Of a DNA stretch of 64,000 bases, positions 1 to 64,000 are shown in pieces. The stretch covers positions 35,842 to 99,841 of the forward strand of contig CABYEA010000005.1 of the NCBI GenBank assembly GCA_902517895.1, given 5' to 3'. The notes beneath the pieces are model-generated. The model was not told the DNA's origin. It searched no databases and was given only the letters and a program-made list of their open reading frames with translations. The first letter of the stretch is position 1. The number at the start of each line of letters is the position of its first letter. The position numbers and the translations under genes are program-made. The stretch comes from an uncultured Bacteroidota bacterium (GTDB taxonomy: Bacteria > Bacteroidota > Bacteroidia > Flavobacteriales > Flavobacteriaceae).

Positions 1-279
1 GATCAAAATGAGTTTAATGAAGAATTAGCAAAAGCTGGCAGAGTAGCTGACTTTTTAGAGCTTGGTGAGCTTTTTGCTAAAGATGCTTTAGAAAGACAAG
101 AGTCTTGCGGAGGTCACTTCAGAGAAGAATATCAAACAAAAGAAGGAGAAGCAACAAGAAAAAAGGAATTCCAATTTGTTTCAGCTTGGGAGTATATTGG
201 AGAGCCCAAAGATGCAATACTTCACAAAGAAAAGCTTGAATATCAAAATATTGAGGTTAAGGAAAGAAGTTATAAATAA
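1..279 (+). CDS. sdhA: succinate dehydrogenase/fumarate reductase flavoprotein subunit, C-terminal fragment (5' end outside window)
   Basis: Frame 1 is open from base 1 and reads [51 protein letters not shown]...KERSYK*, typical of the SdhA C-terminus; sdhB follows directly. Confidence 0.9.
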
Positions 280-286
280 TTTGAAA

Positions 287-1033
287 ATGAAACTGACTTT
301 AAAAATTTGGCGACAAAAAAACTTTGAGACTAAGGGTCGAATTGTCAATTATAAGATTGATAATATCTCACCTGACATGTCATTTCTTGAGATGTTGGAT
401 GTTTTGAATGCTGATTTAATCTCAAAAGATGAAGACCCTGTGTCTTTTGATCATGATTGTAGAGAAGGTATTTGCGGTTCATGTTCATTATTTATTAACG
501 GTCAAGCTCACGGACCTGACAGAAGAATAACTACATGTCAGCTTCACATGAGAAAGTTTAAAGATGGGGATACTATATATATAGAGCCTTTTAGAGCCAA
601 GGCATTTCCAGTAATTAAAGACTTAGTTGTAGATAGAAGTGCTTTTGATAGAATACAACAGTCTGGCGGATATATTTCTGTGAACACATCTGGAAATACC
701 CAAGATGCGAATTCAATTCCAATAAATAAAGATAATGCAGATGATGCTTTTGATGCAGCCACATGCATTGGTTGTGGCGCCTGTGTTGCTACTTGTAAAA
801 ACTCATCGGCTATGTTGTTTGTTGGGGCAAAGGTTTCTCAATATTCTTTGCTACCTCAAGGCCAAACAGAAGCTTCAAGAAGAGTTATCAATATGGTTAA
901 TCAAATGGATCTAGAAGGGTTTGGAAATTGCTCAAATACTGGCGCGTGTGAGGTAGAATGCCCAAAAGGGATATCCCTTGATAATATTGCAAGAATGAAC
1001 AGGGAGCTTATGAAAGCATCAATAAAAAAGTAA
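287..1033 (+). CDS. sdhB: succinate dehydrogenase/fumarate reductase iron-sulfur subunit
   Basis: [15 protein letters not shown] 2Fe-2S motif, [15 protein letters not shown] and [15 protein letters not shown] clusters. Start trimmed to MKLTLKIW at 287, because the track ORF start at 176 overlaps sdhA. Confidence 0.95.
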
Positions 1034-2626
1034 TTATTCTAATATAAACTCTTGAACTAAATCCCATCCTGCTCTAACATCAACTTCATCGGGATAATAA
1101 ACGACTCTTTCAGGAAATATTTTATTCAAAAAATTCCCTGAATCAAACTTTTTATTTTGATTTTTATCAAAGGTTATTCTTATGAAATATTTTCCAGGGT
1201 CAATATTGTTAAAGTCAATTGATGAGGAATTTATTGAATAAGTGTCATATTTTACTTGCCCTCTAGAATTAACCAATTCTATAATTATTGGAAATACTGC
1301 ATTTCTGAGATTTAAGTTTAAATTTCCGTAATCATTATAAGTTCGGGTTCTTGCCTTAAAAAATAAACTATCATTTATATTTTCATAAAAGTCTGTTAAA
1401 GCACCCGGCATAAGTTCAATTCTATATTCCTGTTCCTCCTCCTTTTCAAAAATAAAACTATATTGGTTTGCTAATGAATCAAGTTTGATTTCAAAATCAA
1501 TATTTAATGAGTCTTTATCAAAAACCTTAATTTTTTCTTTGTTAATTTTTTCGAATGGTAAATTTGCTTCAATTATAAAATTATCCTCAAATTTTAAGGT
1601 TTTATTTTGTTCAGATTTAATTATTAATGAGTCATTTTCTTTATCCCTTAATTTTATTTTTAGAGTATCAGAAAATTTTTTATTAAAAACATTAAATAGT
1701 ATTGAATCTAATTTTTTGTCTGTTTTTAGCCAATAAATTAAACTGTCTGAATCATGATGTCTTGTAATTTTTCCATAGTAATTTAGACTATCATCATTAA
1801 TAATTTTGATTTTAAAATTTTCAAACTCACCTTCATATCCAAACTTAAAAGACCTATTTGTTTTTTGTTTTGGCTTACCTAATTTAAAGGGTGGTGTTTC
1901 CTTAAAAACTTTTAAATCTATAATACTATCGGCAGGTAATTCAATAAACTCCTTTGTAAAGCCTATTTTATCTAATTTGCTTTGAAAAATATAATCTTTG
2001 TTTTCTTCTTCTAATGCTATAACAAGATATTTCCCCTTTTTTATATTTTGAACTATATAGTTATTAGTTGAATCAATAACTTTGGCTACGTGTTTTGGTT
2101 TTTGTTTGTAGATAATTGAGTCTGTGAATAATGAATCAATTTCATATAATAAAACATTAATATTTTCGCTAATTTCTTTACTGAAGGCATCATATACAGA
2201 TCCTTTAATAAATAACGAATCAATATAATTCCCGGTTGAAAAGACATAACGATAGTTACTCAGGGGATTTTTCTCATTATTATCTTGTATACTTTCACCA
2301 AAGTGAAAACTGTATGTTGTATTTTCTCTGAGTGAATCAAGTTCTGATATTTTTAATATTTTACTAGCTGAACCCATCGGTAAAATGTAAGGCATCGGGT
2401 CAATTGGAGGAGATATTATCAGTTCTTTCTGTGTATTATTTAACTTGATATATTCATCAAAAATTATTTCAATATTTTCAGAATTAAAATTTGACGAGAA
2501 ATTTTCAGGAATTGATTTCAATACAACAGGAGGATCAGTGTCAATTTCTCCGCCGGTTGGTGTACCCCTATTTGCACATCCTGAGATTATTAATACGATA
2601 ATCAACAAATATTTATTTACACCCAT
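1034..2626 (-). CDS. Ig-like (SbsA-type) domain-containing lipoprotein
   Basis: Lipobox IISGC; PTGGEIDTDPPVVLKSIPENFSSNFNSENIEIIFDEYI motif typical of Bacteroidota Ig-like domain proteins. Confidence 0.75.
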   Translation of the reverse strand: MGVNKYLLIIVLIISGCANRGTPTGGEIDTDPPVVLKSIPENFSSNFNSENIEIIFDEYIKLNNTQKELIISPPIDPMPYILPMGSASKILKISELDSLRENTTYSFHFGESIQDNNEKNPLSNYRYVFSTGNYIDSLFIKGSVYDAFSKEISENINVLLYEIDSLFTDSIIYKQKPKHVAKVIDSTNNYIVQNIKKGKYLVIALEEENKDYIFQSKLDKIGFTKEFIELPADSIIDLKVFKETPPFKLGKPKQKTNRSFKFGYEGEFENFKIKIINDDSLNYYGKITRHHDSDSLIYWLKTDKKLDSILFNVFNKKFSDTLKIKLRDKENDSLIIKSEQNKTLKFEDNFIIEANLPFEKINKEKIKVFDKDSLNIDFEIKLDSLANQYSFIFEKEEEQEYRIELMPGALTDFYENINDSLFFKARTRTYNDYGNLNLNLRNAVFPIIIELVNSRGQVKYDTYSINSSSIDFNNIDPGKYFIRITFDKNQNKKFDSGNFLNKIFPERVVYYPDEVDVRAGWDLVQEFILE

Positions 2627-2705
2627 AATTTATACTTCATTACAAAGAAACACATAATTTTAAAAAAAGCATTCCTTTGTTAAATGCGTTTTATATTTTT
2701 GTAGC

Positions 2706-4241
2706 ATGACTTCTAACCAAGAAACCTTTAAAAAAATCATTTCACATGCAAAAGAGTATGGTTTTATTTTTCAAAGTAGTGAAATATATGATGGATTAAG
2801 TGCTGTTTATGATTACGGTCCCAATGGTGTCGAATTAAAAAATAATATTAAGAGTTATTGGTGGACATCTATGGTTCAAATGAATGAAAATATAGTTGGT
2901 TTTGATGCATCAGTTCTTATGCACCCAAAGATATGGAAAGCTTCAGGCCATGTGGATGCTTTTAACGACCCTTTGATTGACAATAAAGATTCTAAATCAA
3001 GATACCGGGCTGATGTTTTAATTGAAGATTATGTTAGAAAAATTGAATTAAAAATTAATAAGGAAATTATTAAATCCAAAAAAAGATTTGGTGACTCTTT
3101 TGATGAGAAACAGTTCCGAAAAACTAATTCTCGTGTATTAGATTATGAAAGAAAAATTAAAGAGATAAACACAGAAATGAAAAAATGTTTTGACGATGAT
3201 GATTTGGTTTCATTGAAGAAATTAATTGACGATCTAGGAATTGTTGACCCTGTTTCAGGATCAAAAAACTGGACTGAAATAAAACAGTTTAATCTTATGT
3301 TTTCCACTAGTATTGGTGCAAGTATAGATTCTTCTTCAGAAATATTTCTTAGACCTGAAACTGCTCAAGGAATTTTTGTTAATTTTCTGAATGTCCAGAA
3401 AAGCTCTAGGAAAAAAATTCCCTTTGGCATCGCTCAAATTGGTAAAGCCTTTAGAAATGAGATTGTTGCCAGACAATTTGTTTTTAGAATGAGGGAATTT
3501 GAACAAATGGAAATGCAATTCTTTGTTAAACCGGGCACTCAATCTCAATGGTATAATCAATGGAAAGACACTAGAATGAAGTGGCATCAGGCCCTAGGTT
3601 TGGGTGAAGAAAATTACAGGTTTCATGATCATGATAAATTAGCCCATTACGCTGATGCTGCTTGTGATATAGAGTTTAATTTTCCTTTCGGATTCAAAGA
3701 GCTGGAAGGTATTCACTCGAGAACTGATTTTGATTTATCTCAACATGAGAAATATTCTGGAAAGAAAATTAAATATTTTGATCCTGAAATTAATGAAAGT
3801 TATACTCCATATGTTGTTGAAACCTCTATTGGACTTGACAGAATGTTTCTTGCTATTTTATCTAGTTCATATACTGAAGAGCGAATAGATGAACAAAATT
3901 CAAGATTAGTACTCAAAATTCCTGATTTTTTAGCACCCTATAAACTAGCAATCCTTCCTCTAGTAAAAAAAGATGGTTTGCCTGATTATGCCAATAGAAT
4001 TTTTAATGATTTAAAAATTCATTACAATATTTCCTACGACGAAAAAGACGCAATTGGAAGAAGGTATAGACGTCAGGATGCAATTGGAACTCCTCTCTGT
4101 ATAACCGTTGATCATGACTCATTAAAAGATGATAAAGTAACAGTTAGATTTCGAGATTCCATGCAACAAATTAGAATTGATATATCTCAATTAAAAAAGG
4201 AAATTGACGATAGACTGAGCCTTTCAAATTGGCTAGATTAA
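2706..4241 (+). CDS. glyS: glycine--tRNA ligase
   Basis: Class II aaRS motifs: GLSAVYDYGPNGVELKNNIKSYWW, FLRPETAQGIFVNF, FRNEIVARQFVFRMREFEQMEMQFF. Confidence 0.95.
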   Translation: MTSNQETFKKIISHAKEYGFIFQSSEIYDGLSAVYDYGPNGVELKNNIKSYWWTSMVQMNENIVGFDASVLMHPKIWKASGHVDAFNDPLIDNKDSKSRYRADVLIEDYVRKIELKINKEIIKSKKRFGDSFDEKQFRKTNSRVLDYERKIKEINTEMKKCFDDDDLVSLKKLIDDLGIVDPVSGSKNWTEIKQFNLMFSTSIGASIDSSSEIFLRPETAQGIFVNFLNVQKSSRKKIPFGIAQIGKAFRNEIVARQFVFRMREFEQMEMQFFVKPGTQSQWYNQWKDTRMKWHQALGLGEENYRFHDHDKLAHYADAACDIEFNFPFGFKELEGIHSRTDFDLSQHEKYSGKKIKYFDPEINESYTPYVVETSIGLDRMFLAILSSSYTEERIDEQNSRLVLKIPDFLAPYKLAILPLVKKDGLPDYANRIFNDLKIHYNISYDEKDAIGRRYRRQDAIGTPLCITVDHDSLKDDKVTVRFRDSMQQIRIDISQLKKEIDDRLSLSNWLD

Positions 4242-4319
4242 ATCTATAGCTTAGATATTTTATTTATTTATTTAAATGAGTTAAATTGCGAAACTTTTGA
4301 TACAATATTAATCTTCCAG

Positions 4320-7300
4320 ATGAAAAAAAATTTCAACTTACTTTTTACATTAATTTCTTTCCTTTTTTTTAACCTTGAAGGTTTTTCTCAGCTAAAATAT
4401 AATTCTCCACAACCAAAACCTGATTCCTTTAAGGTTAATAAAGTATCAAATCTTAATTATAAATATGTACCTAGTTTCAAGGAGCAAATTCAAAATGGAA
4501 CTTTTATACCTGCTAATCCCAGTGATTATAAAAACCAGGGCCCACAGAAAAAAATATTTACCAATACAAAAGTAGTCCCAGGAAAGGGTCTTCCTAAAGG
4601 AAATGACCCATTAGTAGACTTTACTTTTAATAATATAAAAAAACAAACAAGGGATCCGTTGTTAACTTTTCAAACAACTGCAAATACTGCCACACCAGGG
4701 GATCCAACTGGCGAGATTGGAAGAGATTTTTATTTAGCATCTTGGAACTCCGCATTTCGATTTTTTAATCTGGATGGTACACCCGTAATTCCTGCGGCCA
4801 ACCTAATCTCTTTATTTAGTGAAAATTTAGGAGATCCAATAGTTATGTATGATAGTGAAGTTGATAGATATATAATATCTTCAATGGGAAATTCAGCCTT
4901 AAATTTTGCAATTTCAGAAACCAACGATCCTGTAAATGATGGATGGCATACTTACCAAGCTTCCAACGAAACTTTTCCAGCAGGAGACACTTCATTCCCT
5001 GATTATCCTAAATATTCAATTTGGTCTGATGGTTATTATTGTACTATTAATAATGCAGGTGGTAATAATTTATATGTTCTTGAAAGAGAAAAAATTATTA
5101 ACGGAGATCCAACTGCTTCAATACAAGCTTTTGCAACTCCTTCAATGGCAACATTTGGTTTCTCTTCAGCTCAAATCTTAGACATCGCTGATGACAATCA
5201 TCCTCCCGAGGGAAATGCAACTTTAATTTACTTACAGGATGATTCATGGGGAGGTGTTTCTAACGATCACATAAAGCTATGGGATGTTAATATTGACTGG
5301 GATACTCCTTCGAATTCTTCAATATCCAACCCAACAGAAATTGAAACAACTCCTTTTAACAGTGTATTACCTGGTGGTTTTAGTAATCTACAACAACCAA
5401 ATGGAGTTTCTATTGATGCGGTTCAAGCTACTATAATGAACCAAGCACAGTTTAGAAAGTTTCCAACTCACAACTCAGCTGTATTTAATTTTGTAGTTGA
5501 TACTGACGGATCATCTCAAGTATTAGCTGGTATAAGATGGTATGAGTTAAGGCAAGATGCAGATGGTCAACCCTGGACGATTTTTCAGGAGGGAACTTAC
5601 CTTGCTCCTGATGGGCGCCATGCTTTCATGGGTAGCATGTCAATTGATTTGCAAGGTAATATTGGAATGGGATATTCCTCTGTTAGCACTTCAGAATCAG
5701 TTTCGTTGAGGTATACCGGAAGATATGCTGCAGATCCTTTAGGTGAAATGACATTAGAAGAGGGCTTAATCACTCAGGGCAATGGAAATAGTAATGCTAA
5801 TAGATATTCTGATTATGCACAAATTAGTGTAGATCCAAACAATGATAAACAATTTTGGTTTGTAGGTGAATATTTTTCACCTGCTAGAAGTCATATGGTA
5901 GGTGCTTTCCAAATTGCTGCCGATGCTGCTTTTGACGCGGGGATAATTAGTATAGATACACCTGTGTCAGGGACATTGTCTGACAATGAGAGTGTAACGA
6001 TAACAATATTTAATTATGGAGAAAATGATATCTCAAATTTTGAAGTGTCATTTCAATTAGACGGTGGAGATGTTACAACCGAAACGTTCCCCGGTACAAT
6101 TGCAACTGGAGAGACAGCTCAATATACTTTTTCAGCAACTGTTAATATGTCAACGGTTGGTACAATATACTCTTTAACTGCTTTCACAGATTTAGCCGAG
6201 GATGAAAATAGTGATAATGACTCTGTAACCGAAAATATAGTTCATCTGAATCCAAATGATTTAGGTGTTTCTGAAATTACATCTCCTTCATCTGGAGAAT
6301 TACTTTCTGATTCAGAATCCGTAACTGTAACTATAGTTAATTATGGTGGAGAAACCCAATATGATTTTGAGGTTAACTATGAATTTAACGGAGAGATTGT
6401 AACCGAAATTCTTCCCGGGCCGCTGGACGGAAATAGTTCAATGACCTATACTTTTGATCAAACCGTTGATGTTTCTCAATTTGGACCATATTTAATTTCT
6501 TCCTATACTTCATTGGATGGTGATGCAGATCCAACCAATGATTTAACTGAGATAGAATTCAATAATATTAATTGTGCTCCCTCTGCGGATTGTAGCCTAG
6601 ATGATGGATTACAATTATTCCAATTAGGTGATATTAATAATGAATCTGGGTGTGAAGGATATGGTGACTTTACCGACCAATCAACTGATTTGTTTCCCGG
6701 GGAAACTTATGATATTACCATGACAACTGGTTATGGTAATCAGTTTGTTAGAATTTGGATTGATTATAATGATGATTTTAATTTTACATTGGATGAGCTG
6801 ATACTTGACAATTACGAAATCGCTGATGGTCAAAATAATGGTTCATGGACTGAAACGACGCAGATTACGATACCATTAAGTGCTCCAATTGGTCAGCACC
6901 TAATGAGGGCAAAAACAAATTGGAGTGTTCCTGTCCCTGACGATGCTTGTGAAGCAACAATGTGGGGAGAAACAGAGGATTACATGGTTAATATTGTTCC
7001 TGCAGCTTCCTTTGATATTGGAGTCACTGACATAATTAGCCCTACTACTTCTACACTTTCAAATAATCAAACAATAACAATTCAGATCTCTAATTTTGGT
7101 GAAAATGAAGTGAGTAATTTTGATGTATCATATTCCTTAAACGGAGGCGATCTGGTAACCGAAATATTTCAGTTGACTATATCTTCAGGTGAAGTTGTTG
7201 ACTTCAGTTTTACAACAACAGCTGATATGTCCATTGTAAATGAATATTATGCAATTTTTGCTTCAGTATCATTGGACGGAGATGAAAATGCTGAAAATGA

Positions 7301-8417
7301 TTCTTTTCTTATTGATGTGCAAAATCTTCCTGCCATAGATGTCGGTGTAACAGAAATATTCTCACCACTTTCTGGTTCTGGATTAACTTCATCTGAATCG
7401 GTTGGGATAATAATAACAAATTTTGGAGGTACTGCAATTTCTAATTTTGAAGTATCATTTTCTATAAATGGTGAAGTTTTTACAGAAGTCGCAGAGGGCC
7501 CAATTGAAATTAATTCATCGATTGAATATATTTTTGAGCAGGGTGCAGATTTATCAGCAATTGGATCATATGAAATTTCTTCATTCACGTCTGCTGACGG
7601 AGATTTTGATGAGTCGAATAACTCAAGTACCATTAATGTAATTCATGCAGGTTGTCAGCCAACCCCAACATCTGGTTGTAATCTTGATGGAATTAAAAGG
7701 TTTGTATTGGGAACAATTGATATAGATGATGGAGAAAATGGTTGTAATGGAGAAAATGAAGATGGATATGTTGACAGGACAGACTTGTCAACGGATTTGG
7801 ATAGATCACCAGGTAATAATGAATATTTACTTCAAGCACAACATAATTGGACAAACGCAACTGGAGAAGCTCTTTCAGTATGGATTGATTTTAATGACAA
7901 CGGGGTTTTTGAAGATTCTGAAAGATTAATTTCAGGTGAACAATTTAGTGTTTCAGGAGTCTTAAATGATTTCTATTTAACAATACCTACTGATGCTCCC
8001 CTAGGTTCGCATATATTAAGGGCAAAAGCAATTGATATTACTCCTGAAACTGGTAACCCTGAAAGTATACTCGATCCTTGTGCAGAATTCTCCTATGGTG
8101 AAGTTCATGATTACACAGTTAACATTGGTGAAAATTTATCTAACACTGAATTATTTATTTCTGATAATCAATTTAACATATATTCTGTAGGTAATGATTT
8201 ATTCAGGGCCAAACTAACTACTGACTATTCAGATATAATAACTTTTAGTGTTTATGATTCATCTGGAAAAAGAGTTGTGTTCAACTACATTGATAAAACA
8301 GATAATTTAAGTTATATTTATGATCTTGACATGTCTTTTGCATCCCCGGGAGTTTTTATGATTAATATGGGTAATTCTGTTATAGGCTTTCAATCAGGTA
8401 AAATCATTGTCAAATAA
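4320..8417 (+). CDS. large secreted protein with four CARDB-like modules, two GEVED-type modules and a T9SS-type C-terminal sorting domain
   Basis: Signal peptide; repeats of the type DLGVSEITSPSSG..L.SDSESVTVTIVNYGG; GEVED-like WIDYNDDFNF...GETEDYMVNI; C-terminus ending GFQSGKIIVK. Confidence 0.8.
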   Translation: MKKNFNLLFTLISFLFFNLEGFSQLKYNSPQPKPDSFKVNKVSNLNYKYVPSFKEQIQNGTFIPANPSDYKNQGPQKKIFTNTKVVPGKGLPKGNDPLVDFTFNNIKKQTRDPLLTFQTTANTATPGDPTGEIGRDFYLASWNSAFRFFNLDGTPVIPAANLISLFSENLGDPIVMYDSEVDRYIISSMGNSALNFAISETNDPVNDGWHTYQASNETFPAGDTSFPDYPKYSIWSDGYYCTINNAGGNNLYVLEREKIINGDPTASIQAFATPSMATFGFSSAQILDIADDNHPPEGNATLIYLQDDSWGGVSNDHIKLWDVNIDWDTPSNSSISNPTEIETTPFNSVLPGGFSNLQQPNGVSIDAVQATIMNQAQFRKFPTHNSAVFNFVVDTDGSSQVLAGIRWYELRQDADGQPWTIFQEGTYLAPDGRHAFMGSMSIDLQGNIGMGYSSVSTSESVSLRYTGRYAADPLGEMTLEEGLITQGNGNSNANRYSDYAQISVDPNNDKQFWFVGEYFSPARSHMVGAFQIAADAAFDAGIISIDTPVSGTLSDNESVTITIFNYGENDISNFEVSFQLDGGDVTTETFPGTIATGETAQYTFSATVNMSTVGTIYSLTAFTDLAEDENSDNDSVTENIVHLNPNDLGVSEITSPSSGELLSDSESVTVTIVNYGGETQYDFEVNYEFNGEIVTEILPGPLDGNSSMTYTFDQTVDVSQFGPYLISSYTSLDGDADPTNDLTEIEFNNINCAPSADCSLDDGLQLFQLGDINNESGCEGYGDFTDQSTDLFPGETYDITMTTGYGNQFVRIWIDYNDDFNFTLDELILDNYEIADGQNNGSWTETTQITIPLSAPIGQHLMRAKTNWSVPVPDDACEATMWGETEDYMVNIVPAASFDIGVTDIISPTTSTLSNNQTITIQISNFGENEVSNFDVSYSLNGGDLVTEIFQLTISSGEVVDFSFTTTADMSIVNEYYAIFASVSLDGDENAENDSFLIDVQNLPAIDVGVTEIFSPLSGSGLTSSESVGIIITNFGGTAISNFEVSFSINGEVFTEVAEGPIEINSSIEYIFEQGADLSAIGSYEISSFTSADGDFDESNNSSTINVIHAGCQPTPTSGCNLDGIKRFVLGTIDIDDGENGCNGENEDGYVDRTDLSTDLDRSPGNNEYLLQAQHNWTNATGEALSVWIDFNDNGVFEDSERLISGEQFSVSGVLNDFYLTIPTDAPLGSHILRAKAIDITPETGNPESILDPCAEFSYGEVHDYTVNIGENLSNTELFISDNQFNIYSVGNDLFRAKLTTDYSDIITFSVYDSSGKRVVFNYIDKTDNLSYIYDLDMSFASPGVFMINMGNSVIGFQSGKIIVK
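6617..6691 (+). repeat. 75-nt segment nearly identical (73/75 by eye) to 10501-10575
   Basis: attccaattaggtgatattaataatgaatc..gg.tgtgaaggatatggtgactttaccgaccaatcaactgattt in both large secreted-protein genes. Confidence 0.9.
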
Positions 8418-8437
8418 AAATTTAATAATTAAATAAA

Positions 8438-11173
8438 ATGAAAAAAATAATTTACACTTTAGCATTTCTTTTTTCGATTTCTGGTTTTTCTCAGGTTACA
8501 AATGAAGGAGCGCCAAATAGCTGGTCCTTAGGGGTTGATAATTCTAATATTACTGAGATAGAGTTACCATCTTTTGACCTTGATAGAGTAAAAGCTGAGG
8601 ATAAGGTTAATGATAATGAGCCTTCCGTTCCTTGGAGATTTGGATATATGCATAGTGTTGATTATAGTTTTGAGGATGGATCTTGGACAACATTAGAAAA
8701 CGGTGATCGAATTTGGAGGATTCTTATTTCATCTTCTGGTGCATTGTCCTTAAATTTTATTTTTGACGATTTTTATATGCCTGACGGAGGATACATATAT
8801 ATATATAATGATGAAAGAACTGACCTTCTAGGTGCTTATGATTCTCAGCAGAATCAAGAAAGTGGAATACTTGGAACATGGCTTGTTGAAGGTGATAAGG
8901 TATGGATTGAATATTTTGAGCCGAATGAGTCTTATAATCAAGGCAGGTTACATATTGCAAAGGCAACCCATGGCTACAGAAATGCTAAGACTTTCAATGA
9001 AGCTAAAGCACTTAATCAATCTGGCCATTGTAATTTAGATGTTGAATGCTCAATTGGTGACGATTGGGTTGATTTGAAAGATCACCACAAAAGAGCATCT
9101 GCACTTCTAATTTCTGGTGGTTCTTCTTTTTGTTCAGGAGCCCTTATAAATAATACAGAAAATGATGGCACACCTTATTTTTTAACTGCAGATCATTGTA
9201 CTGGAAGTAGTGCAGCTGCTTGGTCATTTAGGTTTGGATGGATTAGCCCAACAACTGTATGTGCTACAACTCAGTCCAATGCCAATGGCCCAACAAATAT
9301 GACAATTAGTGGCGCTACGATTCGTGCAAGATCAAGTGCTTCAGATTTTGCCCTTATTGAAATTAATAATAATATCCCAACATCTTGGGATAGGGTATTT
9401 TCAGGTTGGGATAATTCTGGACAAACCCCTGATTTTACTGTTGGAATTCACCACCCAGTTGGTGATGTAATGAAGGTATGTAGAGACGATGACCAGCCAA
9501 TCCAAGCATTCAATGCCGGTGCTGCAACTTGGGAAATTACCACAGCAGGTGGAGGTTGGGAATTTGGAGTAACAGAAGGAGGCTCATCTGGATCACCATT
9601 ATATGATCCTGAGGGGAGGATTATTGGTCAACTTTACGGTGGAGCTGCAGCGTGCTCAGGGACTAATGATAATAACCAATTTGATTATTATGGTAGAGTT
9701 GATGTTTCATGGAATGGTGGTGGAACTTCTTCTTCAAGATTAAAAGACTGGTTAGACCCCAATGATACAGGTGCTACAGATGTAGGGCCATACCCAGCAC
9801 TGACTTTATTGGCTTATGATATAGGGATTGATAGTATAGATTCTCCTGTTTCCGGAACGCTTACTAATAATGAGTCGGTTACAGTATCAATCACAAATTA
9901 TGGTAGTGAAGTTGCCTCAAATTTTGATGTCTCATATCAAATTGACGGGGGAACTGTGGTTTCAGAGACTTATACTGAATCAGTTGATTCTGAGCAGACG
10001 GTTCAACATACTTTTAATACTACAGCTGATTTATCCACAGTTGGAGCTACCTACTCAATTCTTGCATCAGTTTCGCTTCCCGGAGACGATAATCCTGAAA
10101 ATGATTCAATAACAATTGAGTTAGAACATCTAAACCCAAACGATATTGGTGTTTCTGAAATTATTTCTCCCTCTTCTGGAAATAATTTATCCAACGCTGA
10201 ACAAGTAACAGTTAATATAACAAATTACGGTGGAGCATCACAATCAAGTTTCGATGTATCGTTCGATTTTGATGGTTCTGTAGTAACTGAAACAGTTGAT
10301 GGTTCTGTAGACGGAAATAGCTCAATTGAACACACATTTTCTCAAACACTTGATCTTTCTGAATTTGGAAGCTATTCTATAACAGCTTACACTTCTTTGG
10401 CTAATGATAGTGATTCAACGAATGATTCAATTACAGCAACAGTTAATAATGTAAATTGTACACCTACAGCTGATTGTAGTCTAGGTGATGGTTTTCAGCT
10501 ATTCCAATTAGGTGATATTAATAATGAATCAGGTTGTGAAGGATATGGTGACTTTACCGACCAATCAACTGATTTAGCGCGTGCTGAAACTTATGACCTT
10601 ACAATGGTAACAGGTTGGGGAGCTCAAAATGTTAGAGTGTGGATTGATTTTAATGATGACTTCAATTTCTCATTAGACGAATTGATTGTTAATAATTATG
10701 TCATTGCTGAATTTTCAAATACTTCAGGCTCTTATGAAGATACAGTTCAAATTACTATTCCTGATGATGCACCTCTAGGACAGCACATGATGCGGGCTAA
10801 AAGCAATTGGAATAATCCTGTACCGGACGATGCTTGTGCGGAGACACAGTATGGTGAAACAGAAGATTATATGGTAAATATTGTTGAATCACTTTCCATT
10901 GATAATTTTGAAATGAATTATGCTGAATTAATGATTTACTCTAATGATAATGAATATTTTTCTATTAATCTTACGACAAATTACAGTGAAGTTCTAGAAT
11001 TAAGTGTTTATGATTTAAGAGGAAGGATATTAAGCTTTGATAATATTTTTAAATCAAATAATTTATATTACAATCATAATTTAGATATGTCAGAGGCAGA
11101 CGCTGGTGTATATATTATTAAACTAGGTAATCAAACTATTGGTTATAAAACTGCAAAAATAGTAGTTAGATAA
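8438..11173 (+). CDS. secreted trypsin-like (lysyl endopeptidase-type) serine protease with CARDB-like, GEVED and T9SS sorting modules
   Basis: TADHC (His), SDFALIEI (Asp), EGGSSGSPLYD (Ser) triad context; two CARDB-like repeats; GEVED GETEDYMVNI; C-terminus GYKTAKIVVR. Confidence 0.85.
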   Translation: MKKIIYTLAFLFSISGFSQVTNEGAPNSWSLGVDNSNITEIELPSFDLDRVKAEDKVNDNEPSVPWRFGYMHSVDYSFEDGSWTTLENGDRIWRILISSSGALSLNFIFDDFYMPDGGYIYIYNDERTDLLGAYDSQQNQESGILGTWLVEGDKVWIEYFEPNESYNQGRLHIAKATHGYRNAKTFNEAKALNQSGHCNLDVECSIGDDWVDLKDHHKRASALLISGGSSFCSGALINNTENDGTPYFLTADHCTGSSAAAWSFRFGWISPTTVCATTQSNANGPTNMTISGATIRARSSASDFALIEINNNIPTSWDRVFSGWDNSGQTPDFTVGIHHPVGDVMKVCRDDDQPIQAFNAGAATWEITTAGGGWEFGVTEGGSSGSPLYDPEGRIIGQLYGGAAACSGTNDNNQFDYYGRVDVSWNGGGTSSSRLKDWLDPNDTGATDVGPYPALTLLAYDIGIDSIDSPVSGTLTNNESVTVSITNYGSEVASNFDVSYQIDGGTVVSETYTESVDSEQTVQHTFNTTADLSTVGATYSILASVSLPGDDNPENDSITIELEHLNPNDIGVSEIISPSSGNNLSNAEQVTVNITNYGGASQSSFDVSFDFDGSVVTETVDGSVDGNSSIEHTFSQTLDLSEFGSYSITAYTSLANDSDSTNDSITATVNNVNCTPTADCSLGDGFQLFQLGDINNESGCEGYGDFTDQSTDLARAETYDLTMVTGWGAQNVRVWIDFNDDFNFSLDELIVNNYVIAEFSNTSGSYEDTVQITIPDDAPLGQHMMRAKSNWNNPVPDDACAETQYGETEDYMVNIVESLSIDNFEMNYAELMIYSNDNEYFSINLTTNYSEVLELSVYDLRGRILSFDNIFKSNNLYYNHNLDMSEADAGVYIIKLGNQTIGYKTAKIVVR
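10501..10575 (+). repeat. second copy of the 75-nt GEVED-module segment
   Basis: See 6617-6691. Confidence 0.9.
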
Positions 11174-11191
11174 TCACAATTTTTTACACTC

Positions 11192-11233
11192 AAAAAAAAG
11201 GGGGGTATGCATTAATTTGCAGCCCCTTTTTTT
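11192..11233. terminator. bidirectional intrinsic terminator between convergent genes
   Basis: AAAAAAAGGGG...CCCCTTTTTTT inverted repeat with a nested TGCA/TGCA pairing, lying between two stop codons. Confidence 0.85.
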
Positions 11234-14200
11234 AAAAAATAGCTTTAATCTGAATGGTGCCATTATGAATTGTTTTGCTATTTTCACCTTTCCTGCCCAT
11301 ATATATGAAATTAAAATCTAATAATTTTGAGAGTTTTCTTTGAAATTTAAAAGACCAGGTATAGTTTTCACCATTTTGTAAACCATTCATCATAACATAA
11401 CTAATAACTGTATTTTGATTTCCTGTAAAATCGTTTTTATAATAGTTGAATTCAGATACAAATCCTCTTTTATCTTTTTGATTTAAAAACAGTGAAATTC
11501 CAAAGTTCTGTTGCTTTAATTTTTCTCCTCCTCCGATTGAATTATCAATATTGGAATATTTATAAATAAAATTCAAACGATTATTATCCCCTGAAAAATA
11601 AGTTATTTTTGGATTTATATTGTATTCATTTAACTGGAAGTTTTTATCTGTAAAGTTTTCACTCCAATTTGACTTTTTCTGTCTATTACCGATTATTTCT
11701 AAAAGATATAAATCATCTATTTTATGAATAAAATTTACTTTATTTAAAGTGTTTGAATTTCTGGTTGATCCAAAAGAGAAATTATTTTTTGACTTGTTTT
11801 TTAAATATGTATATATGAGTGAATATTTTTGTTTTGATTTATTTAGATAAAAAACATTTTTCAATGAATAGTTAAATGCCAAGAGTCCACTTTCATTCAA
11901 AGAAAAGGGATTAAGCTCTATTTCTGGATTAATGTTTAAGTTGGTTTTTTTATCTAATGAGTATTGAAATTGATTTGATAGTCTTGATAGAAATCTTTTT
12001 ATTTGGTTTTCAGATTTAACCCAATTAATTAAACTTAATTTTATAGAATAATTGAATTTACTTTGATAGGTTTTTATGAATATTTGATTTGGTAGAAGAA
12101 CCCTGATATAATTTCCTTCATCTTCAAATACCGCAATTTCAAATTCCTCTAATTCTTGGATATTATTATTATTAATATCTATCCATTTGTACGTTCCAAG
12201 ACCAGGTTCCACTTCTACAAAAGTATACTCTTGTTGTGGTAGATTACCAGAACTTGTCTCATAAAAAAGATTTGAATCTATATTATTTCTAAAAAGTTTC
12301 TGGTTATATAATAATTTTGTATTAAGAAAATCTTCTTTTTTATTTTCGCTAATAGATGACAATTTATTTTGATTTACATAAATATTTATTTTGCTATTTC
12401 TACTGCTTAAAATTCTTGAATTTAAAAAATACCTTTCATATGAATTTACTTTGTTTAAAGTGCCATTAAAAATACTATCATTTACTTTTTTTGCATATCC
12501 GATTTCCAAAAATGTTTTTTCTTTATCTCCAAAACCTTTTTTAAGTTCGTATAATTTGTGACCAAAATCTGGACTTATCAAATTTTGTATTCCGTTACTT
12601 ATTTTTTTTTCATAATTATAATTTGCTTCAACCCAACCAATTTTATGTATAAATTCAACTTTATTATTTGACACAGCGAACTCACTAGAATAGCTCTCTT
12701 GTTGAGATTTCATAATACTTGTGTAAGAATTAACCCTTAGATTATTCACATTATTAGAAATAAGATTCAAACTATTTTTCACACCCTTGTAATAATTGTC
12801 TAATCTTAAATCCTCAAATTTATATTTTATTGAACCCAGTTTATCATTTTGTAGATCAAATATTCCATTAGAAAATAAGTAGTTATAATTTTTCAAAACA
12901 CTTTCATTTAAATCCCAATCCCTACTAAACTCTGTATTGTATACTCTTTGAATTGATTGAAAATTATTTTGAACATATTTTATATCAATTTCAGAGCTTA
13001 ATTTTGAATTATTAATCTCATTTTCAGATTTATAGTTTATTTTTGAAGCCAGCCCTGAATTGTCGTTATCGTCAATGCTGGAAAATAAGTTTTTATCTTT
13101 TTTACTTGCAGTTAACTCAATATTTATTCTAGAGTTAGAATTCGTTTTGTATGTTGAATTATAAGTGAATAGTTGTAATTTTTCTGGTGCAATTAATTGA
13201 ATTACTGGATCATAGCTACCCTGCTTTTCTCCGTTTATCGGAGAAACATACTCATATATGTTTTCTATCGTATTATTAATCAATAGTATATAGTCACCTT
13301 GGTTTTCACCAACATTAGTAAAATTTACATCATACAACTCATCATCGGGATTATTTGAATAAATATATATTTCACTATTATTAACCATTGATTTTTTATA
13401 TAATATTCTGTTTTCTTCGTATGCAGCTAATACCCCAGTAGGTGCTGACATGAGCTCATTATTATCCCCTGCAGATGATAATATTTCGATTTGATTCTCT
13501 GAAATATTTTGAAGTAGTGGCTGATCCTTGATGTCATTTTCATTGTAAAAGGAAATATTGTGAGTAAAGTTATTCCGATTTATATTTAGTTTCGTGTAAC
13601 CAACAAAGCCATTGTAATTATTTTCATTTACTTGATATTCAACCTGAACTCTCATGTCAGACATTATTGGGAATGTTGAATTAAATATAATTTCTGCAGC
13701 ATTATAATTAATTACATAGTCTTTATCAATTCCTCTTTGAATCTTTTTGCCGTTTACAAAAACGGACTCGCTCCCAGAAACAATTAAAACATATAGTTCA
13801 CCATTTAATCCTATAATTTTATAGGGTCCCTGATTACCATTTTCCGTGGAAATTTGTGATCTTTTATATTTTCCTTTAACAATTGCTCCAGCTACCTGAA
13901 TATTTATTGAATCTTTTAAGTTTGCATTAATGGACAAACCTTGAATCCTTTTCTCAAAATTTCCGAAAAATGTTTCTCTTTGACTTATATCGATATCCCC
14001 TCCACGAATAGTCCAATTATTTGACAAAAGCTCTATAAAAATTTGGTCAAATTCATCTATTTGCTGTGAATATCCATTATTTTGAAGTGGAATATTTGAG
14101 TCTTGAATAGATGCTTTAATCTTAACATTTTCACTTAATTTACCTGAAATTTGTAGATCAAGTTCACTATTTAGAACGGAATTTTGATTGCTGCCAACAG

Positions 14201-14519
14201 TTATACCCCTTGAGATATTACCGTTTGTTTCAACTTTATAATTATTTCTCTTTATGTTCGAAATATTAGTTTTAGATAATTTATATAACTTATCCATATT
14301 ATCCGTATTTTCTATAATCAAATCACTATTTAATTTTGAGTATATTTTTGATATAGCGATGGGATAAATCTTATTATCAATAGAATCCTTAAATTTTTTT
14401 AATTCATCTTTGTAATCAATAATTTTATAATTATTAATCGATATTGAGTCCTTGTCTATCTCTTGAGAATATGAAATAAAGAAGAATAAAAATATAGATA
14501 AGCTTATTGTTGTACGCAT
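11232..14519 (-). CDS. conserved Bacteroidota outer-membrane beta-barrel-type hypothetical protein
   Basis: Signal peptide ending SYSQ; SRGITVGSNQNSVLNSELDLQISGKLS region followed by a long series of Asn/aromatic-rich beta-strand segments and C-terminal IQIKAIF. Confidence 0.6.
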   Translation of the reverse strand: MRTTISLSIFLFFFISYSQEIDKDSISINNYKIIDYKDELKKFKDSIDNKIYPIAISKIYSKLNSDLIIENTDNMDKLYKLSKTNISNIKRNNYKVETNGNISRGITVGSNQNSVLNSELDLQISGKLSENVKIKASIQDSNIPLQNNGYSQQIDEFDQIFIELLSNNWTIRGGDIDISQRETFFGNFEKRIQGLSINANLKDSINIQVAGAIVKGKYKRSQISTENGNQGPYKIIGLNGELYVLIVSGSESVFVNGKKIQRGIDKDYVINYNAAEIIFNSTFPIMSDMRVQVEYQVNENNYNGFVGYTKLNINRNNFTHNISFYNENDIKDQPLLQNISENQIEILSSAGDNNELMSAPTGVLAAYEENRILYKKSMVNNSEIYIYSNNPDDELYDVNFTNVGENQGDYILLINNTIENIYEYVSPINGEKQGSYDPVIQLIAPEKLQLFTYNSTYKTNSNSRINIELTASKKDKNLFSSIDDNDNSGLASKINYKSENEINNSKLSSEIDIKYVQNNFQSIQRVYNTEFSRDWDLNESVLKNYNYLFSNGIFDLQNDKLGSIKYKFEDLRLDNYYKGVKNSLNLISNNVNNLRVNSYTSIMKSQQESYSSEFAVSNNKVEFIHKIGWVEANYNYEKKISNGIQNLISPDFGHKLYELKKGFGDKEKTFLEIGYAKKVNDSIFNGTLNKVNSYERYFLNSRILSSRNSKINIYVNQNKLSSISENKKEDFLNTKLLYNQKLFRNNIDSNLFYETSSGNLPQQEYTFVEVEPGLGTYKWIDINNNNIQELEEFEIAVFEDEGNYIRVLLPNQIFIKTYQSKFNYSIKLSLINWVKSENQIKRFLSRLSNQFQYSLDKKTNLNINPEIELNPFSLNESGLLAFNYSLKNVFYLNKSKQKYSLIYTYLKNKSKNNFSFGSTRNSNTLNKVNFIHKIDDLYLLEIIGNRQKKSNWSENFTDKNFQLNEYNINPKITYFSGDNNRLNFIYKYSNIDNSIGGGEKLKQQNFGISLFLNQKDKRGFVSEFNYYKNDFTGNQNTVISYVMMNGLQNGENYTWSFKFQRKLSKLLDFNFIYMGRKGENSKTIHNGTIQIKAIF

Positions 14520-14585
14520 ATAATAGAATAAACTAAAAATAATAGAAAATATTTTATCATATTTACGATATCAAATTTCTTAAAG

Positions 14586-15350
14586 ATGAAAGTTGTTTCG
14601 TATAACGTAAATGGAATTAGAGCAGCAATGAACAAAGGGTTAATTGATTGGCTAATTAAAGAAGACCCTGATATAATATGCTTTCAGGAAATAAAAGCTT
14701 TGGAAGAGCAAATAAATATTAGTGAATTTGAATCTATCGGTTTTAAATATAATTATTGGTTTAGTGCTGAAAAAAAGGGTTATAGTGGGGTGGCAATTTT
14801 GTCCAGGCACAAGCCAATTCATGTTGAGTATGGCACTGGAATTACATATATGGATTTTGAAGGAAGAAATATCAGATTAGATTTTGAGGAATTTTCTGTT
14901 ATGAGCCTATACCTGCCATCTGGCACAAATCTTAATCGGCTTCAGTTTAAGTTAACTTACATGGATGATTTTCTAAATTATATTTTGGAGTTAAATAAAA
15001 ACATAAAGAATTTGATAATTGCGGGAGATTATAATATATGTCATAAAGCTATTGACATACATGATCCTGTAAGAAATAAAAATGTCTCAGGGTTTTTGCC
15101 AATTGAAAGAGAATGGTTGCAAAAATTTATTGATTCTGGATTTATTGATTCGTTTAGAGAGTATAATACTAGTCCAAATCAATATAGCTGGTGGACTTAC
15201 AGAGCCAACGCTAGGGAAAATAATAAGGGTTGGAGAATTGATTATATAATGATCTCAAAAGAAATGAAACAAAAATTAAAGGGGGCGGCAATATTAAAAG
15301 ACATCATTCACAGCGATCATTGTCCTATTTTGGTTAATTTAAAAATTTAA
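14586..15350 (+). CDS. xth: exodeoxyribonuclease III (AP endonuclease)
   Basis: MKVVSYNVNGIRAAMNKGLIDWL, CFQEIKA, GDYNICH, SDHCPI motifs of the exo-endo-phosphatase family. Confidence 0.95.
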   Translation: MKVVSYNVNGIRAAMNKGLIDWLIKEDPDIICFQEIKALEEQINISEFESIGFKYNYWFSAEKKGYSGVAILSRHKPIHVEYGTGITYMDFEGRNIRLDFEEFSVMSLYLPSGTNLNRLQFKLTYMDDFLNYILELNKNIKNLIIAGDYNICHKAIDIHDPVRNKNVSGFLPIEREWLQKFIDSGFIDSFREYNTSPNQYSWWTYRANARENNKGWRIDYIMISKEMKQKLKGAAILKDIIHSDHCPILVNLKI

Positions 15351-15386
15351 AAAAAAAAAACCCTATCAACAGATAGGGTTTTTTTT
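15349..15386. terminator. bidirectional intrinsic terminator
   Basis: A-tract, CCCTATC-AACA-GATAGGG 7-bp stem, then T8 between convergent xth and rng. Confidence 0.9.
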
Positions 15387-16926
15387 AAATAGTTTTACCA
15401 TTTTCATCTAAAAAACGGTATTCGAGATATTTGTAAGCATCTCTTGGTTCAATCTTAATCCATTTTTTATATTTAAAGTACCATTTAAGTCTAACGGATG
15501 GATATCCTTTTTCAAGATAAGCAGCAATAAAAGGATGAGTATTTAAATTAATATCATCTTCTCCTTTATTTATAAGCCTATCAATGTCTTCAGATATCTT
15601 ATCGATCAATACAATTGGAGCTTCAACTTCATTTTCTTTATTATTACTAGGATTTTTCTCTCTAGTTTTAATATTCATCTCTGGCCTAACCCTTTGTCTA
15701 GTTATTTGAATTAATCCAAATTTGCTAGGCGGAAGAATTTTATGTTTAGCTCTATCCTCTTTCATCTCTAATTTGAGATGATTGAAAAGCTTTTTTCTAT
15801 TATCTGCTTTATTCTGATCTATAAAGTCAACCACAATAATACCGCCCATGTCTCTCAGACGAAGTTGTCTAGAAATTTCAGTGGCAGCAATTAGATTAAC
15901 CTCTAAAGCAGATTCTTCCTGATTTTTGGCAGATGATGATCTGTTACCGCTATTTACATCTATTACATGCAAAGCTTCGGTATGCTCGATAACCAAATAA
16001 GATCCTTTAGTCATTGAAACATTTTTGCCAAATGAAGTTTTAATTTGCCTCTCAATTCCAAATTTTTCAAAAATTGGAACTTTAGAATTGTATAGTTTTA
16101 CAATTGACTCTTTTTTTGGTGCAATTTTCTGTACGTAATCTTTAATTTGAATTTGCAATGTTTCATCATCAACCAGTATTGAAGTAAAGTTTTCGTCAAA
16201 TAAGTCTCGAAGAATTTTAGATGAAATATTCATTTCATCCATAACTTTACTTGGAATATTGGCATTCCTGATTTTTTTACACATTGCAATCCATCTAGCA
16301 TAAAGATTTTGTAAATCTCTGTCAAGTTCAGCAACTTTTTTGCCTTTAGCAACGGTTCTAATAATGACACCAAATCCTTTAGGTGTTATACTTTTGACTA
16401 ATCTCTTTAATCTGTCTTTTTCTTTTTGGTCTTCGATTTTCTGAGAAATAGAAATTCTACTAGAAAATGGAACAAGAACTAAGAATCTTCCTGCAACCGA
16501 AAGTTCAGAAGTAACTCTTGGGCCTTTGGTTGAAATAGGTTCTTTAACAATTTGAATTAAAACAGATTGATTGGGGCTAAGAACATCTGAAATAGCACCA
16601 TTTTTATCTATTTCTTCTTCAAATTTATAATTATTTAAAGAGAAATTTTTAATTTGTCCGATACTAACACCCTTTATAAATTTTTGAAGAGTATAAAATT
16701 TAGGACCTAAGTCGTGATAATGTAAGAATGCATCTTTTTTATATCCTACATTTAGAAAAGCTGCATTTAATGCAGGCATCGTTTTTCTTATTTTTGCAAG
16801 ATAGATATCACCAACTAAAAATTTTGTATTGTCATTATCTTTATGAAATTCAATAAGTTTTCCGTCTTTAAGTAAGGCAAAATCAACATTGTTTGAACTC
16901 GATCGAATAAGCAATTGTTTATTCAT
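15385..16926 (-). CDS. rng: ribonuclease E/G
   Basis: S1-type FLVGDIYLAKIRKTMPALNAAFLNVGYKKDAFLHYHDLG; VIEHTEALHVIDVNSGNRSS; GGIIVVDFIDQ. Start placed at MNKQLLIRS; the track start at 16944 is also possible. Confidence 0.93.
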   Translation of the reverse strand: MNKQLLIRSSSNNVDFALLKDGKLIEFHKDNDNTKFLVGDIYLAKIRKTMPALNAAFLNVGYKKDAFLHYHDLGPKFYTLQKFIKGVSIGQIKNFSLNNYKFEEEIDKNGAISDVLSPNQSVLIQIVKEPISTKGPRVTSELSVAGRFLVLVPFSSRISISQKIEDQKEKDRLKRLVKSITPKGFGVIIRTVAKGKKVAELDRDLQNLYARWIAMCKKIRNANIPSKVMDEMNISSKILRDLFDENFTSILVDDETLQIQIKDYVQKIAPKKESIVKLYNSKVPIFEKFGIERQIKTSFGKNVSMTKGSYLVIEHTEALHVIDVNSGNRSSSAKNQEESALEVNLIAATEISRQLRLRDMGGIIVVDFIDQNKADNRKKLFNHLKLEMKEDRAKHKILPPSKFGLIQITRQRVRPEMNIKTREKNPSNNKENEVEAPIVLIDKISEDIDRLINKGEDDINLNTHPFIAAYLEKGYPSVRLKWYFKYKKWIKIEPRDAYKYLEYRFLDENGKTI

Positions 16927-17070
16927 TTTATCAATTTTATGCATTAATGCTGATTAATATTTATACTACGATTATTCATCTGATGTAAAAGCAATTATTA
17001 CAACGAACTAATGAATAAATTTCAAAGAACTTAAGTTGATATTAATAATGATTAAATAAAAAGTTAGGAT

Positions 17071-17163
17071 TTAATCCTTTTTCTTGTGACGATTAGCTCT
17101 ACGTCTCTTTTTTCTCTTATGAGTAGCTACTTTGTGTCTTTTACGTTTTTTACCGCTAGGCAT
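17071..17163 (-). CDS. 30-aa basic ribosome-associated protein (AURKAIP1/COX24-like, mS38/bS22-type)
   Basis: Hand translation of the minus strand: MPSGKKRKRHKVATHKRKKRRRANRHKKKD*. Too short for the supplied ORF track; matches my memory of the conserved Bacteroidota MPSGKKRKRHK... peptide. Confidence 0.85.
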   Translation of the reverse strand: MPSGKKRKRHKVATHKRKKRRRANRHKKKD

Positions 17164-17173
17164 AAGTTATATT

Positions 17174-17464
17174 TTAGTTAATTTTTAATTTCGTTTTGAC
17201 ACCATCAATAAAAAACTTTGACGGTTTAAAGGCTGGAATATTATGTGCTGGTATTTTTATGGTTGTGTTTTTTTTAATGTTCCTTGCGGTTTTTTCGGCT
17301 CTTTTCTTCACGATAAAACTCCCAAAACCCCTTAAATATACATTTTCACCATTTTCTAATGAATTAATAATTTCTTGCATAAGTGACTCAACAGTTAGTT
17401 GAACATCAACTTTTTCAATTCCTAATTTTTCAGAAATATTTGCTACAATTTCAGCCTTTGTCAT
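17174..17464 (-). CDS. HU family DNA-binding protein
   Basis: MTKAEIVANISEKLGIEK...GENVYLRGFGSFIVKKRAEKTARNIKKNTTIKIPAHNIPAFKPSKFF. Confidence 0.95.
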   Translation of the reverse strand: MTKAEIVANISEKLGIEKVDVQLTVESLMQEIINSLENGENVYLRGFGSFIVKKRAEKTARNIKKNTTIKIPAHNIPAFKPSKFFIDGVKTKLKIN

Positions 17465-17594
17465 AAATCAATTTTTTATATCATTAATAATTCAACAATG
17501 GCTGCAAATATATATATTTTTATTTCAATATTTAATTGCTTTATAATTTAATTTATAACTTCTAAAGATTAAATTTACTTAGACCAATTTTTAT

Positions 17595-18656
17595 ATGAAA
17601 ATTAGTAAGGAAATTTTAAAATGGTATGACAGTAACAAAAGAGATCTTCCGTGGAGAATAACCAAGAACCCTTACAAAATATGGATCTCAGAAATAATTC
17701 TTCAGCAAACGAGAATGGAACAGGGCATTTACTACTACAACAGATTTATTTCAAAGTTTCCAAATTTAGAATCCTTAGCAACCGCAGAAGAAAAAGATGT
17801 ACTTATTATATGGCAGGGTCTAGGTTATTATTCAAGGGCCAGAAATTTATATTATACAGCAAAACATATATTTCATGAATTAAATTCAAAGTTTCCGGAA
17901 TCATATGAAGAGCTGATTAAACTTAAAGGAATTGGAGACTATACCGCTAGCGCAATTGTATCGATATGTTTTGAAAAAAAATATCCTGTTTTAGATGGTA
18001 ATGTTTTTAGGATAATATCAAGGATTTTTGAAATAAAAAACCCTATTGATTTAAATAATTCAAGGAAAGTATTCAAAAAAAAAGCATCTGAATTAATGCC
18101 AAATACTAGATATGGTGACTATAATCAAGGATTAATGGATTTTGGATCTATGATATGTAAGCCAAAAAAACCATTATGTTCTAGTTGTTTGGTTTCTAAT
18201 AAATGTAGTGCTTTCAAAAATGAGCTAGTAACATTTTTGCCCGTAAAGACCACTAAAAATAAAATCAAGATATTATATTTTGACTATTTGGTGGTAAATA
18301 ATGCTAATCATATGTTAATCGAAAAAATTACTGATGGTATTTGGAAAAATTTATATCAATTTCCTGTAAAAATGTCTAGTTCTAAAAAAAATAGATCAGA
18401 AGTAGTTAAGTTTTTTTTGAAGAAATATAATCTGGATTCATTAAGTTTAAGAATAATAAATAGCAAACCAATTGAACATAAGTTGTCGCATATTTTGATT
18501 AAGTCAACTTTTTGGTTTACCAAAGAAAAATTGCAAATTAAAAACGGATTATTCACAACTATTCTGGAAGACTATCCAATGTCTAAATTAATGCACAAGT
18601 TTAGTGAAAAATATCATGGTAAATATATCTTTTCTGAAGTTAAAATGGTAAATTAG
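17595..18656 (+). CDS. mutY: A/G-specific adenine glycosylase
   Basis: LPWRITKNPYKIWISEIILQQTRM; LKGIGDYTASAI; CKPKKPLCSSCLVSNKC FeS loop. Confidence 0.95.
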   Translation: MKISKEILKWYDSNKRDLPWRITKNPYKIWISEIILQQTRMEQGIYYYNRFISKFPNLESLATAEEKDVLIIWQGLGYYSRARNLYYTAKHIFHELNSKFPESYEELIKLKGIGDYTASAIVSICFEKKYPVLDGNVFRIISRIFEIKNPIDLNNSRKVFKKKASELMPNTRYGDYNQGLMDFGSMICKPKKPLCSSCLVSNKCSAFKNELVTFLPVKTTKNKIKILYFDYLVVNNANHMLIEKITDGIWKNLYQFPVKMSSSKKNRSEVVKFFLKKYNLDSLSLRIINSKPIEHKLSHILIKSTFWFTKEKLQIKNGLFTTILEDYPMSKLMHKFSEKYHGKYIFSEVKMVN

Positions 18657-18665
18657 AAAAAAATT

Positions 18666-19106
18666 ATGTCAGGAACTCTAAATAAAGTCATGTTAATAGG
18701 TCACCTTGGTGATGAGGTAAAAGTTCATCGCTTTGAAGATGGCGGCTGTGTCGGAAGATTTCCGCTTGCAACAAACGAAACATATATGAATAAGCAAACT
18801 AATGAAAGAGTTTCAAATACCGAATGGCACAATATTGTTCTAAGAAACAAAGCAGCAGAGATTTGTGAGAAATATCTTTCTAAAGGGGATAAAGTTTATA
18901 TTGAAGGAAGAATAAAAACAAGAAAATGGCAAGATGATAAAGGAAATGATAGATATTCAACTGAAATTAATTGTTCAGAGTTCACGTTTTTATCAAATAA
19001 AAACGACATGCAAAACCAAGTTGATAACCCTAAATCTGTCTCTGAAACAAAACATGAAGAAAATGTTTCAACCCATGAAAATGATGCTGATGACTTACCA
19101 TTTTAG
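18666..19106 (+). CDS. ssb: single-stranded DNA-binding protein
   Basis: MSGTLNKVMLIGHLGDEVKV...EWHNIVLRNKAAEICEKYLSKGDKVYIEGRIKTRKWQDDKG; acidic tail ending DADDLPF. Confidence 0.95.
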   Translation: MSGTLNKVMLIGHLGDEVKVHRFEDGGCVGRFPLATNETYMNKQTNERVSNTEWHNIVLRNKAAEICEKYLSKGDKVYIEGRIKTRKWQDDKGNDRYSTEINCSEFTFLSNKNDMQNQVDNPKSVSETKHEENVSTHENDADDLPF

Positions 19107-19150
19107 AACTTTGAAAGTTTGATTTAATCAGTTAAACACTTCTTTCAAAA

Positions 19151-19723
19151 ATGAGTAAAATACTTAGTTTTTTTCTTATATTTTTTATTTTTCTCATCTC
19201 ATGTAACGATTCTAATCTACCAAAACAAAGTGCATTTTTAAGAATTGAATTTCCAGAGCCTAATTATCTGTTTCATAATGAGTTAAATTTACCAACTGAC
19301 TTTTACTATAATTCAAACGCAGCCATGATTGGTTTAGCGAATGATAGTCAATTATCCATTGATTACAGTAACATGAATTTGTCAATAGATTTGTCATTTA
19401 ATAATTTAAATAATCAGCAACGGCTAGAAAATAATTTACGTGATTTTTTACTCATATTAGATACACATTCTAAGAAGTCAAATGGTGTTGTTATGAGGGA
19501 ATATGAAGATAAAAATAAAAGAAAATTTGGAAAAATATTTGAAATGAAAGGGGACGTTGCGTCTCCGATTCAATTTTATATAACGGATAGTCTTTCAAAT
19601 TTTATGAAAGGATCTTTGAATTTGAAATTTAAATCTAAATATGACTCCATTTTCCCTTCAATTCAATATGTTAAAAATGATATTATAGTTCTATTTGAAT
19701 CTCTAAATTGGAGATCTAAATGA
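19151..19723 (+). CDS. gldD: gliding motility lipoprotein GldD
   Basis: Lipobox FLISC; QSAFLRIEFPEPNY; TDSLSNFMKGSLNLKFKSKYDSIFPSIQYVKNDIIVLFESLNWR; located after mutY-ssb. Confidence 0.88.
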   Translation: MSKILSFFLIFFIFLISCNDSNLPKQSAFLRIEFPEPNYLFHNELNLPTDFYYNSNAAMIGLANDSQLSIDYSNMNLSIDLSFNNLNNQQRLENNLRDFLLILDTHSKKSNGVVMREYEDKNKRKFGKIFEMKGDVASPIQFYITDSLSNFMKGSLNLKFKSKYDSIFPSIQYVKNDIIVLFESLNWRSK

Positions 19724-20601
19724 AAAACAATAAGTGGTTTTATTTAATCCTTCTCTCGCTGATTTGGGGAAGTTCTTTTATACTGATAAAAAAGGCTTTA
19801 GTCGGTCTTGATGCTTCGCAATTGGGATCACTCAGAATAATATTTTCATCCGTAATTATTTTTTTTATCGCATGGAAGAAAATATTTACAATAAAAAAAT
19901 TAGAATGGAAATGGATTACCATTTCAGCATTTTTAGGTAGTTTTTTTCCAGCTTTTCTATTCGCATTCGCCGAGACAGAAATAGATAGTTCCGTAGCATC
20001 AATTATTAATTCAATAGTACCCTTAAACACCCTGATCATTGGCATGATTATTTTTAAAATTGAATCTACTAAAAGGCAGATAATAGGTGTTCTTATTGGT
20101 TTTTTTGGGACTTATCTTTTGATTACATCAGGTTTAAAGCTTAATCCTGATCAAAATTATAATTATGCCGGATTAGTTATTCTGTGTTCTTTCCTCTACG
20201 CGTTAAATATTAATATTATAAAAAAATATCTTCAGCATCTTTCTGCTTTAACAATTACAGTCGGTCATTTTACAGCAATAGTAATTCCTGCAATTTTGGT
20301 TTTTTTATTTTCGGATTTTAAGTTTGAAACTTTAGAGGATAAGAGTACCCAAGTCTCAATATTTTATGTGTTTATATTAGCCTTCTTCGGAACTGCTCTA
20401 GCAAAAATTATTTTTAATAAACTTATTAAAATTGCTAGCCCTGTTTTTGCATCTTCAGTTACATATTCAATGCTTATTGTTTCTATTTTTTGGGGTCTAA
20501 TTGACGGAGAGAAATTTTCTATCTATCAAGTTATCGCAACTTTGATTATTGTATTTGGAGTAATATTAACAAACAAACAAACAGGTACTACTAAAAGCTA
20601 G
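19720..20601 (+). CDS. DMT family transporter (EamA)
   Basis: About 10 hydrophobic segments; LILLSLIWGSSFILIKKAL; C-terminal YQVIATLIIVFGVILTN. Confidence 0.9.
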   Translation: MKNNKWFYLILLSLIWGSSFILIKKALVGLDASQLGSLRIIFSSVIIFFIAWKKIFTIKKLEWKWITISAFLGSFFPAFLFAFAETEIDSSVASIINSIVPLNTLIIGMIIFKIESTKRQIIGVLIGFFGTYLLITSGLKLNPDQNYNYAGLVILCSFLYALNINIIKKYLQHLSALTITVGHFTAIVIPAILVFLFSDFKFETLEDKSTQVSIFYVFILAFFGTALAKIIFNKLIKIASPVFASSVTYSMLIVSIFWGLIDGEKFSIYQVIATLIIVFGVILTNKQTGTTKS

Positions 20602-22660
20602 AATCTTTTATTTCTTTATTTAGCTCAAATTCTGTTGTTTTAAACTCTAGTTTTTGAGCTGGTAAACTCGTATAAAATGGTAACATAATATTATTTACCA
20701 ACCGGTAATCTCCAAAGTTGGTGGTAATAACATTTTTGCTGTCATCTGTAACCTCAGTACTTAATAATAGTCCACTTTCAACAGAGTAATACCTATGCGA
20801 TTCCTTACCATTCTTTGTCACCTTTATTTTGTATGCATCTTCAAAGTTTACAGAGTTAATACTTACTAATTCAATTTGATTTTCGACGTAATAAAGTTCA
20901 TCAAAGATTCCTTCAATATTTTTACTCTCATTTAATTGGCTTTCGTTAAATTCTATTCTTTGACCTTGCATTTCCGTGTAACCTCTTTCTCCGTCAAAAG
21001 TGGTTTTATTCAAGGTAATCTTTTGACCTTGCATATTTGCTTCAATTTTTTGAGAATATTTATTTGGAAATTTTTGACTCATTATTGCTGTTGGAATAAA
21101 AGGTGCGCCAGGAATTGTTACATCTGCACGCATTACTAATGTTTTAACCGATTCAAGATTTTCTCTGCCACCAACCTTGTTAACATATTTATTTACAACA
21201 TCTAAAGCTGTCAGCCCCTCAGGAATTGCTTTATTAAAGATTGGCTTTGCAATAGGATTAGCAAATTTATCAAAATAGTTTATTGGAAAACCAATCTCTT
21301 CTAAACCAGGTGCAACTTCACTACCCCTTCCAACAACTATGATTCTTGTATTGCCAAGTTTAAAGTATTTATTTGCTGCTTTTTTTAAATCTTTTCCAGT
21401 TACTTTATTAATATTTTCTATAAATGTTTCATAATAATCGTCTGGCAAATTATTTAGCTTTTGACCTAACGCAAAATTAGCAACTGTTGATGCCCTCTCT
21501 GTTGAAAAAATAAAATTACCAAGATATGAAGCCTTTACATCTTTTAGTCTTTGTTGATCAACATTTTCAGTTCTAATTCTTGAAATTTCATTAACAATCT
21601 CTATGACAGTACTATCGGTTACAGAATTCCTAACCTTTGCCTCGGCAGTAAATCTAGAAACACCATACCTATTTGAACCAAGTCTAGAATAAGATCCGTA
21701 GGTCCAGCCGTTATCATCTCTAAGATTTTTAAACAAGTAACCTTCACTACCACCCCCTAAAACTTGATTTGCGAGTAGGGCAGCAAAATAATCTTCGTCA
21801 GTTTGTTTTAAAGGAGTGTTATTGGTAAATATTACTGTTGACTGGGTGGCAGAGGGGACATCAATAAAATTAACCTCGGTTAAGTTGACATTCTGCGAGT
21901 AAACAGGCTCAGGATTTTCAGGAAGTTTTCCTTTTTTCCAATTATCAAAATTTTCTTTCAAAAGAGATTTGATTTCTTTAGTGTTAACATCCCCAACTAC
22001 AACAATGTAGGCGTTGTTTGGAATATTATATTTTTTATGATATTCGATTACGTCATTATAGGTTACGCTGTTTAAGCTTTGTTCAGTTATAAATTCGCCA
22101 TAGGGATGATTTTTTCCGTAAGATAAAGCAGAACTAACCCTAGAGGAAATTGCATCAATATTATTTACATCCGATTTTAAACTCTCCAATAGTTTTGTTT
22201 TTTCCTTATCAAATTCTTCTTCGCTCAACAAAGGATTTATAATTGCATCAGACCACAACTCTAGCACTCTAGCATTATTTTTTGTAAGTGTGTTTGCAAA
22301 TCCACCACTAAATGTAACAGAAACAGACGCTCCCAGAAACTCAACTTCTTCATTGAACATGTCTTTAGGTATAGAAGTTGTTCCATTTCCAAGCATTGCG
22401 CTCAAAATACTAGAAACTCCTGCTTTATCTCCGTCGTAAATCGGATTTCTGTCTATTCTTAAGCTATAAGTTGCAACAGGCAACTTGTTGTCTTCAACAA
22501 CTAAAACTTCGATTCCGTTTTTAAGTTTAAATGTTTTTGGTTTTCCAAATTTAATTTCTGGATCAGGGCCAGAATCAGGTTGCTTACTTCTGTCTATCTG
22601 TGAAAAGTTCAGATTGAATACAAAAACTACAAGTAATGATATGATAATATTTTTCTTCAT
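20591..22660 (-). CDS. M16 family metallopeptidase-like protein (probably the non-catalytic partner) with C-terminal extension
   Basis: LKNGIEVLVVEDNKLPVATYSLRI; M16 fold, but no HxxEH seen in the expected segment (GVSSILSAMLGNGT); tandem with the catalytic M16 gene. Confidence 0.85.
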   Translation of the reverse strand: MKKNIIISLLVVFVFNLNFSQIDRSKQPDSGPDPEIKFGKPKTFKLKNGIEVLVVEDNKLPVATYSLRIDRNPIYDGDKAGVSSILSAMLGNGTTSIPKDMFNEEVEFLGASVSVTFSGGFANTLTKNNARVLELWSDAIINPLLSEEEFDKEKTKLLESLKSDVNNIDAISSRVSSALSYGKNHPYGEFITEQSLNSVTYNDVIEYHKKYNIPNNAYIVVVGDVNTKEIKSLLKENFDNWKKGKLPENPEPVYSQNVNLTEVNFIDVPSATQSTVIFTNNTPLKQTDEDYFAALLANQVLGGGSEGYLFKNLRDDNGWTYGSYSRLGSNRYGVSRFTAEAKVRNSVTDSTVIEIVNEISRIRTENVDQQRLKDVKASYLGNFIFSTERASTVANFALGQKLNNLPDDYYETFIENINKVTGKDLKKAANKYFKLGNTRIIVVGRGSEVAPGLEEIGFPINYFDKFANPIAKPIFNKAIPEGLTALDVVNKYVNKVGGRENLESVKTLVMRADVTIPGAPFIPTAIMSQKFPNKYSQKIEANMQGQKITLNKTTFDGERGYTEMQGQRIEFNESQLNESKNIEGIFDELYYVENQIELVSINSVNFEDAYKIKVTKNGKESHRYYSVESGLLLSTEVTDDSKNVITTNFGDYRLVNNIMLPFYTSLPAQKLEFKTTEFELNKEIKDSSF

Positions 22661-22661
22661 T

Positions 22662-23984
22662 TTATTGTTTTTTTACATAATCCATTTCTAACCTTTGATT
22701 TGGATTTAAATATTTATTTGCAACTTCCATTATATCTTCTCTGGTTATGGATCTATATATTTCGATTTCATCATTAATTAAAGATGTATTATCATAGAGG
22801 AGATAGTATGAAGCTAAACTGCTAGTAATCCCAAGAATACCTGTGTTCTTTTGAACAAAAGCTGTTTCTATTTGGTTGTTGATTTTTTCAAACTCTCTTT
22901 CACTGATTAACTCATTTTGAATTATTTTAATTTCACTGTCTATTTCTAGCGCCAGCGTATCAAGAGATGTTTCACCTAGTGGAAGGGCCCATATAGAAAA
23001 TGTTCCATAGGCTTGATCATACCTGCCGCCAGCTTGAACACTTAGCGCAACTTTATCTTCATCTACCATTTTTCTATATAACCTTGAACTTTTACCACCA
23101 GTTAAAACCCGTGCTATATAGTTCAAAACGTATGAGTCTTTACTACTGTTTCTTGGAGTGATGTATGAAAAGATTTTTGCAGGAATTTCAATGTTAGCAT
23201 CATATTCAGTAATCATGATTGTTTCTGTGATCGGATCCTGAATAATATTAGTTTTCAGAGGTTTTTCATTATTATTTTTTATGTCTCCAAAATAATTTTC
23301 AACTAAATCCTTAGTTTTTTCCATCTCTAAATCGCCTCCTATAACCAGAACAGCATTATTTGGGTTATACCATTTCCTGTAAAATTCTTGAAATTCTTCT
23401 AAAGTTGCAGAATCCAAATCTTCAAATGAGCCTATGATTGATTGTCCATAAGGGTGATTCGTGAACATATACTTATCGATTTCACGGTAAAAGTATTTAG
23501 CATAAGGTGAATTATCAATTCTGTCTCTTTTCTCTTCCTTAACTACTTGATTTTGTGTATCAACTTGATCTTGATCAATTATCGCATGTAGCATTCTTTC
23601 ACTCTGTAACCATAAAGCTAATTCTAGATTATTTGAAGGGAAAAAATTAAAATAATTTGTTCTATCTTTCCAAGTACTTGCGTTAGCAAATCCACCTTTT
23701 GATGCTATAATCTGTTTCCACTGTCTTTTTTTGATATTTGGTGTATTAGCAGATGATGATGCACACATATGTTCAAAAAAATGTGCAAATCCAGATTTAC
23801 CTTTGATTTCGTCTCTACTGCCAACATGATACATAACTTCAGTTGCAATTACTGGTGCAGAATTATCCTGATGAATAATTACATGCAATCCATTTTCAAG
23901 CTTATACTCGGTGTACTCAATGTTTTGAGCACTAACATTGTAAGGAGTAATAAAAATCACAAATAGACTTAAAAATTTATTCAT
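22662..23984 (-). CDS. M16 family zinc metallopeptidase (catalytic)
   Basis: GFAHFFEHMCASSSANT (HxxEH) motif; ENGLHVIIHQDNSAPVIATEVMYHVGSRDE. Confidence 0.93.
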   Translation of the reverse strand: MNKFLSLFVIFITPYNVSAQNIEYTEYKLENGLHVIIHQDNSAPVIATEVMYHVGSRDEIKGKSGFAHFFEHMCASSSANTPNIKKRQWKQIIASKGGFANASTWKDRTNYFNFFPSNNLELALWLQSERMLHAIIDQDQVDTQNQVVKEEKRDRIDNSPYAKYFYREIDKYMFTNHPYGQSIIGSFEDLDSATLEEFQEFYRKWYNPNNAVLVIGGDLEMEKTKDLVENYFGDIKNNNEKPLKTNIIQDPITETIMITEYDANIEIPAKIFSYITPRNSSKDSYVLNYIARVLTGGKSSRLYRKMVDEDKVALSVQAGGRYDQAYGTFSIWALPLGETSLDTLALEIDSEIKIIQNELISEREFEKINNQIETAFVQKNTGILGITSSLASYYLLYDNTSLINDEIEIYRSITREDIMEVANKYLNPNQRLEMDYVKKQ

Positions 23985-24098
23985 TTTGAAAATATTAGAT
24001 TATTTTGGAATGCAAATATAAGTTTTTACATGTAAAACCGTGTAAAAGAGAATTTAAAAAAGTTATTTATTAACCCATAAATTTAATTTTTATAAAAA

Positions 24099-24129
24099 TT
24101 TGTTGATTTGTTAATTAACTTTATATTTG
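24099..24129 (+). promoter_or_regulatory. Bacteroidota-type promoter of rplU-rpmA
   Basis: TTTG (24099-24102), 19-bp spacer, TATATTTG (24122-24129); matches the TTTG/TAnnTTTG consensus, about 20 bp upstream of the rplU ATG. Confidence 0.75.
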
Positions 24130-24149
24130 CATTCGCTTTTGAGATAAAA

Positions 24150-24653
24150 ATGTACGCAATAGTTGAAATATCGGGGAAACAGTTCAAAGTTGAAAAAAAG
24201 CAAAAGCTTTTTGTCAACAGGTTGGAAGCTGCACAGGGGAAAAAAGTATCATTTGATAATGTTTTGATGGTCAATGACGGTTCAAAATTGTCAGTTGGAA
24301 ATCCCAAAGTTTCTGGAGCACAGGTTGATGCTAAGGTTCTAAAACACCTAAAAGCTGATAAAGTGATAGTCTTTAAAAAGAAAAGAAGAAAAGGATATAA
24401 GGTAAAAAACGGTCATCGTCAAGCTATCACTGAAATTGAAATTAGTGATATCTTAACTGGATTGACTAAGAAATCACCAGCAAAGAAAAAGGAAACTCCT
24501 AAAAAAGCTGAAACTAAAAAGGTTCTTGCTAAAAAGGAAAAGCAAGACCTATCATCCTTATCAGTTGCTCAATTAAAAGAAATGGCAAAGAAAAAAGGTA
24601 TAACCGGTATTTCATCAATGAAAAAAGCAGATTTAGTAAAAGCTTTAAGTTAA
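24150..24653 (+). CDS. rplU: 50S ribosomal protein L21 with C-terminal Lys-rich linker and SAP/Rho-N-like module
   Basis: MYAIVEISGKQFKVEKKQKLFVNRL...KKKRRKGYKVKNGHRQ; extension LSSLSVAQLKEMAKKKGITGISSMKKADLVKALS. Start trimmed from the track ORF. Confidence 0.95.
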   Translation: MYAIVEISGKQFKVEKKQKLFVNRLEAAQGKKVSFDNVLMVNDGSKLSVGNPKVSGAQVDAKVLKHLKADKVIVFKKKRRKGYKVKNGHRQAITEIEISDILTGLTKKSPAKKKETPKKAETKKVLAKKEKQDLSSLSVAQLKEMAKKKGITGISSMKKADLVKALS

Positions 24654-24664
24654 TTTTATAAAAA

Positions 24665-24919
24665 ATGGCACATAAAAAAGGAGTTGGTAGTTCTAAAAAC
24701 GGTAGAGAATCAGAGTCGAAACGATTAGGAGTTAAGATTTTTGGTGGTCAGCTTGCTAAAGCTGGTAACATTATTGTTAGACAAAGAGGAACCGTTCACA
24801 ACCCTGGAGAAAATGTCTATCTTGGTAAAGACCATACTCTTCATGCTAGAGTTGACGGTGTAGTTAAGTTTACCAAAAAGAAAGACAATAAATCTTTTGT
24901 TTCTATATTACCTTCGTAA
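24665..24919 (+). CDS. rpmA: 50S ribosomal protein L27
   Basis: [61 protein letters not shown]. Confidence 0.98.
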
Positions 24920-25015
24920 CCTTACCCATCCTTGACATTACTTTGTCTTCTAAATTTTTATCATTTCTAATTACTATTAACTAGATTTGCTCGCTAATCG
25001 ATAAATAAACAAATT

Positions 25016-25408
25016 ATGGAATGGTATTTAAAGGCAGTTCGTGATAATTACGCAAACTTTAGCGGAAGAGCAAGAAGAAAAGAATATTGGATGTTTACAC
25101 TTGTATATGCAATTATATTGATTGCATGTACAGTAGTTGACAATGTACTTGGAACAGTATTTATGATGGATGCAGGACCATTGGGTGAAATTAGTATTGG
25201 CTATGGATGGGTATATACAATTTGTGCTTTAGTACATTTTATTCCAGCAATGGCCTTGGTAGTAAGAAGATTACATGACTTAGGGAAATCCGGTTGGTTT
25301 TATCTTATTATTTTAATTCCTTTAATTGGAGTACTAGTGCTATTAGTATTTTTTTGTTTTGAGGGTCAGAAACAAGAAAACAAGTGGGGCCCCGACCCTA
25401 AAGCGTAA
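25016..25408 (+). CDS. DUF805 domain-containing membrane protein
   Basis: MEWYLKAVRDNYANFSGRARRKEYWMFTL...VRRLHDLGKSGWFYLIILIPLIG. Confidence 0.95.
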   Translation: MEWYLKAVRDNYANFSGRARRKEYWMFTLVYAIILIACTVVDNVLGTVFMMDAGPLGEISIGYGWVYTICALVHFIPAMALVVRRLHDLGKSGWFYLIILIPLIGVLVLLVFFCFEGQKQENKWGPDPKA

Positions 25409-25420
25409 ATAAACTTCTAA

Positions 25421-25448
25421 AAACCTCTTAAATTTAAGAGGTTTTTTT
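25421..25448 (+). terminator. intrinsic terminator
   Basis: AAACCTCTTAAATTTAAGAGGTTT perfect 24-nt inverted repeat followed by T-run. Confidence 0.88.
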
Positions 25449-25489
25449 ATGTACTTAAAGTATCTTTAAAGTAAAGAATTTATATTCTT

Positions 25490-26110
25490 ATGCCAGTTAT
25501 TGATGATTTAAATTTATCGCCCAAAACTAGAGTGGTTATATGGGAAATTAATGAGTCTCTTCAGGACCTAGAATCAAATGTTGTCTTAAGTGAAGATTCT
25601 TTAAAATTACTGAATCAAAAAAAGTCAGAAATTCATAAAAAACAATTTCTGGCAATCAGAAATATCTTTAAGTTTCTATGTATCGACGATAAAGATGTAA
25701 AATACGATAAAGCAGGAAAGCCAATTTTTTCTCAAAACAAAACCTTATCAATCAGTCATTCAAGAAATTATGCTGCAGTAATTATAAGTAATCACTCTGT
25801 TGGAATTGACATTGAAAAAATTAGTGATAAGGCTATAAAAATAAAACACAAATTTCTCCAAATTGAATTAAATTATCCAATAGAATTTGGTAATCAAACA
25901 TCACTAATTTATTGGAATATTAAAGAAAGCATTTACAAGGCTATGGGAATTATGGGTCTTGATTTTAAAAAAAACATCCTTGCTTTACCATTGGATATTA
26001 ATGCTACAAAGTGTAAATCTTGGTATGTAAATAATGATGATATTTATTCATTTGAGACTTATTTTGGAATTTCTAAAAACTATACCTTAGCATTTGTAAT
26101 TAAAAACTGA
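25490..26110 (+). CDS. 4'-phosphopantetheinyl transferase superfamily protein
   Basis: LSISHSRNYAAVIISNHSVGIDIEKI and YWNIKESIYKAMG motifs. Confidence 0.85.
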   Translation: MPVIDDLNLSPKTRVVIWEINESLQDLESNVVLSEDSLKLLNQKKSEIHKKQFLAIRNIFKFLCIDDKDVKYDKAGKPIFSQNKTLSISHSRNYAAVIISNHSVGIDIEKISDKAIKIKHKFLQIELNYPIEFGNQTSLIYWNIKESIYKAMGIMGLDFKKNILALPLDINATKCKSWYVNNDDIYSFETYFGISKNYTLAFVIKN

Positions 26111-26730
26111 TGGGAGAACTTTATGACTTTTTTGCCAATTCTTATTCAACATATTCCACACTAGATATTGTTCTTGAGTTTCTTGCATTTTGGTTTGGTA
26201 TTATAAGTGTCATTTACGCCAAAAAGCAAAATATTCTTGTTTATCCAACGGGGATCATATGTACTATCATTACAATGTATTTAATGTATAAAGTCAGTTT
26301 ATTGGGTCATATTCTTGTTAATTTACTTTACACCTTAATAAGTCTATTTGGTTGGTGGAATTGGTCTAGAAAAAAGAATGATGATTTAATTGTTAAGGTT
26401 TCAAAATTTTCTTTCGCCGATTTACCAAAGTCATTGTTAATTTTCTTTTTTATCATTGCTGTAGCTTATACTGCTCACGATTATTTTGCAACAGATTTTG
26501 AAGGTCAGATTAAAGAACTAGATATTTTTACATCAGGAATTTTTGTAACTGCAATGTGGTTGATGGCAAATAAAAAGTTAGAAAACTGGATATTATGGAT
26601 AATAGGAAATATAATTACGATTCCCCTGTACTTATCAAGTGATAAAATTATATTATCAATTCAATATGTTATTTTTACCATTCTAGCAATTCAGGCATAT
26701 ATTCAATGGAAGAAAAGCTTAAGCAAATAA
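26110..26730 (+). CDS. PnuC/PnuT-family vitamin (nicotinamide riboside or thiamine) transporter
   Basis: LEFLAFWFGIISVIYAKKQNILVYPTGIICTIITMYLMYK; LISLFGWWNW; polytopic. Confidence 0.88.
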   Translation: MGELYDFFANSYSTYSTLDIVLEFLAFWFGIISVIYAKKQNILVYPTGIICTIITMYLMYKVSLLGHILVNLLYTLISLFGWWNWSRKKNDDLIVKVSKFSFADLPKSLLIFFFIIAVAYTAHDYFATDFEGQIKELDIFTSGIFVTAMWLMANKKLENWILWIIGNIITIPLYLSSDKIILSIQYVIFTILAIQAYIQWKKSLSK

Positions 26731-27263
26731 AATCTAATTGTAAGAAAGTTGTTCTTTATGGCCCGGAGTCAACCGGCAAAACAACTTTATCAATTGAACT
26801 AGCAAAACATTTTAAAACAAATTGGGTGCCTGAATATGCTCGTGAATATTTGCAAAATATTTGGAATAATGAAAAAAGAATTTGTGAGCCAAAAGATATT
26901 TTACCTATTGCTATTGGTCAAATGAAATTAGAAAATGAACTAGCAATAAAATCAAAATCCCTTTTGATATGTGATACTAATCTTTTCGAAACTATGGTAT
27001 ATTCTAAATATTATTATGGCGGAAATTGTGATTCGCTATTAGAAAAATACGCTTTAAAAAATAAATATGATTTGTATCTATTGACAGACATAGATATCCC
27101 ATGGGAAAAAGATGACTTGAGAGATAAGCCTAACGAAAGAAAGGAGTCTTTTGAGATTTTTAAAAATGAATTAATTAAAAATAATATCACATTTGAAGTG
27201 ATAAATGGCACAAGGATTGAAAGGATAAAAAAAGCAATTAATTGTATAAAAAAAATAATATAA
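26706..27263 (+). CDS. NadR-like nucleoside kinase / AAA family ATPase
   Basis: VVLYGPESTGKTTLSIELAKHFKTNWVPEYAREYL; LLTDIDIPWEKDDLRDKPNERKE; overlaps pnuC 3' end. Confidence 0.85.
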   Translation: MEEKLKQIKSNCKKVVLYGPESTGKTTLSIELAKHFKTNWVPEYAREYLQNIWNNEKRICEPKDILPIAIGQMKLENELAIKSKSLLICDTNLFETMVYSKYYYGGNCDSLLEKYALKNKYDLYLLTDIDIPWEKDDLRDKPNERKESFEIFKNELIKNNITFEVINGTRIERIKKAINCIKKII

Positions 27264-27583
27264 TTTCATACTTTAGACTCGTGAAAAAATTCTACAGTTT
27301 TTTTCTTTCAGTTTTACTAATACTCCCAAGTATTGTAAGCTTTGCTCACCATGTTTTTGAAGACCATAAGATTTGTACAGAAACTGAAATTCATTTTCAT
27401 CAAGATGAAATTAACTGTTCCACTTGCCTCATTTTAAGTAACACAGAAAATAACTTTACCAGCTTAATAGATTTTAATTATAATTTGGTTTCAATAGATG
27501 AATTAGTCCTCACACCTATTGATTTAAAATTAGTTAATAATCCAATTGGATTTAACTTAAGAGGACCCCCTACAAAATCTTAG
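27242..27583 (+). CDS. small His/Cys-rich secreted or membrane protein
   Basis: N-terminal hydrophobic segment then AHHVFEDHKICTETEIHFHQDEINCSTCLIL; 113 aa; upstream of lipoprotein/TonB receptor genes. Actual start may be internal. Confidence 0.6.
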   Translation: MYKKNNIISYFRLVKKFYSFFLSVLLILPSIVSFAHHVFEDHKICTETEIHFHQDEINCSTCLILSNTENNFTSLIDFNYNLVSIDELVLTPIDLKLVNNPIGFNLRGPPTKS

Positions 27584-27597
27584 TTCCAAATTTTTTT

Positions 27598-27652
27598 TGA
27601 TCCAGACATATTGGATCGTATTTCATTTATGTGATTCAAATGGTTTGAATCA
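27598..27652. promoter_or_regulatory. two related 21-bp inverted repeats, centres 34 bp apart
   Basis: TGATCCAGACATATTGGATCG (27598-27618) and TGATTCAAATGGTTTGAATCA (27632-27652), just upstream of the lipoprotein gene at 27686. Confidence 0.5.
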
Positions 27653-27660
27653 TTTCTATT

Positions 27661-28381
27661 AATAATTTTCCAAAAAATAAAAACAATGAAAATTTTTAAA
27701 TACGCCTTATTGGCAATACCTTTTTTATACTTCTCTTGTAATGATGACGATGATATACCAGAGCCAATCAATGAAGAAGAAGTTATTACAACAATGACAG
27801 TGACCCTTTCTGCTAGTGATGGCTCAGCAACTGTAGTACTTCAAACACAAGACTTAGATGGAGACGGTCCAAATGAACCAATTATTACTGTTTCGGGTCC
27901 GTTAAGCTCAGCTACTTCATACTCGGGTTCAATTGAGTGGTTAAATGAAATGGAAGATCCTGCAGAAGTCGTAACCGAAGAAATTCTTGAAGAAGCTGAT
28001 GAGCATCAAGTATTTTTCAGTGCGAGTGACGGATTACCTTTACAATTTGTATATACTGCACCTTTTGATTCTATGGGAAATCCAGTTGGAATTAACTTTG
28101 TGCTTGCTCCTCAAAATGCTGGGGATACTGGATCAGGTAATTTAACTATCACATTGGTTCATGAACCTACGAAGCCTAATGACGGATTAGATACTGCAGG
28201 TGGTTCTATTGATATTCAAACTTCATTCCCTGTTACAATTGAGTAATAATTTTCAAAAAATAAAAACTATGAAAATTTTTAAATACGCCTTATTGGCAAT
28301 ACCTTTTTTATACTTTTCTTGTAATGATGATGATGATACACCAGAGCCAATCAACGAAGAAGAAGTAATTACAACAATGAC
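27661..28381 (+). repeat. direct repeat: 27661-27798 duplicated at 28245-28381 (leader, signal peptide and first mature residues)
   Basis: Near-identical aataattttc(c)aaaaaataaaaac[a/t]atgaaaatttttaaatacgccttattggcaataccttttttatac... in both copies. Confidence 0.9.
27686..28246 (+). CDS. lipoprotein, type-1 periplasmic-binding-fold-like, paralog 1
   Basis: Lipobox FLYFSC followed by NDDDD; EEEVITTMTVTL; QTQDLDGDGPNEPIITV; LVHEPTKPNDGLDTAGGSIDIQTSFPVTIE. Confidence 0.8.
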   Translation: MKIFKYALLAIPFLYFSCNDDDDIPEPINEEEVITTMTVTLSASDGSATVVLQTQDLDGDGPNEPIITVSGPLSSATSYSGSIEWLNEMEDPAEVVTEEILEEADEHQVFFSASDGLPLQFVYTAPFDSMGNPVGINFVLAPQNAGDTGSGNLTITLVHEPTKPNDGLDTAGGSIDIQTSFPVTIE

Positions 28382-28820
28382 TATTTATTTAGAGAATTCT
28401 GCTGATGCATCAGATGTAATTATGATGCAAACCCAAGATCTTGATGGTGATGGACCAAACGAACCTGTTATAACGGTTGATGGCCCACTATCGTCTGGTT
28501 CAGTGTACATTGGTGCTATTGGATGGGCAAATGAAATGGAAGATCCAGCTGAGAACATTACCCTAGAAATTCTAGAGGAAGCTGACGAACATCAAGTATT
28601 CTTTAATGCAACTGGTGTAGACATTGAATTTGAATATGGAGATTTTGATTCTAATAACAATCCACTTGGAGTTGTCTTTTCTATGAGTACAGGTAATGCT
28701 GGTGATGGAACAATTACTATTACATTAGTACATGAGCCTACAAAACCAAATGATGGGCTAGATACTGCAGGTGGCTCTGTTGACATTCAAACATCATTTC
28801 CTGTTACAATTGAACAATAA
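28269..28820 (+). CDS. lipoprotein, type-1 periplasmic-binding-fold-like, paralog 2
   Basis: Same signal peptide MKIFKYALLAIPFLYFSCNDDDD and C-terminus as paralog 1. Start trimmed from the track ORF (28200). Confidence 0.8.
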   Translation: MKIFKYALLAIPFLYFSCNDDDDTPEPINEEEVITTMTIYLENSADASDVIMMQTQDLDGDGPNEPVITVDGPLSSGSVYIGAIGWANEMEDPAENITLEILEEADEHQVFFNATGVDIEFEYGDFDSNNNPLGVVFSMSTGNAGDGTITITLVHEPTKPNDGLDTAGGSVDIQTSFPVTIEQ

Positions 28821-28836
28821 ATTATTTTAGTAGATT

Positions 28837-28876
28837 AAAAAGTGCTAATTCTAGTAGAAGAATTAGCACTTTTTTA
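28837..28876 (+). terminator. strong intrinsic terminator between lipoprotein genes and TonB receptor
   Basis: AAAAAGTGCTAATTCT-AGTAGA-AGAATTAGCACTTTTT: 16-bp perfect stem followed by T-run. Confidence 0.9.
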
Positions 28877-28901
28877 TATTTATATTTTAAATTTTTTAGT
28901 C

Positions 28902-31310
28902 GTGTATATTATCGTTAGATCAATAAGTTTTTTTTTAGTATTAATTCCATTGCATATTAACAATTCTTATGCCCAAGATTGTGAATATAAACTTTCTATT
29001 CAAGTACTTGATTTACATGATGGGCTACCATTAGTTAATGCCACGGTTGAAATTAATGAATTAGACAAACTTGGTACAACTGATTTTGATGGTAATGTTG
29101 TTTTTAAAAACCTATGCACTAATAGTTATACTTTAAATATTACACATGAAGAATATGAAAGTCTTTCGTTATTAGTTAATGTAAAAAAAGACACTTATAA
29201 ACAAATTAGATTAGAGCATCATTTAAATGAACTTGAAGAGATTATGGTTATTTCAAATAATAGAAATAATTCTAGAACTCTTTTTGAAAATAAAATTTCT
29301 AAAGAAGTACTAGAAGATTATAATAGCAGATCTTTAGGTGAAGTTTTAAAAACTGTTACAGGTATTAGCAGTTTAAATTCTGGAAATTATCTTTCAAAGC
29401 CAGTGATTAATGGATTACATAGTAGTCGTGTTATTCTTATTAATAATGGGGTTAGACTTGAAGACCAGGAATGGGGTATTGAGCATGCTCCAAGTATTGA
29501 TATTAACTCAATCGATAAAATTTCAATCATAAAGGGTGCAAGTGCGTTGAAATATGCGGGTGATGCAGTTGGTGGAGTTATTATTGCTGAATCATCAAGA
29601 GAAAAATTATTAGACACGTTATATGGAAATGCTACAACTAATCTTCAATCAAACGGAAGAGGAGGTGGAATTTCAACTAATTTTACAAAAACAAATAGTA
29701 ATGGTTGGTACTATAGATTGCAGGGAACTTTAAAACGAATGGGCGATTTTGAAACCCCAAATTATGTGATGACAAATACTGGTTTTTCTGAACATAATTT
29801 ATCCTTAAAAGCTGGCCTTAATAGAATTGATCATGGCTTTGATATTTACTATTCCTTATTTAGTAATTATTTGGGGATATTGAGATCATCACACGCACAC
29901 ACAGCAATTGATATTATTAATGCCATCGAAAATGAAGTTCCCCATATAATTGAAGATTTTTCTTATGATATTAATATACCAAGACAAAAAATTAGTCATA
30001 ATCTGCTTAAGTTAAGGGGATTTAAAAATTTTGATTTTGGAAAGCTTTCCATGAGATACGATTTTCAATCTAATGATAGAAAAGAGTATGACATAAGAAG
30101 AGGGGACAGAACGAAGCCTGCACTTGATTTAAATCTTCAAACACATTCTCTTGCTTTTGATCTTGAGTCAAAATTTCAGAATAATTCAAATTTGAAAGCT
30201 GGAATTTTAGCAAGATATCAAAAGAATTTTCCAGATCCCGCAACCGGGGTTAAAAGAATTATTCCAGATTATAAAAAATATGACTTTAGTCTATATTCCG
30301 TTTATGATATTAACTTATCCGAAAATTGGTTTTTAGAAGCAGCACTTAGATATGATTTTTCACACATTGATGCATACAAATATTATAGAACTTCTCTATG
30401 GGAAGCAAGAAATTATGATGAGTTATTCCCGGAATTTGTAGTTGAAGACCTAGGCCTCAATACGCTAACAAATCCAAAATTTGATTTTCATAATATTTCA
30501 TCTAACCTTGGTGCAAGATATTCAATAAGTGAAAGTGAAAACATTTTCATTAATTACTCAATGTCATCAAGAAAACCAAACCCATCTGAACTATTTAGCG
30601 AGGGTTTACATCACTCATCTGCTAGAATTGAAATTGGTGACTTGAGCTTCAACTCAGAAGTTGGGCACAATTTTTCTATAACCTATGATTCTTCAAATGA
30701 AAAATCAAGTTTAACCGTTAATGCATTCGCTAATATTGTAGACGATTTTATATATATGATTCCAATTGATTTAATGCCGACTATTGCTGGAGCTTTCCCT
30801 TATTGGGAATATAAGCAGGAGGATGCAAAATTATTTGGATTTGATTTAAAATATGATAGTCAATATTTTACTAATTTTTTTGTTGGACATCAATTTTCAA
30901 TCATCAAAGGATATGAAAGGGCTAACGATAAACCTTTAATAAATATGCCTCCGGTAAATCTAAAAAATCAAATTTCTTACAATTTTCCAGAGCTAAATAA
31001 TTTAAATATTTCACTGGAAAGTGAATATGTATTCAAGCAAAATGAGTACCCAAATAATAACTTTGAGGTTTTTATCCCTACCGAACAAACATATCAGCTC
31101 TTAGATACTAGCACACCACCTAACGCATATCACTTATTAAACTTTGCATCATCTATTGGATTTAAAGCAGAAAATGGTGGTAATTATAAAATAAATTTGA
31201 GAGTAGAAAACTTATTCAATAAACTTTACAAGAATTATTTAAATAGGCTAAGGTATTTTACTCACGAAATGGGTAGAAATATTTTACTTTCAGTAAGTTA
31301 TAATTATTAA
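28902..31310 (+). CDS. TonB-dependent receptor, ZnuD-like (probable metal uptake), with N-terminal carboxypeptidase-like domain
   Basis: Signal peptide ending SYAQ; plug region LKTVTGISSLNSGNYLSKPVINGLHSSRVILINNGVRLEDQEWG; C-terminal YNY. The track start (GTG 28842) lies in the terminator stem, so the GTG at 28902 is preferred. Confidence 0.85.
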   Translation: MYIIVRSISFFLVLIPLHINNSYAQDCEYKLSIQVLDLHDGLPLVNATVEINELDKLGTTDFDGNVVFKNLCTNSYTLNITHEEYESLSLLVNVKKDTYKQIRLEHHLNELEEIMVISNNRNNSRTLFENKISKEVLEDYNSRSLGEVLKTVTGISSLNSGNYLSKPVINGLHSSRVILINNGVRLEDQEWGIEHAPSIDINSIDKISIIKGASALKYAGDAVGGVIIAESSREKLLDTLYGNATTNLQSNGRGGGISTNFTKTNSNGWYYRLQGTLKRMGDFETPNYVMTNTGFSEHNLSLKAGLNRIDHGFDIYYSLFSNYLGILRSSHAHTAIDIINAIENEVPHIIEDFSYDINIPRQKISHNLLKLRGFKNFDFGKLSMRYDFQSNDRKEYDIRRGDRTKPALDLNLQTHSLAFDLESKFQNNSNLKAGILARYQKNFPDPATGVKRIIPDYKKYDFSLYSVYDINLSENWFLEAALRYDFSHIDAYKYYRTSLWEARNYDELFPEFVVEDLGLNTLTNPKFDFHNISSNLGARYSISESENIFINYSMSSRKPNPSELFSEGLHHSSARIEIGDLSFNSEVGHNFSITYDSSNEKSSLTVNAFANIVDDFIYMIPIDLMPTIAGAFPYWEYKQEDAKLFGFDLKYDSQYFTNFFVGHQFSIIKGYERANDKPLINMPPVNLKNQISYNFPELNNLNISLESEYVFKQNEYPNNNFEVFIPTEQTYQLLDTSTPPNAYHLLNFASSIGFKAENGGNYKINLRVENLFNKLYKNYLNRLRYFTHEMGRNILLSVSYNY

Positions 31311-31342
31311 TTATTTAATATAAAATTTGTAAATTTATATAT

Positions 31343-31420
31343 AATAATAAGGGGTGCTTTGAAGGCTGAGATTATACCCATTGAACCTGGAACAGGTAAT
31401 GCTGTTTAGGAATTTGATCT
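31343..31420 (+). ncRNA. TPP (THI-box) riboswitch
   Basis: GGGGTGCTTTGAAGGCTGAGATTATACCCATTGAACCTGGAACAGGTAATGCTGTTTAGGAA contains CTGAGA, ACCC, GAACCTG, CAGGTAATGCTG; 5' of a TonB receptor. Confidence 0.96.
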
Positions 31421-31473
31421 AATTTCAATATAGTTTTTTTGGTTATCCCTTTTAATGAAAAACTATATATCTC

Positions 31474-33594
31474 ATGAAAAATATTCTTATTACATTATTT
31501 GCTTTTTGCATAACAGCAAGCGCACAAGAATCTGTTGTTGATTCCTTAGAAATTCAAAATCTAGAGGAAGTAATTGTATCCTCTATTAGAGTAAAAGAAA
31601 ATATTCCAATTGCATTTAATAATGTTTCAAAAGAAGAAATTTCTAAAAGAAATTTAGGCCAAGACATCCCTATTTTACTAAATTTTTTACCTAATGTAGT
31701 TACCACTTCTGATGCGGGTGCAGGCATTGGGTATACAGGTATAAGAATTAGAGGAATTAATTCACAATCGACCAATGTTACTATAAATGGAATCCCATAT
31801 AATGATGCTGAGTCATTAGGCACATTCTGGGTAGATTTGCCTGATTTTTCCTCTTCTGTTGAAAACTTACAAGTTCAAAGAGGTATTGGAACTTCTGTAA
31901 ATGGTTCTAGTGCCTTTGGTGCAAGTATTAATATCTTAACAGATAAAATTTCCGAACAACCATACTTCGAAAGCGCCAATACAGTTGGCAGTTTTAAGAC
32001 CATAAAAAATAATTTTAGATTCAGTACAGGGTTGTTAAACGACACTTTTGAGTTTTCAGGAAGGCTTTCAAAAATTGACTCTGATGGTTATATTGATAGA
32101 GCTTCATCTGATCTGAAATCATATTTTCTTCAACTTTCTTATAAGAAAAATAAAACATTATTAAAGTTTTTAAATTTCGGAGGTCATGAAATAACTTATC
32201 AGGCTTGGAATGGTATTGATCTTCAAACACTAGAAAATAATAGAACCTTTAATCCATCAGGAATTTATTATGATTTGAATGGTGAGGAAAGATTTTATGA
32301 AAATGAAGTTGATAATTATAAGCAAGATCATTTTCAATTTCACTGGACACAATCAATTTCAAGAAATTTAAGCTCAAATTTAGGTCTAAATCTCACAAAT
32401 GGGAAGGGTTTTTATGAGCAGTATAATGAAAATGGAAGTGAGGATTTTATTACAAGAAAGTGGTTAGATAATCAGTTTTATGTGATTAATTATAACTTAA
32501 ATTATGTTAAGAATAAGAGTAATTTAATTTTTGGCTCAACATACAGTGAATATGACGGCGACCATTTTGGGGAGACAATATGGTCTCAAAATTCAGGAAA
32601 CATAGAATTTACAGATCTTTTTTATAATGGAAATGGTTTAAAAAAAGACTTTAGCAATTTTATAAAATCAATTTATCAAATTTCCAATGATATAAGCATT
32701 TATGCTGATTTACAACTGAGAAAAATAGATTATATAACGTCTGGTAGCACCTCTAATGTTGATGAATTAGCTATAAATAAAAAATATTCTTTCTTCAATC
32801 CTAAAGCTGGTTTTAATTACAACTTGAATGATAAAAATAAAATATATTTTTCCTTGTCAAGGGCTTTCAGGGAACCTACTCGAAGTGATTTTGAAAATAA
32901 TTTAAATATACAGCCTGAGGAATTGGTTGATTATGAATTTGGATGGAAATATAACAGCGAAAAGTTTTATTTCGGTTCAAATGTATACTATATGAATTAT
33001 AAAAATCAGTTAGTTTTAACTGGTGCATTAGATGATGTGGGAACACCAATTAGAGAAAATAGTGGTAATAGTTATAGAAAAGGAATTGAGCTTGAGACTA
33101 TGTTAAGAGCTTCAAATAATTTTGACATTTCGACTAATATTAGTTTCAGTAAAAATAAAAATATTGATTATAAAACAAACTTTAACGGATTAGTCACTGA
33201 TTGGGGAGATACAGATATTTCATTTTCCCCAAATTTAATTTCATCGATAGCTTTCAACTATAACCCAAAAAAAGATTTGAATATTTCTCTCTTAAATAAG
33301 TTTGTTGGAGATCAATACATGAGTAATACAGAGTCTGTTGTTTCAAAGCTTAATTCGTACTCTACAACTGACCTTAATTTCATATACAGTTTTAAAAAAT
33401 CAAAATACTTTAATGAAATTATTTTTACGGCAATGCTAAATAATATTTTTAATAAAGAATATGTACCAAATGGTTATTATTATACTTATGATGATACATG
33501 GTCAGATCCTAATATAGTTACAACTATTGAGGGAACAGGTTATTACCCACAAGCAAAAAGAAACTTTTTAATCGGATTCACATTTAAACTTTAG
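31474..33594 (+). CDS. TonB-dependent receptor under TPP riboswitch control (probable thiamine or precursor uptake)
   Basis: Plug LEEVIVSSIRVKENIPIAFNNVSKEEISKRNLGQDIPILLNFLPNVVTTSDAGAGIGYTGIRIRGI; C-terminal GFTFKL; preceded by TPP riboswitch. Confidence 0.92.
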   Translation: MKNILITLFAFCITASAQESVVDSLEIQNLEEVIVSSIRVKENIPIAFNNVSKEEISKRNLGQDIPILLNFLPNVVTTSDAGAGIGYTGIRIRGINSQSTNVTINGIPYNDAESLGTFWVDLPDFSSSVENLQVQRGIGTSVNGSSAFGASINILTDKISEQPYFESANTVGSFKTIKNNFRFSTGLLNDTFEFSGRLSKIDSDGYIDRASSDLKSYFLQLSYKKNKTLLKFLNFGGHEITYQAWNGIDLQTLENNRTFNPSGIYYDLNGEERFYENEVDNYKQDHFQFHWTQSISRNLSSNLGLNLTNGKGFYEQYNENGSEDFITRKWLDNQFYVINYNLNYVKNKSNLIFGSTYSEYDGDHFGETIWSQNSGNIEFTDLFYNGNGLKKDFSNFIKSIYQISNDISIYADLQLRKIDYITSGSTSNVDELAINKKYSFFNPKAGFNYNLNDKNKIYFSLSRAFREPTRSDFENNLNIQPEELVDYEFGWKYNSEKFYFGSNVYYMNYKNQLVLTGALDDVGTPIRENSGNSYRKGIELETMLRASNNFDISTNISFSKNKNIDYKTNFNGLVTDWGDTDISFSPNLISSIAFNYNPKKDLNISLLNKFVGDQYMSNTESVVSKLNSYSTTDLNFIYSFKKSKYFNEIIFTAMLNNIFNKEYVPNGYYYTYDDTWSDPNIVTTIEGTGYYPQAKRNFLIGFTFKL

Positions 33595-34022
33595 AAGCTT
33601 GTAATGATTAAAATATCACCGTTTGATTCAACTCTGTAAGGTTTGAGCGAGCAGGTGAGAGCTACTCCAATTGATTGTCCAGTAATTAAACTGTAGGTGT
33701 GTTGCTCTGCACAACCTGAGGCTGCCTCCAATCCAGAAATACTAAGTGTTGAACATGGTAAGTTAGTATGATTTGGATCTGCAGCATCCCATGCCAAATA
33801 GCCTGTACCTGAGTTTACAATTATGATACCAGCGTTTCCAACATTTGGTATATAAACTGAATTACTAATAAAGTTAAGATCATTGTACTGGGGGAGGTTT
33901 AAATTAACCTCATAATAAATATCAAGATCTAGAAGGTAATTACATCTTGAGTCATTAATTTCTTTTGCACAACCAATAATTAATAATAAAATAAGAAAGG
34001 ATATTATTTTAGTAATTCTCAT
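33591..34022 (-). CDS. small lipoprotein, possibly degenerate Rieske-like
   Basis: Lipobox LLIIGC; AWDAADPNHTNLPCSTLSISGLEAASGCAEQHTYSLITGQ resembles a Rieske arrangement lacking canonical CxH/CxxH. Confidence 0.6.
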   Translation of the reverse strand: MRITKIISFLILLLIIGCAKEINDSRCNYLLDLDIYYEVNLNLPQYNDLNFISNSVYIPNVGNAGIIIVNSGTGYLAWDAADPNHTNLPCSTLSISGLEAASGCAEQHTYSLITGQSIGVALTCSLKPYRVESNGDILIITSF

Positions 34023-34077
34023 CTGATAAAAATACAATAAATAAGTATGATTTAAATATTTTGTATATTTGATTTAG

Positions 34078-34100
34078 ATCTCGTGAAAGCGAGATTTTTC
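34078..34100 (+). promoter_or_regulatory. hairpin with GAAA tetraloop and U-run in the greA leader
   Basis: ATCTCG-T(GAAA)G-CGAGAT then TTTTC, 7 nt downstream of a TATATTTG (34064-34071) -7-like box and upstream of the greA ATG. Confidence 0.6.
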
Positions 34101-34134
34101 TTTTATAAGAGAAACAAAACTAAAAACAATTGAT

Positions 34135-34608
34135 ATGAGTAAAATTTCATATTATACTGCTGAAGGTCTAAAAAAATTAAAAGATGAATTAAATCATCTT
34201 AAAGATGTTGAAAGGCCAAAAGCATCAAACGCCATTGCGGAAGCAAGAGATAAAGGAGATTTGAGTGAAAATGCCGAATATGATGCTGCTAAAGAAGCTC
34301 AAGGAATGCTTGAAATGAGAATTTCAAAGTTGGAAGAAACTCTTTCAAATGCTAGAGTAATTGATGAATCCCAACTTGACAACTCTAAGGTTCTTGTTTT
34401 ATCCAAAGTAAAAATTAAGAATCAGTTAAACAACATGATTATGGATTACACAATTGTAGCTGACGGTGAAGCTGATTTATCAAAGGGTAAAATCTCTGTT
34501 AATTCTCCAATTGGTAAGGGATTACTTGGAAAAGCTGTTGGTGAAATTGCTCAGATAAATGTTCCCAGTGGAATCATTAATTTTGAAGTTTTAGAAATCA
34601 AAAGATAA
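34135..34608 (+). CDS. greA: transcription elongation factor GreA
   Basis: ISYYTAEGLKKLKDELNHLKDVERPKASNAIAEARDKGDLSENAEYDAAKEAQ. Confidence 0.97.
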   Translation: MSKISYYTAEGLKKLKDELNHLKDVERPKASNAIAEARDKGDLSENAEYDAAKEAQGMLEMRISKLEETLSNARVIDESQLDNSKVLVLSKVKIKNQLNNMIMDYTIVADGEADLSKGKISVNSPIGKGLLGKAVGEIAQINVPSGIINFEVLEIKR

Positions 34609-35007
34609 ATGCCTACAATATTTAGTAAAATTATCAATGGAGAAATACCTTGTTATAGGGTAGTAGAAAATGATGATTTTTTAGCTTTTTTAGATATAAG
34701 TCCTAATTCAATTGGTCATACATTATGTATTCCCAAAATTGAAGTTGATGATATTTTGGATTTAGATGAGGAAACATATAAAAATCTCATGTTATTTTCG
34801 CGCAAAGTAGCGAAATCAATCAAAAAAGTGATTAAATGCAAAAAGGTGGCGATGTCTGTAATTGGCCTAGAAGTTCCACACGTTCATGTTCATTTAATAC
34901 CAATAAATGAGATGAAAGATGCAAATTTTTCAGAAAAGATTGACATCACTAAATTAGATTTTACTGTAACGGCCAAATTGATATCTGATTCATTTAATGG
35001 CGTTTAA
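34609..35007 (+). CDS. HIT family protein
   Basis: FSKIINGEIPCYRVVENDDFLAFLDISPNSIGHTLCIPK; HVHVHLIP. Confidence 0.95.
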   Translation: MPTIFSKIINGEIPCYRVVENDDFLAFLDISPNSIGHTLCIPKIEVDDILDLDEETYKNLMLFSRKVAKSIKKVIKCKKVAMSVIGLEVPHVHVHLIPINEMKDANFSEKIDITKLDFTVTAKLISDSFNGV

Positions 35008-36129
35008 TTTAATAAGCATTTTGGTTCCTTGACCAACAACTGAATCTATTAATTTAATTTCTCCTTTATGGTATTCTTCAATTATTCTTTTGGAGAGAGA
35101 TAAGCCTAGACCCCAACCTCTTTCCTTAGTTGTTACACCAGGGTTAAAAATCTTATTTTTTAATGATTGCTTTATCCCAATTCCATTATCAGAAATATAA
35201 ATTTTTAAGTATTCATTCTCTTCAATAAGACTTATATTTACCTTTCCAGTATCTTTTATCGAGTCAATACTATTTTTAATGATATTCTCTAAACTCCAGC
35301 TAAATAATTGATTATTTAAATAAACAATTATTTCTTCTTTCGGATATTCAAATTCTAATGAAATTTTATTACTCAATCTTGCCTTGAGATAACTAATGGT
35401 TTTGTCAATTTCATCACAAATATTTTCTTTGGTGAGCTTAGGTTTAGATCCAATTTTATTAAACCTTTCCGAAATAATGTTTAACCTTTCTAAATCCTTT
35501 TCAACCTCTTTTAGATATTTATCTTTATTTGATGAGGTTTTTAGTAGTTCAAGCCAACCCATAAGGGAAGTTAAAGGAGTTCCTATCTGATGGGCTGTCT
35601 CTTTTGCCATACCGGACCATAACATATTAATTTCTGCAATTTTTGAGCTTTTAAAGAATAGAAAGGCAAAAAAACCAAACAATGCAGCTATAAATAGTAA
35701 AGCTGAAGGATAAAATTTCAGTTTGTTGAGTAGGCCTGAATTACCATAGTATAATGTAGAAACATGTTCTCCAGAAAGTAATATTTTTATGGGTTCATTT
35801 TCTGAAGTAAATTTTTTTATCAAATTATTTATCTCAAGAGAATCCGACTTGTTTAGACCATTAATATTATTAATTTCAATTGTACCATTATTATCAACTT
35901 TTATCATCGGCGTGGTTTTATTTTTCTTTAGAATTTCAAGCGTCAAATTTGAGATTTCTCCTTCAATATCTACTAACTCAAGAGTTGCTAAAGACCATAG
36001 CTCCATTTTGTTTCTTTCTTCAATTTTGAAGTTGTTTACAAACACATAGGTATTCCATAAAATAACACCAACAATAAATGATGAGATTAAGATTATTAAC
36101 CAATTTTTATTAAAAATATTTTTTTTCAT
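34990..36129 (-). CDS. sensor histidine kinase
   Basis: ETAHQIGTPLTSLMGWLELL H-box; ISDNGIGIKQSLKNKIFNPGVTTKERGWGLGLSLSKRIIEEY. Confidence 0.93.
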   Translation of the reverse strand: MKKNIFNKNWLIILISSFIVGVILWNTYVFVNNFKIEERNKMELWSLATLELVDIEGEISNLTLEILKKNKTTPMIKVDNNGTIEINNINGLNKSDSLEINNLIKKFTSENEPIKILLSGEHVSTLYYGNSGLLNKLKFYPSALLFIAALFGFFAFLFFKSSKIAEINMLWSGMAKETAHQIGTPLTSLMGWLELLKTSSNKDKYLKEVEKDLERLNIISERFNKIGSKPKLTKENICDEIDKTISYLKARLSNKISLEFEYPKEEIIVYLNNQLFSWSLENIIKNSIDSIKDTGKVNISLIEENEYLKIYISDNGIGIKQSLKNKIFNPGVTTKERGWGLGLSLSKRIIEEYHKGEIKLIDSVVGQGTKMLIKLNAIK

Positions 36130-36236
36130 TCAGATTTAAACTTACTGAAAATAAATAACAGGTTAGTTAATATATAAATTAAACTTCAATAATTCTTAAT
36201 TATTATCTATCTTCATATTTGCTATTAAAAAAATTT

Positions 36237-36617
36237 ATGGAAGTACAAGGTTTAATTAAAGTTATTGGAGAAATTCAGGAAATTAGTGCAACTTTTAAGA
36301 AAAGGGAATTAGTTTTAACAACCGATGAGCAATATCCTCAAACATTGTCAATAGAATTTGTCCAGGATAAAACAGATCTTTTAAACAGTTTTGACATTGG
36401 TCAAAATGTTAAAGTTAATATTAACTTAAGGGGAAGGGAGTGGGAGAATCCACAAACAAAAGAGATAAAATATTTTAATTCCATTCAGGGTTGGAGAATT
36501 GAATTAAATGAAAATAAATCAGATATAAATGAAGATTTACCTCCACTTGATAATTTAAGTCCATTTGAACCTGCATCCGAAACAAATGATGAGGACTTAG
36601 ACGATCTTCCGTTCTAA
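36237..36617 (+). CDS. DUF3127 domain-containing protein (SSB-like OB-fold candidate)
   Basis: MEVQGLIKVIGEIQEISATFKKRELVLTTDEQYPQTLSIEFVQDK...INLRGREWENP...YFNSIQGWRIE; C-terminus EDLDDLPF. Confidence 0.9.
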   Translation: MEVQGLIKVIGEIQEISATFKKRELVLTTDEQYPQTLSIEFVQDKTDLLNSFDIGQNVKVNINLRGREWENPQTKEIKYFNSIQGWRIELNENKSDINEDLPPLDNLSPFEPASETNDEDLDDLPF

Positions 36618-36621
36618 AACT

Positions 36622-38241
36622 ATGTTGTCAATTGATGAATTAAATAAGCATAACGAAAGAGAAATTTTTCTGTCAATATTAAAGGAAAAGTTATCCAAGA
36701 AACGCTATGAAAAAATTATTCAAAAAAGCGATTACAATAGAAAAATCATCGAATTACAAATTGATTTAGTCAACCTTCAAAATTGGATCAGTAAAAACAA
36801 TAAAAGAGTATGCATAATTTTTGAAGGCAGAGACGCTGCTGGAAAAGGTGGTGCAATCAAAAGGTTTGTAGAACACTTAAACCCAAGAAATTCACGAGTT
36901 GTTGCTTTAGCTGAACCAACACAAGTTGAAAAAGGCCAATGGTATTTTCAAAGATACTTAAAACAAATTCCAAATCCAGGTGAAATTGTATTCTATGATA
37001 GAAGCTGGTATAATAGGGCTATCGTTGAGCCCGTAATGGGCTTTTGCGAAAAAATTGATTACGAGTTATTTATAAATCAGGTCAATGATTTTGAAAAAAT
37101 GTTGATTGATGATGGTGTAATACTAATCAAGCTGTGGTTTTCCATAACTAAAGATGAACAAAAATTAAGATTTGTAAATCGGTTATCTAATCCTCTGAAA
37201 ACTTGGAAATTCAGCGAAGTTGATATGGAAGGTCAGAAGAGATGGGATGTATATACCCAGTATAAAGAAAAAATGTTTTTGAAAACAAATTCAGAACATG
37301 CTCCTTGGAAAATTATTGACAGTAATAATAAATTAGACGCAAGGATAAATTCAATAAGGTATGTGCTTTCTAAATTTAAAAACTTTAAAAAAACTTTACA
37401 TTCAACAGAAAGGCCAAAAAATATTAAAAAAGATAAACAGGTTAATTTTTCAAAAAAAGATTTAAAATTTTTAAATAAAAATAAAGGACTTATTGATTTA
37501 CTTTCAAGAGATAATGCATCTCTTTCTAAGACTCTTAGGTATGTAAAATTTGAAAGGGATCTAAAAAAGCTTCAAACAGAAATGATCAAGCTCCAAAATT
37601 GGGTTTCAGAAAAAAATAAAAAAATTATCATTTTATTTGAAGGAAGAGATTCAGCGGGTAAAGGTGGAGCCATCAGAAGGACGATACAAAACTTAAATCC
37701 AAGGAAACTTAAAGTAGTAGCACTTCCAAAACCTTCAATGACAGAAGAAGAGCAGTGGTACTTCCAAAGGTATGTTGAGCACTTACCAAAAAATGGTGAG
37801 ATTGTTTTTTTTGACAGATCATGGTATAATAGGGCAGTTGTTGAGCCTGTTAATGATTTCTGTTCAAAAGAACAATATGAAAATTTTATTAGACACGTAA
37901 ATGATTTTGAAAAAATGATAATAGATGATAATATTATTTTACTGAAATTTTATTTTTCGATTTCAAAAGAAACCCAAAAAAAGAGATTTAAAGAAATAAA
38001 AAATAGTTCGTTAAAGAAATGGAAATTTACAGAGGTTGATAGTAAAGCTCAATCTTTGTGGGATGAATACACCAAATTCAAAGACAAAATGTTCAAAAAA
38101 ACTAATACTAAACTAGCTCCATGGCATATTATACTTGCAGATAGAAAAATAGACGCTCGTATAAGTGCAATTAATTTGATTTTGAACAATATTCCCTATG
38201 ACAAATCAACCGATATTCACTCCAAAGAAATTAAATTTTAA
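36622..38241 (+). CDS. polyphosphate kinase 2 family protein with two fused PPK2 domains
   Basis: Two copies each of GRD(A/S)AGKGGAI(K/R)R, QWYFQRY, GEIVF(Y/F)DRSWYNRA(I/V)VEPV. Confidence 0.93.
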   Translation: MLSIDELNKHNEREIFLSILKEKLSKKRYEKIIQKSDYNRKIIELQIDLVNLQNWISKNNKRVCIIFEGRDAAGKGGAIKRFVEHLNPRNSRVVALAEPTQVEKGQWYFQRYLKQIPNPGEIVFYDRSWYNRAIVEPVMGFCEKIDYELFINQVNDFEKMLIDDGVILIKLWFSITKDEQKLRFVNRLSNPLKTWKFSEVDMEGQKRWDVYTQYKEKMFLKTNSEHAPWKIIDSNNKLDARINSIRYVLSKFKNFKKTLHSTERPKNIKKDKQVNFSKKDLKFLNKNKGLIDLLSRDNASLSKTLRYVKFERDLKKLQTEMIKLQNWVSEKNKKIIILFEGRDSAGKGGAIRRTIQNLNPRKLKVVALPKPSMTEEEQWYFQRYVEHLPKNGEIVFFDRSWYNRAVVEPVNDFCSKEQYENFIRHVNDFEKMIIDDNIILLKFYFSISKETQKKRFKEIKNSSLKKWKFTEVDSKAQSLWDEYTKFKDKMFKKTNTKLAPWHIILADRKIDARISAINLILNNIPYDKSTDIHSKEIKF

Positions 38242-38243
38242 AA

Positions 38244-38924
38244 TCAAATATTTCTTATGAATTCCATTAATTTCAGTGAATTATCTACTGAATAATCACC
38301 AATGAATGTCCTTCTTAATTCTGAAAGATGAGCTCCTGAGTTTAATTCTTTACCAAAATCATGAGCGAGTGATCTTATGTATGTTCCTTTGCTACAAGTA
38401 ACTGAAAACTCAACTTCGGGAAAATTTATAGATTTAATTAAAAAATCATGAATTATTATTTCTCTTTTTTCAACTTCAACTTTTACTCCTTTTCTAGCAA
38501 GCTTATATAGTCTGACCCCGTCTTTTTTAACAGCTGAAAAAACTGGTGGTTTTTGATCAATTTTTCCGACAAATTTTTTTGCTGTCTCAATTATTAAATT
38601 TTCGGATATATGATCACTAGGATAGTTCATATTAGGTTTGGTTTCCAAGTCATATGAAGGGGTAGTCGATCCAATAGTAATTTTTCCATTGTATGTTTTA
38701 TTTAGCCCTGAAAACTCATCAATTCTTTTAGTCATTTTGCCTGTGCAAATTATTAATAGTCCTGTTGCAAGAGGATCTAATGTGCCAGCATGTCCAACTT
38801 TGATTTTTTTAATATTTAACTTCTTTTTAATAGAATTTCTAAGCTTACTTACTACATCAAATGATGTCCAATTTAATTCTTTATCAATAAGAATCATTTC
38901 TCCCCTCTGAAAATCTGAGCTCAT
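38244..38924 (-). CDS. truB: tRNA pseudouridine(55) synthase
   Basis: VGHAGTLDPLATGLLIICTGKMTK; GKIDQKPPVFSAVKKDGVRLYKLAR; CSKGTYIRSLAHDFG. Confidence 0.96.
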   Translation of the reverse strand: MSSDFQRGEMILIDKELNWTSFDVVSKLRNSIKKKLNIKKIKVGHAGTLDPLATGLLIICTGKMTKRIDEFSGLNKTYNGKITIGSTTPSYDLETKPNMNYPSDHISENLIIETAKKFVGKIDQKPPVFSAVKKDGVRLYKLARKGVKVEVEKREIIIHDFLIKSINFPEVEFSVTCSKGTYIRSLAHDFGKELNSGAHLSELRRTFIGDYSVDNSLKLMEFIRNI

Positions 38925-38928
38925 AGAT

Positions 38929-39714
38929 TTAAAAAATAAGTATTGACAATAAACCTAAAATAAAACAATAAAAACTAAAATAAATCAGGTTGTTATTTGC
39001 AACAACTTTTATCATAAGTTTACAAGCCAAAATTCCCGTTATAAATGAAGAAGTAAAACCAATCATTAAAATTCCAAATTCAATTTCATTGTTAAACATA
39101 TTCCCAGATAATACATCTTTTAGGATTGCTCCGAATATTACGGGTATAACTATTAAAAAAGAAAATTTTGCTGCCTCACTTTTATTATTCCCTAAAAAAA
39201 TTGATGTACATATTGTTACTCCAGATCTAGAAATACCAGGAATAACGGCAAGTGCTTGTGATAAACCTATAATAAATGCATGTTTATTACTTATTTTAAA
39301 TTTTTTTTCTTTTGTAATTTTTGTAAGAAAAAGTAATACACCTGTAATGATCAACATTACACCAACCAATCTCATGTTTCCTGAAAAAAGAAATTCTATT
39401 TTGTCACTCAGTAAAAAACCAACTATTCCAGCCGGCATTATAGCAATCAAAATTTTTATTATATATAGTTTGCTGTTTTTATCCTCTTTGCTTAACACAC
39501 CAAAAAATAAAGATGTAATATCCTCTCTAAATACAATAATGGTACTTAGCGCTGTTGCAAAATGTAAAACGGAAGTCATGAGTAGGTTATCCGAAGGTAA
39601 TTGATCTGTTTCAAGTAATGTTCTTGCAATTTCTAAGTGACCGCTTGAAGAAACAGGTAAAAACTCAGTTAACCCTTGAATAATACCAAGAATGACAGCA
39701 TCAATTTCATTCAT
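38929..39714 (-). CDS. uppP: undecaprenyl-diphosphate phosphatase
   Basis: ILGIIQGLTEFLPVSSSGHLEIA; ALAVIPGISRSGVTICTSIFLG. Confidence 0.96.
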   Translation of the reverse strand: MNEIDAVILGIIQGLTEFLPVSSSGHLEIARTLLETDQLPSDNLLMTSVLHFATALSTIIVFREDITSLFFGVLSKEDKNSKLYIIKILIAIMPAGIVGFLLSDKIEFLFSGNMRLVGVMLIITGVLLFLTKITKEKKFKISNKHAFIIGLSQALAVIPGISRSGVTICTSIFLGNNKSEAAKFSFLIVIPVIFGAILKDVLSGNMFNNEIEFGILMIGFTSSFITGILACKLMIKVVANNNLIYFSFYCFILGLLSILIF

Positions 39715-39716
39715 TG

Positions 39717-39947
39717 TTATTTTTTTGGAGATTTAAGAATAGCATATACTTGAATCCCAAAACCAATTAATATCAGCGCAGGGGCAACTCGGATTCTTCT
39801 AAAGCTGTAAATTTCATCAGAGAATACATTAGGATTATCACTTCCTCCACCGTACATTAAAATAAAACCAATAACTATAAAAAAAATGCCAATTATAACA
39901 TATTTATAATTTGTTTTATCAAATAAAAATTCTTTTTTCTTTTTCAT
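39717..39947 (-). CDS. DUF3098 domain-containing membrane protein
   Basis: 76 aa between ftsX and uppP; GIFFIVIGFILMYGGGSDNPNVFSDEIYSFRRIRVAPALILIGF. Confidence 0.88.
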   Translation of the reverse strand: MKKKKEFLFDKTNYKYVIIGIFFIVIGFILMYGGGSDNPNVFSDEIYSFRRIRVAPALILIGFGIQVYAILKSPKK

Positions 39948-39949
39948 GA

Positions 39950-40813
39950 TTAAACATCCAAATTATCGGCCTTTATTTTTAAAATATTTTGTGTTGCTAA
40001 GAACGTACTAATATAGCTAATAATTAAACCAAGACTAATGATTATTATAAATAACATTAGTAATGATTGTAATTTAATATTTTCAACAAAAGAAATATTT
40101 GAATCAATATAGTATAACAATAAAATTAGCATGCATATTGATATAAATGATGAAATTATACTCAAAAAAATATTAGTTAGTATAAATGGCCTTCTTATAA
40201 AACTTTTAGTTGCCCCGACAAGTTGCATCGTTTTTATCAGTTGTCTATTAGAATAGATTGAAAGCCTTATTGAACTATTAATTACCAAAAATGTAATTAT
40301 CGATAATATCATAATTGAAGGCATAAGCCATAATGATACCCTTCTAATATTATTATTAATTGAATTAATTAAATTTTTATCATAGGTGATTTCATCAACA
40401 TATTTCTTATTACTAATTATAGCAGAAATACTATCTAATGAAGAGGCTTCAACAAATTCACTTTTAAGATTAATATCGATGGAATTAACAAGTGGATTAA
40501 ACCCTAGTTCCTGAATGAAATCTTGTCCGTATTCATCTTTCATAATCAATAAAGCATCATCTTTGGAAATGTATTTCAATTTTTGAATATAACTACTCAT
40601 CAAAAGTTCATTTTGTAGTTGAATTATCTCTATTTTTTTAGCATTTTCCGTAAAGAAAATTGAAACCGAAAAATCTTCTTTGAATGAGTTTGCGATTGAA
40701 TTAGAGCTGATGAAGAAAACACCAAAAAAACCAAACAAGAATAGTACTATAGACATTATAATTGTAATTGAAACATAAGACGTAAAAAGTCTTCTGTTTT
40801 TGATGTTTCTCAT
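39950..40813 (-). CDS. ftsX: cell division protein FtsX (permease-like)
   Basis: SVSIFFTENAKKIEIIQLQNELLMSSYIQKLKYISKDDAL; QLIKTMQLVGATKSFIRRPFI. Confidence 0.92.
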   Translation of the reverse strand: MRNIKNRRLFTSYVSITIIMSIVLFLFGFFGVFFISSNSIANSFKEDFSVSIFFTENAKKIEIIQLQNELLMSSYIQKLKYISKDDALLIMKDEYGQDFIQELGFNPLVNSIDINLKSEFVEASSLDSISAIISNKKYVDEITYDKNLINSINNNIRRVSLWLMPSIMILSIITFLVINSSIRLSIYSNRQLIKTMQLVGATKSFIRRPFILTNIFLSIISSFISICMLILLLYYIDSNISFVENIKLQSLLMLFIIIISLGLIISYISTFLATQNILKIKADNLDV

Positions 40814-40931
40814 AAAATTGAAAATTTATTAATGATTTGTACATAAAAGTAATGAAGAAATCAATAATTAAAAAGATTTTCTATTGTTAGTAGAAAATGT
40901 AAATTTGTTTTCTTGGGTCAATATAAATAAG

Positions 40932-43616
40932 ATGAAATACAATTTTAGAAGTATAGAAGAAAAATGGCAAAAATATTGGCATGAAAAAAAGATTTATAAA
41001 GCAAACAATAAATCTGATTTACCAAAATATTATGTTCTTGACATGTTTCCATATCCGTCCGGATCGGGATTACACGTTGGACATCCTCTAGGATATATTG
41101 CATCTGACATAATTTCAAGATACAAAAGAACAAAGGGTTTTAATGTTTTACACCCAATGGGTTTTGATTCATTTGGGTTACCTGCTGAGCAATATGCAAT
41201 AAAAACAGGTCAACATCCCAAAATTACAACCGAAAATAATATTACAAGGTTTAAAGAACAATTAAATAGACTGGGTTTATCTTATGATTGGAGTAGAGAA
41301 ATAAAGACAAGTCACAGTAGCTATTATAGGTGGACTCAATGGATTTTTTTAAAACTCTACAATTCCTATTTTGATAAAGAAAAAAATAAAGCAGTTAATA
41401 TTTCTGAATTAAATATTCCTGAAACTTTAAGCGAGCTAGAAAAAATCAGATTTATAGATAATAAACGATTAGCATATATCGACACTATTGATGTTAATTG
41501 GTGTGAAGAATTAGGAACAGTGCTTGCAAATGAGGAGGTAATAGGGGGGTTAAGTGAAAGGGGTGGATATCCTGTTATTCGCCGACCAATGAAACAATGG
41601 GTTATGAGGATAACTGATTATGCTGACAGGCTACTTGATGATTTAGATGCTTTAGATTGGCCTGAATCTATCAAAACATCTCAAAGAAATTGGATAGGTA
41701 GATCTTCCGGTGCCCAAATAAGTTTTAAAGTTGAAGGAAATAATGAAATTGAAGTATTCACTACACGACCAGATACTATTTTTGGTGCCACATATTTGGT
41801 ACTTGCACCAGAGCACCCAATTGTCGACTCAATTGTAACAGAAGATCAAAAAAAAGCAATAAACGAATACAAAGAAACTGCTTTGTCAAAAAGTGATCTT
41901 GAAAGGCAGGAGAATCAAAAAAATAAAACAGGCGTATTCACTGGGTCATATGCGATTAACCCTATATCAAATAGTAAAATACCAATATGGGTTTCTGATT
42001 ATGTTTTATATGGCTATGGAACTGGAGCAATAATGGCAGTACCAGCTCATGACGAAAGAGATTTTGAGTTTGCAAAAAAGTTCAATCTTGAAATATTAAA
42101 AGTTATAAAAAGTGATGAGGAATTTTACTCTGGATCTGGTGAGGTTATTAACTCAGGTGAATTTAACGGTATAAATAGTATCAACTTCAAAGATGTAGTT
42201 TCAGAGATTTTAGAAAAAAATGGACAAGGAAAAAAGACTATAAACTATAAGCTAAGAGATTGGATATTTACAAGACAAAGATATTGGGGTGAGCCAATCC
42301 CAATTTTACATTCTGAAGCTGGTACGAAAGCAGTTGACGAAAAAGATTTACCTATTGAGTTACCTGAGGTTGATTCATATCTTCCAACAGATGATGGTAT
42401 GTCTCCTTTGGCTAGGAATATTGAATGGAAATCTGTCTCAATTGCCGGTAGTAAATATTTAAGAGAAACCAATACAATGCCTCAATGGGCGGGGTCATGT
42501 TGGTATTATTTAAGATTTTTGGATCCAAACAACAAATCAGAGTTTGCTTCAGAAGATAGTATAAAATATTGGATGCCAGTTGATTTATATATTGGTGGGG
42601 CAGAGCACGCGGTTTTACATTTATTATATTCTAGATTTTGGCATAAGGTTTTATATGATTTAGGCTATGTTAATACAAAAGAGCCATTTAAGAAGCTGGT
42701 TAATCAAGGAATGATTCTAGGAAATAGCGCATATATTTTTAGAAAAACTAATCAAACCGGATATGTTTCATCTGAATTGGAAAATAAATATAGAACTCAA
42801 AAAATTTTAGTTGATATTAAATATGTTAACGAAAAAAATGAATTAGATGTAGATTTATTAAAAAAAGAAAATCCTGAATTTAAAGAAGGAGTTTTTGAGT
42901 TTGATAAAGTTTTTAAAGTTCACAGAGAAGTTGAAAAAATGTCAAAATCGAAATACAATGTTGTTAATCCTGACGAAATATGTGAAAAATTTGGAACTGA
43001 TACTCTAAGAATGTATGAAATGTTTCTTGGCCCCCTTGAACAATCCAAGCCTTGGAATACTGCAGGAATTTCTGGCGTTCACAACTTCCTAAAAAAGTTT
43101 TGGAAACTTTTTTTTAACTCCGATGAACTAAGAATAGATAATTCAAAACCAAGCGAAGATTCTTTAAAAATTCTACATAGATGTATTAAGAAAGTTTCTT
43201 CTGATATAGAGTCTTTCTCTTTTAACACTGCAGTTTCGACATTAATGATTACTGTAAATGAATTGATATTACAGGATTGTAAAAGTAAAGATGTTTTAGA
43301 GCCATTATTAATAGTATTATCACCTTTTGCTCCCCACATTTGTGAAGAAATTTGGGAGCAAATTGGTAATACAGAATCTATAACTTTTTCAAGCTTTCCA
43401 GAGTATATAGAATCATACCTAAAAGATAATACTAAAATTTACCCTGTTTCAATAAACGGTAAATTGAAATATAAAATTGAATTATCTGCTGATTTAACAA
43501 AAGAAGAAATAGAAAAAGTTATTTTATCCGATGATAATTTTATAAAAAAATTAGAGGGAAATCAACCAAAGAGAATCATAGTGATTCCTGGAAAAATTAT
43601 AAACTTTGTTGTCTAA
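40932..43616 (+). CDS. leuS: leucine--tRNA ligase
   Basis: MFPYPSGSGLHVGHPLGYIASDI; FTTRPDTIFGATYLVLAPEHP; KMSKSKYNVVNPD. Start trimmed to MKYNFRSIEEKWQKYW. Confidence 0.97.
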   Translation: MKYNFRSIEEKWQKYWHEKKIYKANNKSDLPKYYVLDMFPYPSGSGLHVGHPLGYIASDIISRYKRTKGFNVLHPMGFDSFGLPAEQYAIKTGQHPKITTENNITRFKEQLNRLGLSYDWSREIKTSHSSYYRWTQWIFLKLYNSYFDKEKNKAVNISELNIPETLSELEKIRFIDNKRLAYIDTIDVNWCEELGTVLANEEVIGGLSERGGYPVIRRPMKQWVMRITDYADRLLDDLDALDWPESIKTSQRNWIGRSSGAQISFKVEGNNEIEVFTTRPDTIFGATYLVLAPEHPIVDSIVTEDQKKAINEYKETALSKSDLERQENQKNKTGVFTGSYAINPISNSKIPIWVSDYVLYGYGTGAIMAVPAHDERDFEFAKKFNLEILKVIKSDEEFYSGSGEVINSGEFNGINSINFKDVVSEILEKNGQGKKTINYKLRDWIFTRQRYWGEPIPILHSEAGTKAVDEKDLPIELPEVDSYLPTDDGMSPLARNIEWKSVSIAGSKYLRETNTMPQWAGSCWYYLRFLDPNNKSEFASEDSIKYWMPVDLYIGGAEHAVLHLLYSRFWHKVLYDLGYVNTKEPFKKLVNQGMILGNSAYIFRKTNQTGYVSSELENKYRTQKILVDIKYVNEKNELDVDLLKKENPEFKEGVFEFDKVFKVHREVEKMSKSKYNVVNPDEICEKFGTDTLRMYEMFLGPLEQSKPWNTAGISGVHNFLKKFWKLFFNSDELRIDNSKPSEDSLKILHRCIKKVSSDIESFSFNTAVSTLMITVNELILQDCKSKDVLEPLLIVLSPFAPHICEEIWEQIGNTESITFSSFPEYIESYLKDNTKIYPVSINGKLKYKIELSADLTKEEIEKVILSDDNFIKKLEGNQPKRIIVIPGKIINFVV

Positions 43617-43632
43617 ATATTTTTCTATTGGT

Positions 43633-45135
43633 TTAGTTTTCTCTTTTTACAACAAAAAGGCCATTTTGGATATCACTAATTATAATATTACCACTTTCAT
43701 GAAAGGGGTAAACACTCCAGGCTCCACTAAATCCAGAACCATCACCTTGGGGGTAGGAATCAAAATAAGCAACTTCATTCATCTGTTGTGCTTCTATTTG
43801 ACTGATATCTATTTCTCTAAAACCTGCTTTATAACTGGCTAAATAAAAACTATTTCCAACTATATAACCGTTATGATCAATAGCAAGAGTTGGTCCATAA
43901 TAGTCAAAATGAACTACTGGATTATCCAGATCGGTTAAATTTAAAACTATACTTCTTGTATTTATTCCATCATATGATTCATCCAACTCATCTCCGACAA
44001 TAAAATATTTATGATTTTCAGTTAACCATCCTTGATGAGTATAATGTACATTATCATATACAATAGTAGAAATTAGATTTGGGTTTAATTTATCAGTCAC
44101 ATCAATAATATCAACATGATGTTCATTACAGCCAAAAATAATTTCCTTTCCTATATGATCTAGATCAGGACCATTGTATGTTACAGCTTGTGCATCATGA
44201 GTATATCCAGCTTCACTAAAACCACCCTCAATAATTGGAGATGTAGGGTTTTGTATATTTATAAATATGGGTCCTCCGTCAAATAAACCACCGGTATTTT
44301 CCTCAGGATGTCTACTGAAATTTCTTCCTGGATCTGCATTACCTACTGCATAAGCAAAACCTGTATCTTCGTTAATAACCAAATTATGAGCTCTACCAAA
44401 ACCTGTAAAATGAATATCAGGGGAAAATATGGTCGGTATATTTTCTGCGTTTCTTAATCTTGTCAAATCAAATATCTGCATGCCGTGATTTGATGCTTCA
44501 CTTACAATATATGCATGATTATCATAAACTTTAATATCTCTCCATATACTGTTTACTGAAGCAGTAGGAAGAATTCCAATTAATAATAAATTATCTGGGT
44601 CGCTCATATCGACAAATGATGTATGGGTTGATAGACCTACAATAGCATATTCTTTACCATTTTCTTGATCTTTCCAACCCCATGAATCATTTACCCTGGT
44701 AGTTTCTTCAAAATTAATACTGAGATTTTCAATCGACATGTGACCAATTAAATTATATCCATTACAAGGATATTCACCCGCAAGACCATTAATACAGGGA
44801 AGTGAAGTAAAATTGACTAGATCACATGAGTCACCAATACCATCTCCGTCATCATCAATCTGATTTGGATTATAATTCTCAGGACAATTGTCCTCTGCAT
44901 CTATGATACCATCATTATCAATATCAGAGCAAACATCTCCAATACCATCTCCATTACTGTCTATTTGATCGGGGTTTGATATAAGCTGACAATTATCGAT
45001 TAAATCATAAAATCCGTCAGAGTCACTATCTCCGTAATTTTGATCAATTGACTCGTCTTTACAACTTTGGATACTTATGATAAGTAATACAATTGATAAA
45101 AAAATAGAAAATATTTTTATTGACCTTAATTGCAT
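43633..45135 (-). CDS. choice-of-anchor B family lipoprotein with thrombospondin type-3-like Ca-binding repeats
   Basis: Lipobox SIQSC; DSDSDGFYDLIDNCQLISNPDQIDSNGDGIGDVCSDIDNDGIIDAEDNCP; VGLSTHTSFVDMSDPDNL. Confidence 0.85.
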   Translation of the reverse strand: MQLRSIKIFSIFLSIVLLIISIQSCKDESIDQNYGDSDSDGFYDLIDNCQLISNPDQIDSNGDGIGDVCSDIDNDGIIDAEDNCPENYNPNQIDDDGDGIGDSCDLVNFTSLPCINGLAGEYPCNGYNLIGHMSIENLSINFEETTRVNDSWGWKDQENGKEYAIVGLSTHTSFVDMSDPDNLLLIGILPTASVNSIWRDIKVYDNHAYIVSEASNHGMQIFDLTRLRNAENIPTIFSPDIHFTGFGRAHNLVINEDTGFAYAVGNADPGRNFSRHPEENTGGLFDGGPIFINIQNPTSPIIEGGFSEAGYTHDAQAVTYNGPDLDHIGKEIIFGCNEHHVDIIDVTDKLNPNLISTIVYDNVHYTHQGWLTENHKYFIVGDELDESYDGINTRSIVLNLTDLDNPVVHFDYYGPTLAIDHNGYIVGNSFYLASYKAGFREIDISQIEAQQMNEVAYFDSYPQGDGSGFSGAWSVYPFHESGNIIISDIQNGLFVVKREN

Positions 45136-45182
45136 AATTAAATTATTCGGACATTAAAGATATTCAATTAAAATTAATCAAA

Positions 45183-45677
45183 TTAAAAAGTGATTTGTCT
45201 GCTTATCTGTTGCTCCAATGAAATATATGTTTCTGTTCTGGCAACACCATTGATAGTTTGAATTTTTTTTGTTAAAATTTCCATAAGATCCTCATTGTCC
45301 TTACAAATTAGTTTTGCAAGTATGCTCCAATCTCCAGTAGTATAATGACATTCAAGTATTTCATTTATTTCTTTAAGTTGATTGACTACCGTTTTATTAT
45401 TTGTTGCCCTGTCCAAGAAAATTCCAACGAATGCCATTGTAGTATAACCTAATATTTTTGTATTAACTTTTATACTTGACCCAATTATTAAATTATTTTT
45501 TTCTAGTTTTCTGAGTCTTTGATGTATAGCTGCTCCTGAAATCCCAATATTTTTTGCTATTTCCAAAATAGGTCTTCTTGAATTTTCAATCAGCATTTTT
45601 AATATTTTTTTGTCTATTCCGTCTAATTTTATAATATCATTTTTCATAAGATTATTTTTCATTAAAGAATATTCCAA
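45183..45677 (-). CDS. Lrp/AsnC family transcriptional regulator
   Basis: LDGIDKKILKMLIENSRRPILEIAKNIGISGAAIHQRLRKLEKNNLI; real start may be Met at 45662 or 45647. Confidence 0.93.
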   Translation of the reverse strand: MEYSLMKNNLMKNDIIKLDGIDKKILKMLIENSRRPILEIAKNIGISGAAIHQRLRKLEKNNLIIGSSIKVNTKILGYTTMAFVGIFLDRATNNKTVVNQLKEINEILECHYTTGDWSILAKLICKDNEDLMEILTKKIQTINGVARTETYISLEQQISRQITF

Positions 45678-46980
45678 AATTTTCCAGTTCTTTTAGTACA
45701 GGGTCATAAATCTCTTTATTTATTGGAGTTTGAATTCCCTTTAAATTGATTTCTTTATTCAAAATTAAAAGACAAGATATGGCAAGAGGCAAGCCAACAG
45801 TTTTTGCCATTGCTGTATAAGTGCTGTCTTCTCCGATACATCCCATGGTAGAAATGATTTTATTTTCTATACTTGATTTGTTTATGTATTTAAACTCATG
45901 ATACATTATGATCATGTCTTTATCTTGAGATTCTAACTTCCAGCACTCCTTCAATATATATTCTAAAATTTGCGCTGGACTTGCATTTTTTAATGGAATT
46001 TTTTTTGTCTTACTGAATAAATCAATTTCGTTTAGCTTAATCCATTGGGAATCTCCTTCATCAATATTTAACATTTTCTTCGTTTTATCCTCAATAGTCA
46101 AAGATTTGTGGTATGGCAAAAAACAATTGAGGAATTCTCTGTATGTCATCCCCTCAGAATTAGAAATTTTAAAACTATCATCGGTTAAACCTAATCTGAT
46201 TAGCATATTCCATGATTTTGGAAACCCAACTTTTCTTATTGTTCCTCTAATCATTGTGCTAATATCCTCCAAGCCATAAACCTCTCGGTATTTTAAAGAG
46301 TCTCTATTTGGATAAACATCAAAGTCTCCATAATCTTTAATATTTATCATTTCGGTATTTTCAAATAACCTATTATAAGTAAGGTATTTGTATTTTTTAT
46401 TTTCAATATATTTTGCTGGAGATCCTTGACCAGCCAAAACTACATTTCTTGGATTCCATGTGAATTTATAATTCCAACTATTATTATCACTTTCGGGTGA
46501 AATTAAACCACCTGTATATGATTTAAAAGAAGTTATTTTAAAATCTCTACCATGTAAATTATCTATTATTTTTTTTGCACTCATATGGTCTATACCTGGG
46601 TCTAAACCAATCTCGTTTAGAAAAATTAAATCGTTATCAATCACTTTCTTATTTAGCTTTTTCATTTCATCACCAACGTAAGAAGCGGTCAGTAAATTTT
46701 TTTTAAGTTTTAAACATGATTTGGCAAGAATAATATGAAATCTTGCAGGTAACATTGATATGATGATATCACTTTTTTGTATAAACCCCTCTCTTTGTTT
46801 ATCGTCTAATATATCTATTGGTGATACAATGCATCTTTCATTTTTTGAATAAGTTTTTAAATGATCAATTTTCACATCAGTGATATGTAAGAAGAGATTT
46901 TGTTCTTGTGAATTTTCGATTAAATATTTTATCAAATAGGGAGATGATTTTCCTGCACCAACAATTAAAATATTTCTCAT
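45652..46980 (-). CDS. saccharopine dehydrogenase family protein
   Basis: MRNILIVGAGKSSPYLIKYLIENS; DLIFLNEIGLDPGIDHMSAKKIID; lysine-pathway fold. Confidence 0.92.
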   Translation of the reverse strand: MRNILIVGAGKSSPYLIKYLIENSQEQNLFLHITDVKIDHLKTYSKNERCIVSPIDILDDKQREGFIQKSDIIISMLPARFHIILAKSCLKLKKNLLTASYVGDEMKKLNKKVIDNDLIFLNEIGLDPGIDHMSAKKIIDNLHGRDFKITSFKSYTGGLISPESDNNSWNYKFTWNPRNVVLAGQGSPAKYIENKKYKYLTYNRLFENTEMINIKDYGDFDVYPNRDSLKYREVYGLEDISTMIRGTIRKVGFPKSWNMLIRLGLTDDSFKISNSEGMTYREFLNCFLPYHKSLTIEDKTKKMLNIDEGDSQWIKLNEIDLFSKTKKIPLKNASPAQILEYILKECWKLESQDKDMIIMYHEFKYINKSSIENKIISTMGCIGEDSTYTAMAKTVGLPLAISCLLILNKEINLKGIQTPINKEIYDPVLKELENFGIFFNEK

Positions 46981-47009
46981 ACAACCTAATTTAAAATATA
47001 ATATTAGTA

Positions 47010-47029
47010 AATTAATACTAGTATTAATT
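47010..47029. promoter_or_regulatory. 20-bp perfect palindrome, candidate operator
   Basis: AATTAATACTAGTATTAATT in the 98-bp divergent spacer between saccharopine dehydrogenase/Lrp and pckA. Confidence 0.6.
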
Positions 47030-47078
47030 AAATAATTTAGATTAATTTTAATCTTTCAATTTATTGAAAAGCTGACTC

Positions 47079-48689
47079 ATGAATCGAAACTCAAACGATT
47101 TAGATAAACAGAGTATTTCACTGGAACAATATGGAATTCTTGATACTAAAATAAATTATAATTTTTCGGTTGAAAAGCTTTATCAAATCTGTGTTGAAAA
47201 CAAATTAGGGGCCCTAACTGATAATAACGTACTTGCAATAAACACTGGAAAATTTACGGGAAGATCTCCAAAAGATAGATATATTGTTTCGGATGATATT
47301 ACTGAAGATAAAGTATGGTGGGGTGAAATAAATAGACCTATTAAACCAAGCATTTTTGAAAATTTATATAGCAAGCTAATCACTCACCTTTCGGGCAAGG
47401 AATTGTATGTAAGAGACTGCTATGCTTGCACGTCAAAAAAAAATAGATTGAATTTGAGGACTATATGTGAATATCCATGGAGTGATATTTTTTCACATAA
47501 CATGTTTTTAAGACCTTCAAAGGAAGAAAAGCTCCATATTAAATGGACCGTAATTTCAGCTCCAAATTTCCAAGCAGATCCGTTAGTTGACGGTATTGAC
47601 AATAAGAATTTTTCGATAATAAATTTTACAAAAAAAATTATAATTATTGGTGGCACAGGTTATACAGGAGAGATAAAAAAAGGAATTTTTTCTGTTTTAA
47701 ATTTTTTATTTCCTATTGAAAAAAATATTCTTCCTATGCATTGCAGTGCTAACTCTGGTGAACAAAATGATACTTCAATATTCTTTGGCCTTTCGGGTAC
47801 AGGTAAAACAACATTATCAACCGATTCTTCAAGAAAATTAATCGGAGATGATGAGCATGGATGGGATAATGATAATAACATATTTAATTTTGAGGGGGGT
47901 TGTTACGCGAAAGTTCTAAATTTATCTCACCAAAAAGAACCTGAGATTTTTGAAGCTATTAAGCCTGGTGCTTTACTAGAAAATATCGTTATTAATAAAA
48001 TAGGAAAAGTTGATTTTAATGATAACACAATAACCCAAAACACAAGAGTTAGTTACCCCATTAATTTTATAAAAAACATAAAAAAACCATCTTTAGGAAA
48101 CAACCCAAAAAATATTTTCTTCTTGACAGCTGATGCATTTGGTGTTTTACCTCCGATTGCAAAATTAAACCCTAGTCAGTCTGCATATCATTTCATTTCT
48201 GGCTACACATCAAAACTTGCTGGAACTGAAGATGGTATTGATGAGCCAGTTCCATCATTCTCTGCATGTTTTGGAGCCCCTTTTATGCCTCTTCACCCAA
48301 CTATTTACGCAAAGATGTTAATCAGGAAAATGAGTGAATCGGGAGTTGATGTTTGGTTGGTGAATACCGGCTGGACCGGGGGACCCTACGGGATAGGAAA
48401 AAGAATGGAGTTAAAATATACCAGAGCTATGATTAATGCGGCAATGTCTGGTAAGTTAGATAAGTTAAATGCTGACAATTATCATATCCACTCAGTTTTT
48501 AATTTAATGCAGCCAAGAATTTGCCCTAATGTCCCAACAAGTGTATTAAGCCCAAGACAAACATGGAATAATGATGAAAAATATTACAAAAAGGCTTATA
48601 TGTTATCATCAGCATTTATTAAAAATTTCGAAAAATTTTCTGATGAAGCAGGTGATGATATATTATCTGGTGCACCAAATTTAAGATAA
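47079..48689 (+). CDS. pckA: phosphoenolpyruvate carboxykinase (ATP)
   Basis: TGKFTGRSPKDRYIV; FFGLSGTGKTTLS; LIGDDEHGW; WLVNTGWTGGPYGIGKRM. Confidence 0.97.
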   Translation: MNRNSNDLDKQSISLEQYGILDTKINYNFSVEKLYQICVENKLGALTDNNVLAINTGKFTGRSPKDRYIVSDDITEDKVWWGEINRPIKPSIFENLYSKLITHLSGKELYVRDCYACTSKKNRLNLRTICEYPWSDIFSHNMFLRPSKEEKLHIKWTVISAPNFQADPLVDGIDNKNFSIINFTKKIIIIGGTGYTGEIKKGIFSVLNFLFPIEKNILPMHCSANSGEQNDTSIFFGLSGTGKTTLSTDSSRKLIGDDEHGWDNDNNIFNFEGGCYAKVLNLSHQKEPEIFEAIKPGALLENIVINKIGKVDFNDNTITQNTRVSYPINFIKNIKKPSLGNNPKNIFFLTADAFGVLPPIAKLNPSQSAYHFISGYTSKLAGTEDGIDEPVPSFSACFGAPFMPLHPTIYAKMLIRKMSESGVDVWLVNTGWTGGPYGIGKRMELKYTRAMINAAMSGKLDKLNADNYHIHSVFNLMQPRICPNVPTSVLSPRQTWNNDEKYYKKAYMLSSAFIKNFEKFSDEAGDDILSGAPNLR

Positions 48690-48693
48690 GCAG

Positions 48694-49443
48694 CTATTTT
48701 TTTTTGTTAGCTTTTAAAATGTAGTTGTCAAGAGCCATAGACATTGATGGATACTTTGGCGTAGGCGCATAGACGTCAACATTTAAACCTTTATCCTCAA
48801 CAGCTTTTTTAGTAATAGCACCAAAAACAGCGATTCTGGTATTATTTTGCTGGAAATTTGGAAAATTGTGGAGTAATGATTGGATTCCAGAGGGGCTAAA
48901 AAATACTAATACATCATAGGTTACATCAGCTAAATGTGATAAGTCACTTATAACAGTTTTGTAAAAAACTGATTGTTTCCATTTTATATCTAAGTTGTCA
49001 AGAAGTTTTGGAACCTCAGGTTTCAATTTGTCGGTAGTGGGTAAAAGGAATGTTTCGTTTTTATGTTTTTCTATTAGAGGAATTAGGTCTTTAAATGCTC
49101 TTTTGCCAACATAAATTTTCCTTTTCCTATATACAACATGATTCTGAAGATATAATGCAACAACCTCTGATTGACAAAAATATTTCATTGAATCAGGTAC
49201 TTTAAACCTCATTTTTTCACAAATTCTAAAGTAATGATCAACAGCATATCTACTGGTTAAAATTATTGCAGAAAATTTTGTTAAGTCAATTTTCTGAAGT
49301 CTAATTTCTTTAACTGTGGCCCCTTTAACGTGTATGAATGGAATAAAATCAATTTTTAGCCTTCTCCTTTTCTGTAAATCCAAAAAAGGGGAGTTCTCTA
49401 GTTTAGGACGGGGTTGAGAAACAAGTATTGTTTTAACTTTCAT
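48694..49443 (-). CDS. hemD: uroporphyrinogen-III synthase
   Basis: KTILVSQPRPKLENSPF; AIILTSRYAVDHYFRIC; VLVFFSPSGIQSLLHNFP; next to DUF4271. Confidence 0.88.
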   Translation of the reverse strand: MKVKTILVSQPRPKLENSPFLDLQKRRRLKIDFIPFIHVKGATVKEIRLQKIDLTKFSAIILTSRYAVDHYFRICEKMRFKVPDSMKYFCQSEVVALYLQNHVVYRKRKIYVGKRAFKDLIPLIEKHKNETFLLPTTDKLKPEVPKLLDNLDIKWKQSVFYKTVISDLSHLADVTYDVLVFFSPSGIQSLLHNFPNFQQNNTRIAVFGAITKKAVEDKGLNVDVYAPTPKYPSMSMALDNYILKANKKK

Positions 49444-49457
49444 TAGCGCCACAAAAT

Positions 49458-50081
49458 TTATAAAACATTACTAATTAAATAGTAATAAGGTATAATTTCA
49501 AGTGTGCAAAGATATAAAATAAAATAAAACCAATTTTTAATTATTACTTTTTTCATTGAAAAAAAGATTGAGAAGTAGGCAAAAATTAAATATAGTATAG
49601 ACAAAGCGATAAAAAAGAATGTCATATAATATTTGTTAAAAATCGTGTAAGCAATAAAAAAATTAAATAATAACAAGATAATACCTAAGGAATTACAATA
49701 AACTAACTTTTGCCAGATATAGCTTTTCATGATCTGACCTATTGAAAATAATTTTCCGATTATCAGATCAAATAAAAGTTTTAATATGAAAAAAATAAAT
49801 ATATACTTAAATAATTCACGATAAATAATCAAATTAAAATTTTGATCTTCTAAAAATGTTAGTAGGATTGATATATTTGATATAAATAATAAATTATAAA
49901 GTATTTCCAAAAATTTAAAACCCCAGAGGCTAGTCGAAATTTTATTTACAAGTTCTTTTTTTCTAAATCTTAAATTTTGACTAAATATGACTGGATTTAT
50001 TTTTTTTAATATTATCATAAAAAAAACAGATCCAAATAGTAATATGGTCAATGAATCATTTGATATTATATCTCTAATCAT
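49458..50081 (-). CDS. DUF4271 domain-containing membrane protein
   Basis: Polytopic, adjacent to hemD as is typical in Bacteroidota. Confidence 0.8.
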   Translation of the reverse strand: MIRDIISNDSLTILLFGSVFFMIILKKINPVIFSQNLRFRKKELVNKISTSLWGFKFLEILYNLLFISNISILLTFLEDQNFNLIIYRELFKYIFIFFILKLLFDLIIGKLFSIGQIMKSYIWQKLVYCNSLGIILLLFNFFIAYTIFNKYYMTFFFIALSILYLIFAYFSIFFSMKKVIIKNWFYFILYLCTLEIIPYYYLISNVL

Positions 50082-50140
50082 AATTAAACATTACATTATC
50101 TTTAAACCAAAAAAATAATATTTTTGCAAAAAACATCTTG

Positions 50141-50860
50141 ATGAATGAAGTCTTAGTTATAATACCTACATACAACGAAAGTGAAAATATTATCAAAATT
50201 ATTGAATCTATATTCAACATCCACCCAGAGATTAATGTATTAGTTGTTGATGATAATTCACCAGACGGAACCTCTAGTAAAGTTAAAGAAGTAATTCCAA
50301 AGTTCAAGGGTAGGCTTAATTTAATAACAAGAGGTTCAAAATTAGGATTAGGAACTGCCTATTTACGTGGATTTGAATGGGCAATGAAGAAAGATTATGA
50401 TTTTATTATCTCAATGGATGCAGATTTTTCGCATAATCCATCAGACTTACAAAGGCTTTATAACTCTTGTATCAATGAAAAAAATGATATATGTATTGGG
50501 TCTAGATATATCGATGGTATAAATGTTGTGAATTGGCCACTTCAAAGAATTATTCTTTCATATTTTGCTTCATTTTACGTTAGATTAATAACTAGGATGA
50601 AAATAAAGGACCCTACATCAGGTTTTGTATGCTATTCGGCTAGTTCACTTCAAAAATTAAATTTAAGTGGGATTGAGTTTAATGGATATGCATTTCAAAT
50701 TGAAATGAAATTTAAACTATTTTTGAATAAATTGAATATAGTTGAAATCCCAATCATTTTCACCGATAGAAAATACGGAAAATCAAAACTAAATAGCTCA
50801 ATAATAGGTGAAGCTGTTTTTGGCGTAATTTTAATGAAATTAAAAACCTTTTTTAATTAA
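50141..50860 (+). CDS. polyprenol monophosphomannose synthase-like glycosyltransferase family 2
   Basis: VIIPTYNESENIIKIIESIF; VVDDNSPDGTSSKVKE; MDADFSHNPSDLQRL; TSGFVCY. Confidence 0.92.
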   Translation: MNEVLVIIPTYNESENIIKIIESIFNIHPEINVLVVDDNSPDGTSSKVKEVIPKFKGRLNLITRGSKLGLGTAYLRGFEWAMKKDYDFIISMDADFSHNPSDLQRLYNSCINEKNDICIGSRYIDGINVVNWPLQRIILSYFASFYVRLITRMKIKDPTSGFVCYSASSLQKLNLSGIEFNGYAFQIEMKFKLFLNKLNIVEIPIIFTDRKYGKSKLNSSIIGEAVFGVILMKLKTFFN

Positions 50861-50863
50861 AAA

Positions 50864-52204
50864 ATGAAAAGAACAATAATTAAAAACGCAAATATTATAA
50901 GTGATCAAAAAATATTTGAATCTGATATTTTAATTGAAGATGTATTTATTACAAAAATTTCTAAATCAATAAGCCCAAGTTATCCAAACACTAAGATTAT
51001 TGATGCTGAAGGAAATTTTGTTATTCCTGGAATAATTGACGACCAGGTCCATTTTAGAGAGCCTGGATTAACACATAAAGGAAATATTTATTCCGAGTCC
51101 CGAGCTGCAGTAGCTGGAGGCATAACTTCATATTTTGAGATGCCAAATACAAACCCAAATACTACAACTATCGCGGAGCTTAACAAAAAGTTTGACATAG
51201 CTAAAGAAAATTCAATTGCTAATTTTTCGTTTATGTTTGGAGGAACAAACTCTAATTTAGAGGAAATACTTAAAAATAACATAAGAGAAATACCAGCAAT
51301 AAAATTGTTTTTAGGGTCTTCTACTGGAAATATGTTAGTAGACGACCTAAATTCCTTAGAAGATATATTTTCAAATGTTGAAATTCCAATTGCTGTTCAT
51401 TGTGAAGATGAAGAAACAATAAAACATAATTTGAAATTACATATTGATACATTTGGTGAAAATATTCCCATAAGCTATCATTCAAAAATCAGAAGCGAGG
51501 AAGCATGTTTCATTTCCTCAAGCATGGCTATTAAACTTGCAAAAAAAACAGGTGCTAGGTTACATGTTTTTCATTTATCAACAGCAAAAGAATTAGAATT
51601 ATTTTCCAATAAATTACCACTTAAAGAAAAAAAAATCACCTCAGAAGTATGTATTCATCATTTAAGTTTTAGTGATGAAGATTATGAAAAATTTGGATCT
51701 AAAATAAAATGGAATCCATCAATAAAGACATCAAATGATCGAGATATGCTTTGGGATGCTTTAAATAATGATATAATCGATGTAGTAGCAACGGATCATG
51801 CACCACACACAGCTGAAGAAAAACAGAACCCCTATACCTCATGTCCGTCTGGAGGTCCTTTAGTTCAGCATTCGTTAGTTTCTATGCTAGAAGCTTTTCA
51901 CCAAGAAAAAATTTCACTTCAAAAAATAGTTCAAAAAATGTGTCACAATCCAGCAATTTTATTTGAAATAAGTAAAAGGGGGTATATACGTGAGGGGTTT
52001 TATGCTGATCTGGTAATTTTCGATATTAAAAATCCCTGGAAAGTTTCAAATCATAATCTTATGTATAAGTGTAATTGGTCACCATTTGAAAATAAGACCT
52101 TTAAGTCTAGAATATTGCATACTTTAGTTAATGGGAATCTTGTTTTTTCAAACGGAAAAATCATTGAATCTGCAATAGGAATGAAAATAAATTTTGATAG
52201 ATGA
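50864..52204 (+). CDS. pyrC: dihydroorotase
   Basis: VIPGIIDDQVHFREPGLTHKGNIYSESRAAVAGGITSYFEMPNT; VVATDHAPHTAEEK. The symbol could equally be allB-like, but context favours pyrC. Confidence 0.9.
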   Translation: MKRTIIKNANIISDQKIFESDILIEDVFITKISKSISPSYPNTKIIDAEGNFVIPGIIDDQVHFREPGLTHKGNIYSESRAAVAGGITSYFEMPNTNPNTTTIAELNKKFDIAKENSIANFSFMFGGTNSNLEEILKNNIREIPAIKLFLGSSTGNMLVDDLNSLEDIFSNVEIPIAVHCEDEETIKHNLKLHIDTFGENIPISYHSKIRSEEACFISSSMAIKLAKKTGARLHVFHLSTAKELELFSNKLPLKEKKITSEVCIHHLSFSDEDYEKFGSKIKWNPSIKTSNDRDMLWDALNNDIIDVVATDHAPHTAEEKQNPYTSCPSGGPLVQHSLVSMLEAFHQEKISLQKIVQKMCHNPAILFEISKRGYIREGFYADLVIFDIKNPWKVSNHNLMYKCNWSPFENKTFKSRILHTLVNGNLVFSNGKIIESAIGMKINFDR

Positions 52205-52659
52205 AAAAATTAATCACAGTTTTATTTATTATCACTTCTTGCAGTTTCTTCAATGTAGAAAATGAAATTCCCGATAATCTTATCCCTGAAGAAAAAATGG
52301 TTGACATAATTTATGACATGTCTATAATTAGTGTTTCAAAAGGGGTAAATAAACGAATTTTAGAGAATAATGGGATGAGACCAAAAGATTATATCTTGAA
52401 TAAATATGAGATTGACAGTTTACAATTTGTTGTTAGCAACAAATATTACTCTCAAAATTTAGAAAAATATTTATACATATATGAGAATGTTTTAAACAAG
52501 CTTGAAAATAATAGAGAAGAAGTAACTGACAGTATTGAAAAGAAAAATGAAAAGAGAGTTATAATAGATCAGCAGACTAACCAAGGACAATTAAAAAATA
52601 ATAAAAATTTAAAACCTAAGTTGAGCAGTATCTTAAATTCTAATATTTTAGAAAATTAG
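52201..52659 (+). CDS. DUF4296 domain-containing lipoprotein
   Basis: Lipobox ITSC; NLIPEEKMVDIIYDMSIIS...YILNKYEIDSLQFVVSNKYYSQNLEKYLYIYENV. Confidence 0.88.
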   Translation: MKKLITVLFIITSCSFFNVENEIPDNLIPEEKMVDIIYDMSIISVSKGVNKRILENNGMRPKDYILNKYEIDSLQFVVSNKYYSQNLEKYLYIYENVLNKLENNREEVTDSIEKKNEKRVIIDQQTNQGQLKNNKNLKPKLSSILNSNILEN

Positions 52660-52691
52660 ATTATCTTTCAATATGTTTTATATAATTCGAA

Positions 52692-53987
52692 ATGATGGAT
52701 TTCATTGATGAACTAAAATGGAGAGGTTTAATTCATGACTCAACACCAGGACTTCATGAATATTTAAAAGAATCCCAAAGAACTGCCTATATTGGATTTG
52801 ATCCAACCTCCGATTCTTTGCACATTGGTAGTCTGGTTCCTATAATGTTATTGGCGCATTTTCAAAAAAGCGGACATCAACCCATTGCTCTGGTTGGTGG
52901 AGCTACTGGTATGATTGGAGATCCATCTGGAAAATCAGCAGAAAGAAATCTCTTGGACGAGTTAACACTAAAAAAAAATGAAAGCTGTATCAAGGATCAA
53001 CTTTCTCGATTTTTATCTTTTGACGATAAATTATCTAATCAGGCTCTTATTAAAAACAATTATGATTGGATGAAAGATTTTTATTTTTTGGATTTTATCA
53101 GAGATATTGGAAAGCATATAACTGTAAATTATATGAAGTCTAAAGATTCGGTAAAAAATAGAATTGATTCTGATTCTGGAACTGGGATGAGTTTTACTGA
53201 ATTTACTTATCAACTTGTTCAAGGATTTGATTTTTTATTTCTCAAAAGAAAATACAATTGTTCAATTCAAATGGGTGGCAGTGATCAATGGGGAAATATT
53301 ACCACTGGAATGGAATTAATAAGAAGAATCGATAATTCAAAGGGTTACGCACTAACATGTCCGTTGATTACTAAATCAGATGGTTCAAAATTTGGAAAAT
53401 CTGAGGACGGGAATATATGGCTAGATCCTAAAAAGACTTCTGCCTATAAATTCTATCAATATTGGTTAAATAGTTCTGATGAGGATGCGAAAAATTATAT
53501 TAAAATTTTCACTTTTCTTAATCAAAATAAAATTGAAGAAGTAATTAGTGAACATAATGCTGAACCTCATCTTCGTGTTCTTCAAAAAACTTTAGCTTCT
53601 GAGGTTACCCGAATGGTACATAGTCAGGGTGAACTTGATAATGCTGAAAAAGCATCTAGAGTTCTTTTTAGTAAAAATTTTCTCTCTGAAATAAATGATA
53701 TTGAAGAAACTATTTTCTTAGATATTTTTGAAGGGGTTACTATGGCTGAGATTAATCTAAACGAAATTAAAAAAGGAATTGAAATTACTAAATTACTACA
53801 CGAAAAGTCAGGATTTTTAAGTTCTAATTCAGACGCAAAAAGAGCCTTAAGTGAAAATTCAATTGCTGTAAATAAAAATAAAGTAGATCAAGATTATGTA
53901 GTTGCAGAAAAAGATTTAATTAAGAATAAATATATAGTTGTAAATAGAGGTAAGAAAAAAACTTTTATTGTGAAAGCTGTTATTTAG
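52692..53987 (+). CDS. tyrS: tyrosine--tRNA ligase
   Basis: TAYIGFDPTSDSLHIGSLVP; GGSDQWGNITTGMELI; KSDGSKFGKS. Confidence 0.97.
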   Translation: MMDFIDELKWRGLIHDSTPGLHEYLKESQRTAYIGFDPTSDSLHIGSLVPIMLLAHFQKSGHQPIALVGGATGMIGDPSGKSAERNLLDELTLKKNESCIKDQLSRFLSFDDKLSNQALIKNNYDWMKDFYFLDFIRDIGKHITVNYMKSKDSVKNRIDSDSGTGMSFTEFTYQLVQGFDFLFLKRKYNCSIQMGGSDQWGNITTGMELIRRIDNSKGYALTCPLITKSDGSKFGKSEDGNIWLDPKKTSAYKFYQYWLNSSDEDAKNYIKIFTFLNQNKIEEVISEHNAEPHLRVLQKTLASEVTRMVHSQGELDNAEKASRVLFSKNFLSEINDIEETIFLDIFEGVTMAEINLNEIKKGIEITKLLHEKSGFLSSNSDAKRALSENSIAVNKNKVDQDYVVAEKDLIKNKYIVVNRGKKKTFIVKAVI

Positions 53988-54961
53988 ATTAATAAATTAC
54001 AACCCCTTACATTAGAATTATCAACTCTACCTATTACTTCAAATTCATCATCATTAACAAGCTTGCCCATATCGTCTGTAGCAATGAAACTACATGAATT
54101 GTAATTGGCAAGATCAATTATATTAATTGCTCCAGATTTTTTATTAAAATCTAAGTTTTGAGCATCGTTAATATCTCTAATAAAAGCTTTCATCCATAAT
54201 GGTGTTTTAAAAACACCATCACCTTTTGAATAAGCTTGAGAAAGTAATTCGGTCATACCATATTCACTATGTATTTTTTTTACTCCAAAACCTAATTTCA
54301 GTTTTTCATGTAATTCTTTTCTTACCATCTCTTTTCGCTTTCCTTTCATACCTCCAGTCTCCATTATAATTGTATCATTTAATTGAAATTGATTAAAATC
54401 AATTAAGTCAAGCAAAGCATATGGAACTCCGATTAAAATTGTTTTTCTGTCATTTTTTATTTCTAGTTCGATTAGTTTTTTTGAAAGTTTAGAATAATCA
54501 TCAAGATAAAAACCACTTTCGTTTGATTTCGTCAATTTAATTAGTCTTTCAACCATATATATTAGTGATGAATCCTTGTTTTCATAATATTTTGGCAGAA
54601 GAGCTATGATTGTATATTGATTTATATCGCCATAATTCAGTCTAAAATTATTTATGAAAGATTCCTGATAAAGTTTAATATCAGAAATGAAATGTTTGCT
54701 TCTTGACTTTGTTGTGGTTCCACTGCTATAAAATACTTTTTCAAATTTATCAACGGATAATATTTTTTTTGTTTTAAAAAATGAAATTGGCAAAAAAGGA
54801 ATTTTATTTATCTCATTTATATTTATTGGGTTTTCACAAATCATATTACAATAATTTTGGTAGACATAGTTGTTTTGATATTGAAAATGATATATGTCCA
54901 AGCATTGTTTTTTAAAATCTGAGTGATTTTGAATATTAAATATTTTTTCAAACTTATGCAT
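53984..54961 (-). CDS. LuxE/PaaK-like acyltransferase / acyl-protein synthetase family protein
   Basis: KIPFLPISFFKTKKILS; FYSSGTTTKSRSKH; METGGMKGKRKEMVRKELHEKL; SEYGMTELLSQAYS. Confidence 0.88.
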   Translation of the reverse strand: MHKFEKIFNIQNHSDFKKQCLDIYHFQYQNNYVYQNYCNMICENPININEINKIPFLPISFFKTKKILSVDKFEKVFYSSGTTTKSRSKHFISDIKLYQESFINNFRLNYGDINQYTIIALLPKYYENKDSSLIYMVERLIKLTKSNESGFYLDDYSKLSKKLIELEIKNDRKTILIGVPYALLDLIDFNQFQLNDTIIMETGGMKGKRKEMVRKELHEKLKLGFGVKKIHSEYGMTELLSQAYSKGDGVFKTPLWMKAFIRDINDAQNLDFNKKSGAINIIDLANYNSCSFIATDDMGKLVNDDEFEVIGRVDNSNVRGCNLLI

Positions 54962-55044
54962 AGATTAAAAATATATTATTAAAATGTTAACTCTCGATTT
55001 TATCCTTTTTTTTTTTTTAAATTTAGAATAACAAATTCTATATT

Positions 55045-55722
55045 TTGGGTTCTGAAAATTTTAAAATTCTATTGGTTGATGATGAGCCTGATATTCTTGA
55101 GATTATTTCTTACACATTAAAAAGCGACGGTTATCTTGTTTATACTGCTGAAAATGGAGCTAAAGCTATCAAACTAGCAAAAAAAATAAAGCCTCATTTG
55201 ATAATTTTAGACCTTATGATGCCAGAAATGGATGGTATTGAAGCTTGTGAAATTATTAGAAATGATTCAGAAATTGGAAACGCTTTAATTGTATTTCTTT
55301 CAGCAAGAGGTGAAGACTACAGTCAGGTAGCTGGTTTTAATGCAGGTGCTGATGATTACATAATAAAACCCATTAAACCAAAGCTTTTAAAGAGCAAAAT
55401 TAAATCTCTGTTAAGAAGGATTTTTCAGGATGAAGGAGAAGTAATTAAAATAGGTTCTTTAATTATTGATAGATCTGGTTATAAAGTTTCTTTAAATGGA
55501 AAAGATATTTCTTTGCCCAGAAAAGAATTTGAATTATTATTTTTGTTAGGCTCAAAGCCTGGTAAAGTTTTTAAAAGACAATTTATTTTGGAGTCAGTTT
55601 GGGGTAAGGATGTTGTAGTTGGAGATAGAACTATTGATGTCCATATTAGAAAATTGAGAGAAAAAATTGGGGATTCATACTTTAAAACTATTAAGGGAGT
55701 TGGGTATAAATTTCAAAATTAA
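55045..55722 (+). CDS. two-component response regulator, OmpR/PhoB family
   Basis: ILLVDDEPDILEIISYTL; LIILDLMMPEMDG; winged-helix C-terminus VGDRTIDVHIRKLREKIGDSYFKTIKGVGYKF; TTG start. Confidence 0.95.
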   Translation: MGSENFKILLVDDEPDILEIISYTLKSDGYLVYTAENGAKAIKLAKKIKPHLIILDLMMPEMDGIEACEIIRNDSEIGNALIVFLSARGEDYSQVAGFNAGADDYIIKPIKPKLLKSKIKSLLRRIFQDEGEVIKIGSLIIDRSGYKVSLNGKDISLPRKEFELLFLLGSKPGKVFKRQFILESVWGKDVVVGDRTIDVHIRKLREKIGDSYFKTIKGVGYKFQN

Positions 55723-56759
55723 TGCCTTCAAATAACAACTTTAGTCCCTATAAATTTTCTTTATTATCATCCATATATATAGCTTTAGGCGCATATTTTG
55801 TAATAAATTATAATGATTTATCTATTTCTATTGAATCAGTCTTGGTTTCATTTATAATTTTTGTTTTGAGTTTTCTTATACTTCAATTGAGAGTAAGAAA
55901 GTTATTTTTTGAAAGAATCAGACAAATTTACAAGGATTTAGAATTTGAAACTGACTCCTTAATTAAAACCTCAGTAATTGACTCAGACATAAATTCCTTT
56001 TCTAAGGATTTAGAAGAATTTGTAAAATTAAAAAGAACTGAGATTGAAACATTAAAAAAAGAAGATATATACAGGAAAGAGTTTGTTGGGAATGTAGCAC
56101 ATGAACTTAAAACCCCACTCTTTTCAGTTCAAGGATACATATCCAACTTATTGGATGGCGCCATGGATGATAAAGAATTACTTAAAAAGTATTTAAAAAG
56201 AGCTGAAAAAAGTGTTGAACGATTGACATATATAATTAAAGATTTAGACCTAATAACTCAGTTAGAATCTTCAACACTAAAACTAGAAGTTACATCATTT
56301 GATATCGTTAAATTAGCTAATGAGATAATCGAGGATTTGGAAATTAGTGCTTCTGAAAGAAATATTAAAATCATTTTTAATAAAATATATGATACGAATA
56401 TTTTGGTTGAGGCTGATAGAAATAGGATAGAGCAAGTAATGATTAATCTTATAACAAACTCAATAAATTATGGATCAGAGAAAGGAACTACAGAAATAAG
56501 TTTTGAATCAATTGAGGAAAAATTAATTGTTAAAGTTAATGATAACGGTGAAGGTATTAGCGAAGAAGATATGCCTAGACTTTTTCAAAGATTCTTTAGA
56601 GTTGATATAAGTAGAAGTAGAAGCCAAGGTGGGTCTGGATTGGGTCTGGCTATAGTTAAGCATATTATTGATGCTCACAATGAAAATATTTATGTCCAAT
56701 CTACTGTTGGTATTGGAAGTGAATTTTCTTTTTCTTTAAAAAAATCAAAAGTCCTTTAA
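55722..56759 (+). CDS. sensor histidine kinase (PhoR-like)
   Basis: FVGNVAHELKTPLFSVQGYISNLL; NSINYGS; DNGEGISEEDMPRLFQRFFRVD...GGSGLGLAIVKHI. Confidence 0.95.
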   Translation: MPSNNNFSPYKFSLLSSIYIALGAYFVINYNDLSISIESVLVSFIIFVLSFLILQLRVRKLFFERIRQIYKDLEFETDSLIKTSVIDSDINSFSKDLEEFVKLKRTEIETLKKEDIYRKEFVGNVAHELKTPLFSVQGYISNLLDGAMDDKELLKKYLKRAEKSVERLTYIIKDLDLITQLESSTLKLEVTSFDIVKLANEIIEDLEISASERNIKIIFNKIYDTNILVEADRNRIEQVMINLITNSINYGSEKGTTEISFESIEEKLIVKVNDNGEGISEEDMPRLFQRFFRVDISRSRSQGGSGLGLAIVKHIIDAHNENIYVQSTVGIGSEFSFSLKKSKVL

Positions 56760-56769
56760 ATCAATTCTT

Positions 56770-57447
56770 TTGGGCAGCAAAAATAAATTAAAAAGGTTTT
56801 CAGAAAATTTAACATTTAAAAATGTTATTCAACCTGAAAGAGATGAAATTGTCAATAACAATTTCAAATTTAGGGGTAATTGGAATAAACTCATATTTAA
56901 AAATAATAATCCTATTGTAGTTGAATTGGGATGTGGTAAAGGGGAATATTCAGTAGCCTTAGCTAAATTAAATCCTGAGATAAATTACATTGGAATAGAC
57001 ATTAAGGGTGCGCGTTTTTGGAAAGGAGCAAAAGATGCAATTGAAAATAAATTAGATAATGTTGTTTTTTTAAGAACTCAAATTGAATTAATCGAAAATA
57101 TATTTGATAAAAATGAAGTCTCGGAAATTTGGATAACTTTTCCTGACCCTCAAATCAAGCTGAAGAGGGAAAAACATAGACTTGTTAACTTAAAATTTAT
57201 TGATATTTATAGAGACATTTTGCTTAAAGGTGGAGTGGTTAACCTTAAAACTGATAGTGAGTTTTTACATGGCTATATGCTGGGATTAATTAGCGGAAAT
57301 AACTTTCTTGAGCTGACATATTCCAATAACGATATATATAATCAATCAGGCTCTCCGACATATGTCACTGAAATTAAGACTTTTTATGAGCTAAAATTCT
57401 TAGAGGAAAATAAGGCAATAACATTTATAAGTTTTAGAATTAATTAA
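56770..57447 (+). CDS. trmB: tRNA (guanosine(46)-N7)-methyltransferase
   Basis: VVELGCGKGEYSVALAKLNPEINYIGIDIKGARFWKGA; ITFPDPQIKLKREKHRLV. Confidence 0.95.
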   Translation: MGSKNKLKRFSENLTFKNVIQPERDEIVNNNFKFRGNWNKLIFKNNNPIVVELGCGKGEYSVALAKLNPEINYIGIDIKGARFWKGAKDAIENKLDNVVFLRTQIELIENIFDKNEVSEIWITFPDPQIKLKREKHRLVNLKFIDIYRDILLKGGVVNLKTDSEFLHGYMLGLISGNNFLELTYSNNDIYNQSGSPTYVTEIKTFYELKFLEENKAITFISFRIN

Positions 57448-57451
57448 CTGT

Positions 57452-57781
57452 ATGGATTCTAAAGATTTTTTTCAAAAAGTTTATAAAGTTGTAAAAATAA
57501 TCCCATCCGGAAGGGTTAGCACCTATGGTCTAATAGCTAAATATTTAGGCTCGACAAAGAGCTCAAGAGTGGTTGGATATGCTATGAATGCTTCTCATCA
57601 AAATTCTGAAATCCCTGCTCATAGAGTAGTAAACAGAGTAGGTTTATTAACCGGAAAACATCATTTTTCTGGAACAACTTTAATGAAAGATCTTCTTGAA
57701 AGTGAAGGTGTCAAAATACAAAATGACAGAGTGGTAAATTTTAAAAAAGTTGTTTGGGATCCGTCTAAAGAATTAGATTAA
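57452..57781 (+). CDS. MGMT-family / alkyltransferase-like (ATL) DNA-binding protein lacking the acceptor Cys
   Basis: IPSGRVSTYGLIAKYLGSTKSSRVVGYAMNAS; PAHRV instead of PCHRV. Confidence 0.93.
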   Translation: MDSKDFFQKVYKVVKIIPSGRVSTYGLIAKYLGSTKSSRVVGYAMNASHQNSEIPAHRVVNRVGLLTGKHHFSGTTLMKDLLESEGVKIQNDRVVNFKKVVWDPSKELD

Positions 57782-57824
57782 TTTTGTGTAATTTTTTTAA
57801 TTCAGCGTATATTTGTAAAAAGTT

Positions 57825-58940
57825 TTGGGTGTGGAATTATCTAAGAAAAATTTACTTTCAGTAATAGAAAAAAATCAGATAAATGATTGTAAAATCATAA
57901 ATTTAAATATTTTTGGTAATGAGCTTTTGATTGATATTTCAACCTCTAATCCTACCCTCCAATCAAAAAAAAGTATTGAGAATTCAATTAAAAAAATTAT
58001 TTCTGAAAACATTGAAGAAAAATTAGATCTAAAAATAAACTTCAAGATTGAAAAACCGGAAAGTCCTCAAAATCAGATCAAGGGAAACCCAATTGAAGGA
58101 ATTAAAAATGTAATTGCAATTGCTTCTGGTAAGGGAGGTGTCGGGAAATCAACCATTACATCAAATATTGCTGTTACATTGGCTCAAATGGGTTTTAATG
58201 TTGGTATTCTAGATGCAGATATATACGGACCATCTATTCCTATAATGTTTGATATAGCTGACTCAAGACCACTAAGTGTAAATATTGAAGGGAAAAATAA
58301 GATGAAACCTATTGAAAGTTATGGTGTAAAGGTATTATCTATTGGATTTTTTACAAAACCTGATCAGGCTGTAATATGGAGAGGTCCAATGGCATCTAAG
58401 GCTTTAAATCAAATGATATTTGATGCAACATGGGGAGAACTGGATTTTCTTTTAGTTGATTTACCTCCTGGGACGGGTGATATACATCTAAGTATTCTTC
58501 AAGCACTACCGGTAACCGGCAGTGTTATAGTAAGTACTCCACAAAATATAGCACTTGCTGATGCAAGGAAAGGAATTGCTATGTTTAATCAGAAGAGCAT
58601 TAATGTTCCTGTTCTGGGTATTGTTGAAAATATGGCGTTTTTCACTCCTAATGAATTACCTGAAAATAAATATTACATTTTTGGGAAGGATGGTGCAAAA
58701 AACTTATCTGATGATATGAATGTTAAGTTTCTTGGAGAAGTACCTATATTACAAAGTGTTAGAGAAGCATCAGACTTTGGTCATCCAGCATCTTTGCAAG
58801 AAAATTCAAAAATTTCATTAACTTTCAATGAGATTTCAAAAAATTTAGTTTCTGAGTTGGTAAAAAGAAATAAAGATTTGCCACCTTCTGAAATATTAAA
58901 AATTACAACAATGGCAGGTTGTTCTGCTGTAAGTAAATAA
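57825..58940 (+). CDS. Mrp/ApbC/NBP35-family Fe-S cluster carrier ATPase
   Basis: VIAIASGKGGVGKSTITSNIAVTLAQMGFNVGILDADIYGPSIP; DLPPGTGDIHLSI. Confidence 0.95.
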   Translation: MGVELSKKNLLSVIEKNQINDCKIINLNIFGNELLIDISTSNPTLQSKKSIENSIKKIISENIEEKLDLKINFKIEKPESPQNQIKGNPIEGIKNVIAIASGKGGVGKSTITSNIAVTLAQMGFNVGILDADIYGPSIPIMFDIADSRPLSVNIEGKNKMKPIESYGVKVLSIGFFTKPDQAVIWRGPMASKALNQMIFDATWGELDFLLVDLPPGTGDIHLSILQALPVTGSVIVSTPQNIALADARKGIAMFNQKSINVPVLGIVENMAFFTPNELPENKYYIFGKDGAKNLSDDMNVKFLGEVPILQSVREASDFGHPASLQENSKISLTFNEISKNLVSELVKRNKDLPPSEILKITTMAGCSAVSK

Positions 58941-58941
58941 A

Positions 58942-59181
58942 ATGGAAAAATCAGTGTTAAACAATATTGAAAATGCATTAGAAGAAATAAGACCATTTCT
59001 TAAAAATGATGGTGGTGATATTTCATTAGTTAGTGTTGAAAAAGATATAGTTAAAGTAAAGTTTGAAGGCGCCTGCTCTACGTGTACTGTTAATCAAATG
59101 ACTTTGAAATCTGGGGTTGAGATGATTATAAAAAAGCACGTACCTGAAATTCAGAAAGTTGTAAGCGTAGAAGAAATCTAA
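58942..59181 (+). CDS. NifU-like C-terminal domain protein
   Basis: IRPFLKNDGGDISLVSVEKDIVKVKFEGACSTCTVNQMTLKSGVEMIIKKHVPEI. Confidence 0.95.
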   Translation: MEKSVLNNIENALEEIRPFLKNDGGDISLVSVEKDIVKVKFEGACSTCTVNQMTLKSGVEMIIKKHVPEIQKVVSVEEI

Positions 59182-59182
59182 A

Positions 59183-60235
59183 ATGATTAAATCTGATATT
59201 TTAATTATTGGAGCTGGCCCTGTTGGACTATTTGCAGTTTTTGAAGCGGGATTGCTAAAAATGAAATGTCACTTAATTGATATTCTTCCAAAACCTGGCG
59301 GTCAATGTATTGAGTTATATCCAAAAAAACCGATTTATGATATTCCTGGTTATCCAGAAATATTAGCTGGAGATTTGATCGATAATTTATTAAAGCAATG
59401 TAGTCAATTTGAACCAGGATTTACTCTTGGAGAAAAAGCAGATAAACTTGAAAAGCAAAATGACGGATCTTTTATTGTGACCACTAATAAAGGAACAAAG
59501 CATCATGCACCAATTGTAGTTATTGCTGGAGGACTGGGTGGATTTCAGCCACGAAAACCAAATTTTAATGGCATAGAATCTTTTGAAGACAAAGGAGTTT
59601 CCTATTTTATTAAAGACCCAAATATTTATATTGACAAGAATGTAATAATTTCAGGAGGAGGAGATTCTGCATTGGACTGGACAATTGTACTTTCAAAAAT
59701 TGCTAAAAAAGTTACATTGGTACACAGAAGAAATGAATTTAGAGGTGCCAGAGATTCTGTAGATAAGGTTCAAAAATTAAAGGATGAAAATAAAATTGAT
59801 CTTATAACCCCAGCGGAAGTATTTAAGTTAGAAGGTACAGCTAAACTAGAAAAGGTTTTTATAAAAAAAGAAAAAGAAGAAATTGAATTAAGTGCTGACT
59901 TTTTCATTCCGCTTTTTGGATTAACACCTAAACTAGGATCAATCATAGATTGGGGTTTAGAAATTGAAAAAAATTCCATTAAAGTAAATAATTCATTAGA
60001 CTATCAGACGAATATTTCTGGCATATTTGCAATTGGCGATATTAACACTTATCCAGGAAAATTAAATCTAATTTTATGTGGATTTCACGAGGCTGCATTA
60101 ATGTGTCAGGCTGCCTTTAAAATAATTAATCCTGACAAAAAATTTATTTTAAAATACACTACTGTTTCTGGTGTAGCAGGATTCGATGGTAGCTTAAAAA
60201 AGGCCGAAGGATCAGTTGTAAAATCTATTAAATAA
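59183..60235 (+). CDS. ferredoxin--NADP reductase type NAD(P)/FAD-dependent oxidoreductase
   Basis: DILIIGAGPVGLFAVFEAGLLKMKCHLIDILPKPGGQCIELYPKKPIYDIPGYP; GGGDSALDW; GIFAIGDINTYPGKLNLILCGFHEAALM. Confidence 0.93.
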   Translation: MIKSDILIIGAGPVGLFAVFEAGLLKMKCHLIDILPKPGGQCIELYPKKPIYDIPGYPEILAGDLIDNLLKQCSQFEPGFTLGEKADKLEKQNDGSFIVTTNKGTKHHAPIVVIAGGLGGFQPRKPNFNGIESFEDKGVSYFIKDPNIYIDKNVIISGGGDSALDWTIVLSKIAKKVTLVHRRNEFRGARDSVDKVQKLKDENKIDLITPAEVFKLEGTAKLEKVFIKKEKEEIELSADFFIPLFGLTPKLGSIIDWGLEIEKNSIKVNNSLDYQTNISGIFAIGDINTYPGKLNLILCGFHEAALMCQAAFKIINPDKKFILKYTTVSGVAGFDGSLKKAEGSVVKSIK

Positions 60236-60266
60236 TCTTTTCAAAAAAATAAATATGCAAGTTGAA

Positions 60267-61115
60267 TTAAAATTTAAAATCAGGTTTTAAATTTTTATAC
60301 TCATGAGAGTAAGTCTCTTTATTAGATGATCTCAAATTGGTCCAGGTTTTATTTTCAATTTGTTCGTTAATTGCATCCCATAAAAGAATTCTTTTTTCAA
60401 GTGCTTCAATAGAAATTTCTTCAATTTCTTTCCACTTTTCATGGTCATTTTCGGCTAACATTGATACCATCTCAAGTGCCATTGGGCCGTGTTCATCTTC
60501 GTCTAATTCAATATGTCTTTCAAAGTAATATATCAATTTAGATATATCTCCTTCAGTAACATTTTTTTCAAATTCTCTTAGAATTTCATTAAACATATTT
60601 GGAATTAAATTTTCTCTACCGAAAGTAAAGATTGCAGCAATCTTATGAGGCTTACCTTCCTTGATTACCGAAAAAGTGAATTTTAAAAACTCTTTAATAT
60701 TTTCATGAATTTCAAGTTTATCTATAGACATAAATATATTTTCTGAAGATGCAATTTTATTAATTGTCTTGGTGGGAAATTCAATTTCAGCACCAATATC
60801 AATCATCGCATCTAAATATAATTCATAATGACTTTTCCTTTTTCCTGCTTGATTGATATCTGTTTCCTCTGCCAATACAATTTCATTAATTAAGTATGCT
60901 GTTTGAGAATTACTATTTGGAACCCATGGGGTTTTAGTGCATGTTAATTTAATTTGTAATGCTTTTAATAGAGACATAAAATCCCATACTGCATAAACAT
61001 GATTTTCTGTAAAAACCCGTAAGTCCTTTATAGTTTCAATATTGCTATATAATTTGTGCTTTAATAGCTTTTCTCTTTGACCATTTATTTTATCCTGTAT
61101 ATAATCTATATTCAC
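60267..61115 (-). CDS. DUF3050 (heme-oxygenase-like fold) domain-containing protein
   Basis: LRVFTENHVYAVWDFMSLLKALQ; WVPNSNSQTAYLINEIVLAEETD; YYFERHIELDEDEHGPMALEMV. Confidence 0.88.
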   Translation of the reverse strand: MNIDYIQDKINGQREKLLKHKLYSNIETIKDLRVFTENHVYAVWDFMSLLKALQIKLTCTKTPWVPNSNSQTAYLINEIVLAEETDINQAGKRKSHYELYLDAMIDIGAEIEFPTKTINKIASSENIFMSIDKLEIHENIKEFLKFTFSVIKEGKPHKIAAIFTFGRENLIPNMFNEILREFEKNVTEGDISKLIYYFERHIELDEDEHGPMALEMVSMLAENDHEKWKEIEEISIEALEKRILLWDAINEQIENKTWTNLRSSNKETYSHEYKNLKPDFKF

Positions 61116-61121
61116 TTTTAT

Positions 61122-62300
61122 TTATTTAAATGCATTTAAACCTGTTATATCTAGTCCTGTAATTAACAAATGAATATCATGTGTCCCTTCATATGTAATC
61201 ACACTTTCTAAGTTCATCATGTGTCTCATAATTGAATAATCTCCAGTAATACCCATTCCACCCAAAATTTGTCTAGCTTCTCTTGCAATTTTTATTGCCA
61301 TCTCGACATTATTTCTTTTTGCCATAGATATTTGCGCAGATGTAGCTTTTCCTTCATTTTTCAATGTGCCTAATCTCCATGCTAAAAGTTGAGCTTTTGT
61401 AATTTCTGTAATCATTTCAGCAAGCTTTTTCTGTTGTAATTGGAATCCGCCAATTGGCTTGCCAAATTGACTTCTTTCTTTACTATACCTTAGAGCGGTA
61501 TCATAGCAATCCATCGCAGCTCCAACTGCACCCCATGCAATCCCATATCTAGCTGAATCAAGACATCCGAGCGGAGCTCCTAGTCCTGACTTATTTGGGA
61601 GTAAGTTTTCTTTGGGTACCTTCACATCATTAAAAATTAACTCTCCAGTTGAACTTGCTCTTAAAGACCATTTATTGTGAGTTTCTGGGGTCGAAAACCC
61701 ATCCATTCCTCTTTCAACAATTAATCCATGAATACGCCCTTCTTCATTTTTTGCCCATACAATAGCAATGTCAGCAAAAGGGGAATTTGATATCCATAAT
61801 TTTGCTCCATTTAAAAGATAATGGTTACCTACGTCTTTGAAATTAGTAGTCATTCCACCTGGGTTAGAACCATGATCTGGTTCTGTTAAACCAAAACAAC
61901 CCATAAGTTCACCTGAAGCCAGCTTAGGAAGAAATCTATTTCTTTGCTCATCATTTCCATACTTCCAAATTGGATACATAACAAGTGATGACTGAACAGA
62001 AGCTGTAGATCTTATCCCAGAATCCCCTCTTTCTATCTCTTGCATTATAAGACCATAAGAGATTTGATCTAGGCCAGGCCCACCATATTCTTCTGGAATA
62101 TATGGACCGTAAGCACCAATATCAGCCAACTCTTTAATTAAATGTTGTGGAAATTTTGCATTTTGTGCGTACTCTTCTATAATTGGAGAAACAGATTTTT
62201 TAACCCATTCTCTAGCTGAGTCTCTTATTAATTTATGTTCGTCAGACAGAAGTTCATCAAGGTTATAATAATCTGGTGCTTCAAACAAGTCAGGTTTCAT
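61122..62300 (-). CDS. acyl-CoA dehydrogenase, glutaryl-CoA dehydrogenase-like
   Basis: GCFGLTEPDHGSNPGGMTT; LNGAKLWISNSPFADIAIVWAK; RQILGGMGITGDYSIMRHMMNLESVITYEGTHDIH. Confidence 0.93.
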   Translation of the reverse strand: MKPDLFEAPDYYNLDELLSDEHKLIRDSAREWVKKSVSPIIEEYAQNAKFPQHLIKELADIGAYGPYIPEEYGGPGLDQISYGLIMQEIERGDSGIRSTASVQSSLVMYPIWKYGNDEQRNRFLPKLASGELMGCFGLTEPDHGSNPGGMTTNFKDVGNHYLLNGAKLWISNSPFADIAIVWAKNEEGRIHGLIVERGMDGFSTPETHNKWSLRASSTGELIFNDVKVPKENLLPNKSGLGAPLGCLDSARYGIAWGAVGAAMDCYDTALRYSKERSQFGKPIGGFQLQQKKLAEMITEITKAQLLAWRLGTLKNEGKATSAQISMAKRNNVEMAIKIAREARQILGGMGITGDYSIMRHMMNLESVITYEGTHDIHLLITGLDITGLNAFK

Positions 62301-62357
62301 AATTAAATTTTTTACAAATTTAAATAATGGTTACATAAGATTAAATTATTTTGAGCT

Positions 62358-63449
62358 TTATTTATCGTTAAAAAATTTTGATACTAAGGAATGAAAATGA
62401 TGAACTCCTTTTTCTTTAGTTGGAGAAAATCTACCAGTACTGTAAAAAAAAGAATTTATTCCTTTTTGAACACTTTGAACAATTTCTTCATCTTCCATTT
62501 CAACTTTATCTAAGTCTCCACTTGCACCTGAGTTTAGTTTTGATTTATCAAAAACATATGATCGAAATAATATTTTTGTTTTTGATATTCCTTCTGGACA
62601 AACCAAATTAATTGAAATACCCCATGGATAAAAGTTTAGCATAAGATTTGGAAATAGCCAATAATAATAAGCAGCTATATTTTTACCAAAATCCATGTGA
62701 TCTTTTGGAATTTGAAAGCACTCTTCTTTATTTTTTGCATAACCTATTTGAAGATTAAAATATTCATCAATTTCTGTATCGTAATTATTATAATCTAGAA
62801 CTTCATTTAGGTCTTTATGAACAAAGGGAACATGAAAACCTTCTAAGTAATTATCACAATATAAAGCCCAGTTAGCCTTAATCGAATAGTCTTTTGAAAG
62901 TTTTTCGTCTAATTTTAGATTTTGCAGTGGAAGAAAAGAAATTCTTTTATTAATTTTTTCAAAAACTTCCTCAATACTAAAGCTTGGATTTAGACCAACA
63001 AAAATTAAATTATTCCAAATAAACAAAGGAAAATCATGAAGATTGTCAGATTTTCTAGGAAAATTATTAGTCTCTTTAAATTCGGGCATAAATTCGAAGA
63101 TACCTTCATCGCTAAACCTTCTACCATGGTAATTGCAAATTATTTTTTTTGACCTACATTTTTCGTGGACTAGAATATTTCCACGATGCGTACACACATT
63201 AGAAAAACATTTGATTTTATTTTTATCTGAACTTGATAGTATTACAGGTTCGTTAAGAAACTTTGGTAAAATGTCAATTGGTATTTTAATATTTCCTTCT
63301 TTACAGGAAGAGTTGTCTCCAATCCAATGCCAACATCTAAGAAAAATTTTTTTCTTAGATAATTCAAAGATATTTTTATCCTTGTAGAATTTAGCAGGCA
63401 GAGTTTCAGCTAATTTAATATCCTTATCAACATTAATTTCTTCACTCAT
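62358..63449 (-). CDS. aromatic ring-hydroxylating-type Rieske oxygenase alpha subunit
   Basis: Rieske CTHRG...CNYHGRRF; mononuclear iron motif YCDNYLEGFHVPFVHKDL. Confidence 0.93.
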   Translation of the reverse strand: MSEEINVDKDIKLAETLPAKFYKDKNIFELSKKKIFLRCWHWIGDNSSCKEGNIKIPIDILPKFLNEPVILSSSDKNKIKCFSNVCTHRGNILVHEKCRSKKIICNYHGRRFSDEGIFEFMPEFKETNNFPRKSDNLHDFPLFIWNNLIFVGLNPSFSIEEVFEKINKRISFLPLQNLKLDEKLSKDYSIKANWALYCDNYLEGFHVPFVHKDLNEVLDYNNYDTEIDEYFNLQIGYAKNKEECFQIPKDHMDFGKNIAAYYYWLFPNLMLNFYPWGISINLVCPEGISKTKILFRSYVFDKSKLNSGASGDLDKVEMEDEEIVQSVQKGINSFFYSTGRFSPTKEKGVHHFHSLVSKFFNDK

Positions 63450-63453
63450 AATT

Positions 63454-63978
63454 TCACATATATATTTTTAATAATCCCTCAGGTATTTTCAAATTTACAA
63501 TTTTATTTATCCTATCTAAATCTAAAATAAAATCATCATTAATTGGAATTAAAATCTCCTTTCCACTGCTTTTTACTACAAATAAATGCTGAGGTGTTTG
63601 ATCATTTATGTATGAAATTTCTCCAATTTTTCCATGATTAATGTCAATGACCTTAAACCCTATCACCTCATGATAATAAAATTTTTTACCTTCAAGTTTT
63701 GGTAGTTCTTCTGTGGGTAAGAAAACTTCATAATTAATTAGCTCCATTGCTTCGCTCTCATTCTTTACATCCTCAAATTTTACCCTTACACTATTATTCT
63801 TGTATTTTGAAATTTTTGAAATGAAGTAGGGTATATAACTATTATCAACCTTAAGGAAAATTTTTTTTAACCCATAATAATGAGACGGAGTATCTGTATC
63901 TAGGAAAACTATTAGCTCACCCTTGAAGCTAAACTTTCTTGTTACTTTCCCTAAATAATAGTAATTATTTTGATTCAT
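63454..63978 (-). CDS. rimM: ribosome maturation factor RimM
   Basis: YYLGKVTRKFSFKGELIVFLDTD; LPKLEGKKFYYHEVIGFKVID; ILIPINDDFILDLDRINKIVNLKIPEGLL. Confidence 0.95.
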   Translation of the reverse strand: MNQNNYYYLGKVTRKFSFKGELIVFLDTDTPSHYYGLKKIFLKVDNSYIPYFISKISKYKNNSVRVKFEDVKNESEAMELINYEVFLPTEELPKLEGKKFYYHEVIGFKVIDINHGKIGEISYINDQTPQHLFVVKSSGKEILIPINDDFILDLDRINKIVNLKIPEGLLKIYM

Positions 63979-64000
63979 AGAATAGTGATCACTATCTATA

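Follow-up and report, generated by a model that had tools for sequence, protein, structure and literature searches.

A compact SSB-like DUF3127 protein with a conserved SSB-type C-terminal tip, predicted to act beside the canonical SSB in Bacteroidota

The window, i.e. the whole stretch of 64,000 nucleotides analysed here from an uncultured member of the Flavobacteriaceae, carries on its forward strand (36237..36617) a gene encoding a 126-residue protein of the DUF3127 family, identified by its open reading frame, translation and Pfam and PHROG matches, whose ATG start (MEVQG) agrees with that of its homologues. Residues 2-89 match PF11325 (DUF3127) at 1.6e-28, with 99.2 bits against a curated cut-off of 27 bits, and the full protein (residues 1-126) matches PHROG 4932, a "single strand DNA binding protein" family, at 5.7e-40 over positions 1-117 of 117, tip included. 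The gene encodes an OB-fold domain (residues 1-90; 36237..36506, + strand), followed by an unconserved low-complexity linker (residues 91-117; 36507..36587, +; pLDDT ~60) and by an acidic tip of the SSB-Ct type, DEDLDDLPF (residues 118-126; 36588..36614, +), the protein thus terminating in NDEDLDDLPF. Four bases downstream starts a 539-residue ORF on the same strand (36622-38241), made of two similar halves (EGRDAAGKGGAIKR and EGRDSAGKGGAIRR), each of which resembles, by eye, a polyphosphate kinase 2 domain; in other Flavobacteriales, aat and not this polyphosphate-kinase-like ORF lies downstream of DUF3127. The genes around cellular DUF3127 differ by lineage (they include aat, alaS, a histidine kinase and a flavin-reductase-like gene) and revealed no link with replication.

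The canonical SSB of the window, used here as the comparison protein, is encoded at 18666..19106 (+ strand, 146 residues, PF00436 at 1.9e-30) between a mutY-type gene (17583-18653) and a gldD-type gene (19136-19720), both named by eye, and ends with the SSB-Ct tip ENDADDLPF (19077..19103, +). A preliminary description of this DNA, made from the letters alone, had pointed out that the two proteins end alike with different codons and had aligned their bodies by eye. Translation confirmed DDLPF as the last five residues of both, the tip codons do differ (GACTTACCATTTTAG in SSB vs GATCTTCCGTTCTAA in DUF3127), and the body alignment (VKVNINLRGREW against a 12-residue stretch) was reproduced by hhalign and BLASTP.

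The OB fold suspected from this alignment was recovered by structure prediction. The AlphaFold2 model, built from a 110-member family alignment (A1), displays a strand-strand-strand-helix-strand-strand topology within 36237..36506 (+; strands 2-10, 21-29 and 36-42, helix 43-51, strands 57-70 and 77-90), with a pLDDT of about 96 over residues 1-90 (range 95-97). Compared with the PDB by Foldseek, it gave 146 matches at E<=0.001, the best 50 of which were all SSBs, with 5yuo at 4.3e-6 and the Salinibacter SSB 5odn at a TMt of 0.72 among the named matches. At the sequence level, the A1 profile retrieved 19 PDB matches, all of them SSBs (best, Deinococcus SSB 1se8, 4.1e-8); a direct search of the PDB with the single window sequence returned no match, SSBs being found only with the profile. 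The relationship does not depend on the tails, as the OB parts alone aligned at an hhalign E-value of 1.9e-6 and 19 of the 26 SSBs scored above all 2,000 shuffled decoys, so that the body of DUF3127 is homologous to SSB in its own right. In reverse, DUF3127 genes were the best remaining, and the only other low-E, matches to the SSB profile in several genomes (down to 7e-5), and the family member nearest to the SSB cut-off (L142) was matched both by PF11325 (2e-25) and by PF00436 (2.6e-4; 21.4 bits vs a cut-off of 26). The window protein itself had no match at E<=1 to PF00436 or NCBIfam, TIGR00621 included, and lies below the curated SSB family cut-off; since it fails the PF00436 cut-off, we do not count DUF3127 as a member of that family. 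Judged by its sequence, cellular DUF3127 thus appears SSB-like but outside PF00436.

Compared with bacterial SSBs of the PF00436 family, such as those of Escherichia coli and Flavobacterium psychrophilum (FpsSSB), DUF3127 shares the OB topology, a strand-4/strand-5 hairpin with R-x-W, a disordered linker and an acidic tip ending in [LIV]PF, FpsSSB ending in DLPF. It differs by a shorter domain (~90 vs ~110 residues) with shorter loops and a score below the PF00436 cut-off, by conserved motifs of its own (QYPQ, QDK, GREW, YFN and AW[RK][IV]E), and by being a separate gene that is present beside SSB. Trp88 of E. coli SSB stacks bases (PMC3991886), and it aligns with Trp69 of the window protein (codon 36441..36443, +), a site that is aromatic in 104/110 family members; the other aromatics of the E. 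coli protein (W40, W54, F60) have no clear equivalents, L23 being short. E. coli SSB bears its Trp40 on this L23 loop, which is reduced in DUF3127, and Trp is not retained at the Trp54 position; the predicted ssDNA binding of DUF3127 could therefore be weaker or different. With a domain shorter than that of SSB, mainly in L23, the details of binding should differ.

The tip is conserved throughout the family. DUF3127 homologues were gathered from phylum-wide genomes and from viral contigs, and the removal of near-duplicates left 75 cellular and 62 viral proteins, 73 and 51 of which, respectively, end in PF. Among the cellular proteins, 45/75 end in DLPF and 13/75 in DVPF; position -1 is F and position -2 is P in 73 each (97%), position -3 is hydrophobic in 93%, and positions -4 and -5 are acidic in 91% and 84%. 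Conservation fades by position -9, with no conserved columns and nothing comparable at -10 to -30, within the linker, and only eight columns of alignment A1 are conserved at >=90%, P125 and F126 among them. As a background, an end of the [DE]hPF type (h, hydrophobic) was borne by 12 of the 1,370 other ORFs in the DUF3127 loci, three being copies or fragments of DUF3127 and nine being phage primases, primase-helicases or DnaB (seven of these nine were scanned with Pfam and PHROGs, the other two being near-identical to scanned ones). Across the window's own assembly (1.26 Mb, 68% complete), [DE]-hydrophobic-P-F C-termini were restricted to SSB, DUF3127 and DnaB. Because 73/75 homologues end in PF vs <1% of the other proteins at the same loci, the shared tip is not due to chance. 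An origin by chance or by codon copying was considered and ruled out by the family-wide conservation together with these background counts (<1%).

DUF3127 was present in 171/298 genomes of the phylum. In the window's class, all sampled genomes but one (G294) have it, almost always as a single copy; a PF00436 SSB was found in 296/298 phylum genomes, so that DUF3127 is normally an addition to SSB. Its absence from much of the phylum (171/298 positive) indicates that it does not answer a universal need. Beyond the phylum, the range was judged from 14 control genomes, among which only Bacteroides passed the DUF3127 cut-off; a contig search with one DUF3127 protein matched mostly Flavobacterium. 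Second copies were also encountered, ending in AQDQPF (L172, G045:C12) and in FDDVPF (L173, G232:C90).

Phages encode DUF3127 within replication and recombination modules. In Nonlabens phage P12024L its immediate neighbours are a YqaJ exonuclease, a primase and an annealing protein of the Erf-like kind; in Cellulophaga phage phi18:3 its module also encodes a helicase loader, RecT and a DnaA-like protein; in Flavobacterium phage Fpv5 it accompanies a replication initiation protein and RusA. PHROG 4932 matches 110/110 members of alignment A1, and its phage proteins belong to the same family as cellular DUF3127, their SSB name resting on annotation. The description of DUF3127 as "uncharacterised" therefore stands for the cellular protein, still of unknown function and annotated "DUF3127 domain-containing protein", and not for the phage members, to which PHROGs (PHROG 4932) and RefSeq already give the name single strand DNA binding protein. 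Two phage DUF3127 proteins are without linker or tip (L046:2123-2404 and L058:5001-5282), and the tip is found instead on a neighbouring primase-type protein (L046:4955-7303 and L058:7013-9196); within the DNA examined at the other tipless phage DUF3127 loci, no such swap was seen.

A different distribution of tips was seen in f2, a large neighbouring family that belongs to the window's own order (Flavobacteriales) and is probably Weeksellaceae, judging from its place and genera. All 93 of the f2 genomes that are >=90% complete have DUF3127, and all 29 f2 DUF3127 genes read carry DDLPF-type tips. By contrast, many f2 genomes have just one SSB match, and 29 of the 30 such SSBs read were tipless, the exception (G324) ending in TPF, a count that leaves aside G304 (83% complete) and G372 (76% complete). 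These tipless SSBs, typically of 111-117 residues, terminate directly after the OB fold. By eye, the tip-bearing f2 SSBs are flanked, like the SSB of the window, by a mutY-like and a gldD-like gene, and the tipless ones lie elsewhere. A homology-independent scan of f2 genomes for C-termini of the [DE][DE]hPF type returned DUF3127 as the sole such protein in G351, G377 and G348, three of the single-SSB genomes, and DUF3127 and DnaB in G375; DUF3127 is thus the only SSB-fold protein found with a docking tip in these four genomes. In addition, genome searches found no canonical SSB in six f2 genomes (G299, G311, G312, G314, G328 and G379), where DUF3127 would provisionally be the only SSB. This statement is provisional because a divergent SSB of G314 escaped the genome search and was found by its tip alone. 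That protein (L528:1305-1835, G314:C9), with a DDDLPF tip and a PF00436 match at 3.1e-8, escaped two homology searches; its ORF opens with an apparent tRNA end, and it probably lies on an integrated element. In G312, the ~69% of the genome scanned at full sensitivity, a portion without mutY, the usual ssb neighbour, yielded no canonical SSB, with DUF3127 at E 0.049 among chance-level matches.

Some f2 genomes also harbour a divergent second DUF3127, such as L472:1501-1911 (G367:C20), which ends in DDDDLPF, with extra matches in G359, G370 and G388; these copies are probably of phage or element origin. An SSB-Ct-like end, RRSDEIPF, was further observed in G379 on a bifunctional-nuclease-domain protein with a UVR motif (L525:419-1033, G379:C28). 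The reverse case occurs in another family, f12, where in two genomes DUF3127 (L159 and L162) is without a tip and SSB has it.

We consider, with a probability of about 85%, that the DUF3127 protein of the window is a second, compact protein of the SSB superfamily, predicted to bind ssDNA and to act as a tip-bearing hub beside SSB, and to be the main or only tip recruiter in f2. Through its 90-residue OB fold it would most likely bind ssDNA, with Trp69 and other conserved aromatics stacking the bases, and the disordered linker would present the SSB-Ct tip DDLPF, on which partners in replication and repair would dock. The analogy is with E. coli SSB and its partners, RecO, PriA, RecQ and others. 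In E. coli, the tip alone accounts for the binding of RecO, PriA, PriC and chi (PMC7145534). In most Bacteroidota, DUF3127 would thereby constitute an ssDNA-bound recruiting hub parallel to the canonical SSB, and in f2, in which usually no SSB but a tipless one was found, the main or only SSB-type protein able to recruit through the tip; ssDNA binding, oligomeric state, docking partners and essentiality are the properties that we infer. The idea of a second SSB-like protein, already advanced in the preliminary description, is supported by the OB fold, by the tail-free homology and by the conserved tip. DUF3127 may, as also advanced there, compete for the SSB interactome, and the data fit equally well a sharing or a taking over of it. 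Like the tipless paralogues of the SsbB type, DUF3127 supplements the main SSB with a further protein of the SSB family; unlike them, it keeps its tip, and in f2 the tipless protein is the SSB of canonical fold.

Three other readings of DUF3127 were weighed against the evidence. It might be an SSB-derived adaptor or regulator of PriB-like origin, in which OB fold and tip were kept mainly for protein-protein contacts (titrating SSB partners, joining SSB tetramers) and not for coating ssDNA. The L23 loop, shorter than that of SSB, the canonical SSB kept alongside in most genomes (PF00436 in 296/298) and the single copy of DUF3127 would all suit such a role, which we nevertheless regard as unlikely: the aromatics on the OB face are conserved, the Trp88 equivalent included, phages encode DUF3127 where an SSB is expected, and f2 retains it where the tip-bearing SSB is gone. 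PriB is, like DUF3127, an OB protein of SSB ancestry, but it represents the opposite arrangement, having lost the C-terminal tail altogether (PMC8509808), whereas the window DUF3127 has both tail and tip.

Binding of RNA, in the manner of a cold-shock-like or small-RNA chaperone with an autoinhibitory or solubility-enhancing acidic tail, seems improbable to us, even though OB folds bind RNA too, the acidic tip of E. coli SSB can transiently occupy its own DNA-binding domain (PMC7145534) and 9/110 family members have weak IF3_C matches (best E 0.0025). Autoinhibition needs no invariant terminal P-F behind an unconserved linker, the profile matches and the best 50 fold matches listed are DNA-binding SSBs, and phage DUF3127 occurs in replication and recombination contexts. 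Given how common acidic tails are and how short the motif is, a functionless tail might have converged on the same ending; with 73/75 cellular homologues ending in PF against a background of <1%, and with P125 and F126 among the only eight columns conserved at >=90%, such a coincidence is hardly credible. The reading of DUF3127 as an ssDNA-binding hub with a docking tip is the one we retain.

All bacteria are taken to possess SSB with its tail, and the pocket in which the tail docks has been put forward as a drug-target idea. If DUF3127 is indeed a near-universal second tip-bearing SSB in its class, one that persists where the usual SSB is tipless, the genome maintenance of a major bacterial group would be wired differently from the textbook scheme, and a function would be assigned to a domain of unknown function. 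A partial literature search found no paper on cellular DUF3127 or PF11325, and no account of how its tip is conserved, of its near-universal presence in the class or of a sole-tip role in f2. In that search the domain appeared in one paper only, where both SSB and DUF3127 domain matches were noted for a Pantoea phage SSB (PMC8004638). Strains having DUF3127 as their sole tip-bearing SSB-fold protein would offer a clean test system.

A bolder view, to which we give even odds, would have DUF3127 become, in f2, the principal SSB of replication and the hub that recruits partners, the mutY-linked tip-bearing SSB having been lost, a tipless paralogue or none being left, and DUF3127 and DnaB carrying the tip; at the scale of the Bacteroidota, one docking tip would be distributed over three replisome proteins (SSB, DUF3127 and DnaB). 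The replicative helicase DnaB of the window's genome (G000:C20:14530-16041, - strand; locus L260:1501-3015) ends in NDESDLPF, and 46/59 of the best DnaB matches across the phylum (relatives L292-L350) end in PF, usually with acidic residues just before. By sequence, the DnaB tip across Bacteroidota appears to resemble SSB-Ct; a partial literature search found no paper on such a DnaB tip, and the shared tip poses the question of which partner the helicase recruits. Phage T7 provides a parallel, its gp2.5 having an acidic C-terminal tail similar to that of gp4, much as SSB, DUF3127 and DnaB share their tip, with the difference that gp2.5 belongs to an unrelated family of SSB proteins. The acidic C-terminal tail of the T7 gp4 helicase binds polymerase (PMC12593628). 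Phage primase-helicases adjoining DUF3127 frequently bear such a tip; ends of the [DE]hPF type were observed on phage primase-helicases or DnaB encoded near phage DUF3127 genes at L002:6595-8421, L005:6643-8478, L017:2792-4600, L027:7477-9000, L048:6449-8305 and L065:7900-9744.
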